36,138 nucleotides of DNA. It comes from Nitrososphaerales archaeon. Its GTDB lineage: Archaea; Thermoproteota; Nitrososphaeria; Nitrososphaerales; Gagatemarchaeaceae. The translations under genes were made by a program, and so were the position numbers. The first letter of the stretch is position 1; each line of letters opens with the position of its first letter. The notes under the pieces are model-generated. The model was not told the origin of the DNA and did no database searches. It was given only the letters and a program-made list of their open reading frames with translations. The stretch lies in NCBI GenBank assembly GCA_014874415.1, contig JACWAI010000092.1:1-36138 (forward strand), in the 5' to 3' direction. This document shows positions 1 through 36,138 of this stretch, piece by piece.

Positions 1-1118
1 ACCCGCCCCCCGATGCACTGGGAAGTCATGAACGCAAGCCCCCCCGCCTTCACGAAGCGCCGGAGCTCTACAATGATCTCTCCGCTCACGTGGCCCAGCC
101 CAGTGCCTTCGATGACGAGCGCCCTAGTGCCACTTCTCCTCGCCGCTCTTATCAGCGCCGCGGGCATCGAAGGGTAGAACTTCAGCAGCGCCACCCTTCC
201 GTCGAACTTCAACCTGGGGGTGTACGCTCCCCCTCTCGCCGGGAGCCCCTCTGAAGTGAACTCCATCCCGCCCTTCCCCCAGACGGCGGCCAACGGCACC
301 CCGACAGAAACGAAGGCGTCCCGCCTGCTGGTGTGGTTCTTCCTGACCCGCGTCCCCCTGTGGAAGGCGACATTGTCGTCGTCCTCCCCCAAATGCATGG
401 CGACATAGACCCCGGCGAAGCCGGCCCTGGCCGCGACCGAGACCGCAGCTATCAGGTTCAGTGGGGCGTCCGAGGAGGGCCTGTCTGACGACCTCTGGGC
501 TCCGACCAGTATGACAGGGACCGGCACGCCAGCGAGGGCGAAGCTGAGCGCAGCTGCCGTATAGCCGAGGGTGTCTGTTCCGTGGGTGATGACCACGCCG
601 TCAATCCCGTCGTCCACCGCCTTCTTCACTCGCAAGGCGAGCCTGGCCCAGTGGCGGGGGGTCATGTTCTCGCTTAGTATGTCGAACATTATCTCTGGCT
701 CTACCTCTGCGACGTCTGACAGCTCAGGGACGAGCGAGTGGAGCTCGGCCGAGGAAACGGCGGGGTGCACCGCCCCGGTGCGGTAGTCTATCCTGCTAGC
801 TATCGTCCCCCCGGTCCCGATGATGAGCACCCTGGGAAGGCCCTTGGCCGGCTTCGGCGGGGCAGGGGCGGAGAACGAAGGCTTCTCCCCTTTCTCGACC
901 ACCCTCGCCCCTTTCAGGCCGGAAGGATTCAGGCCCACGTTGTACCCCGACCGGAGCTTGAGGACAATGCGGTCCCCTTCACCATAGACGTAACGGGGGA
1001 CAAGGGTCCCGGTGACGACCCCCCAGGAGGTCTGGGCTTCGATGACGTCCCCGACGGAAGCCCCGGCTTCCCTTAGAAAACGCAGGGCGTCGCCCCTGTA
1101 CCCCGAGAGGTCCCCCAT
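1..1118 (-). CDS. gatD: Glu-tRNA(Gln) amidotransferase subunit D (partial, 3' end outside window)
   Basis: With GatE this asparaginase-like subunit supplies ammonia to convert Glu-tRNA(Gln) into Gln-tRNA(Gln), the archaeal route to glutaminyl-tRNA (family knowledge). My own translation from the ATG at 1118 shows an N-terminal beta-barrel-like domain (residues about 20-75), then the asparaginase fold. The first catalytic loop GTGGTIAS lies at about 101-108, and the second, THGTDTLGYT, at about 180. The reading frame is open to base 1, so the C-terminus lies to the left. The start is favoured because a TATA-like box sits about 29 nt upstream. The companion gatE is not visible and may lie beyond the edge. 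Recognition is firm. Confidence 0.95.
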   Translation of the reverse strand, partial: MGDLSGYRGDALRFLREAGASVGDVIEAQTSWGVVTGTLVPRYVYGEGDRIVLKLRSGYNVGLNPSGLKGARVVEKGEKPSFSAPAPPKPAKGLPRVLIIGTGGTIASRIDYRTGAVHPAVSSAELHSLVPELSDVAEVEPEIMFDILSENMTPRHWARLALRVKKAVDDGIDGVVITHGTDTLGYTAAALSFALAGVPVPVILVGAQRSSDRPSSDAPLNLIAAVSVAARAGFAGVYVAMHLGEDDDNVAFHRGTRVRKNHTSRRDAFVSVGVPLAAVWGKGGMEFTSEGLPARGGAYTPRLKFDGRVALLKFYPSMPAALIRAARRSGTRALVIEGTGLGHVSGEIIVELRRFVKAGGLAFMTSQCIGGR

Positions 1119-1142
1119 GCGACCGGAGCCGAGCCGGTTCCG

Positions 1143-1150
1143 TCTTAAAG
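1143..1150 (-). promoter_or_regulatory. TATA-like box A of gatD
   Basis: CTTTAAGA on the minus strand is centred about 29 nt before the gatD ATG, in the 55-bp gap after elp3. The spacing fits a leaderless archaeal transcript, and no Shine-Dalgarno sequence is seen. Confidence 0.6.
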
Positions 1151-1173
1151 GATTGTTCGAACGACGCCCGAAT

Positions 1174-2769
1174 CTAGGCGAGGTCCATGGCCATGTAGGG
1201 ACCGGCCCTCTCATACCCCAGCTTCCTGTAATAGTTCCTCGTGCCTACTGCGCTTGTCACGAGCAGCCTCCTCGCCCCGAACTCTTCCCTGGCGGCCTTC
1301 TCCATCCTCCGCATCAGTGAGGCTCCCATGCCTCGGTGTTGCCAGGCCGTCCCTTCTCTGCGGCCGACCCTCAGAGCCTGCCCGTAGACCCTCAGCTCCC
1401 TGACGACTGCGGCCCCGTTTACTTCGGCCCTGTGCGCCGCGGGCGATGGGACGCGGAGCCTCACAAAGGCAGCGATGAGCCCCGAGCGCCTGAACTCGTA
1501 GGACCCGAAGACCTCGTCCCCGCCGGAGGCTCTGTATCTCGACTCCAGGTAGCTCAGCTCATCATCCTGGGAAAGGGCGTCTGGCTCCCTGAGGACGACC
1601 TCTCTGCACCTTATGCAACCGCACCCCCACCCCTTTTCTTTCGCTCTCTGAAGGACGAGCTGCCTCAGGTTGCCGTCGCGGACGCCGCCTTCGATCTCGC
1701 GGGCAGGGATCTCCCTCTGTATCCGCATGATCCTGTGCCATGACGGGACGGACTTCTTCATGTCGCTCAGCAGGTCGACCACGGTATCTGTGCTGTAGGG
1801 TTCGTAGCGTCCTGACTCGTACTGGCGCGCCAGGGAGGTCCCGGGGACGACCAGGGTCGGATAGAGCTTCGACATGTCTGGCCTGAACGCCTCGTCCTCG
1901 AAGAGCCGCTTCAGGTCTTCGAGGTCCTCCGTCGGAGTCGCCCCTGGAAGCCCGGGCATCATGTGGGCCGTCACCTTCAGCCCCGCGTCCCTTGCCACCT
2001 GGAAGGCTCTTGCCGAATCCGCCACCGTATGCCCCCTGTTGCTCTTGGCGAGGGTTTCGTCGCGGAGGCTCTGCACGCCGATCTCCAGCCTTGTTATCCC
2101 GTACGAAAGCATCAGGTCTATGTCGGCAGGACGGCACCAGTCTGGCTTTGACTCCAGGGTCAACCCGACGCACCTGCTCGGGGCCGACTCGTTGAAGGTC
2201 TGCGCCTCGTCCAGAGTTGCGGAGACCACTCCGTTGAGCCCGTCGTAGACCCCTTTGACGAATCCTGACTGGTAGTCCCTCGACACAGCTATGAAGGTGC
2301 CCCCCTCGATTATCGTCTCCACCTTTCCGACTTCATGTCCGTTCGCCCTGTACTTCGCCAGGCATTTCGTCACCTGCCCATAGGGGTCGAACTTTGACTC
2401 GAGGGCTGACCTCATCCCCGGGCTCTGCGGGAGATACGACTGTGGTGTGCCAACCTTAGGGCCGCCCGGGCAGAAGACGCATGTCCCGTGCGGGCAGGAG
2501 AAGGGGGCGGAGAAGGCGGTTACGACAACAATCCCCGACGCGCTCCTTCGAGGGTGGACCCGGAGCATGCCCTCGAACCTTGGCCTTGCTTCTTCGGATA
2601 GCGCGGAGAGTATCTCCGAGGTAGTTACGTATCTGTCAAGGGAGAATTCGGAAGCGGCCCTCTTCTTCAGCTTCTCGAGTTGTTCCCGGGAACCTACCTT
2701 CCCCTGGGAGACCTGTTGGGCGATATGGGCGGCCGCGGCCCGTACCCCTTCGATGGCTTGTTCTGTCAC
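1174..2769 (-). CDS. elp3: Elp3-like tRNA U34 carboxymethyltransferase (radical SAM + GNAT)
   Basis: Elp3 uses a radical-SAM Fe-S cluster and acetyl-CoA to modify the wobble uridine of tRNAs (family knowledge). The 531-residue product has the expected order. A basic N-terminal tRNA-binding region is followed by the cluster motif CPHGTCVFC with C92, C97 and C100. A radical-SAM barrel with LTLESKPDW and GVQSL segments comes next, then a cysteine-rich linker (CGCIRC). The C-terminal GNAT domain carries the acetyl-CoA loop QHRGMGASLM and the ending NYYRKLGYERAGPYM. The start is GTG at 2769. Its G-T-G-A overlaps the rps30e stop codon, so the two genes are probably translationally coupled. Length and domains are complete. 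Confidence 0.95.
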   Translation of the reverse strand: MTEQAIEGVRAAAAHIAQQVSQGKVGSREQLEKLKKRAASEFSLDRYVTTSEILSALSEEARPRFEGMLRVHPRRSASGIVVVTAFSAPFSCPHGTCVFCPGGPKVGTPQSYLPQSPGMRSALESKFDPYGQVTKCLAKYRANGHEVGKVETIIEGGTFIAVSRDYQSGFVKGVYDGLNGVVSATLDEAQTFNESAPSRCVGLTLESKPDWCRPADIDLMLSYGITRLEIGVQSLRDETLAKSNRGHTVADSARAFQVARDAGLKVTAHMMPGLPGATPTEDLEDLKRLFEDEAFRPDMSKLYPTLVVPGTSLARQYESGRYEPYSTDTVVDLLSDMKKSVPSWHRIMRIQREIPAREIEGGVRDGNLRQLVLQRAKEKGWGCGCIRCREVVLREPDALSQDDELSYLESRYRASGGDEVFGSYEFRRSGLIAAFVRLRVPSPAAHRAEVNGAAVVRELRVYGQALRVGRREGTAWQHRGMGASLMRRMEKAAREEFGARRLLVTSAVGTRNYYRKLGYERAGPYMAMDLA

Positions 2770-2984
2770 CGGCGCATCCAGTTCTGGCCTGGCTTGCGCT
2801 TCAGAGTAAAGCGTTTCTCGTAGGTCCGCTTGTTCCTGACCTTAGGGATCTTGCTCGCTTTTGGCTTCGCTTCTAACTTTGGAGTCTGAGATCTGACTTA
2901 AGGGCTCTCTTCGAGAGTTTCCCTGCCTTGGTGATTGAAGGCAGCCAGTAATGAGCTGAGCTGCTGACTTCCGTGTGTCGGCAA
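2766..2984 (-). CDS. rps30e: Ribosomal protein S30e, gene split by two BHB introns
   Basis: S30e is a small basic protein of the archaeal/eukaryotic 30S subunit. No single frame encodes it here. Exon 1 (2984-2966) starts at TTG and reads MPTHGS plus one base. Exon 2 (2934-2919) completes LTKAGK. Exon 3 (2898-2766) continues VRSQTPKLEAKPK and ends in the lysine/arginine-rich tail QNWMRR. Removing 31 and 20 nt leaves 168 nt, that is 55 codons plus TGA, matching the family's MPTHGSLTKAGKVRSQTPK start and usual length. Unspliced, frame 1 stops at the TAA in intron 2. A strong GGAGGT lies 11 nt before the TTG, with a TATA-like box further up. The stop overlaps elp3. A frameshifted pseudogene is unlikely because both gaps fold as BHB motifs. 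Confidence 0.9.
2899..2918 (-). other. BHB mini-intron 2 of rps30e (20 nt)
   Basis: The central helix is AGGG (2924-2921) with CCCT (2904-2901). The bulges are AAA (2920-2918) and TAA (2900-2898). The inner stem is CTCTC (2917-2913) with GAGAG (2909-2905), closed by a GAA loop. Outside, GGC (2927-2925) pairs with GTC (2897-2895), with one G-U pair. This is a complete hBHBh' structure. Cutting after the second base of each bulge gives GGG AAA GTC, restoring A-G-K-V-R-S. It is extremely short and contains an in-frame stop. Confidence 0.92.
2935..2965 (-). other. BHB mini-intron 1 of rps30e (31 nt)
   Basis: Exon bases GAAG (2971-2968) pair with intron bases CTTC (2940-2937) as the 4-bp central helix. 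The 5' bulge is TCA (2967-2965) and the 3' bulge AAT (2936-2934). An inner stem GCAGC (2964-2960) pairs with GCTGC (2945-2941). Cutting after the second base of each bulge joins GGA AGT C to TC ACC and restores G-S-L-T-K, the family consensus. The outer helix is weak: only one good pair is next to the bulge, so it is a relaxed form of the motif. Confidence 0.88.
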
Positions 2985-2995
2985 TTGACTTCTCT

Positions 2996-3033
2996 ACCTC
3001 CTAGAATAGGCGCGTCTGTGTAGGGATTTAATC
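2996..3033 (-). promoter_or_regulatory. TATA-like box and Shine-Dalgarno of rps30e
   Basis: ATTAAATC (3033-3026) on the minus strand could position transcription near 3005. GGAGGT (3001-2996) follows, 11 nt before the TTG at 2984. The SD supports the TTG start, which has no ATG alternative. Together with rps30e, this accounts for the stretch between elp3 and the DUF488 gene. Confidence 0.6.
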
Positions 3034-3107
3034 TTTCTCAGGCTGGCCCCTGCGGGGAGGATTCCGAGAGTGAATAGGGGCACGTGTCGGAACGGCAGTA
3101 ATCAAGT

Positions 3108-3452
3108 ATGATTCGAATCGAGAAGTCCGTCTACTCTCCTCCAGACCCCTCCGACGGCAAACGCATCCTTGTCATGACCCTCTGGCCGAGAGGCGTCTCC
3201 AAGGAAAAGGTCGACCTCTGGATCAAGGAACTTGGCACACCGAGGGACCTCATCAAGCAGTACAAGGGTGGCAAGGTCACCTGGGACGACTATGCCCGGG
3301 CCTACGGTAGGTCGCTAAAAGGGAAGGAAGGCATCCTGCGGCAGCTGGCCGCCGAATCGAAGAAGGGCACCATAACCCTGCTCTGCACTGAGAAGGACCC
3401 CGCGACCTGCCACAGGTCCCTGCTTAAGGATGCCATCGAAGCGTTTCTCTAA
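3108..3452 (+). CDS. DUF488 family protein
   Basis: The 114-residue protein belongs to the small DUF488 family (YeaO-like), whose biochemical role is not established. Family marks are the N-terminal strand ending in TLWPRGVSKEKVDLW (about residues 25-39), the central helix with WDDYARAYG, and the C-terminal CTEKDPATCHRSLL segment with two cysteines (about 94-107). The ATG at 3108 is the first start and gives the full domain. It is transcribed away from rps30e from a shared 120-bp intergenic region and ends 54 bp before nop5. No function can be inferred from its neighbours. Confidence 0.85.
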   Translation: MIRIEKSVYSPPDPSDGKRILVMTLWPRGVSKEKVDLWIKELGTPRDLIKQYKGGKVTWDDYARAYGRSLKGKEGILRQLAAESKKGTITLLCTEKDPATCHRSLLKDAIEAFL

Positions 3453-3506
3453 CTTGCCCTCCTGAAACACTTTAATCGCCAGCCACGAGAGCGCGGCTGA
3501 ACTCTG

Positions 3507-4418
3507 TTGGATGAAAGTGTCCCCGGAAGCGCCGAATTTGAGGCCCTGAGGCAGAAGAGCATCGAGGCCGCCGAGGCAGCCATCCGGGAGGCTTCTTCGC
3601 GCCCAGACCTCCACCTGGTCCAGGCGATCCAGGCTCTCGACGACACGGACAAGTACCTGAACATAACCGCGACCAGAGCTTCCGAGTGGTACGGGCTCCA
3701 CTTTCCTGAGCTCACGCAGATGGTGCAGGACAACGTCGCGCTTTGCAAGATCATATCTGAGATCGGGAGCAGGGAGGCTTTCAACCCAGAGGACCTCGGG
3801 GGCAGGGGGTTCACCGACAAGAAGGTCGAAGCGATAATCACCGCCAGGGACAGGTCGAAGGGAGGGACGATCTCCGACGGGGACCTCGGCAGGGTGAAGT
3901 CGCTGGCGACGCTCGCCGTACAGCTGAGCTCGCTGAGGGACGGCCTCAACGGCTACGTCGAATCGCAGATGAAGAAGGTGGCTCCGAACGTCGCCGAGAT
4001 AGCAGGCGCCACCATAGGCGCCAGGCTGATGGCCAAGGCAGGGGGGCTGGACAGGCTGGCGATCCTCCCAGCCAGCACCATCCAGATACTGGGGGCAGAG
4101 AAGGCGCTGTTCAGGTCGCTCCGGACGGGAGCCCGGCCGCCGAAGCACGGGATACTGTTCCAGCACCAGGCGGTCCACACCGCCCCGAAGTGGCAGAGGG
4201 GAAAGATAGCCAGGACCTTGGCGAACAAGATCGCCATAGCGGCCCGGGTCGACTACTACAGGGGCTCCGAGGACCCGTCGATAAAAGCCGGGCTGGACAA
4301 GCGCCTGGAGAGCATCAAGGAGAGGTACAAGGAGCCGCCCCAGAGGAAGCCCGAGCAGAGGGACCGCCCGCGCAGGGAAGGAAGGCCGCAGAGGCGCGGC
4401 AAGTTCAACCGAAGATGA
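3507..4418 (+). CDS. nop5: Nop5/Nop56-58-like C/D box RNP protein, N-terminal domain absent
   Basis: Nop5 is the scaffold of the box C/D sRNP, linking L7Ae-bound guide RNA to fibrillarin for rRNA and tRNA 2'-O-methylation (family knowledge). The 303-residue product begins directly in the coiled-coil region (IQALDDTDKYLN, ASEWYGLHFPEL). The Nop domain follows (GATIGARLMAKAGGLDRLAILP, then ILGAEKALFRSL and PPKHGILFQH, about residues 165-225). The tail is basic and rich in R, K, P and E, typical of the family. The usual roughly 110-residue N-terminal fibrillarin-binding domain is missing, and only 54 bp separate it from the DUF488 gene. The start is TTG at 3507, with TTTAAT about 34 nt upstream. 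The stop overlaps the fibrillarin ATG (ATGA). Confidence 0.92.
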   Translation: MDESVPGSAEFEALRQKSIEAAEAAIREASSRPDLHLVQAIQALDDTDKYLNITATRASEWYGLHFPELTQMVQDNVALCKIISEIGSREAFNPEDLGGRGFTDKKVEAIITARDRSKGGTISDGDLGRVKSLATLAVQLSSLRDGLNGYVESQMKKVAPNVAEIAGATIGARLMAKAGGLDRLAILPASTIQILGAEKALFRSLRTGARPPKHGILFQHQAVHTAPKWQRGKIARTLANKIAIAARVDYYRGSEDPSIKAGLDKRLESIKERYKEPPQRKPEQRDRPRREGRPQRRGKFNRR

Positions 4419-5068
4419 AAAACCTCCTCAGAGAGGAGAAGAACGGGCGGACTGCCCTCCTGACAAGGAACCTGGTCCCCGGGAAGCGCGTCTACAACGA
4501 AGACCTCCTCCTGCGGGATGGAGTGGAGTACAGGACCTGGGACCCGTTCAGGAGCAAGCTGGCAGCCGCCATCATAAAGGGACTCCCCGAAGGGACGATC
4601 GGGGTAGGGAGCCGGGTGCTGTATCTTGGGGCTTCGACCGGGACGACAGCGTCACACGTCTCCGACCTCGTAGGGCCCAGCGGGATGGTGATTGGAGTGG
4701 AGTTCGCGCCGAGGGTCGCGCGGGAGTTCGTAGAGAACGTCGCCCGGGTGAGGGGCAACGTCGTGCCCTTCGTGGCGGACGCCAGGGACCCTTCGAAGTA
4801 CTCGGTGACAGAGGTGGACGTAGTCTACTGCGACATCGCCCAGCCGGACCAGACCGAGATCGCCATTGCCAACTGCAGGAGGCTCCTGAAGAAGGGGGGG
4901 ACCCTGATTCTTGTCGTAAAGGCGAGGAGCATTGACGTTCTAAAAGATCCAGGAGTGGTTTTTGCCGAGGAGCGCAAGAAGCTGGAGGGTGCCGGTTTCA
5001 AGGTCCGCTCGGTAATTGAGCTTAGTCCATTCGAAAAAGATCATGCGCTGGTCTATTCGACTATCTAG
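4415..5068 (+). CDS. flpA: Fibrillarin-like rRNA/tRNA 2'-O-methyltransferase
   Basis: This is the SAM-dependent methyltransferase of the box C/D sRNP. The 217-residue protein starts at the ATG overlapping the nop5 stop, which removes a spurious upstream extension. It contains the family entry segment YRTWDPFRSKLAAAI (about 39-53), the SAM loop LYLGASTGTTASHVSDLVG (about 69-87), the acidic strand IGVEFAPR, and the YCDIAQPDQTEI motif (about 132-143). The C-terminal region KARSIDV to LSPFEKDHALV is complete. Its stop TAG shares the CTAG palindrome at 5065-5068 with the converging rnhB stop. The operon with nop5 is the usual archaeal arrangement. Confidence 0.96.
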   Translation: MKNLLREEKNGRTALLTRNLVPGKRVYNEDLLLRDGVEYRTWDPFRSKLAAAIIKGLPEGTIGVGSRVLYLGASTGTTASHVSDLVGPSGMVIGVEFAPRVAREFVENVARVRGNVVPFVADARDPSKYSVTEVDVVYCDIAQPDQTEIAIANCRRLLKKGGTLILVVKARSIDVLKDPGVVFAEERKKLEGAGFKVRSVIELSPFEKDHALVYSTI

Positions 5069-5741
5069 AAAGAGTCGATCAGCGTCTGCTCGATAGCAGG
5101 CCAGGTCTTCCAGCTCTTCCTCACGTACTCAGGGAGGGGCTCTCCCCTCTTCATCCGCTCCGTGAAGAACGACCTCGTGAGGCGGTCAGACGGATACCCG
5201 GACCCGAAGTCGCCGTGCGAACCCCTGAGGAGCTCGACCGCCCTGTCCCTCTCCACCTTCGCGATTATCGAAGCGGCGGAGACCACAGGGTAATCCCTGT
5301 CTGCCTTGTGGAACGCAGAGACCTTGCTTTTCGTCCGCATGTTGTCCACTATGTCATCCCTGAACCTCTTCGGTATGACGTCGGAGGCGTCCACGGTGAC
5401 CTTCCTGGCGCCGAGCTGGTCGACTACCCTGGCGAAGTACACGGCTTCGAGGTAGTTGAGCTTCCTGAGCCTCCTGCCTGTAGTGACTACCTCGTCGATT
5501 TCTTCGGGAGAGATGCTCACCCAATAGGCTCTGTCAGCCAACTTCAGTATCCCAGGATAGAGAGAATCGCGCTGTTTCGCAGAGAGCCTCTTGGAATCTT
5601 TGACTCCAAGATTCCTTAGTCTTCTTATCTTGCTTGGTTCGATAGATATCCCAGCGATTACGAGTGGTCCGAGAAGACAACCTGATGGGGAGCAGAAGGG
5701 ACCTCCTGCTCACTCCCAGCTTCGTCGACGCCACCTACCAG
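5065..5741 (-). CDS. rnhB: Ribonuclease HII, gene interrupted by a 29-nt BHB intron
   Basis: RNase HII cleaves the RNA strand of RNA/DNA hybrids at embedded ribonucleotides. A continuous frame gives only the C-terminal 158 residues, without the catalytic N-terminus. Reading upstream and removing bases 5712-5684 restores VGGVDEAGRGCLLGPLVIAG followed by LGVKDSKRLS. The spliced product has 215 residues, the normal length, with the acidic set D6, E7, D108 and D138, and the HKADRDYPVVSAASIIAK block. The frame has no ATG, GTG or TTG before this motif. CTG at 5741 gives M-V-G-G, two bases after the stop of the LAGLIDADG gene. One extra A in the A6 run at 5747-5752 would instead give M-K-K-I-R-L-V-G-G from a GTG. 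Its stop shares CTAG with flpA. Confidence 0.9.
5684..5712 (-). other. BHB mini-intron of rnhB (29 nt) in the DEAGRG catalytic motif
   Basis: The central helix is TGGG (5718-5715) with CCCA (5689-5686). The bulges are AGT (5714-5712) and TCA (5685-5683). The inner stem GAGCAG (5711-5706) pairs perfectly with CTGCTC (5695-5690) across a 10-nt loop. The flanks GACGAAGC and GGTTGTC give an outer helix with one mismatch and one bulged base. Cutting after the second base of each bulge joins GGG AG to A GGT and restores A-G-R-G-C. The intron shifts frame and splits the arginine codon of the most conserved motif. Confidence 0.95.
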
Positions 5742-5743
5742 TC

Positions 5744-6760
5744 TTATTTTTTCACCACCTTGCTAGGCGTTGGAACCCTATACCAATTATGCTTTCTCCG
5801 AGTCACCAGGCCCAAACCTTCAAGCTCATGAAGCCGTCGCAATACACTCTTCGCGTTTCTCTCAAGCACGCGGGCCAGTTCAAATGCGCGATGCTTCTCA
5901 GCGAGTAAGCAGAGTATTTTCTCTTTCTGCCTGGAGATTACGATGATCGAGTCGGTCCTGACCCAGTAACACCTGGAATTGACGTGATACATCAGGATGT
6001 TGCCTGAGGACTTGAGGTCTAATAGCACCTGATGTAGACGCGAAATAGAACGCTTGTACTCGGAAGCGAGCTCTGCACTTGTTCGAGGAATGGCTAAGTT
6101 GGAAAGAACGAGCCTGCGAAGGGTGAAGTTCGAAAAGTGGTTCTGACGATAACTCGACATCATTTTCAAGAAACGTTCATGCTTAGCTCGGTGTAGAACA
6201 GTCAGTTCGAGCGAGTGAAACTTGGCGAGGTTGTATCGGCCAGTGATGGAATATTCCCGATGCCCGCCATAGACGAATGAGATTCTGAAATGGTGCAGCA
6301 TTTTTTCCAGCAAACGATTGGGTCTGCCCTGGGCTATCCTGACAGCTCGAGAGTAGTGCAGCCCGGTTTTCACGTTCCCCTCGCCAGCAAAGAAACCCTG
6401 CAATATGGACTGGTAGTTTGTCGCTATCCTGCAAGTGCCGCGGACTAGTTTGCGCCATTCCTTTACTACGTGTACTCCTGAAAGGCGATAGATGTGGTAG
6501 GGAAAGTTCGCTCTCCTATCGATGTAGACTCGATAGCGCGCCGAGGCCACCGGATGAGCGTAGGGCGAATCTTTCCTTGGAAGATAGACTGCGATACGAG
6601 GAGTATTAGATGCAACTAGGTTCTCTTGAATGACCTCATGAAACAATTCAATCAAGTAGGGCTGATTGTTGGTGAAAGTAACCTCCATACGTGTAACCTT
6701 GTCTCCTTCGGCAAGCCAGAGCCCTACGACCTGGCCAAGTCGTCCAGTACGACCGTTCAC
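5744..6760 (-). CDS. LAGLIDADG-type homing endonuclease-like protein with C-terminal winged helices
   Basis: The 338-residue product starts at GTG 6760. Residues about 8-19 (LGQVVGLWLAEG) match the LAGLIDADG helix with its acidic catalytic residue. A second, less exact copy is likely near LQGFFAGEGNVK (about 138-149), as in single-chain two-motif enzymes. The C-terminal third carries two helix-turn-helix/winged-helix segments (about 215-265 and 280-330, the latter with HRAFELARVLERNAKSVLRR). Base composition is visibly less GC-rich than the neighbouring genes, consistent with acquisition. It overlaps the upstream 41-codon ORF and sits 2 nt before rnhB, whose own intron lacks an ORF. A function in intron mobility is inference, and a regulatory role is possible. 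Confidence 0.75.
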   Translation of the reverse strand: MNGRTGRLGQVVGLWLAEGDKVTRMEVTFTNNQPYLIELFHEVIQENLVASNTPRIAVYLPRKDSPYAHPVASARYRVYIDRRANFPYHIYRLSGVHVVKEWRKLVRGTCRIATNYQSILQGFFAGEGNVKTGLHYSRAVRIAQGRPNRLLEKMLHHFRISFVYGGHREYSITGRYNLAKFHSLELTVLHRAKHERFLKMMSSYRQNHFSNFTLRRLVLSNLAIPRTSAELASEYKRSISRLHQVLLDLKSSGNILMYHVNSRCYWVRTDSIIVISRQKEKILCLLAEKHRAFELARVLERNAKSVLRRLHELEGLGLVTRRKHNWYRVPTPSKVVKK

Positions 6761-6882
6761 ATATTAGTACGGTATGTGTGCTTAAGAGAACCAAGGTTCA
6801 GATTGGATTCGTTCAGGAATGCGAGTTCTGGAACATACAGGCCACCAGAGGCTAGCGCTGACACTAGGAGGTTCATGCTCAT
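6757..6882 (-). CDS. Possible 41-residue coupled ORF between thep1 and the LAGLIDADG gene
   Basis: An ATG overlapping the thep1 stop (ATGA at 6882-6879) opens a frame that ends in TGA, overlapping the GTG start of the LAGLIDADG gene. The peptide begins MSMNLLVSALASGGLYVPEL and has a hydrophobic first half. I do not recognise it. The tight overlaps at both ends suggest translation. It could be a free peptide, or an N-terminal part of the LAGLIDADG protein separated by a frameshift. The evidence is positional only. Confidence 0.35.
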   Translation of the reverse strand: MSMNLLVSALASGGLYVPELAFLNESNLNLGSLKHTYRTNM

Positions 6883-7430
6883 GTCATCTTCGTCCCCCCT
6901 GCCGCCTTCAGGAGCTTGGTCCCGATGTCGTCCGTCATGGTGTCCCTGGTCTCGACCGTAAACGAGAAGGTCTCGGTTGCCTTTGCCCTCAGCTCGTTGA
7001 GCAGGTCGTCGTCCAGCCTTTCGTGCACCACAGCTAGCATCGGCCGACCCGAATCGATGCACTTTCGGACGGCTCTCCTGAATTCAGGGCTCACCAGCTC
7101 CATGGGGCCCACCTCGTCAATGACAATGACCTCGGACGATGAGGACGCCGCTTCGAGCCCTTCGGCACCGATGGCTGCGAGGTCGGCCAGGTTCACCCGG
7201 TACCTCCCCACCCGGGGCCCGATCTTGGTCGAGGTCGAAGCGAGCTCACCGGTCCTCCCCGACGTCAAGTCCCTGACTTCGAAACCGACCCGTGCGCCCC
7301 CGGACCTCCTTTCGGAGGTCGAGCACCCCCCGACGATCACTCCAGCGCTCTTGAGCCTCAGGACGACCTTGGATACGGCGGTCGACTTCCCCACCCCCGG
7401 CGGACCAGTGACGAGCCAAATGCCCGACAT
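6879..7430 (-). CDS. THEP1-like nucleoside-triphosphatase
   Basis: This is a P-loop NTPase of the THEP1/NTPase_1 family. Known members hydrolyse ATP and GTP in vitro, but their physiological role is unclear. From the ATG at 7430 the protein is 183 residues. The Walker A GPPGVGKST lies at 9-17, the family strand GGCSTSERRSGGARVGFEV follows, and the Walker B is VIVIDEVGPMEL (about 99-110). A longer frame exists upstream, but it has no family sequence, and this ATG places the P-loop at the expected distance. It is divergent from trm1, and its stop overlaps a small downstream ORF. Confidence 0.88.
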   Translation of the reverse strand: MSGIWLVTGPPGVGKSTAVSKVVLRLKSAGVIVGGCSTSERRSGGARVGFEVRDLTSGRTGELASTSTKIGPRVGRYRVNLADLAAIGAEGLEAASSSSEVIVIDEVGPMELVSPEFRRAVRKCIDSGRPMLAVVHERLDDDLLNELRAKATETFSFTVETRDTMTDDIGTKLLKAAGGTKMT

Positions 7431-7502
7431 TTGGGAACCCCCTACTGAGAGAGACATAGATGAATGTGTACGTCCCCTGCTTGGATGTCCACCCTGGAAT
7501 TG

Positions 7503-7508
7503 TTTAAC
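7503..7508 (+). promoter_or_regulatory. TATA-like box of trm1
   Basis: TTTAAC is centred about 30 nt before the ATG at 7536. This supports that start and a leaderless mRNA, rather than the upstream in-frame ATG at 7464. Confidence 0.5.
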
Positions 7509-7535
7509 AGAGCTCGGAAGGGCGGAAAGGTAGTC

Positions 7536-8717
7536 ATGAAGGTCGTCGAGCATCTAGAGGGGAGGACAAGGCTCGTGGTCCCCGCAGCCAGCCTGGCTTC
7601 TGACCCGCCTCCCACTTCGCCCGTGTTCTTCAACCCGGCTGCCAGGCTCAACAGGGACATCAGCGTGGCCGTGGCCGTGGCCTCAGGGGGTTCCAGCTTC
7701 TGCGATTCGATGGCCGGGGTCGGGGCGAGAGGGATCAGGATGGCGAGGGAAGCGGAGGGGGTCGAAGCGGTCACCCTCGTAGACTTCAATCGCGCAGCCC
7801 TGAAGGCCGCGAGACGGGCGGCCGTGCTCAACAGGGTTAGGCGAAAATGCGAGTTTGCAGAATCTGAAACCTCATCCTACCTGTCTTCCAGGTTCGGCCG
7901 GGACATGCGGTTCGATTCTGTGGACGTCGACCCCTTCGGGACGCCTGTGCGGTACCTGCAGGCAGCGGTCAGCGCCACGGCCGACGGCGGAGTCCTGTCG
8001 GCGACAGCCACCGACACGGCTGTGCTGTGCGGGGTGTACCCAAAGGTCTCGGAGAGGCGCTACGGCGCGACGCCGCTCAACAACCACTTTCATCACGAGA
8101 CGGCGATCAGGATACTGGCCGGGGCGATAGCTCGCCTCGGCGCCCACATCGACATCGGCGCTGAGCCTGTCGCCGCCCATGCGACTCGGCACTATGTCAG
8201 GGTCTACGTTCGCGTCGTCCCCGGGGCCTCCCGCGCCGATTCGGTGCTTGGGGAGCTCGGGTTCGTCTCCTGGTGCCCGGCCTGCGGCCACGCTTCGTCG
8301 TCCTCCGAGCCCCAGAGGCAGTGCGCTGTGTGCGACCGAAGGGCGAAGGTCGCGGGCCCCCTCTGGGTCGGCCGTCTGACCGAACCGAAGCTCGTCCAAG
8401 AAGCCGAGGGTGCCGCGCGCGAGAGGGGCCTGCTCGACGCGGCGTCGGTCCTGAATTCGTTGGTCGGGGAAGGCTATTTCCCGCCATGGAGCTACAGCAT
8501 CGAGCGGATCTGTTCGTCCCTGGGGGTAGCCAGCGTGCCTGAGGCCTCGGTTCGACGCCGCCTGAAGGAAGGCGGCCATTCCGTGTTGAGGACGCCCTAC
8601 GAGACCACTGGAATCAAGACAGACGCAGAATACGGCGAGGTGCTGGCCGCAGTGAAGGAGTCGACCCCCGGAGGGCCCTTGGTGCGGACCCTCGCCCGAA
8701 GGAAGGGTGCCGGCTGA
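7536..8717 (+). CDS. trm1: tRNA (guanine26-N2)-dimethyltransferase
   Basis: Trm1 forms N2,N2-dimethylguanosine at position 26 of tRNAs using SAM. The 393-residue protein has the N-terminal PVFFNPAARLNRDISVAVA block, the SAM loop DSMAGVGARGIRMA (about 54-67) and VTLVDFNRAALKAA. The catalytic motif FDSVDVDPFGTPVRYLQAA (about 126-144) and the YGATPLNNHFHHE segment follow. A C-terminal zinc-binding region has CPACGH and CAVCDRR. The ATG at 7536 is preferred over a longer frame because the family starts just before the EGRTRLVVP strand, and because of the TATA spacing. Length is normal. Confidence 0.95.
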   Translation: MKVVEHLEGRTRLVVPAASLASDPPPTSPVFFNPAARLNRDISVAVAVASGGSSFCDSMAGVGARGIRMAREAEGVEAVTLVDFNRAALKAARRAAVLNRVRRKCEFAESETSSYLSSRFGRDMRFDSVDVDPFGTPVRYLQAAVSATADGGVLSATATDTAVLCGVYPKVSERRYGATPLNNHFHHETAIRILAGAIARLGAHIDIGAEPVAAHATRHYVRVYVRVVPGASRADSVLGELGFVSWCPACGHASSSSEPQRQCAVCDRRAKVAGPLWVGRLTEPKLVQEAEGAARERGLLDAASVLNSLVGEGYFPPWSYSIERICSSLGVASVPEASVRRRLKEGGHSVLRTPYETTGIKTDAEYGEVLAAVKESTPGGPLVRTLARRKGAG

Positions 8718-8766
8718 CGGATGTTCCCAAATGGTTTTATGAATTGGACCCGCCCAATCCTGCGTC

Positions 8767-9567
8767 ATGGGCGCAAAGCATGAAACGGCGGTCAGGGCAG
8801 GGCTGCTATCGGCGCTCCTAGCCTCGGCGGTCCTCCTGGGTGCAGTCCTCCCCCCCACCTTTCTTGCCGGCGGCGCCTTATCGTTCCAGAATCCAACCCC
8901 ACCCACCGGCCTCCTTCTGGTGAACGTGAGCATGTCACAGGACGGCGGACCCAGCACCCCGCTGGCCGGGGTCGACGTGGGGATATCGCAGTCCATCCTC
9001 CACGGGATCCGCCTCGCCCTGGCGACGAACGGGAGCGGCCAGGTAGGATTGCCACTGGAGCCGGGTCAGTACGCGGTCACAGCCAACGACTCGAGGTTCA
9101 GCCTGGAGACACTCGTGCAGGTGAACCAATCGGCCACCACCGAGCTGCGGGTGGTGGTCAATAGGACCGAATACCTCGCTTCTTTCGCAGATGCGGAGGG
9201 CGCGACCACTTCGGGACAGGTCAACACTTGGAACAGGCTGGTGGTGGCCGTCCCTCCCCCCGGCCTGATTGTCTTCCCATTCGGAGGGGGGGCCGTGGAA
9301 GCGATTCCTGTCGGGCAAAACTTGAACTCGAGTTCGCTCCCCACATTCGGGAAGGAGGTCTTCGTCCAGCCGTTCGTCCTCTATGGCGGTCCGTTGTCCC
9401 CCGGCGTGGAGACACCGGCCAGCGTCGTCTCCCAGGTCCAACGTTCAAGCCTGACCTGGCTCACCCTGCAGCCGCTGGAGACGCTGGACCTGGGCGGAGC
9501 GTCCTACCTCGCCATCGTAAGCTACGCTGCAGGAAGCTCCGTGAGTTACCAGGAGGGGGTTCGGTGA
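8767..9567 (+). CDS. Secreted protein of the MoxR cluster
   Basis: This 266-residue protein has a signal-peptide-like N-terminus: a basic start, then a hydrophobic stretch about residues 12-36 (LLSALLASAVLLGAVLPP). The rest is rich in S, T, G, V and N, with several N-x-S/T sites. It includes a carboxypeptidase-regulatory-like segment (PLAGVDVGISQ through LPLEPGQYAVTAND). No C-terminal anchor is seen. I do not recognise a named family. It is the first gene of a six-gene run and probably supplies an extracellular partner for the membrane proteins encoded downstream. A TATA-like GGTTTTATGAA sits about 31 nt upstream. Confidence 0.75.
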   Translation: MGAKHETAVRAGLLSALLASAVLLGAVLPPTFLAGGALSFQNPTPPTGLLLVNVSMSQDGGPSTPLAGVDVGISQSILHGIRLALATNGSGQVGLPLEPGQYAVTANDSRFSLETLVQVNQSATTELRVVVNRTEYLASFADAEGATTSGQVNTWNRLVVAVPPPGLIVFPFGGGAVEAIPVGQNLNSSSLPTFGKEVFVQPFVLYGGPLSPGVETPASVVSQVQRSSLTWLTLQPLETLDLGGASYLAIVSYAAGSSVSYQEGVR

Positions 9568-9576
9568 GCAAACCCT

Positions 9577-9927
9577 ATGGTTGACTGGACCATCTACGCC
9601 CTGGCTGGGCTCGACGTCACCCTGTACTCGCTGCTGGCGTACCAGGTGCTCGGTCCGAAGCTTGCCGGGCAGGTCAGGGCCGGGAGCCTATCGGAGGCGT
9701 TCGTGATCCTGGGCAACGAGCTGCGGAGCGCCGTCCCCGGGATTCCCAGGGGGTCCACATGGAAGGAGGCCATCCGCCAGGCCCAGGGCCTGGGCCTCGA
9801 TGTCGACTGGCGGGAAGTCGGGAGGGAGGTCGACTCCTACGAGGCGTACAGGTTCGGGAGGGGAGACCAGCCGGCCGAGTACGGCGAAGTGCTTGCACTG
9901 GCGAGGGAGCTGAAGCGGGCCAGATGA
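9577..9927 (+). CDS. Small membrane-anchored protein with DUF4129-like C-terminus
   Basis: The 116-residue protein starts with a hydrophobic helix (YALAGLDVTLYSLLAYQVLG). A cytoplasmic-looking domain follows, with a helix containing TWKEAIRQAQ and the ending DSYEAYRFG...EYGEVLALARELK. That ending resembles the C-terminal domain of DUF4129 proteins, where a Y-E-x2-RFG-like motif is usual. Such proteins usually carry their extracellular part in the same chain. Here that part could be the preceding secreted protein, 9 bp upstream, so a split DUF4129 protein is plausible (inference). The stop overlaps the moxR ATG. Confidence 0.6.
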   Translation: MVDWTIYALAGLDVTLYSLLAYQVLGPKLAGQVRAGSLSEAFVILGNELRSAVPGIPRGSTWKEAIRQAQGLGLDVDWREVGREVDSYEAYRFGRGDQPAEYGEVLALARELKRAR

Positions 9928-10859
9928 TGGACAGCGTCGCGGCCAGAATCAACGAAGAGACTTCGAAGGTGGTCATCGGCAGGGAATCGGAGACGAGGAT
10001 GATCCTGGAGTGCCTCCTGGCGAGGGGGCACGTCCTGCTCGAAGGGGTCCCCGGGGTTTCAAAGACCCTGCTCGCAAGGGCGTTCGCGAAGTGCATAGGT
10101 CTCGAATTCAAGCGCGTCCAGTTCACCCCTGACATGCTCCCCCTCGACATAGTCGGGGGGTTCGTCTTCAACCAGGACAAGAGGGAGTTCGAATTCAGGA
10201 AGGGTCCGGTCTTCACGAACATCCTGCTCGCAGACGAGGTGAACCGGGCCCCTCCCAAGGTCCAGAGCGCGCTCCTGGAAGCGATGCAGGAGTTGCAGGT
10301 CACCGTGGAGGGGCACACCGAGCTGCTCCCTTCCCCGCTGCTGGTGCTGGGGACAGAGAACCCGGTCGAATTCCAAGGGATCTATCCGCTCCCCGAAGGC
10401 CAGCTCGACAGGTTCATGATGAAGGTCGTCTTCGCCTATCAGAGCGTGGAGGTGGAGACGGACGTCCTCCGGCGGAACCTGGGGGAGCTGGACCTGACCC
10501 AGGTCAGGGAGGTGGTGGGGAACGGAGAGCTCCGGCGGCTCATTTCGGAAGTCCAGGAGGTGTATGTCGCGGAAGAAGTCCTGACGTATCTCGCCAACCT
10601 CGCGAAGGCCCTCAGGAAGGACGAAAGGCTGGACCTGGGGCCCAGCCCCAGGGCGATGGTCCAGCTGCTTCACTGCGCCCAGGCGCGGGCCGCTCTGGAG
10701 GGGAGGGATTTCGTCACCCCCGACGACATCAAGAGCAGGGCAGGTCCTGTCCTTGTCCACAGGCTCCGGCTCGGGCGGGCCGCAGTCCTGAAGGGGTCGG
10801 CGGACGGAACTTCACAGGTGGTTGAGGAAGTCCTTCGGATGGTCGAGCCTCCAAGATGA
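9924..10859 (+). CDS. MoxR-family AAA+ ATPase
   Basis: MoxR ATPases act as chaperones that assemble or activate membrane and metal-binding complexes, usually with a DUF58/VWA partner. The 311-residue protein has the Walker A GVPGVSKT (about 45-52), the Walker B NILLADEVNRAPPKVQSALLEAM (about 103-125), sensor 1 LGTENPVEFQGIYPLPE, the arginine-finger region GQLDRFMM, and the sensor 2/lid GPSPRAMVQLLHCAQARA. The start ATG at 9924 (with a second ATG directly after) overlaps the previous stop. A longer upstream extension is rejected because it covers the preceding gene. The stop overlaps the DUF58 start (ATGA). Confidence 0.95.
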   Translation: MMDSVAARINEETSKVVIGRESETRMILECLLARGHVLLEGVPGVSKTLLARAFAKCIGLEFKRVQFTPDMLPLDIVGGFVFNQDKREFEFRKGPVFTNILLADEVNRAPPKVQSALLEAMQELQVTVEGHTELLPSPLLVLGTENPVEFQGIYPLPEGQLDRFMMKVVFAYQSVEVETDVLRRNLGELDLTQVREVVGNGELRRLISEVQEVYVAEEVLTYLANLAKALRKDERLDLGPSPRAMVQLLHCAQARAALEGRDFVTPDDIKSRAGPVLVHRLRLGRAAVLKGSADGTSQVVEEVLRMVEPPR

Positions 10860-11953
10860 GGCTGACGAAGCTGGGGCGGGACTACCAGCTGGCGCTGGTG
10901 CTGCTTTCGACCGCCGCGCTGGTCATGGGGGAGGCGCTTCTCGCCGCACTCGCCCTCGCGATGGCCTTCGCCTCGCTCATTTCGCTGGCGCTGCTGAAGG
11001 TCAGGGCCCCCGCCAAAGTGCTGGCCAGGGCCAGGGAGCCGAGCGTCAGGGTCTTCAAAGGCGAAGAAGGCGGGACGCTCCTCGAAGTCCCCGGCCTTGG
11101 TGGGAGATGGGCCAGGGTCGAGATCGAATCCGTCGACGTGGATGGGCCGGTGGAGGCCAGGGTCATACCGAGGGGCGACGACGAATTCGAGGTCCTCCTG
11201 AAACCAGCCTCGGCCGGGAGGTTCACGAAAGCTTCGGTGCGGCTCGGTCTCCAGGATGCGATCGGCCTCTTCAGAACAGGACGGAGCGCGGAACTTGCGG
11301 GCCTGCGCGTCGATTCGTTGCCTCTCTCCCTCCTCGCCCCGAGGCGAAGGGCGTTCGTCCCACCGCTGGTGGTGGGCGAGAGCCCTGCAGGGATGGCAGG
11401 GAAGGGGCAGGAGTTCTACGGTATCGAGGTCTACAACGAGAGGTCAGAGAGCAGGGACATAATGTGGAAGAAGGCCGCCAGGGAGCCTGACAGGCCCCTG
11501 CTGGCCAGGGTGAGGGAGGCGAACGCCCCGGAGTCCGTGGCCGTGGTCGTCGTTCGCGGCGAACTCGGCGAAGAGACCAGGGTACGGTCGGTGGACCTTC
11601 AATGCGAGGCGCTCGGGATGATCAGCAGGGCCCTCCTTCTCGCCGGCGTCCGCTGCGACATCGTGCCCCCTGATGGGAAGGTATTGGGGGCCGAGACGGA
11701 CGGGGACCTCGTCGAGGCGATCATGGAGTCGTCGTCCCCGAGCCGAGCCGGGGACGGGGAAGGAGCCAGGCTCGGCGGGCTCAAGATTTACCTTGTCGTG
11801 GGCGAGGCTGGGGATGGCCCCTGGGTCTACCCGTCGAGAGACCCTGCGGTCTTCATAGGGAGAGGGGGGTCCCACCACGACGACCGCCTGTCCGCAGACT
11901 TCACCGGGGCCGAGGACCTCACACGCATGGTCAACATGGTGCTCGGCAGATGA
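10856..11953 (+). CDS. DUF58 protein
   Basis: DUF58 proteins are the usual partners of MoxR ATPases. This 365-residue copy has two N-terminal hydrophobic helices (about 13-48), an extracytoplasmic-type beta domain, and the DUF58 signature GQEFYGIEVYNERSESRDIMWKKAARE (about 183-209). A von Willebrand-like fold follows, without a clear DxSxS metal site (AVVVVRGELGEET). The C-terminal part has KIYLVVGEAGDGP and ends in ADFTGAEDLTRMVNMV. It overlaps moxR and the next gene by 4 nt each, so the cluster is probably one transcript. Confidence 0.9.
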   Translation: MRLTKLGRDYQLALVLLSTAALVMGEALLAALALAMAFASLISLALLKVRAPAKVLARAREPSVRVFKGEEGGTLLEVPGLGGRWARVEIESVDVDGPVEARVIPRGDDEFEVLLKPASAGRFTKASVRLGLQDAIGLFRTGRSAELAGLRVDSLPLSLLAPRRRAFVPPLVVGESPAGMAGKGQEFYGIEVYNERSESRDIMWKKAAREPDRPLLARVREANAPESVAVVVVRGELGEETRVRSVDLQCEALGMISRALLLAGVRCDIVPPDGKVLGAETDGDLVEAIMESSSPSRAGDGEGARLGGLKIYLVVGEAGDGPWVYPSRDPAVFIGRGGSHHDDRLSADFTGAEDLTRMVNMVLGR

Positions 11954-12735
11954 AGCAGCCCTGGGATTCGGCCGTCGCTTTCGGGGGAGGGGTCTCCCTC
12001 GGCCTGCCCTTCGCGGCTGCCGCCCTCATCATTCTCGAGAACCCCGGGCTGTATCCTTCCGACCCCGTCGGCCAGGCCGTGTTCGCCTTCATGGCGGCGA
12101 GAGTTGCCGCCTATCTGGCGGTCACCAGGCTGAGGCGCATGAGCCTTGGGGCTCTGATTGTCTTCTTCTCCGCCGACGTCCTTCTCTTCCTTGCGGCGTC
12201 GGTCGCGTCCCTGGCGACAGGGGACCCTGCGCCCGGGGCCTTCGCGGGGTCTTTCCTGTCTGCCTGGCTCTCGTCAGGGCTTGTGGTCTTTCCCGGCGTG
12301 GTCGCCTTCGCCATCGCCCGGTCGATGAGTGAAAGGGGGAGGCTTTCCCGGATCCTCCCCGCAGCGGCGCTCTCCTTCGGAGTCTCGAGCCTGGTCTTCG
12401 AAGGGTTGGGGAGCGGCCCCCAGACCGGGGGGCTCGGGCAGGTCGCCTACCTCACAGTCGCGGTGCTGAGGAGGCCAGTGGCACCCGGTCCCCTGCAGTC
12501 ATCTCTTCTCTACGCCGGCGGTGTAATCCTTTTCGCCTCGCTGGCGGCCTACGCTTTCACGGGAGCTGGGGGTTCTGGTAAGATGCTGACGGCACGGCTC
12601 GGAGTCGGCGTGGCCGCGGCTGCTGCGGTGTTGGGATGGGTCGTGTGGGCTCCTCCCCTCGGGGCCTTGGTGACACTCGGCCTCCCTGCAGGGGCGATAG
12701 CGACCGGGATATGGTTGATGACGCGTGAAACCTAG
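11950..12735 (+). CDS. Polytopic membrane protein of the MoxR cluster
   Basis: The 261-residue product has about seven or eight hydrophobic segments, for example SLGLPFAAAALIIL, LGALIVFFSADVLLFLAASVA, SAWLSSGLVVFPGVVAFAIA and ILFASLAAYAFTG. Short loops and few charged residues separate them. I recognise no named family. Its position between the DUF58 gene and a large anchored surface protein, with a 4-nt overlap upstream and an 11-nt overlap downstream, suggests it is the membrane component of the complex acted on by MoxR (inference). Confidence 0.75.
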   Translation: MKQPWDSAVAFGGGVSLGLPFAAAALIILENPGLYPSDPVGQAVFAFMAARVAAYLAVTRLRRMSLGALIVFFSADVLLFLAASVASLATGDPAPGAFAGSFLSAWLSSGLVVFPGVVAFAIARSMSERGRLSRILPAAALSFGVSSLVFEGLGSGPQTGGLGQVAYLTVAVLRRPVAPGPLQSSLLYAGGVILFASLAAYAFTGAGGSGKMLTARLGVGVAAAAAVLGWVVWAPPLGALVTLGLPAGAIATGIWLMTRET

Positions 12736-14362
12736 AGCCCTGGCCGCGCCCTTCGTCATCGCCCTGCTCGGGGTTCCTCTTCTTCTCGCTGCGCCAGCGG
12801 CCGCGTCTGCGCAACCTCCGTTCGACCTGGGCTGGGGCCCCTCGACGATGTTTCCAGCGACCGGGGGTACCCCTGTCTACTCCGTCGGGGATCAGCTTTG
12901 GCTAAGGTCACACTTCCAGGGAGATGTCACCATCAGCGTCGCGCCCGTATTCTCGAGCTCCACCTCCGTCTCCATGCTGATCCCCCCTGATACGCCGACG
13001 ATGGTCATGCGTTTCAACGGGTCCGAGCCCGAGGGATTGTGGACGCTGAAAGCTGCCAACACGTCGACCCCTCCCCTATTCTTCGACGTCAGCTTCGCAG
13101 CCAGCGACTCGGCCAACCTGACGATTTCGGGGCACAGGCTGGAACAGGGGTCGCTGGCTTTGAACTTCTCGACTGCGGCCGGATTCCCCTTCTATGACGG
13201 GCAGGCATGCGTCCTGGGGGTGAATGGTCCCTCTACCGCCACCATTCAGGTTCCGCCGGCGGCTGGCACCGGGTCCGTCTACCTCCAGCGCAACGGGACA
13301 ACTCTGACGGCGACGACGGCAGGGACGAACCAGAACTTCTCCTTCTCGGCGGAGCTTTACTACTCCTACTCGTTCCTGAGCCCGAATTCGACCGATACCC
13401 TCGTCTCCCGGAGCGTCAGAGTGGCTGTCTCGGACTCTGTCACGCTCGGAGGGACTCGGTTGCCGACGTCGCTAAGCCTCGAATCTGACACGCCGATGCG
13501 GCCGGGGACCTATGACCTGCGGGCGTTCTTCGAGGGCCAGGGGGGCCTGGCTCTGGCTTCTACCGAGGTAATCATCCCGGCCAGCGGCCCCTGGGTCTGG
13601 ATTGGCGCCTGCCAGGAAACGCCTGTCTATTCGAACGACTTCAGCCTGACCGCCTCTCTGAAGGACCCCGCCACCTGGCCCGGCACGGTCTGGCTGACCT
13701 ACAAGGTGTACGGGGTGGAGGGATTCGCCGAAGTCCCGGTCGGGCTCAACCTCGCTTCGGTCTCCTTCCTCGGAGAGCCGTGGGGGGTCAGGCTCTCCTC
13801 GTACACCTTCAGCTCCAATGCGTCGTCTGCAGGACCGGAACTCGATGTGAGCAACGGGACCGTCTACATGATAATGAAGTCCTCCCCGGTGACGCTCAAC
13901 TACACCCTCGGGCTCGGCGGCAGGGACCTCTTCTCTGGCATGGTGGGCCCTATCCTGCCGTTCACCGCTTCCACTGTGCGCATAGACGTCTCCAGGCTGA
14001 CGGTCATATACTTCGCAGCGGGGAAGCCCTATGCCGGCGGAAATGTTTCGATATCCGACGCCAAGGGAGAGCTCGCCTCCTCACCCACTGGCGCATCTGG
14101 GAGCGCTGTCTTCTACCTCCCGGCCGGCGCCTACAACATAACCGCCTCGGGGGGAGGTGGTTCAACAAGCCGGTCTGTCTCTTTGGCGCCTCAGGCGGAC
14201 CTGTCTGTGGACATCGGAGACATGCCGACAGGAGAGAACTCCCAGCCCTTGATGCTGGGACTCCTGGTCGCGGCAACTGTGGCGGCTCTGGCGAACGTCT
14301 CCCTGCTGGTCAGGGGGTGGAGGAAGCGCCGGGGGCTGTCCGGCTCCCGGGGCCTACGCTAG
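12725..14362 (+). CDS. Large surface protein with signal peptide and C-terminal anchor
   Basis: The 545-residue protein starts at GTG 12725. It has a signal peptide (about 6-29, FVIALLGVPLLLAAPAAASA) and a long S/T/N-rich beta-type ectodomain with many potential N-glycosylation sites. Near residues 430-490 there is a carboxypeptidase-like repeat (GKPYAGGNVSISD through PAGAYNITASGGGG). One C-terminal membrane helix (MLGLLVAATVAALANVSLLV) is followed by a basic tail, giving an outside-facing type I topology. The family is not recognised. It is the last gene of the cluster. Its TAG stop shares CTAG (14359-14362) with the converging ftsJ gene. Confidence 0.8.
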   Translation: MKPRALAAPFVIALLGVPLLLAAPAAASAQPPFDLGWGPSTMFPATGGTPVYSVGDQLWLRSHFQGDVTISVAPVFSSSTSVSMLIPPDTPTMVMRFNGSEPEGLWTLKAANTSTPPLFFDVSFAASDSANLTISGHRLEQGSLALNFSTAAGFPFYDGQACVLGVNGPSTATIQVPPAAGTGSVYLQRNGTTLTATTAGTNQNFSFSAELYYSYSFLSPNSTDTLVSRSVRVAVSDSVTLGGTRLPTSLSLESDTPMRPGTYDLRAFFEGQGGLALASTEVIIPASGPWVWIGACQETPVYSNDFSLTASLKDPATWPGTVWLTYKVYGVEGFAEVPVGLNLASVSFLGEPWGVRLSSYTFSSNASSAGPELDVSNGTVYMIMKSSPVTLNYTLGLGGRDLFSGMVGPILPFTASTVRIDVSRLTVIYFAAGKPYAGGNVSISDAKGELASSPTGASGSAVFYLPAGAYNITASGGGGSTSRSVSLAPQADLSVDIGDMPTGENSQPLMLGLLVAATVAALANVSLLVRGWRKRRGLSGSRGLR

Positions 14363-14970
14363 GGAATCCCGGCTACTTCCTTCATTACTTCGCAGAAGTA
14401 GTACAGCTCAGAGCTCGCGGTCCGGCTGGCCGACGGCTTCACGACTCGGACGGATTTGAAGCGCCTTCTGAACTCGTCTCTGACCTCCTGCGCCCTCTCT
14501 CCTTCGAAGAGCTTGCAGAAGAAGCCCCCTTTCTCCTTGAGCAGCAGGCGCGAAAGCTCGACGGACCTCAAGGTCAGGTCGACCTGCCTCGTCTGGTCGA
14601 GCTCCCAGACCCCGGTGACCGTGGGGGAGAGGTCGGACAGGACGACGTCCGCCTTCCCCCCGAGCGCTTCCTGGACTTTGGTCACCACCGCCGGATCGTT
14701 GATGTCCATCTTGATTGAGACCACGTTCTTCTCCTTCAGGCGTACCGGGCTGATGTCGACCCCGACCACGATCCCTGTCGGGCCGACCAGTTCCGAAGAG
14801 ACCTGCATCCAACCCCCAGGGGCCGAGCCCAGGTCGAGGACCCGCCCTCCTTCCCGGAGGAACCTGTACCTCTCGTTGGCCTCTATCAGCTTGAAGGCTG
14901 CCCGGCTCTTGTACCCCTGCTCCTTCGCCAGACGCCTGTAGAGGTCCCTTCTTGCCTCGTTGAGCCTCAT
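14359..14970 (-). CDS. rlmE: RrmJ/FtsJ-like 2'-O-ribose methyltransferase (rRNA)
   Basis: FtsJ/RrmJ enzymes methylate the ribose of a 23S rRNA uridine using SAM. The 203-residue protein has the full K-D-K-E set: K27 in KSRAAFKLIE, D113 in LSDLSP, K153 in FFCKLFEG, and E188 in the SSELYYFC ending. The SAM loop is LDLGSAPGGW (45-54). It starts at an ATG overlapping the cdd stop (ATGA) and is the last gene of the long minus-strand run. It could act on another rRNA position or on tRNA, as some archaeal relatives do. Confidence 0.93.
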   Translation of the reverse strand: MRLNEARRDLYRRLAKEQGYKSRAAFKLIEANERYRFLREGGRVLDLGSAPGGWMQVSSELVGPTGIVVGVDISPVRLKEKNVVSIKMDINDPAVVTKVQEALGGKADVVLSDLSPTVTGVWELDQTRQVDLTLRSVELSRLLLKEKGGFFCKLFEGERAQEVRDEFRRRFKSVRVVKPSASRTASSELYYFCEVMKEVAGIP

Positions 14971-15377
14971 TTCTTCGAGAGCCCAGGGGGGTTGAAGTGG
15001 GCCGGAAGGAGGGACCCCGCCGTGCCGTCCTCCGAGAACCCGTCCAGGCCTCGCCTGAGGACCACCATGTTAGGGTTGAACTCAACCATCACCTGCCTGC
15101 AGGCGCCGCACGGCCTCGTGAATTCTTCGGACTTGCCCACCACGGCCACGGCAACTATCTTCCGAGCCCCCTCAGAGACGGCCTTGAATATGGCTGTCCG
15201 CTCGGCGCAGCACGAAAGCCCGTAGGACGCGTTCTCTATGTTGGCGCCAGAATAGATTGCCCCGTCCGATGCCAGCACAGCCGCACCGATCTTCACCCCA
15301 GAGTAGGGGGAATAGGCGCGGAGGCGAGCCTTCTTCGCCGCTTCCACTAGGGACCTTAGCCTTTCCTTTCCGACCAT
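14967..15377 (-). CDS. cdd: Cytidine deaminase
   Basis: This zinc enzyme converts cytidine and deoxycytidine to uridine forms in pyrimidine salvage. The 136-residue homotetrameric-type protein shows the substrate segment AYSPYSGVKIGAAVL (21-35), GANIENASYGLSCCAERTA with zinc ligand C57 and catalytic E59, and PCGACRQVMVEF with zinc ligands C90 and C93. The length is typical. The ATG at 15377 lies 11 nt after the tfeB stop, and the stop overlaps ftsJ. There is no special link to its neighbours beyond shared transcription. Confidence 0.95.
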   Translation of the reverse strand: MVGKERLRSLVEAAKKARLRAYSPYSGVKIGAAVLASDGAIYSGANIENASYGLSCCAERTAIFKAVSEGARKIVAVAVVGKSEEFTRPCGACRQVMVEFNPNMVVLRRGLDGFSEDGTAGSLLPAHFNPPGLSKK

Positions 15378-15388
15378 AGTACGAAGGC

Positions 15389-15883
15389 CTACCTAGCGGG
15401 GACGGGGCTGGCTTCGGGGACTGGAGCCCTTATCGCCCTGGCTTCCTCGACCACCCAGGGACCTATCCATGGGCAGATGTAGGGGCTCACTTCGCCGTCT
15501 ATGGAGCACTTCGACTCGTACTGGCAGATGATGCAGGGTGCCTTTTCGATGGAGGCCATGTCAGTGGGGAACCTGAGTGGGGTGAGCTTGTACGTCCATC
15601 GCCCTTCCTCTAGCACCTTCACCCTTCCTATCAGCCCGCGCCTTTCGAGCCTTATCGCCAGCCTGGAACCGTCCCTGCTCGTCAACCCCAACTCCTTCCA
15701 GATCTCGCTCTGCAGGACGCCGTCCCTCCCCCGCTCGACCACGAGCTTGTAGACCCGCGAGGTCAGGTCGACGAGCTCCTCTTCTGTCCTCTCGATAGGC
15801 TGCGAGGGCTCGGCCTGCTTCCTCGATGACCTCGCCTGCTTCTTTTGATGCTTCGGCTTCTCTTTTGGTTTGGTCTTCGTCAT
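15389..15883 (-). CDS. TFE-beta / RPC39-like transcription factor with cysteine cluster
   Basis: TFE-beta is the archaeal homologue of the RNA polymerase III subunit RPC39. It binds Fe-S and helps open promoters with TFE-alpha. The 164-residue product starts at the ATG overlapping the tfb stop (15880-15883). It has a lysine-rich N-terminus (about 1-30), a winged helix (about 35-95, LQSEIWKELGLTSRDGSRLAIRL), and C-terminal cysteines C117, C120, C126 and C137 in PCIICQYESKC and GEVSPYICPW. This spacing matches the RPC39 cluster (C-x2-C-x5-C-x10-C with the GEISP-like motif). Coupling to tfb makes the assignment convincing. Confidence 0.85.
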   Translation of the reverse strand: MTKTKPKEKPKHQKKQARSSRKQAEPSQPIERTEEELVDLTSRVYKLVVERGRDGVLQSEIWKELGLTSRDGSRLAIRLERRGLIGRVKVLEEGRWTYKLTPLRFPTDMASIEKAPCIICQYESKCSIDGEVSPYICPWIGPWVVEEARAIRAPVPEASPVPAR

Positions 15884-16830
15884 TTCGCTGGCATGAACTC
15901 CTGCCTTATCACATAGTTGTCGAGTATCTCGCGGCACCTGTTCCTTACCGTCACCTCTGTCACCTCTGCGAACTCGGCGACCTCCCGCTGAGGAAGGTGC
16001 TCCCCTACCATGACGGACGAGAGGTAGACGTAGGCCGCGGCCAGTCCCGCAGGGGCCTTCCCGCTCGAAATCTTCGAGTCGCTCGTCTTACTAGAGAGCG
16101 CGAGCGCGAGGTGCTCGACCCTCGGGTCTATCTTGGCCATGTTGATCAGCTTCGAGATGTACTTCGCCACCGACGGCGGCGGTATGTATTCCCGTTCCAC
16201 CTCCTTGAGCACTAGCCTGAAGTATCTTGCGACGCTCCCCTTCTCCATCCCCGCGGCCCGGGCGACCTCCTTCAGCGTCCTTGACACGCCGCACTTCCGG
16301 CACGCCAGGTAGACGGTGGCGGCCGTCATGCCGAGTATCGACTTGCTCTTGGCGACCTTCATCTTGGCAGATATCCTGTAGATCTGGGCGGCTGTCTCAG
16401 CCACGTTGTCGGGGAGGTTGAGAGCCTCGCAAAGCTCGCTTATCTTCGAAAGGACGTTGGAGAGCCCCCTCTCCTCGCTGTTCACTGTCCTTGTCCTGCT
16501 CTGCCATTTCCTCATCTTCTCGACCGTGGCTCGCATGGCCGGATCGAGGTACTTCCCGTGCGAGTCTCGCATAGTCCTGCTTATCTCGGTCGAAAGGCCA
16601 AAGTCATGAAGTGATAGAGTCGTCGGAGAGCCTACCCTGACCCGCTTGTTCTTCTCTTCCAGGTCCATCGCCTTCCATTCAGGGCCCATGTCGGCGGGAG
16701 CGACCGTGACGTAGCCACACGTTGGACAGACCTGTTCCCCCTTCTCAGAGTCGCCGATCAGCCTGTTGCCGCAGACGGGGCAGGAGGTCCTGAAACCGTC
16801 GTCTCTGCTCGTGTTCCAGAGGCTCAACAC
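15880..16830 (-). CDS. tfb: Transcription initiation factor TFB (TFIIB homologue)
   Basis: TFB binds TBP-TATA and recruits RNA polymerase. The 316-residue protein has the zinc ribbon C17-x2-C20...C35-x2-C38 and a B-reader/linker region with KNKRVRVGSPTTLSLHDFGLSTEI. Two cyclin folds follow, covering about 115-205 and 215-310, with ILGMTAATVYLACRKCGVSRTLKEVA and PAGLAAAYVYLSSVMVGEHLPQREVA. Start is GTG 16830, 2 nt after gar1. The gar1-tfb order is common in archaea. This copy looks canonical, unlike the divergent paralogue at 26467. Confidence 0.96.
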   Translation of the reverse strand: MLSLWNTSRDDGFRTSCPVCGNRLIGDSEKGEQVCPTCGYVTVAPADMGPEWKAMDLEEKNKRVRVGSPTTLSLHDFGLSTEISRTMRDSHGKYLDPAMRATVEKMRKWQSRTRTVNSEERGLSNVLSKISELCEALNLPDNVAETAAQIYRISAKMKVAKSKSILGMTAATVYLACRKCGVSRTLKEVARAAGMEKGSVARYFRLVLKEVEREYIPPPSVAKYISKLINMAKIDPRVEHLALALSSKTSDSKISSGKAPAGLAAAYVYLSSVMVGEHLPQREVAEFAEVTEVTVRNRCREILDNYVIRQEFMPAK

Positions 16831-16832
16831 CG

Positions 16833-17054
16833 CTATCGCTCCGTGTAAGCCGGATCCCCGGCTTTCCCCAACCTGCTGCTTACCACAGCGACGGACGCAT
16901 AGGGCGCCTTCACGGGCCCGATGAGCTCGACGACCCTCCCAAGTTTGCGCTTGTCGCCGTCGAAAAGAAAGACCCCCGGCTTGATTTCCTTGGTTAGCTG
17001 CACGATGAGTCGGCCGCTTTTTGCCTGGTGCGTAAGAATGCCGACCTGAAACAA
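16833..17054 (-). CDS. gar1: Gar1-like H/ACA RNP protein
   Basis: Gar1 binds Cbf5 in the H/ACA pseudouridylation RNP. The short 73-residue protein forms the expected six-stranded barrel: VGILTHQAKSGRLIVQL (4-20), then VFLFDGDKRKLGRVVELIGPVKAPYASVAV (about 28-57), which carries the G-R-V-x-E-x-x-G-P-V motif. The start is TTG 17054, because no ATG lies in frame and a TATA-like TTTAAA sits 29 nt upstream. The position just before tfb is the conserved archaeal arrangement. Confidence 0.9.
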   Translation of the reverse strand: MFQVGILTHQAKSGRLIVQLTKEIKPGVFLFDGDKRKLGRVVELIGPVKAPYASVAVVSSRLGKAGDPAYTER

Positions 17055-17080
17055 GAAAGCTGGATGCTCGTCATGTTGCC

Positions 17081-17086
17081 TTTAAA
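17081..17086 (-). promoter_or_regulatory. Internal TATA-like box before gar1
   Basis: TTTAAA in the 49-nt gap between srp19 and gar1 is centred about 29 nt before the TTG start. It suggests an extra, possibly leaderless, promoter for gar1-tfb-tfeB inside the long operon. Confidence 0.5.
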
Positions 17087-17103
17087 CCTTCGCAGGTTTT
17101 CTT

Positions 17104-17427
17104 TCATCTTTTGCGGCTCTGCTGGCCCTGCTGTTGGCGCTTCTGGACGATGCCCCTGACCACAGAAAGCTCCCTGGCGATCTTCAGGAGGAGACCCTGC
17201 TTCGAGGTCGACTTGATCACAGAAACGTACCCCGACTCGAAAGTCCGGGACGGATGGCGTGCGACCTGGGGCTGGGGCTGGAGGTTCAGCCTCCTGCATG
17301 CTTCGTTCAGCTCGGGGAGGGTCGGCGCCCTGGTCGCCGAACTGAGGGGGACCCTGCGGCCTTCGCTCCGTTTCAGCTCGGAGTCGAAGTAGTCCAGCCA
17401 GAAGACTTGCCTTTCGTATTCTTTCAT
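17104..17427 (-). CDS. srp19: Signal recognition particle protein SRP19
   Basis: SRP19 binds helices 6 and 8 of 7S RNA and allows SRP54 to assemble. The 107-residue protein has the N-terminal strand VFWLDYFDSELKRSEGRRVPLSSATRAPTLPEL (8-40), matching the family's Y-D...RRVP pattern. The middle is QPQVARHPSRTFESGYVSVI, and the C-terminus is basic. The ATG overlaps the rps8e stop (ATGA). The 7S RNA was not found in this window. Confidence 0.93.
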   Translation of the reverse strand: MKEYERQVFWLDYFDSELKRSEGRRVPLSSATRAPTLPELNEACRRLNLQPQPQVARHPSRTFESGYVSVIKSTSKQGLLLKIARELSVVRGIVQKRQQQGQQSRKR

Positions 17428-17810
17428 TTCTTTGACGTCAGGACCGCGTTGACGACGCCGTCGGCGGTCGGACGTGAAGACACCACCGCCTCCCCCGCTT
17501 CTGTCTCGAGGACGGCCCCCTTCGTTATCACGCCCCGCCTTTCATAGTCCCTGTTTGCCGGGCTCTTCTTGACCCTGACAATCTTTGACTTCGTCGACTT
17601 CCCCGTTGAATCTGAGACGTTGGCGAAGTCCGCGAATATGACCCCCGACGTGGAGTGCCCGCCCCGCCTGTTGATGGGCCTGCTCGATGCCGGCCCGACG
17701 AGGGGCTCTATGGCGTACCCGTCCTTCTCGAATGCCCTCCTGGTCCGGTGGGGCCTTGACCTCCCTCCGGTGGCCTTGCGCTTGACGAGGTTCTCAATCG
17801 GTCGTGTCAT
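17424..17810 (-). CDS. rps8e: Ribosomal protein S8e
   Basis: This is a small-subunit protein shared by archaea and eukaryotes. The 128-residue sequence has the N-terminal RKATGGRSRPHRTRRAFEKDG segment, the central strand SKIVRVKKSPANRDYERRGVITKGAVLETEAG (about 71-102), and the terminal SRPTADGVVNAVL, all as expected for archaeal S8e. The ATG at 17810 lies 74 nt after scpB. That gap contains an A/T-rich stretch and could hold a promoter. srp19 follows directly. Confidence 0.95.
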   Translation of the reverse strand: MTRPIENLVKRKATGGRSRPHRTRRAFEKDGYAIEPLVGPASSRPINRRGGHSTSGVIFADFANVSDSTGKSTKSKIVRVKKSPANRDYERRGVITKGAVLETEAGEAVVSSRPTADGVVNAVLTSKK

Positions 17811-17884
17811 GGTTACGTTACTTTCTGAGAGGCGCCACCTGCGGCCTGATGTTAAGGATTTTGATTCTTGGAGGCGTTATCTCT

Positions 17885-18424
17885 CTAGCGCAGCGTGAGG
17901 GTCCTGTTTTCCAGCTGCCTCTTCATCGTGGACACGTCGGTGCTGAGCCCGAAGTACTCCGCGAACCTCGAGGTTGTCTTGTATGCCTTGCTCCGGCCTA
18001 CCCGCTCCCCGGCCACGAAACCGACCTCTTCGAGCTCCTTTAGGTGCTGGTACACGGTCGAGCTCCGCCTGAGAACGAGGTCGGCGCCTGTTATCGGCTG
18101 GAAGAAGGCGATGAAAGAGAGGGTCCGAAGGGCGGCCCTGGAGAGTAGGGGACGGGTCGCGAACTTCCTGGCCGTCTGGGTGTACTGGGCCTTCAGCTGC
18201 ATGGCGAACTTCGGCCCCGAATACTCGACCACTTCGACCGCCTGCATCGCGCCGTTCACCGTCCTGGCGACCTCCCGGGCTAAAGCGACGGCCTTCCTCT
18301 CAGAAGCCGTCCCGACGACGTGAGCGAGGTCTTCGACCGAGACTGGCCGCCCCGCGGCATAGAGCGCCGCTTCAACCTTCGCCAGCATCTCCTTCGGCAG
18401 TAGCTCCCCGGCCGTTTCACTCAA
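17885..18424 (-). CDS. scpB: Segregation and condensation protein ScpB
   Basis: ScpB is the winged-helix dimeric subunit of the SMC-ScpAB condensin. The 179-residue protein has two winged-helix domains, about 10-75 (MLAKVEAALYAAGRPVSVEDLAHVVG) and about 90-155 (LLSRAALRTLSFIAFFQPITGADLVLRRSSTVYQHL). The second has the usual LSRAALETLAIIAY-like opening. The GTG start overlaps the end of scpA by 8 nt. Order and overlap with smc and scpA make the assignment firm. Confidence 0.92.
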   Translation of the reverse strand: MSETAGELLPKEMLAKVEAALYAAGRPVSVEDLAHVVGTASERKAVALAREVARTVNGAMQAVEVVEYSGPKFAMQLKAQYTQTARKFATRPLLSRAALRTLSFIAFFQPITGADLVLRRSSTVYQHLKELEEVGFVAGERVGRSKAYKTTSRFAEYFGLSTDVSTMKRQLENRTLTLR

Positions 18425-19079
18425 GCTGGCCCACCGACACCACGAGCGCGTCTTCGTCTGACTCCTCCTGGTTGATCACGACTTCGCCGCTGTTGGCCGC
18501 GAACAGGAGAAGGATGAAGACGCGGGCGGCGTCGACCGGCCTCAGCCCCCTGACGAGCTCCGAAAGAAGTGCCTTACCGGTGGCCCTGAGCCTGTCTACG
18601 AGTATCTTCCTGTACTCGGAGAGGATCGCCTGGAGCGAAATGACGTAGTCGTCTATGTTGGGCGGGGGAAGCTCGTCCAGGGCCAGTGGGTTCGTCCCTC
18701 CCCCTTCCTCGTCGACGATGATGTCCTGCAGGATCCGGCCGAGCTCGTTGAACAGCTCGTCGATGTTGGTGGAGTATATCTCATACCTGAAGGGCATCAC
18801 TATGATCTGGGGAGGCGCCGAGGCGTCAAGGAGCTTGTGCTGGAGCCTGAGCCTCTCGAAGAGGAATAGCGTCTCCACCTTCAGCCTGTAGATGGTAGCG
18901 GACGACAGGGCTGCCGTCCCCGCGGCCCTCATGTCGATGAACTCGGACTCTGATATCGCCTTCAGGAACATGTCGAGGAGTTCGGTGAGGTTGATCTCCC
19001 AGGGGCTCTTGCGCTTGGCCAGGGACGGGTCGATCAGGACGTTGAGGGGGGGACGGCCGAGCAGGGAGGAGCTAGGCAG
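18417..19079 (-). CDS. scpA: Segregation and condensation protein ScpA (kleisin), probable CTG start
   Basis: ScpA is the kleisin bridging the SMC heads. The conserved N-terminus PLNVLIDPSLAKRKSPWEINLTELLDMFL lies upstream of the first ATG (18971) in the same frame. That frame has no ATG, GTG or TTG before an upstream TGA. The best start is CTG at 19079, eight bases before the end of the smc stop, giving 220 residues. The rest shows the acidic and helical middle (GGGTNPLALDELPPPNIDDYV) and the C-terminal winged helix (VDAARVFILLLFAANSGEVVINQEESDEDALV). It overlaps smc and scpB. An ATG-start call would lose the SMC-neck-binding helix. Confidence 0.88.
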   Translation of the reverse strand: MPSSSLLGRPPLNVLIDPSLAKRKSPWEINLTELLDMFLKAISESEFIDMRAAGTAALSSATIYRLKVETLFLFERLRLQHKLLDASAPPQIIVMPFRYEIYSTNIDELFNELGRILQDIIVDEEGGGTNPLALDELPPPNIDDYVISLQAILSEYRKILVDRLRATGKALLSELVRGLRPVDAARVFILLLFAANSGEVVINQEESDEDALVVSVGQLE

Positions 19080-22000
19080 GGCGCGGCACCTCTGCGGGCT
19101 TGTAGTGCACCACCCGCGACGTCCCTCCGGCCGAGTACACGCCGTATGTCATGTCGCTTTCGGCGACGAAGACGTCCCTCAGCGTGATCGCGATTATCTG
19201 CGCCTCCGAAGACTTCTCCCTCAGGAACCGGGCGAGGCTGTTCGAGTTGACCGCGTCCAGGGCGGCGTCGATCTCGTCGAAGAGGTAGAAGGGGTGGCGC
19301 TGTACTGCCTGCATCGCAAGTATCATGGAGACACCCGTGACCGCCCTCTGGCCTCCGCTGTGCTGCGACGACTCCCGCAGCCCGTTGCCGAAGTCAGCCC
19401 TCAGGATGACGCCCCCGGAGAAGACTTCGTCCGGAGTCTCTAGCTCGAGGACCGCCTGGCCCCCCGCGAGCTTCTGGAAGATGCCGCTGAACTCCGAACC
19501 CACCCTCTCGAAGGCCGACATGAAGACCTTCTTCTTCTCTGACTCGACGCTCTCTATGAAGCCGATAATGGAGTTCCGCTCGGCTTCGAGCTCGTTGTGC
19601 CTTACAGAGAGGTTCTTGTAGCTGACATACATCTCGGTGTACTGCTTGTCGGCGCCGCGGTTGACCGAGCCTATCACCTGCTGATACTCCCCCTCGAGCT
19701 CCTCCAACAGGGAGACGCTCGACTCGAAGTAGGCGAGCTCCTCCTGGTAACCGAGCATCCTGAGGCTCCCCATCGCTTCCTCTATCTTCTCCTGGGTGGC
19801 CGAAGACTGGCCCGAAAGGGCGAAGAGGTCCTTCTGGTTCCCCGCGATGGAGCGCGCGACGCCGTCCCTTTCCTCCTTCAGGCGCCTGGCCCTACTGTCG
19901 AACTCGTCCAGGACGGGCTGGCTCCGCTTCGAAGACTCCATCAACTTCCCTATCTGGTCCTCGAGGGAGCGCTTCTGTTCTGTCAGCTCCTTTATCCTTC
20001 GCGGCGCTTCTCGGACGAACTCCTTGTTGGAGCGGAGGTCCTCGTTGGCGTTCGAGAGGTCGAGCTGGTTCTCTTCGAGCGCCCTGAGCAGGACGTTCTC
20101 CAGGTTCGCCCTCTCCCTCGCGAGGCTCAGGTTGAGGTCCTGGATCCTGTTCCTTATCGTGTCTATCTCTGAGGAGAGCCCGTTCTTCGCGCCGTCAAGT
20201 TCCGCGAGCATGGCGTCCAGGCCGAGAGCCTGGTTGTCCGAGACGACCTGCCGGAGGGAAGCGGTCCCCTTCGTGATCGAACCTTTCCTTTCGAGGTTGG
20301 CCCTCAGCCTTTCCTCGAGCCTCGACACCACGGCCGCCTGCTTCTGATATTGGGTGCTAAGGTTCCGGTAGATGCTCTTGTACTGTCCCATCATCTGCCT
20401 GATCGTGGTCGCCTGGGCCTTCAGGCTGGTCGAGGTCACTATCTTCTTCACTCTTTCCTTCATGATGGTGCGGGAGTCAGACTCGAGGTTATCGAGCTCT
20501 GACTTCCTCCTGTCGATGGCCCCTTTAAGGGCGCCGACAGCGTCCTCGACTTCGCTTATGCCCTCCAGGTTCTCAAGACCCTCCATCAGGTTGACGACGA
20601 GCTCCTGGTAGCCGTAGCTGAAAGCGCGCCCTCCAAGCTCGAACGTCTCCCCGTCGGCGGTCACCGCCCTCACCCCTTCGGAGGCGAGGATGTACCCGAT
20701 CGCTTCCGTGTCCACGAGCACGGAGTCGCCGGCGAGGAAGTTGACCAGGCCCTCGAACTCGTCTTCGCACTTTATCACGTCTGACAGAGGGCCGAGCACC
20801 CCTGGGGACCTGTCGACGCCGACCGCCTTGCATGACTCGACCTCGCTGAGAGGGATCACCGAGAAGCTCCTAGCCTTCAGGGACTTCGCCGCTTTGATGA
20901 GCTGGGTCATCGACCTCAGGTCCTGGACCACGAAGGCGCCCATCCACCTTCCCATGACCGCACTGACGGCCCTCGAATACTGCTGTGGATACTTCAGCAG
21001 CTGACCCAGCCGTCCGACGTAGCCTGGGACGCCCCCCTGGTCGCAGTACTCCTGAAGCTTGAGCTGCCCGCTTCTTTCGCCGGAAATGCTTTCCGACATG
21101 TGCCTGAACGCTTCCTCCTTGGATACCTCGACAGCGGCCTTCTCCAGCGTCTTGGAGGCGGATTGGATGGAAGAAACGAGCTTCTCCCTGTTCTTCTCGA
21201 CCCCCGAAAGGCTGTCGTCCAGGACGTTGAGCTCCTTGGTCGACGCGTCATAGAGCTCGAACAGGCTCTTCGTGTTCGCCTCCAGCTTCCCCAGGACGGT
21301 GGCGTAGTTGTCCACCCTGAGCTTGAGCTCTTCAAGGCGCTTCTTTTCGACCGTCAGGCCGGCGTTGGTCGCGTTGATGGCAAGTTCGACCTGGGTCATC
21401 TTCTGGCCAAGGTCGGCGAGCTTCACCTGCACCCTGGCGGTCAGCTTCCCCTTCTTCTCGATCGTCCTGCGCAGCTCCTCCCCCGCCTGGAAGAATTCCT
21501 TCAGCCTCTGAGCGAGCCCTGCGTGCTTACCGTCCAGCTTCTCGATCTCTGCAGTCAGCTGCCTGACGTTCGAGGTGGCGGCGTTGACCTCCCTCTGCTT
21601 CTCGGAAACCACCTGCTTTAGCTGCGGTACCGTCTCCCCCCCAAGGTCGGTTACGTTCTGCTCTGCGGTCTTGAAGTCTGCCTCGAGGGTTTCAAGCTCG
21701 TTCCTCACGTCTGCGAGCTGGAACTGCAGGTCGACGTGGCTCGCTCCGCCTCCCTGGATGACGTCCACTATGAAGCGCGTCTTCTCGTTCTCGACCTGCC
21801 CGATCCGGTTCTCGAGCTCCACCAGCCTGGCCCCGAGGTCGCTTATCCTGCCGTTGAGCTCCTGCTCCTGGGAGCGGAGGACGGAGAGTCTCTCCTTCAT
21901 GTCCCCGATGCGCTTCGACGTCAGCACAGCCTGGAGCCAGTTGATCTGCGACTCGAGTAGATTGAATCTGATCATGTCTGTCCTCTGGGAGTCGAGCGAT

Positions 22001-22632
22001 TCGAGAGTGCTCCTCATCTCCCCGATGCGGGCCATGGCGACCTCCAGCCTCTGGTCCGCCTGACCCAGCTGCCTCTGTGCTTCGGCCTTCCTCTCGTCGA
22101 ACTTCGAAATACCAACGACCCCTTCGATAAGCCTCCTCTTCTCCTCGGGGGTGAGGTCGGCCATCTTCGTTCCCGCTCCCTGAGCCACGATGTTGAACCC
22201 GCCCGGGGCGAGGCCAGCCAGGTCGATGATGTCGGCAAGGGCCCCCCTCGATGTCTTTCTGCCGTTGATGTAGTAGGTGTTGTCCCCGTCTTCCCTCAGC
22301 TCCCTCGTGACAGTGACGAGGTCCGAGTCGACCGGGATCGCCCTGTCGGAGTTGTCGAACTGGAGCGTGACCCTGCAGCTGGTCGGCTTTCCCGCCCCTG
22401 AAGGGTCGTCGGATCTTGGCGTGAATATGAGGCCGGACATGCGGTTGTTCCCTGCCCTCAGCGCCCTAGGTGAGTTCTCGCCAATGGCGAAAGATATGGC
22501 GTCGGCCAGGTTCGACTTTCCGCTCCCGTTGGGTCCCGTGATGACTGTAAACCCTCTTTCGAAGTTGACGACCACGGTCCGGGGGCCTGCGGACTTGAAA
22601 CCGCGCATCTCCAGCCTTCGAATATACGTCAC
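19072..22632 (-). CDS. smc: Chromosome segregation ATPase SMC
   Basis: SMC forms the long coiled-coil ATPase of condensin. The 1186-residue protein has the head with Walker A GPNGSGKS (33-40) and the Q-loop region GFNIVAQGAGTKMADLTPEEKRRLIE. Coiled coils cover about 180-510 and 690-1020. The hinge between them is marked by GVPGYVGRLGQLL and FELGGRAFSYGYQELVVN. The C-terminal head carries the signature HSGGQRAV (about 1091-1098) and the Walker B/D-loop FYLFDEIDAALD (about 1115-1126). Start is GTG 22632. It leads the operon smc-scpA-scpB-rps8e-srp19-gar1-tfb-tfeB-cdd-ftsJ. Its TATA is probably the minus-strand reading of the element at 22671-22680. Confidence 0.97.
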   Translation of the reverse strand: MTYIRRLEMRGFKSAGPRTVVVNFERGFTVITGPNGSGKSNLADAISFAIGENSPRALRAGNNRMSGLIFTPRSDDPSGAGKPTSCRVTLQFDNSDRAIPVDSDLVTVTRELREDGDNTYYINGRKTSRGALADIIDLAGLAPGGFNIVAQGAGTKMADLTPEEKRRLIEGVVGISKFDERKAEAQRQLGQADQRLEVAMARIGEMRSTLESLDSQRTDMIRFNLLESQINWLQAVLTSKRIGDMKERLSVLRSQEQELNGRISDLGARLVELENRIGQVENEKTRFIVDVIQGGGASHVDLQFQLADVRNELETLEADFKTAEQNVTDLGGETVPQLKQVVSEKQREVNAATSNVRQLTAEIEKLDGKHAGLAQRLKEFFQAGEELRRTIEKKGKLTARVQVKLADLGQKMTQVELAINATNAGLTVEKKRLEELKLRVDNYATVLGKLEANTKSLFELYDASTKELNVLDDSLSGVEKNREKLVSSIQSASKTLEKAAVEVSKEEAFRHMSESISGERSGQLKLQEYCDQGGVPGYVGRLGQLLKYPQQYSRAVSAVMGRWMGAFVVQDLRSMTQLIKAAKSLKARSFSVIPLSEVESCKAVGVDRSPGVLGPLSDVIKCEDEFEGLVNFLAGDSVLVDTEAIGYILASEGVRAVTADGETFELGGRAFSYGYQELVVNLMEGLENLEGISEVEDAVGALKGAIDRRKSELDNLESDSRTIMKERVKKIVTSTSLKAQATTIRQMMGQYKSIYRNLSTQYQKQAAVVSRLEERLRANLERKGSITKGTASLRQVVSDNQALGLDAMLAELDGAKNGLSSEIDTIRNRIQDLNLSLARERANLENVLLRALEENQLDLSNANEDLRSNKEFVREAPRRIKELTEQKRSLEDQIGKLMESSKRSQPVLDEFDSRARRLKEERDGVARSIAGNQKDLFALSGQSSATQEKIEEAMGSLRMLGYQEELAYFESSVSLLEELEGEYQQVIGSVNRGADKQYTEMYVSYKNLSVRHNELEAERNSIIGFIESVESEKKKVFMSAFERVGSEFSGIFQKLAGGQAVLELETPDEVFSGGVILRADFGNGLRESSQHSGGQRAVTGVSMILAMQAVQRHPFYLFDEIDAALDAVNSNSLARFLREKSSEAQIIAITLRDVFVAESDMTYGVYSAGGTSRVVHYKPAEVPRPA

Positions 22633-22670
22633 AGAATGATTTGCCCCGTCTAGTGGACACGTCAGAGAAG

Positions 22671-22680
22671 GGATATAAGC
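22671..22680. promoter_or_regulatory. TATA-like element between smc and a candidate RNA
   Basis: GGATATAAGC on the plus strand reads GCTTATATCC on the minus strand. On the minus strand it is about 44 nt before the smc GTG. On the plus strand a start near 22702 would begin the candidate structured RNA. It may serve either or both directions. Confidence 0.5.
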
Positions 22681-22701
22681 GAATCGGAGCCTGATTTGTC
22701 G

Positions 22702-22798
22702 TCAGACGGGCCGCACCTGCTGGCGATGTAGGGCTGTTTTTCCTGCGCGGGCGACAGCGATTCGTTGGGGTTCGCCGATTGGCGGATTCCGTCTTTTT
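22702..22798 (+). ncRNA. Candidate structured small RNA with T5 tail
   Basis: A TATA-like box lies about 26 nt upstream. The body is closed by AGACGG (22704-22709) pairing with CCGTCT (22789-22794), continued by CCGC (22711-22714) with GCGG (22782-22785). Inside, a long hairpin is seen: GGCGA/TCGCC around CAGCG-ATT-CGTTG. A run of five T (22794-22798) follows. I matched it to no known family: it has no tRNA T-arm, no ACA box and no C/D boxes. The support is structural only. Confidence 0.45.
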
Positions 22799-23024
22799 GG
22801 GCGGTTTCGGCTGGAGTCTTGCCCGTGGAGGCGGCAGATGCCCGAATCTGGCGGTTCTGCCCCACTGCCTCAGGCCTGTGGGCGGCCTGTAGAGTGTCTC
22901 AAGCGCTTGGCCATACTCGCCCTTCCGGGAGCCAGCAGAAGCTTCCTGTGCTTCGACGGATCACCACGGATCACCGAGAGCAAGAGCAGAAGGTAGTAAT
23001 ACGCCACCGAGGGTCCTTCGTGGC
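22799..23024. other. Gene-free tract with nested hairpins and a tandem 10-bp repeat
   Basis: No convincing protein or known RNA is seen here. A nested stem pairs 22828-22832 with 22867-22871, 22833-22838 with 22856-22861, and 22840-22842 with 22850-22852. A second hairpin, CAGGCC/GGCCTG, lies at 22871-22889. ACGGATCACC occurs twice in tandem (22956-22975). TAGTAATAC, about 25-30 nt before the M24 peptidase ATG, may be its promoter. The pairing density suggests a transcribed RNA. Confidence 0.4.
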
Positions 23025-24077
23025 ATGACTGTTTTTGGTGACAGGCGCAAGAGGTTGCTTTCTCTGGCGAAGGGGAAGCACATCCTGGCTCTGACGGCGG
23101 CAGACGTGTTCTACCTGACCGACTTCTTCGGATCGGGGGCGGCGATAGTACAGCCTGACAAGACAGTCGTCGTGACGTCTCTGCTTGAGGCCGACAGGGC
23201 CGAGGAGATGTGCAAGGAAGCGGAGATTGTCGTCGTGAAGAAACGGAGGGACGGGGCAGCGAAGGAGGTAGAGAAGCTGCTAGGCAAGGGGAAGGTGGTC
23301 GTCGACGCCAACGACCCACGCTTCGAGTCGCGGAGGTTCAAAGTGAAACCTGAACTCTTCCTCGAGGCGAGGCGGACGAAGGACGAGCTCGAGCTCCGCA
23401 GGATAGGACAGGCCTGCACGAAGACAAACAAGCTGTACGAGGCTCTGACGACCGAGATGCGACCCGGCAGGACAGAGTGGCAGCTTGCAGCCGAAGCCAT
23501 GAAGCTCGCGACGGAGCAGGGTATGTCCCCGTCCAACTCCGATTCGTCTCTCGGTCCGGTGATCATAGCATCGGGACCTCACGGCGCCTACGGCCACTCC
23601 GAGCTGTCGGACAGGAAATTGCAGAACGGAGACTTCGTCGTGACAGACCTCTTCTTCAGGTACGAAGGATACAACTCCGACGAGACGAGGACATTCGCCA
23701 TTGGGGCGGTCAGCGCAGAGATGAAGAGGCACTACGCCGTGGTGAAGGAGGCACAGGCCGCTGGCCTCGAAGCGGCGAAGGAGGGGGTCTCCTGCGGGGA
23801 CATGAACGAGGCGGCGGTGAACGTCCTGAAGAAGAACAAGATGGACAAGCTGCTGAACCACAGCGTAGGGCACGGAGTGGGAATCGACATCCACGAGATG
23901 CCTGGGATCTACAAGGGGAACAAGGAGAAGCTCGCAAAGAACGACGTGATAACGGACGAGCCGGGGGTGTACCTCGTGGGGAAGTACGGGATCAGGATCG
24001 AGGACACGCTCGTCGTCAAGGGGAAGAGGCCGGAGTTGCTCACGAAGTTCACGAAGGACCTCGTCACCTGCGGCTAG
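23025..24077 (+). CDS. M24 Xaa-Pro dipeptidase/aminopeptidase-like
   Basis: This metallopeptidase releases residues next to proline. The 350-residue protein has a creatinase-type N-terminal domain (about 1-120, DVFYLTDFFGSGAAIVQ). The pita-bread domain follows, with the metal ligands expected in DLFFRYEGYNSDETRTF, HSVGHGVGIDIHEMPGIY (histidine), VITDEPGVYL (glutamate) and GIRIEDTLVV (glutamate). The ATG at 23025 begins near the family start. The first metal-site aspartate appears in a slightly altered context, FVVTDLFFRY. Its stop TAG shares CTAG (24074-24077) with the converging pantoate kinase gene. Confidence 0.92.
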   Translation: MTVFGDRRKRLLSLAKGKHILALTAADVFYLTDFFGSGAAIVQPDKTVVVTSLLEADRAEEMCKEAEIVVVKKRRDGAAKEVEKLLGKGKVVVDANDPRFESRRFKVKPELFLEARRTKDELELRRIGQACTKTNKLYEALTTEMRPGRTEWQLAAEAMKLATEQGMSPSNSDSSLGPVIIASGPHGAYGHSELSDRKLQNGDFVVTDLFFRYEGYNSDETRTFAIGAVSAEMKRHYAVVKEAQAAGLEAAKEGVSCGDMNEAAVNVLKKNKMDKLLNHSVGHGVGIDIHEMPGIYKGNKEKLAKNDVITDEPGVYLVGKYGIRIEDTLVVKGKRPELLTKFTKDLVTCG

Positions 24078-24988
24078 GCTTCGACTCCCGCCTTTCTGGT
24101 CCCCACTTCGAAGACGTCAACCCTCACATCTTTGCTGTAGCTCCTCAGCTCGCGTACCACCTTCTCGGTTTTGTCGACGTCTACGAGGCTGTGCACGGAG
24201 TAGCCTATCATGTTCTGGCTCGCATGGTCAGCCCCCGCAGACTTCGCCAGTTCGATCAACCTCTTCACTTCAACGGACTCCAGGCCCAAGGATGCGGAGA
24301 ACCGCTCTCCCTGCCTGGCGAGGTTGTCGAGGGTTGGATCAGACAGGAAGTTTGCGAGGGATTCGCGGCCAAGCCTGTTTATCCTTTCGCTGACGGACTT
24401 CGATGAAAGGGCGTCCTTCTTGTCGTAGGGAGCGATGAACGCCGTGACGATTCTGGTCTCTTTCGGCACGTCGACATTGACGAACTCCGCGACCCCGGGC
24501 TCTCCTGGAACGGCTATCGCCCCGGCTCCCACCGCATCAAAGATCACAGAAACGGTCCCCAATCCGGTCTGCTCAAGCAACTCTGCCCTATGTGCAAAGA
24601 GGGCGAGTTCGCGTTTCGGTCTGTGGATCCCCATTGCCGCGGCAACCGCATAGACGGCAGATGTGGCCGCGGCTGCACTCGCGCCGAACCCTGACCCGAT
24701 GGGCGTTTGGGAGGCTTGGTCGAGAGACAAACCAGGTTGGGTCCCTGACTCCGAAAGGAGCAGGCTGACAGCCCTCCTTGTGGTTCGGGCGTTGTAGTTC
24801 GGGTCCCCGTTTACGACCGTCGAGAGCTTCCCACTGTCTCGAGCCTGAATCGTGGCAACGGTCGAGCAACCCTTCGAGAGGATGTAGCCGCCGCCGGTCG
24901 CCCCACTTGGAGTGGGAGAGTTGTAGTTGATTTCGAAGAAGTTGGTTATCGCGCCGGGAGCGTAGGCAACCGTTGCTCTAGATTCCAG
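24074..24988 (-). CDS. Pantoate kinase (GHMP family), probable CTG start
   Basis: Pantoate kinase makes 4-phosphopantoate in the archaeal CoA pathway. The conserved N-terminus ATVAYAPGAITNFFEI and PTPSGATGGGYILSKG lies upstream of the first usual start (TTG 24730). It is reachable only from CTG 24988, inside the end of the membrane-protein gene, giving 304 residues, which is the family length. The GHMP phosphate loop is QTPIGSGFGASAAAATSA (about 91-108). The C-terminal part has HASQNMIGYSVHSLVD. No ATG, GTG or TTG occurs between the upstream stop in this frame and the conserved region. It is coupled to the ECF-type gene and convergent with the peptidase. Confidence 0.85.
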   Translation of the reverse strand: MESRATVAYAPGAITNFFEINYNSPTPSGATGGGYILSKGCSTVATIQARDSGKLSTVVNGDPNYNARTTRRAVSLLLSESGTQPGLSLDQASQTPIGSGFGASAAAATSAVYAVAAAMGIHRPKRELALFAHRAELLEQTGLGTVSVIFDAVGAGAIAVPGEPGVAEFVNVDVPKETRIVTAFIAPYDKKDALSSKSVSERINRLGRESLANFLSDPTLDNLARQGERFSASLGLESVEVKRLIELAKSAGADHASQNMIGYSVHSLVDVDKTEKVVRELRSYSKDVRVDVFEVGTRKAGVEA

Positions 24989-25814
24989 CTTTTACTTCGA
25001 CCTTCTTGCTTCCCGCCATTCGCCCCACCAGGGGACCTATGACTGCGAGGCTAGCTGCGACTACGAAAATCGCGGACTTGATTGAGGTGATGTCTGTTAT
25101 GGAACCCCCCCATGGGACTAGGAAGAAGAAGGCTCCGAGCGCGAGAAAGATGACCGCATAGACCACCGAAAGGGGAGCGAGCGACCTGGCTTCCGCCTTC
25201 GACCAATCGGGGAACTGATTGATTATAACAGACCTCCCGACCAGCGGGCTGGTCGCCCTCAAAAGCACTGGAACGAGGATGAGCACTGCCGGGATTGAGG
25301 TCGTGTCCCAGAATGCGGTCAGACCTAGGGCGAAGTATCCCATGGCCTGGAGCGACGTGAGTGAAGAAAGAGGGGCGAAGAGTTGGGGCCCCACGGTCGC
25401 CACAAGTGTCGCTGTCGTGAGATTTCCGAGAGTCAGCGCCCCTACCGTGGCTGTTACAAAGCTTGGCCATGATCTGTATTTCTTCACGATCCAGCCGAAG
25501 AGGAAAGTCGCCGCAAAATTCGTGGGGACCCCTGCAACCAACGCGAGCGGCGGGTTAGTCGCGCCTACTGGAAGTAGGAATATCATGTCGCCTATGAAAC
25601 TACCAAGGCCCGCTCCCACGGCTACGGATAGAGTGTCGGTCACAGTCACGAGGTACATTGGCACAAAGGATGCGAAGAACAACTCCCCGACACCCCAGGG
25701 GCTGGGGACGTATCCAGTGAGACCCTTCGCGAGCGCAAAGAGCACCGCGGTCATGGCCATTACGGCGACCTTCACACCTACGCTCAGTTTGCGAGGGTTA
25801 GGATCGAACCCCAT
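24978..25814 (-). CDS. ECF-transporter S-component-like membrane protein
   Basis: The 278-residue protein has about seven hydrophobic helices. The N-terminal AVMAMTAVLFALAKGLTGYVPSPWGVGELFFASFVPMY and the glycine-rich SVAVGAGLGSFIGDMIFLLP resemble substrate-binding S components of energy-coupling-factor vitamin transporters. No ATPase or T component is nearby, as is usual for shared modules. Overlap with the pantoate kinase gene suggests pantoate or pantothenate as substrate (inference from context only). The ATG at 25814 has a TATA-like element about 25 nt upstream. Confidence 0.65.
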   Translation of the reverse strand: MGFDPNPRKLSVGVKVAVMAMTAVLFALAKGLTGYVPSPWGVGELFFASFVPMYLVTVTDTLSVAVGAGLGSFIGDMIFLLPVGATNPPLALVAGVPTNFAATFLFGWIVKKYRSWPSFVTATVGALTLGNLTTATLVATVGPQLFAPLSSLTSLQAMGYFALGLTAFWDTTSIPAVLILVPVLLRATSPLVGRSVIINQFPDWSKAEARSLAPLSVVYAVIFLALGAFFFLVPWGGSITDITSIKSAIFVVAASLAVIGPLVGRMAGSKKVEVKAGI

Positions 25815-25835
25815 CGAAGGTAGCAGCTTCTCCTC

Positions 25836-25842
25836 AATATAT
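25836..25842 (-). promoter_or_regulatory. TATA-like box of the ECF-pantoate kinase operon
   Basis: ATATATT on the minus strand is centred 25 nt before the ATG at 25814, which suggests a leaderless transcript covering the transporter gene and pantoate kinase. Confidence 0.5.
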
Positions 25843-25948
25843 CAAAATGGTCTATAGCATCTCTAATCATCTTTAGAGGGTCGTGCGTTAGCATCGTCAG
25901 CGGACTCCGCGATGAGCCTGGCTTCGGCCCCAGAGCCCCTGAGAAGCA

Positions 25949-26284
25949 TCAGCCGCGGCTCGCTTGCTGCGTGTACGGCGGTCGCTCGACCCCCCTGTCC
26001 TCGCTAGGCATCTCGAGCAGGGCGCTGTAGGTCTCGAGGTACTTCCGTCCACGCTGCGTCGTCCTGTACTCGACCTTCGCGCTCGGAGGCTCCCTCTCCT
26101 TCTCGAGCAACCCCTTCGCCAGGAGGGAGTCCATGTAGAAGTGAAGCTGCTTCGAGTTCAGGTTGCACCTGAACATCACGTGGGTCTTCAGCGCCCCGTT
26201 CAGGCACACGGAGAGTATGGAGTACGCTATCTCCATGTAGCCGCGTGGGCCGCGGCCCGTCGGCTCCGACCGATAGCTGCTCAT
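25949..26284 (-). CDS. Small winged-helix DNA-binding protein (HTH_45-like)
   Basis: The 111-residue protein is an HTH_45/PF14947-type small winged helix, common in Thaumarchaeota. It begins with a loose arginine-rich lead, then helix YMEIAYSILSVCLNGALKTHVMFRCNLNSKQLHFYMDSLLAKGLLEK (about 16-62), and the wing/strand VEYRTTQRGRKYLETYSALLEM. This order matches the second winged-helix gene at 27500. Its target is unknown. It lies downstream of the divergent TFB gene, with a 182-bp gap holding more than one TATA-like element. Confidence 0.8.
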   Translation of the reverse strand: MSSYRSEPTGRGPRGYMEIAYSILSVCLNGALKTHVMFRCNLNSKQLHFYMDSLLAKGLLEKEREPPSAKVEYRTTQRGRKYLETYSALLEMPSEDRGVERPPYTQQASRG

Positions 26285-26466
26285 GACAACCAGTAAGCCT
26301 GATTAACCTCGCGTGGCTTCCTTTGTCTGCCCGTTCTCAAGTTTGGCCCATTACGAAGCATCCTAACCACTCATGAGAAATCTAGTGGGAGGGGATATAT
26401 CCATAAGCGAAAAATCTACCATAGCCGAACGACACTATTGCCCAGGAGCAATGACGCCCCGAACGG

Positions 26467-27378
26467 CTATTTTGCCTGTTCGGAGGAGAGGATATCAGAG
26501 ACCTCCAGGCTCCGTTTCCTGATCGTAATGGGCGTGACCCCCGCCGCGTAAGCGAGCTTGAGCTGGGTGGTCCTGTCCCCGTTCCTTACGGAGGCGAGGT
26601 ACAGCGCCGCTGCAGCCAGGGACATCGGCCTCTTCCCGACGAGTCGCGAGTCTCCTTTGACCCGATTGAGGATTTCGATGGCCACGCGTTCCGTCGTCCC
26701 CCGGAGGGACGCCTTGGCCGCTACCGACGAGACGTAGTTCGCAGGGGAAGGGACCGTCCGGGTCCCCTCGCTTCCGAGGAGCATCCTATAGTAGTACCTG
26801 AACTTCTTTTCGTCGACGTCGACCATCTTAGCCACGACGTCGTTCGGCGGTCGAGCTATGTCAAGCTCTCTACAGGCCATGCAAACGCATGCAGCGGACA
26901 CTGCAGCGAGAGACCTCACCCTGACCGATTTTGCGTGGAACTCCCTGAGGTAAATCTTGAAGGCGCGCTCGCCGAGTACCGCGTTAAGGCCAAGTGCCTG
27001 GACTACCCTCTGGACTTCCATGGAGACCTTGCCCAGGCGCCGCTTCTTCGAGTCCCAGGCGACCATGGTGTTCAGCTTCCGGAGCTGCTTCAGGTCCCGA
27101 CTCTGGCCCAGGCGTTTGCCGTTGGCGTCTATGTCCCTGTAGCCTATGACGGTCGAAACGCCAATGTCCTCGGCCAATGCGCTCGATGTCGTGCGAGGCA
27201 AGGAGCCGGCGACGTTTCTGGATGCCGTCGCCAGAGCGAATAGGTCGTGCTCAACTTGCGAGACCGCTCCGCACCTCGTGCAGACCCTTTCCCCGCTCTC
27301 TTGGTCCCAGAGAAGATCACCCAGGCAATAACCGCACACGCCCCGGTCGACGACCCTCGTCTGGCCGGCACTACTCAT
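26467..27378 (-). CDS. Second, divergent TFB paralogue
   Basis: The 303-residue protein keeps the TFB plan. The zinc ribbon is C15-x2-C18...C33-x2-C36, a linker with VIGYRDIDANGKRLGQ follows, and two cyclin folds lie at about 105-195 and 210-300 (AAVSAACVCMACRELDIARPPNDVVAKMVDVDEKKF and PMSLAAAALYLASVRNGDRTTQLKLAYAAGVTPITIRKR). The B-reader motif and first cyclin fold differ clearly from the copy at 15880. Extra TFBs in archaea often direct subsets of genes. Here the neighbours are small regulators. The ATG at 27378 has a TTTAAT box 28 nt upstream. Confidence 0.93.
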   Translation of the reverse strand: MSSAGQTRVVDRGVCGYCLGDLLWDQESGERVCTRCGAVSQVEHDLFALATASRNVAGSLPRTTSSALAEDIGVSTVIGYRDIDANGKRLGQSRDLKQLRKLNTMVAWDSKKRRLGKVSMEVQRVVQALGLNAVLGERAFKIYLREFHAKSVRVRSLAAVSAACVCMACRELDIARPPNDVVAKMVDVDEKKFRYYYRMLLGSEGTRTVPSPANYVSSVAAKASLRGTTERVAIEILNRVKGDSRLVGKRPMSLAAAALYLASVRNGDRTTQLKLAYAAGVTPITIRKRSLEVSDILSSEQAK

Positions 27379-27402
27379 GCAGTCCCAATAAGGGCAAAGC
27401 AG

Positions 27403-27409
27403 ATTAAAG
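27403..27409 (-). promoter_or_regulatory. TATA-like box of the second TFB gene
   Basis: CTTTAAT on the minus strand is centred about 28 nt before the ATG at 27378, consistent with a leaderless mRNA. Confidence 0.5.
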
Positions 27410-27499
27410 GAATACGGAAGAAAGTACTCTAAGATTGTTACTTATGTGAACTTGTTCGTGCCACGAAGCGCTTGAAATGACCGTTTGACCTCTGAGCAG

Positions 27500-27772
27500 C
27501 TACGAGAATTCCGTGTTTTTGCTTTCGTTGATACTGATCAAGTCGCTTATGCCTTCATAAGTGCGGAGGAGTTTCATGCCGCTCTCGGTAAGCCTGTAGA
27601 GCCCGGTTCCTTCCTCGTACGTAATCAGGTTCTTCTCGATGAGAAAACTGAGGTACTCCTTCACTTGCGCGTAGGAGAGGTAGGCGCCATACATAATGCG
27701 CGTCTTCGTCGCTCCGTTTGTCGCCGCCCTCAGAATCATGGCAATGATGTCGGTCCTGCTCCTATACTTCAT
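27500..27772 (-). CDS. Small winged-helix DNA-binding protein (HTH_45-like)
   Basis: The 90-residue protein is a compact winged helix. The recognition part is RSRTDIIAMILRAATNGATKTRIMYGAYLSYAQVKEYLSFLIEKNLITYE (about 4-53), with wing TGLYRLTESGMKLLRTYEGI. It resembles the protein at 25949 and belongs to the same HTH_45-type group. The ATG at 27772 is supported by a strong TATA box. The insertion sequence lies 48 bp upstream of its start, just behind this promoter, so promoter function may or may not be affected. Confidence 0.85.
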   Translation of the reverse strand: MKYRSRTDIIAMILRAATNGATKTRIMYGAYLSYAQVKEYLSFLIEKNLITYEEGTGLYRLTESGMKLLRTYEGISDLISINESKNTEFS

Positions 27773-27795
27773 CTACTTTGAAAGTCCTCTTCTAC

Positions 27796-27803
27796 TATAT
27801 AAA
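27796..27803 (-). promoter_or_regulatory. TATA box of the winged-helix gene
   Basis: TTTATATA on the minus strand is centred about 28 nt before the ATG. It is one of the best TATA boxes in the window and marks a leaderless start. Confidence 0.6.
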
Positions 27804-27819
27804 CGACAGGTAACAATCT

Positions 27820-27833
27820 TCTGGCTCTGTCCC
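27820..27833 (+). repeat. Left imperfect terminal inverted repeat
   Basis: TCTGGCTCTGTCCC pairs imperfectly with the right end and shares TCTG...TGTCCC. It lies 15 nt beyond the transposase stop. Confidence 0.45.
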
Positions 27834-27847
27834 GTTCTTAGGGTGGT

Positions 27848-28705
27848 TCAACTCGCCGTCCCTGATGGGGTGGTGAGCGCGGCCCTCATCAGCGAGAGCC
27901 ACTTGTTTTCTCCCCCGACTTCGATTCCCGCTCTCTGTGCGGGTGTCTGACCTTCCAACGCCGCGTGAGGCTTAATGAAATTGTAGTGGATTCGCTGACC
28001 TTCCACGAGAGGAGTCTTCATGCTTTTCCATCCGCGCTGAACCTTCACTCTCTCTCGAAGCGTCCCGTTCAACCGCTCAATCCGGTTGTTGTTTGAATGT
28101 CTCTTTCGGACACCCGCGTTCGCAATCAGTTTCGGCGCGTCTTGGCCGAACGAATACTTCACGCTCTCAGGATAGGCGCGAAGGCCATCAGCGATGACTC
28201 TTTCAGGCTTCGAGCCATGAGCGTTCACTATTGCCTGCTTGAACGCGGGAATCCCGCCCGTGTCGTTCCTGTATTTCGAGAGCCGAGAGGCGAGTAAGAA
28301 CCGCGTCTTCCTGTCCATCACGTTCCAAAGGAACGCGAGATTCTTGGCTTCCCCGCCGCTTCTTGCCCTGTAGTTTATCCCGCCTTTCATCTTCACGAAC
28401 AGTTCGTCCGCGTGCCATGTGTCGGACAGTTGAGGCGCGAGGGAGTTCATGTATTCGCTGACCATCGGGACGTATCTCTGAATCCAGAGATAGACTGAGG
28501 CCGCGCCAAGGTTGAGGCCGAATTGGTCGTTCACGGCTCGGGCAATCTTCCTCAGGCTCATGCCCGAGAAATAGAGGTCGAGGGTCAGACTGACCATCTC
28601 AGGCGAATACTTCGCCTTCTTGATTAGACCCTCTCTGAATCTGGCCTGACAGTCGTTGCACTTGAAGGTCTGCTTCCCGGCTGAGGTGCCAGTATTTGGG
28701 GACAA
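27848..28705 (-). CDS. DDE transposase (IS6-like)
   Basis: The 285-residue protein has an N-terminal zinc-ribbon half (FKCNDCQARFREG, 14-26) and a helix-turn-helix (SLRKIARAVNDQFGLNLGAASVYLWIQ, about 50-76). The DDE core has D100 in TWHADELF, D173 in VIADGLRAY and E210 in NNRIERLNGTLRER, and the C-terminus has YNFIKPHAALEGQTPAQRAG. This resembles IS6/IS240-type and related archaeal transposases. Only the second cysteine pair of the zinc ribbon is present. The only start is TTG 28705, inside the terminal repeat, so the N-terminus may be naturally short or truncated. Confidence 0.88.
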   Translation of the reverse strand: MSPNTGTSAGKQTFKCNDCQARFREGLIKKAKYSPEMVSLTLDLYFSGMSLRKIARAVNDQFGLNLGAASVYLWIQRYVPMVSEYMNSLAPQLSDTWHADELFVKMKGGINYRARSGGEAKNLAFLWNVMDRKTRFLLASRLSKYRNDTGGIPAFKQAIVNAHGSKPERVIADGLRAYPESVKYSFGQDAPKLIANAGVRKRHSNNNRIERLNGTLRERVKVQRGWKSMKTPLVEGQRIHYNFIKPHAALEGQTPAQRAGIEVGGENKWLSLMRAALTTPSGTAS

Positions 28706-28712
28706 CTCAGAT
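28699..28712 (-). repeat. Right imperfect terminal inverted repeat
   Basis: TCTGAGTTGTCCCC on the minus strand. It contains the TTG used as the transposase start, and its outer bases touch the TATA element of the KaiC-like gene. Confidence 0.45.
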
Positions 28713-28716
28713 ATAT
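28711..28716 (+). promoter_or_regulatory. TATA box of the KaiC-like gene, at the IS right end
   Basis: ATATAT is centred about 28 nt before the ATG at 28741, which marks the leaderless start. It abuts the right inverted repeat, so the insertion lies just upstream of, or overlaps, this promoter. Confidence 0.6.
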
Positions 28717-28740
28717 CATTCGATGAAGATAGTGGAGTGG

Positions 28741-30102
28741 ATGTCAGTGAAAGGTCGGGTCGCTCTCACGGCCGAAGGCGCGAATCAACGCCTCCCCCAG
28801 GAGCTGGGGGAGTTTCTGGCCCGTGACACTTACTCGCTCCTCATCAAGGGAGGCTCTGGGACCGGGAAGACGATACTCGCGCTGACGATATTGAAGGCCC
28901 TTCAGCCAATCGAGAATCCCCTCTATCTCTCCACGAGGACGTCCCCTCTTCAGCTTGTGGAGGACCACCCCTGGGTCGAGGACATCTTCGGGCCAGCAAC
29001 CGAAGCAGGTACAGGGGAGGACTCGGAGGGATGGCAGACGCTGGTGGATGCGAGGCTGGACGAGCCGAACGTCGTCTTTGAGAGGATAACCAACGTGCTC
29101 ATGGACAAGCACGCACCCACGGTCGTCATCGACTCCTGGGAATCCCTTGGCGACTCGCTCGGAACAGACGCGCTCCGCACAAACATCAGGGTCCTGGAGA
29201 CCTGGAGAGAGAGGGCCGGGGCTCGTTTCATCTTCGTCGGCGAAGATCCCGGGAACTCGACAATAGACTTCATGGTCGAGGGGGTAGTCGTGCTCAAGGA
29301 ACGGGAGGTGGAAGGACGGAGGCTCAGGGAAGTTGTGTTGTCCAAGCTTCACGGGGTCCAGATTCCGAAGCCATCATACTTCTTCACGCTGGACGGAGGG
29401 ACTTTCACCAGCATCCCACCCTACTCCCCCCGCGAATACAGCTTCAGGGACCCTCTCCCTGTGACACTGGACAAGCCCTTCCGCAGGCTCAAGGCAAGAT
29501 ATCCGACAGGCTACCCATCTCTTGACAGCCAGCTCGACGGGGGGTATCCAGCCAAGTCCGTGGCTGTGGTTGAAACGGGTCCGCACGTTGACTTCAAAGC
29601 CGGGTTGGTGTTCGTGAGCAGGTCGGTCCAGGATTGGCTGGCCGCCGGCGACTGTGTGATCCTAGACACGCCACAGGAAGTTGAACAGCACTATCTCACC
29701 CAATACGCAAAATCATTCGCGACAAGGGCCGGAGACAGGTTCCAGATCCTGGGCGGAGCCGGCAAACGTAAGGGGATCGGGGGGGCTCAGACACAGGCCA
29801 AGACGCGAAACCGAAGGCCGAAGACTCTGAGCGTAATTAGCGGAGCAGAAGAGACACCAGTAGCCACCGGACGGGTCGCCTCCGGGCGCCCCAAAAGCAG
29901 GATGTCTGACCTTACGATAGTAATCGGCAGGAGCGGGCAACTGTCGAAAGAGATCCTAGAGCACGCTTCGGTTCATCTCAGAATCATGGAAGTCGAAGGC
30001 ACCCTGTTTGTGGCATCAGAACTCCCCCGGTCGGGGTTCCACGGGATAGTCCCCGGAATGATTGGGGGTAACCCGACCATCCAGCTCGAGCCCGTGGTGT
30101 GA
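28741..30102 (+). CDS. KaiC/GvpD-like RecA-fold ATPase with degenerate second half
   Basis: The product has 453 residues from the ATG chosen by TATA spacing. The upstream in-frame ATGs at 28696 and 28723 lie before or too close to the box. Residues 37-44 (GGSGTGKT) are the Walker A, and APTVVIDSW is the Walker B. RFIFVGEDPGNSTIDFMVEGVVVLKEREVEGRRLR matches the KaiC-type core. The second half resembles another RecA fold (YPTGYPSLDSQLDGG to VILDTPQEVEQHY), but its P-loop is replaced by ETGPHVDFKAG, so it is probably non-catalytic. Such ATPases act in archaeal signalling and gene control. A response regulator and histidine kinase follow on the same strand. Confidence 0.82.
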   Translation: MSVKGRVALTAEGANQRLPQELGEFLARDTYSLLIKGGSGTGKTILALTILKALQPIENPLYLSTRTSPLQLVEDHPWVEDIFGPATEAGTGEDSEGWQTLVDARLDEPNVVFERITNVLMDKHAPTVVIDSWESLGDSLGTDALRTNIRVLETWRERAGARFIFVGEDPGNSTIDFMVEGVVVLKEREVEGRRLREVVLSKLHGVQIPKPSYFFTLDGGTFTSIPPYSPREYSFRDPLPVTLDKPFRRLKARYPTGYPSLDSQLDGGYPAKSVAVVETGPHVDFKAGLVFVSRSVQDWLAAGDCVILDTPQEVEQHYLTQYAKSFATRAGDRFQILGGAGKRKGIGGAQTQAKTRNRRPKTLSVISGAEETPVATGRVASGRPKSRMSDLTIVIGRSGQLSKEILEHASVHLRIMEVEGTLFVASELPRSGFHGIVPGMIGGNPTIQLEPVV

Positions 30103-30172
30103 GACTAGGGAATCAGCTCCCGAGGAACAGAGGATCTGGGTCATGGATAGACCTAGGAAAAGATATGAAATG

Positions 30173-30179
30173 CTTATAG
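30173..30179 (+). promoter_or_regulatory. TATA-like box of the response regulator
   Basis: CTTATAG is centred 28 nt before the GTG at 30204. It indicates that the regulator has its own promoter apart from the KaiC-like gene. Confidence 0.5.
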
Positions 30180-30203
30180 AACGTCCGCGGCCCGAATCGT
30201 CAT

Positions 30204-30575
30204 GTGGAGCGCCGCATCCTCATCGTTGATGACGAAGTAGACATCACCGACGCCCTGAAGGCGGGACTGGAACGGAGGGGTTTCAAGGTGACCACGTTCA
30301 ACGACCCCGTCCAGGCGCTCTCGAAATACAAGCCTTCTGCCTATGACATCTCGATCCTTGATATCAGGATGCCGAAGATGAACGGCTTCGAGCTCTACAG
30401 GGAGATGAGGAAGCTGGACGGGAGGGCGAGCGTCTGCTTCCTCACCGCCTTCGACGTCCACAGGGACGAGTTCGAGAAGATGTTTCCGGACGTGAAAGTC
30501 AAAGCCTTCCTGAAGAAGCCGATCACTATCGACAACCTCGTGGCTAACCTAAACGCACTTCTGCCAAAGCAATAG
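30204..30575 (+). CDS. Single-domain response regulator (CheY-like receiver)
   Basis: The 123-residue receiver has the acidic pocket D9-D10 in LIVDDEVD, the phospho-acceptor D53 in SILDIRMPKMNGFEL, the conserved threonine in CFLTAFD (T81) and the lysine in AFLKKPI (K104 or K105). No output domain is attached, so it must act through protein contact, possibly with the KaiC-like ATPase or a TFB (inference). The GTG start is set by the TATA box. The histidine kinase begins 61 nt downstream and is the obvious partner. Confidence 0.92.
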   Translation: MERRILIVDDEVDITDALKAGLERRGFKVTTFNDPVQALSKYKPSAYDISILDIRMPKMNGFELYREMRKLDGRASVCFLTAFDVHRDEFEKMFPDVKVKAFLKKPITIDNLVANLNALLPKQ

Positions 30576-30636
30576 GCAACTTACTTCTGGAAGATTGTAT
30601 CTCTCACCCTAAAAGCAGCGCGAACGAACAGTTGAC

Positions 30637-32829
30637 GTGTTGGTCCCTCAGCCGGGGAAGGTCGACGAAGCAATCAGTCTGGCAAAGGAGGCAAACGAGA
30701 TCGTGGACGCCCTCGACACGTTCGCTTCGAGGGCGAGGCGAGAAATCGACGTCTGCTCCGACAGGCAGAGCCTCGCGGCGATGGTTGCGTCCGGCGAGCT
30801 TGTCAAGATCCTCGAGAAAGGCAGGGTCGCGGGCTTCCGGGTGAGATACCTTACGGAGATAACCAAGGAGAACGAGACCTATTCGAGGGAACTCGCCAAG
30901 AAGGTGGAACTCAGGCACCTCGATGGCGTAACGGGCAACTTCGCGATTTCTGACGTCAGAGAGTACGTGGGCCCGCTGGTGACGGACGACGGCAGGCTTG
31001 GCCAGGTGATCTATAGCAACGCAAAGCCGCTGTTCGAGCAGCACAGATACCTCTTCGACACTCTTTGGGAGCGTGCAGTCCCGGCCGAAAACAGGCTCGG
31101 GGAACTGTCGGGCGCCGCGCCCGCCGTCGTGACCCGCCTCATGATGGGGGAGACGGACATCCTGAGGAGCCTCGAGAAAGTGCTGGAGGCTTCGAACGAG
31201 CTCGTCGGGTGCTTCACCGTCGGGGCCATCGAGACAGTGATCGACTCGCTGCCTGACGCCCTCCAGGGGGTGGTAGAGAGGAAGAACGGCGAGACGGGCG
31301 GGATCAAGTGGGTGACGTCCATAGACGAGGCAGACGCGCCGATAGTGGAGAGGTGCCTGAAGATGGGCATCTCGGTCAGGCACACGAGCAGGCTCCCCCC
31401 GCTCAGCTTCGGCTGCAGCACCAACGCGCTGGTGGCCTCCATCCAGACAGAGGGCCAGGGGCTGTCCATGCGCAACGTGCTCACGAGCAACGAACCGGCC
31501 TACGTGAACCACTTCAGGCTGGTCTTCGAGGAGATCTGGAAGAACGGCGTCGACGCCGAGAAGAGACTCGACGAGCTGAAGAAGGGGCTCGAAAGGTCCG
31601 ATGTCGAGATAATCCAGAATGCCCGGGAGTCCATGAAGACGGCCTGGCAGCTGGCTCGGCCTGCGAAAGAAATCCTCATGCTGTTCTCCACCCCTCAGGC
31701 ATTCATACGCCAGATCAAGTCCGAGGGGGCCGAGATGATGAAGGATTCCCTGGGCAACTCCCAGGCCAAGGTCAGGCTCCTCGTCCCAGAGGATGAGAGC
31801 ATTTTTCCGATCGTCGAGACGGTGAAAGAGTCACTCCCCAACATCGAGATCAGGGTGATGAACAAGAGCCTGAAGACGAAGATATCCATCCTGATAATCG
31901 ACCGCAGCAAGACGATGGTCTTCGAGACCAAGGACGACTCCAGGGAGGACCTGTACGAGTCCTTGGGAATAACGGCGTTCACAGAGAGCAAGTCCCTGGG
32001 GGAGTCGTTCGCGACGATCTTCGACGGCATCTGGAAACAGACCGAGCTCTACGAGCAGCTCGAGATACACGACAAGATGCAGAGAGACTTCGTCAACATC
32101 GCGGCCCACGAGCTCAGGACCCCTGTCCAGGCCATAATCAACTACGCAGAGCTGGCGAAGTCCTACGAGGACAACCGCGAGGAATACTACGACAAGCTCC
32201 TGAAGAGCGTGCTGAGGCTGCACAAGCTCACCGAAGACATACTCGACGCGGCCAGGATAGAGAGCAGGACCCTCCGCCTTAACAAGGAGGCGTTCCTCCT
32301 CAACGAGATACTCAGGAGCGCCGTGGACGAGCAGAGGAGGGCGGCTTCCAAGAAAGGGATCAAGGTACACCTCGAGCAGCCTGAACCGGTCTACGTGTTC
32401 GGGGACAAGACCAGGATAGGCCAGGTGCTCGCGAACCTGCTCATCAACGCCGTGAAGTTCACGGAGAGCGGTTCTATCAGGGTGGCGGCGAAGCTGGATA
32501 GGCCGGGGAACAAGGTGACGGTCAGGGTAACCGACACCGGGATCGGCATCGACAAGAGCATGGTACCCCTCCTCTTCGCCAGGTTCATGGCGAAGTCGGA
32601 GTCGGGCACCGGGCTGGGGCTGTTCATCTCCAAGAGCATCATCGAAGCCCACGACGGCAGGATCTGGGTGGAGAAGAGCGAACCGGGGAAGGGATCGACA
32701 TTCACCTTTGAGCTCCCGGTGAGCACCACCATCCCGCCGACCAGTCGGACCGTGGGGAAGGCCGATGGGCAAACCCTGAGTGCCGCGGTGGGCCTGGAGC
32801 AGGCAGAGAACCTTCCGACTGCCGAGTAG
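30637..32829 (+). CDS. Soluble histidine kinase with TrmB-like sensor region
   Basis: The 730-residue protein has no membrane helix. The C-terminal third is a complete kinase: H-box VNIAAHELRTPVQAIINY with H491, N-box VLANLLINAVKFTESG (about 598-613), G1 DTGIGID (about 633-639) and G2 GTGLGLF (about 657-663). The N-terminal 480 residues hold repeated segments ending in a motif like F-x3-W-x5-AE-RL-EL (RYLFDTLWERAVPAENRLGEL, then RLVFEEIWKNGVDAEKRLDEL, then FATIFDGIWKQTELYEQLE). The region KVRLLVPEDESIFPIVE to ISILIIDRSKTMVFETKDD resembles the effector domain of TrmB regulators. The start is GTG or the adjacent TTG. It probably phosphorylates the preceding receiver and senses a cytoplasmic signal. 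Confidence 0.88.
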   Translation: MLVPQPGKVDEAISLAKEANEIVDALDTFASRARREIDVCSDRQSLAAMVASGELVKILEKGRVAGFRVRYLTEITKENETYSRELAKKVELRHLDGVTGNFAISDVREYVGPLVTDDGRLGQVIYSNAKPLFEQHRYLFDTLWERAVPAENRLGELSGAAPAVVTRLMMGETDILRSLEKVLEASNELVGCFTVGAIETVIDSLPDALQGVVERKNGETGGIKWVTSIDEADAPIVERCLKMGISVRHTSRLPPLSFGCSTNALVASIQTEGQGLSMRNVLTSNEPAYVNHFRLVFEEIWKNGVDAEKRLDELKKGLERSDVEIIQNARESMKTAWQLARPAKEILMLFSTPQAFIRQIKSEGAEMMKDSLGNSQAKVRLLVPEDESIFPIVETVKESLPNIEIRVMNKSLKTKISILIIDRSKTMVFETKDDSREDLYESLGITAFTESKSLGESFATIFDGIWKQTELYEQLEIHDKMQRDFVNIAAHELRTPVQAIINYAELAKSYEDNREEYYDKLLKSVLRLHKLTEDILDAARIESRTLRLNKEAFLLNEILRSAVDEQRRAASKKGIKVHLEQPEPVYVFGDKTRIGQVLANLLINAVKFTESGSIRVAAKLDRPGNKVTVRVTDTGIGIDKSMVPLLFARFMAKSESGTGLGLFISKSIIEAHDGRIWVEKSEPGKGSTFTFELPVSTTIPPTSRTVGKADGQTLSAAVGLEQAENLPTAE

Positions 32830-32847
32830 TTTGGAAGGTCTCGAGCG

Positions 32848-34110
32848 TCAGGCTCCAGGAGACCTGATTTCGGTTGTCTTCTGGGGCGCGTCTGCGCTCC
32901 CGTTGGCCGAGAACTTCAGGTAGTCCCGCTGCAGCGGGTCTGCAAGTAGGTAGAACCCGAGGCCGATTATCAGCACGAATCCGGCTGCCGCGTACCAGCC
33001 AAGCTGGGGCTCGGCTGAAAGGAGCTGGAAGCTGTAGAGCCCCGCCAGGGGGGAGAGCGAACGTCCGCCCGAGGAGGCGGCGGAGAAGTAGCCTTGAAAC
33101 GTGCCCCTGTTCCTGACCCCGGAGAAGAGGGTCACCACTGCCTGCGACGGCACAGTCATGAAGATCTCGCCCACTGTCAGCACAACCATCACGGCCTCGA
33201 ACTGTAGGAACCCGGTCGACAGGCCGGCCATGACGAAGCTCACGGCCGTGAAGACGCAAGACCCCACCAACGGGTAGGCGAGCTTTCTGGCGCGGAAGAA
33301 CAAAGATGACAGCGGAAGCTGGAGCAGGACGATCACAAGGCCGTTGGTGGCGAAAAGGTAACCTATCTCAGAGGGAGAGAAGTTGAGGAAACTCTGGACA
33401 TATACGGAGATCGGGACGATCTCGTACCCAATGGCGACGTAGCCGCACACCACAAGCAGGAGAAAGAGGATAAGGTTCCTGTCGATGCTCCAGCGGAGCA
33501 ACGAACCGCTCTTCCGGGCTCCTTCGCCGACGGTGCTTGTTAGCAGCCCTCCCCTGATGTAGACGCTTGCAATCACGGAAGTGGCCGCGGCCACCCCGGC
33601 GCTGAAAAGGAAGACGCTGGCGTAGCCTATCGACTGGGCGAGGACCCCGCCAAGGGCGGGCCCTATTGCAAAACCCAGGTTCCCGGCTATGGATAGCAGC
33701 GAGAGCCCCGTCTTCAGGTTCATGATCTCGCTGTTCGCAACGATGGCAGACGTCGCGGGCTGCGAAAGGCCCCTGAGAAAATTGAAGATAGGATAGGAGA
33801 TGAGGATCAGTGAGGTGTCGGCGCTGGCGCCTATCAGGAAACTAAGGAAGAGCGCCGACAGGATAGAGAAGGTGTAGCCGGCGAGCATCACCCGCTTCGG
33901 TCCGACCGAGTCGGTGAGCCTCCCCCCCACCAGCTGGCTCCCCAGGCCCAGGATTCCAGACGCGAGGTAGACTACGCCTATGGTGGCAAGTGAAACGCCT
34001 CTGACAGACTCGAGATAGACCGCCAGGAAAGGCATCGTGGCAGACCATCCCACCGAGTTGAGGGTCCTAATGCTGAAGACAGTCCAGGTGTCCCGGGATG
34101 CTTTGATCAT
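32848..34110 (-). CDS. Major facilitator superfamily transporter
   Basis: The 420-residue protein has about 12 hydrophobic helices in two halves around a basic loop (RGGLLTSTVGEGARKSGSLLRWSIDRN). Helix 2-3 carries the MFS-like GSQLVGGRLTDSVGPKRVMLAG (G-x3-D/G-R-x-G-R-R type). Helix 5 has LGFAIGPALGGVLAQ (G-x3-G-P-x2-G), a drug-exporter mark. The substrate is unknown. The ATG at 34110 begins with IKASRDTWTVFSIRTLNS. It converges with the histidine kinase across an 18-bp gap, which is too short for a separate terminator. Confidence 0.9.
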   Translation of the reverse strand: MIKASRDTWTVFSIRTLNSVGWSATMPFLAVYLESVRGVSLATIGVVYLASGILGLGSQLVGGRLTDSVGPKRVMLAGYTFSILSALFLSFLIGASADTSLILISYPIFNFLRGLSQPATSAIVANSEIMNLKTGLSLLSIAGNLGFAIGPALGGVLAQSIGYASVFLFSAGVAAATSVIASVYIRGGLLTSTVGEGARKSGSLLRWSIDRNLILFLLLVVCGYVAIGYEIVPISVYVQSFLNFSPSEIGYLFATNGLVIVLLQLPLSSLFFRARKLAYPLVGSCVFTAVSFVMAGLSTGFLQFEAVMVVLTVGEIFMTVPSQAVVTLFSGVRNRGTFQGYFSAASSGGRSLSPLAGLYSFQLLSAEPQLGWYAAAGFVLIIGLGFYLLADPLQRDYLKFSANGSADAPQKTTEIRSPGA

Positions 34111-34308
34111 GTCCCTTCACACCTGACTGGCGCAGTCGGTCCAATCTCATGACCTGCTGGGATGGCAAGGGCGTGGTCCGGACTCAATCTTGGAGTAGCC
34201 AAAAACGATGGGCCTTAGCTCTTCTCGTCGGCTAGGCTGTCGAGGGTCAAATGTCGAGCGGGCGAGCATGGAAACCTTATCCCGTTCTCTGGCGACTGTG
34301 GCAAAGGA

Positions 34309-35394
34309 TTGAAGGTCTCGAGGACGGCCATCGTCGTCATCATCGTTGCGATCGTCGGGACCGTGGGGTTCGTGTCGTATTCATCCCTGCAGAGTCCGGG
34401 TCCGGCCTGCAGCGCCACATGGAAATGCGCGGCCGTCTATCCGGTCCAGGTGGGCGGGACTTACGGTGTCGCCGGCCTGCAGTGCGGGATAAACTCCTCC
34501 TACGTCTACTGCGTGGGAGGCGTAGACGCGGACGGGGGCCCGCGCAACGGAGTCTACACAGGGACCATCTCGGCTTCAGGCAACGTCACTGGATGGATTC
34601 AGGACCACAACAGTTATCCCCAGAACGTCACCGGGGAGACGTGCGCCGTGTCGTCGGGCTACATGTACTGCATCGGGGGCATCAGCGACAGCGCCGGGGA
34701 CGACCTTGCATCGAGCTACTATGCCAGCCTAGAGGGCAACGGCACCGTCGGCGGCTGGCATGGCACCACGCCCTACCCGATCCCCATCGACTCCGAGTCC
34801 TGCGTCGTTTCTTCGTCCTATGTCTATTGCATGGGAGGGAACAACGAGACCGGGGGGGTCTACTCGAACATAGCCCCGAGCGACACCGTCTGGTATGCCC
34901 AGCTGTCGCCGGCGGGCATCGGTGTGTGGGCGAGAACGACTTCGTACCCGTCGAGCGTCTACGTCCCCAGCTGCGTCGCTTCCGGGGGGTTTGCTTTCTG
35001 CGTGGGGGGTGCGGACCCCAGCGGGAGCCCGGTCGACACGTCGTACTACGCGCCTCTGACGAGCGGCGGGGTCGGGGAGTGGATTCAGTCCGCGCTCTAC
35101 CCGATCCATGCGACAGGCCAAGCCTGCGCGGCGGCCAACGGGCGGGTCTACTGCGTCGGAGGGGAGACTTCCGGGGGACAGTCGCCTTCTTTTAGCAACG
35201 CTGTCTACTCTGCCCAGGTGGCTGGCGGGGGGCTTGGAACATGGACGGCGGGACCCAGCTATCCCGACTCGCTCGGGACGTCCTGCGTCGCGTCCTCCTC
35301 GAGCATGTACTGCTTCGGTGGGTTTGATGGGACCTCAGTCGGCCTGAGCAAGGTCGTGAACTTCGCCTCGCTGTCTTCTCTGGCCCAGTCCTAG
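34309..35394 (+). CDS. Anchored six-repeat beta-propeller (kelch-like) surface protein with paired cysteines
   Basis: The 361-residue protein starts at TTG 34309 with an N-terminal membrane helix (AIVVIIVAIVGTVGFVSY) that anchors it outside the cell. Six repeats of about 50-55 residues follow. Each has C-x6-9-Y/F-C-x-GG: QCGINSSYVYCVGG, CAVSSGYMYCIGG, CVVSSSYVYCMGG, CVASGGFAFCVGG, CAAANGRVYCVGG and CVASSSSMYCFGG. This is the kelch-like GG pattern with a likely disulfide in every blade. Many N-x-S/T sites suggest glycosylation. Ligand and function are unknown. A degraded FG-GAP fragment follows. Confidence 0.85.
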   Translation: MKVSRTAIVVIIVAIVGTVGFVSYSSLQSPGPACSATWKCAAVYPVQVGGTYGVAGLQCGINSSYVYCVGGVDADGGPRNGVYTGTISASGNVTGWIQDHNSYPQNVTGETCAVSSGYMYCIGGISDSAGDDLASSYYASLEGNGTVGGWHGTTPYPIPIDSESCVVSSSYVYCMGGNNETGGVYSNIAPSDTVWYAQLSPAGIGVWARTTSYPSSVYVPSCVASGGFAFCVGGADPSGSPVDTSYYAPLTSGGVGEWIQSALYPIHATGQACAAANGRVYCVGGETSGGQSPSFSNAVYSAQVAGGGLGTWTAGPSYPDSLGTSCVASSSSMYCFGGFDGTSVGLSKVVNFASLSSLAQS

Positions 35395-35414
35395 CGAAGA
35401 ACTCCACCTTCAAA

Positions 35415-35633
35415 ATGTTGAAGGCGGGCAAGGCCTGCGTGTTCGACGTTCAAGACGGGGCGCTACGTGGGAACATGACCAGTCCGGACCCTCAAGACTA
35501 CGGAGCCCTTCGGTGCCTCCGCCTCGGTCAGCGGAGTCTTGGCGATAGTCGGTGCACCTGGGGAAGGGGAAGGCGGCTGCCGACCGCGGGGCACGCATAC
35601 GTCTTTCGCGTATGACCCGACCCGAGGGCGCCC
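35415..35633 (+). pseudogene. Remnant of an FG-GAP/integrin-type beta-propeller gene
   Basis: Frame 1 encodes AGKACVFDVQDGALRGNMTS then SPDPQDYGA. One surplus C in the run at 35506-35508 shifts the homology to frame 2 (FGASASVSGVLAIVGAPGEG). A second shift near 35575-35590 returns it to frame 1 (AGHAYVFRV, then TGA). These pieces match consecutive parts of one FG-GAP-type repeat. Neither the 5' nor the 3' parts of a full protein are present. The frame breaks do not fold as BHB introns, so this is a decayed fragment. It accounts for most of the gap before the zinc-ribbon gene. Confidence 0.7.
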
Positions 35634-35674
35634 TACAGACGGGCATGAGAGGTAGAGCTTCGAAGCCGCATGAA

Positions 35675-35682
35675 TTAAATAT
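35675..35682 (+). promoter_or_regulatory. TATA box of the zinc-ribbon gene
   Basis: TTAAATAT is centred about 26 nt before the GTG at 35704 and supports that start and a leaderless mRNA. Confidence 0.6.
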
Positions 35683-35703
35683 CTGAAGGCGTCGCATGGA
35701 TTT

Positions 35704-36009
35704 GTGGCCGACTTCCGAGCGATTTTCAGGAGCTGTCCTTCATGTGGAAAGAGGTTCGAAATTCGCCTCGTAGGCAAAAAGCTGGTCAAGGATCAGATCG
35801 TACGGAGGGAAGCCCACATAATCACTGGTCTGCCTTCGTATGGTGTGTACGGCGCCTATTCGGTGACCACGGTCTCGGAGGACAGGCCGGTGGTCTTGGA
35901 CGAGAAGGATTTTCAGTACGCCTACGAGTGCAAGCACTGCGGACACAAGTGGGCCGAAATCGTGGAAGAGACGTCCAGAACCAAGCCTTCCCAAAGTAAA
36001 GAGGGCTAG
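35704..36009 (+). CDS. Two-zinc-knuckle protein of unknown function
   Basis: The 101-residue protein starts at GTG 35704. It has CPSCGK at 12-17 and CKHCGHKW at about 78-85, which together form one zinc ribbon around a middle strand region (FEIRLVGKKLVKDQIVRREA and TTVSEDRPVVLDEKDFQYAYE). The C-terminus is hydrophilic. Thaumarchaeal genomes often carry such small zinc-ribbon proteins, some linked to transcription or translation, but no specific family can be named. The neighbours give no functional clue. Confidence 0.8.
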   Translation: MADFRAIFRSCPSCGKRFEIRLVGKKLVKDQIVRREAHIITGLPSYGVYGAYSVTTVSEDRPVVLDEKDFQYAYECKHCGHKWAEIVEETSRTKPSQSKEG

Positions 36010-36138
36010 TTCTCTCAGCGCTTACGAGCAGAGACCCGGAATTGACCGGCAGGTCCGACGCGAGAAAGGACTCCCAATGCCATGACTTCCACAGGGCCCG
36101 CTTGAACAATTAATTGAATCCCTTCCGGCCCACCTTCC
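36010..36138. other. Terminal non-coding stretch with a TATA-like element
   Basis: No gene is seen here. CAATTAATTGAATC near 36106-36119 could be a TATA-like promoter for a gene beyond the right edge. Confidence 0.3.

Follow-up and report, generated by a model that had tools for sequence, protein, structure and literature searches.

The window, the whole 36,138-nt stretch of DNA that was analysed, contains a gene for ribosomal protein S30e whose coding sequence is divided into three pieces, followed directly by a gene for an Elp3-like protein. The first-pass annotation had described gaps of 31 and 20 nt between the S30e pieces and had attributed them to two BHB introns. The pieces and both gaps lay where they had been placed, as follows:

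2966..2984, minus strand: S30e exon 1 (19 nt), TTG start, encoding LPTHGS and the first base of the following codon
2935..2965, minus strand: intron A (31 nt), between S30e exons 1 and 2
2919..2934, minus strand: S30e exon 2 (16 nt)
2899..2918, minus strand: intron B (20 nt), between S30e exons 2 and 3
2766..2898, minus strand: S30e exon 3 (133 nt), stop TGA at 2768-2766
1174..2769, minus strand: Elp3-like gene (radical SAM + GNAT), GTG start overlapping the S30e stop (GTGA)

Excision of the 31 nt from 2965 to 2935 and of the 20 nt from 2918 to 2899 gave a coding sequence of 168 nt with a TTG start (LPTHGSLTKAGKVRSQTPK...NWMRR, then the stop) and a complete S30e of 55 amino acids, so that the two introns are only 16 nt apart, the length of exon 2, as had been claimed. 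A brute-force scan of deletion pairs, within limited ranges of place and length, returned three solutions, all of which placed the 31-nt intron A identically and differed only in a one-base slide, either way, of the 20-nt intron B. The spliced protein scored 47.7 bits against Pfam PF04758 (cut-off 27), and the cuts that had been proposed thus do restore a normal protein. The unspliced frame at the locus reached a stop after 28 amino acids, and PF04758 had no match at E ≤ 0.001 in the unspliced genome, an example of how S30e is missed or truncated by single-frame gene callers. A protein search of the same genome, whose assembly is 91.6% complete, had this locus as its single match; no second intact S30e gene was found.

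Both gaps folded with the 4-bp central helices, two 3-nt bulges each and internal stems that had been described:

2971-2968 (GAAG) and 2940-2937 (CTTC), minus strand: central helix of the intron A BHB, with bulges TCA (2967-2965) and AAT (2936-2934)
intron A, minus strand: inner stem GCAGC/GCTGC and an outer helix of 1 bp
2924-2921 (AGGG) and 2904-2901 (CCCT), minus strand: central helix of the intron B BHB, with bulges AAA (2920-2918) and TAA (2900-2898)
2927-2925 (GGC) and 2897-2895 (GTC), minus strand: outer helix of intron B, with inner stem CTCTC/GAGAG

The outer helix of intron A, noted as weak in the first-pass annotation, was a single base pair in every solution found. The minimum-energy fold of 2990-2881 contained both hairpins, with a fold energy that was not exceptional (z -1.7; 9 of 200 shuffles were at least as good). 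To count as strict, a BHB needed a 4-bp central helix flanked by two 3-nt bulges, with four or more pairs in the inner helix. When the intron letters at the locus were shuffled with the exons held fixed, this structure arose in 9 of 20,000 cases for intron A and 4 of 20,000 for intron B, and across the whole set of A and B introns in 0-21 per 20,000. It was present in 13 of the 14 distinct A introns and in all 12 distinct B introns. The inner helix was uninterrupted for at least 4 bp in the same proportions (13/14 and 12/12), and central-helix pairing reached 100% in the aligned family sequences of either intron. The strict test failed for intron A of G020, where the inner stem requires two bulged bases.

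The search for S30e covered 61 genomes and gave a match in 45, namely in 24 of the 37 from the window's own Nitrososphaerota family, which is known from metagenomes, and in 21 of the 24 that represent other families of the order. Two further MAGs, TA_13 and TA_14, brought the family set to 26 genes, and 24 of these were frame-broken. Six had both introns (G000, G020, G024, G031, TA13, TA14), ten had intron A only (G010, G013, G015, G016, G017, G022, G026, G033, G034, G036), eight had intron B only (G002, G003, G004, G006, G009, G023, G025, G029) and two had no intron (G005, G027). In all 24 intron-bearing genes the unspliced frames stopped early, after 18-38 codons, and splicing at the same sites restored an S30e of 54-55 amino acids. 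A separate automated restoration did not succeed for G020 (L017/L032), the intron-free L060 and L061 (variant residues) and the Asgard L049 and L051. The introns thus recurred at the same two sites in separate assemblies, intron A with a length of 31-32 nt and once 46 nt, intron B with 19-20 nt. The 46-nt intron A of TA_14 (L044) has its extra letters, a CGT-like repeat, in the loop, and its stem is intact. In the 21 matching genomes from other families of the order, S30e was uninterrupted, with a single frame running from residue 1 or 2. When the search was extended to the class, 234 of 250 genomes had an S30e match; outside the family, among the matches listed, each began at residue 1-3 and contained no stops. 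The intron-less versions that had been suggested as a check therefore exist, both within the family (G005, G027) and in all matches listed outside it. There was no S30e match in 13 of the 37 family genomes, 12 of which also had no Elp3 match, and in the thirteenth (G001) Elp3 begins at a contig end; the S30e locus thus seems not to have been assembled in these 13 genomes. Some rows are near-duplicates (G004 equals G006 in Elp3; also G013/G016 and G031/TA13), so the genome counts exceed the number of independent events. The S30e introns are a family-wide feature, and each of them can stand alone.

The helices stay paired while their letters change. For intron B, the 12 distinct introns with their flanks were compared over 11 pairs that make up the outer, central and inner helices, and each of the 132 cells was a standard pair; 24 cells had changes on both sides, and double changes affected 6 of the 11 pairs. 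The covariation score was 0.566, compared with a shuffled mean of 0.197, and none of 500 shuffles was as high, while sliding the partners reduced pairing to 31-58%. Among the five covariation measures there was one, the count of further pair types, that did not rise above the shuffles (257 of 500 as high). The intron A alignment consisted of 13 of the 14 distinct introns, the 46-nt TA14 intron being left out, and 94.1% of cells were paired, with double changes in 13 cells and 5 of 13 pairs. Its score was 0.244 against 0.091 for the shuffles (0/500 as high), and its innermost pair was unpaired in 5 of the 13 sequences. In one pair of intron A, an intron base faces an exon base whose codon is either GGA or GGG, with the amino acid unchanged; of the 13 sequences, 7 had A-U at this pair and 6 had G-C. 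The rows include close relatives, which makes the covariation counts partly dependent on one another.

An Elp3 tree of 25 of the 26 genomes and one outgroup (the G036 fragment was too short), in which several deep branches are unsupported, required at least four changes for intron A and at least seven for intron B. Each of the four other genera of the family with an S30e gene found (G031, G033, G034, G036) had intron A, so this intron is probably an old one in the family; it was probably lost several times. Intron B is patchy, with more changes on the tree than intron A.

The start codon of S30e was related to intron A. Among the 16 genes with intron A the start was ATG in ten and TTG in six, and all ten genes lacking it began with ACG (G002, L054; G003, L020; G004, L025; G005, L002; G006, L022; G009, L029; G023, L053; G025, L055; G027, L001; G029, L027), so that intron A and an ACG start were mutually exclusive in the 26 genes. 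G039 (L023) was noted alongside these genes. A GGAGG ended 8-12 nt 5' of the ACG in all ten, the 5' flanks also differed between genes with and without intron A, and the genomes lacking intron A did not form one clade in the Elp3 tree. A further 5' intron was considered as the origin of the ACG start and rejected: in 8 of the 10 genes no BHB splice led to an in-frame ATG, GTG or TTG, and the candidates in G009 (one) and G005 (three) joined an upstream TTG and still kept the ACG codon. The GTGA at the S30e stop was kept in 24 of the 26 genes; its overlap with the Elp3 start was read at the locus.

The genome from which the window derives has two genes with a tRNA-endonuclease domain (EndA family), one of them of catalytic type, and one RtcB gene. 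The first EndA-family protein had strong matches to archaeal splicing-endonuclease chains (E 4e-43 for 3p1z_B), with which it shared a GPGIDHAP stretch; the second gave a weaker match and lacked this stretch, from which we infer a catalytic and a structural subunit. Hetero-oligomeric EndA has been reported to cut relaxed BHB motifs (PMC2738675). In the proposed mechanism, the S30e mRNA of the family would carry one or two very small BHB introns, the two-subunit EndA would cut in both 3-nt bulges of each, RtcB, the tRNA ligase, would join the exons and the joined mRNA would be translated into the normal 55-residue S30e. To judge from the sequences, this is very probably how S30e is made, and several observations favour the two BHB introns that had been proposed: 1) relatives have an intact gene, 2) the introns recur, 3) the splice sites are fixed, 4) the helices covary and 5) EndA-family and RtcB genes are present. 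Cleavage, ligation and EndA rather than another nuclease as the cutter are presumed steps.

One alternative is that the interruptions are sequencing or assembly errors or mark a decaying pseudogene, since the draft assembly consists of 114 contigs and genes in MAGs can be broken. However, the same two sites were interrupted in 24 of 26 genes from separate assemblies, the intron lengths were nearly fixed, the exons are under protein constraint, the helices covary and the genome has no other S30e match. This explanation is extremely improbable, and error and pseudogene appear to be excluded in practice. Another is that the RNA remains unspliced and ribosomes bypass the 31 and 20 nt by translational hopping, as they do over about 50 nt in gene 60 of phage T4. 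Hairpins are present at both gaps, in favour of hopping, but bypassing requires matched take-off and landing codons, and it leaves the exon-intron covariation in the central helix unexplained. The BHB geometry, by contrast, with its 4-bp helix, two 3-nt bulges and a cut after the second base, fits both sites and predicts the junctions to the base, which makes hopping very improbable. The probability that the inserts are, or derive from, group I or group II introns is close to nil: to our knowledge, a ribozyme core cannot fit in 19-46 nt, and no Rfam family reached its gathering score anywhere in the 36,138-nt window. Such an origin could be entertained only in that group I introns do occur in archaea, including Thaumarchaeota (PMC6125680).

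The remaining possibilities accept splicing and add a function to it. Splicing might also be regulatory, such that the unspliced mRNA, with its early stops, would yield neither S30e nor translationally coupled Elp3. The overlap of the Elp3 start with the S30e stop and the retention of GTGA are consistent with this, as are the mutual exclusion of intron A and ACG starts and the finding that lowering endA in Haloferax lowered a transcript with a 5'-UTR BHB intron (PMC7714728). Two genomes, G005 and G027, nevertheless manage without any intron, and we regard a regulatory role as rather unlikely. The 5' end of S30e could also exist as two exchangeable alleles with alternative brakes, either an AUG or UUG start with intron A at codon 7, where translation would depend on splicing, or an ACG start and no intron A. 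This arrangement, suggested by the distribution of start codons, is a decidedly doubtful one; were it true, both alleles would hold back S30e and the Elp3 encoded behind it, through initiation or through RNA processing.

A third intron of the same kind was found in the window, in the gene for RNase HII:

5065..5683, minus strand: RNase HII main exon (RGCLLGPL... to the stop)
5684..5712, minus strand: RNase HII intron (29 nt), BHB in the codon after DEAG of the catalytic DEAGRG motif; central helix TGGG/CCCA, bulges AGT/TCA, inner stem of 9 bp
5713..5747, minus strand: 5' piece of RNase HII (IRLVGGVDEAG)
5744..6760, minus strand: ORF with two LAGLIDADG-like motifs, putative homing endonuclease, lying directly 5' of RNase HII

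An intron of 28 nt lay at the same place in G016 (C1 near 660950, L088). Shuffled versions passed the BHB test in 30 (locus) and 12 (G016) of 20,000 cases, and the fold energy of the intron was not exceptional (z 0.1). RNase HII read through the site in L031-L034, L039, L043-L045, G005, G009 and G024; L047, which is cut by a contig end, and L048, which breaks just before the site, were left out of the comparison. The two motifs in the upstream ORF are ones that we take to be LAGLIDADG-like. Pfam LAGLIDADG_3 was below its cut-off (E 0.012) and the AlphaFold model had a pLDDT of 34, and that the ORF encodes a homing endonuclease is weakly suggested. Such an ORF was directly upstream of RNase HII in 2 of the 31 genus genomes searched, the two that have the intron; one reading of these two cases is that the small intron was spread by a neighbouring homing endonuclease. 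Between 5713 and 5750 on the minus strand, 3' of the ORF, there was no ATG, GTG or TTG start for RNase HII. Either a rare start codon (ATA or CTG) is used, or the ORF is held in a 1.1-kb intron with the 5' exon at the THEP1 stop near 6880, where a candidate exon (ATGAGCATGAACCTCCTAGTG) would give MSMNLLV joined to GGVDEAG. Against the larger intron, its flanks had no convincing BHB by eye, and the RNase HII gene of G016, which also follows such an ORF, starts with an ATG of its own. According to a footnote in PMC7714728, the outer (exon) helix of the canonical hBHBh' motif has at least two Watson-Crick pairs. Intron B corresponds to this, with outer pairs GC/AU, GU and CG in all 12 distinct sequences; intron A and the RNase HII intron, with an outer helix of only 1 bp each, do not and would be relaxed BHB motifs.

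Conserved proteins were also scanned for other junctions restored by a strict BHB splice. Around S30e, in four 100-kb stretches, the window and 22 relative loci, the survey returned S30e A or B, RNase HII and seven other rows, which were rejected because each came from one query genome and was Arg/Pro/Gly-rich with the look of a shadow frame. The surroundings of the ribosomal-protein cluster were covered in five genomes, where conserved matches spanned 236 kb, and added a single row, backed by one query genome (G024). A simple gap scan gave 19 candidate junctions, 13 of them in S30e, two in the G024 stretch and one each in G005, L039, L041 and L045; a looser version of the survey produced very many false rows and was dropped. 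As a control, at least one S30e intron was recovered in 22 of the 24 intron-bearing sequences. The two misses, S30e in the window and S30e in G024, are both genes with two introns. The survey can thus overlook genes that have two introns or a very short first exon, motifs that are not strict and introns longer than 150 nt. This partial survey thus revealed no other credible protein-gene BHB intron in the S30e neighbourhoods or the ribosomal-protein cluster; pervasive splicing of protein genes in these genomes is unlikely, and a few more cases may exist.

Among the relatives, orthologous tRNAs occurred with or without about 15-18 extra nt. The lengths were 77 or 93 for Arg-gcg, 76 or 91-92 for Val-tac and 76 or 91-94 for Ala-tgc (L065, L078, L083, L095, L098-L101, L104, L105, L109), and two Gly-ccc tRNAs in G024 differed by 22 nt, which suggests that small tRNA introns come and go in these relatives too.

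Introns in the cbf5 pre-mRNA of Desulfurococcales and Sulfolobales were reportedly described by Watanabe in 2002. According to a 2009 paper (PMC2738675), splicing outside cbf5 was not confirmed and cbf5 introns had been misidentified or ignored; a 2020 paper (PMC7714728) gave the one in cbf5 mRNA as the only additional BHB intron reported. No report of S30e introns was found in the open-access literature, in agreement with the first-pass annotation, which knew of none. If splicing occurs as predicted, archaeal mRNA splicing would be no cbf5 oddity, since it would extend to a ribosomal-protein gene in another class, with compensatory changes family-wide. Moreover, the natural genotypes with no, one or two introns in a single 55-codon gene make intron gain, loss and cost directly testable.

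Several known systems resemble S30e in part. Archaeal tRNA introns likewise have BHB motifs processed by EndA and a ligase, and their range of 11-175 nt covers the S30e sizes (PMC2738675), whereas the S30e host is an mRNA with no tRNA fold to aid recognition. The 46-nt intron of HVO_1309 in Haloferax volcanii is also an mRNA intron cut by EndA, but it sits in the 5' UTR and leaves the coding sequence uninterrupted (PMC7714728). The putative 12-bp introns of rudivirus SIRV1 variants are tiny and lie in coding sequence, as in S30e; they keep the frame, and their splicing was not demonstrated according to PMC2738675, while the unspliced S30e frames end early. The closest parallel is cbf5 (Yokobori 2009, PMC2738675), where a BHB-type motif that EndA cuts also interrupts the protein-coding sequence. 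The cbf5 introns share with those of S30e a patchy distribution with lineage-specific loss and a short length (33, 36 and 39 bp in the examples given), and most of their predicted motifs are unconventional, as at S30e intron A. In the genome studied here, the TruB_N (Cbf5-type) match lay in one open frame without stops. The S30e and RNase HII introns may be classed as archaeal BHB mRNA introns of the cbf5 type, with predicted splicing, in new host genes. They differ from cbf5 in that the hosts are S30e and RNase HII in a different class, that intron B is only 19-20 nt long and that in S30e two introns in one mRNA surround an exon of 16 nt.
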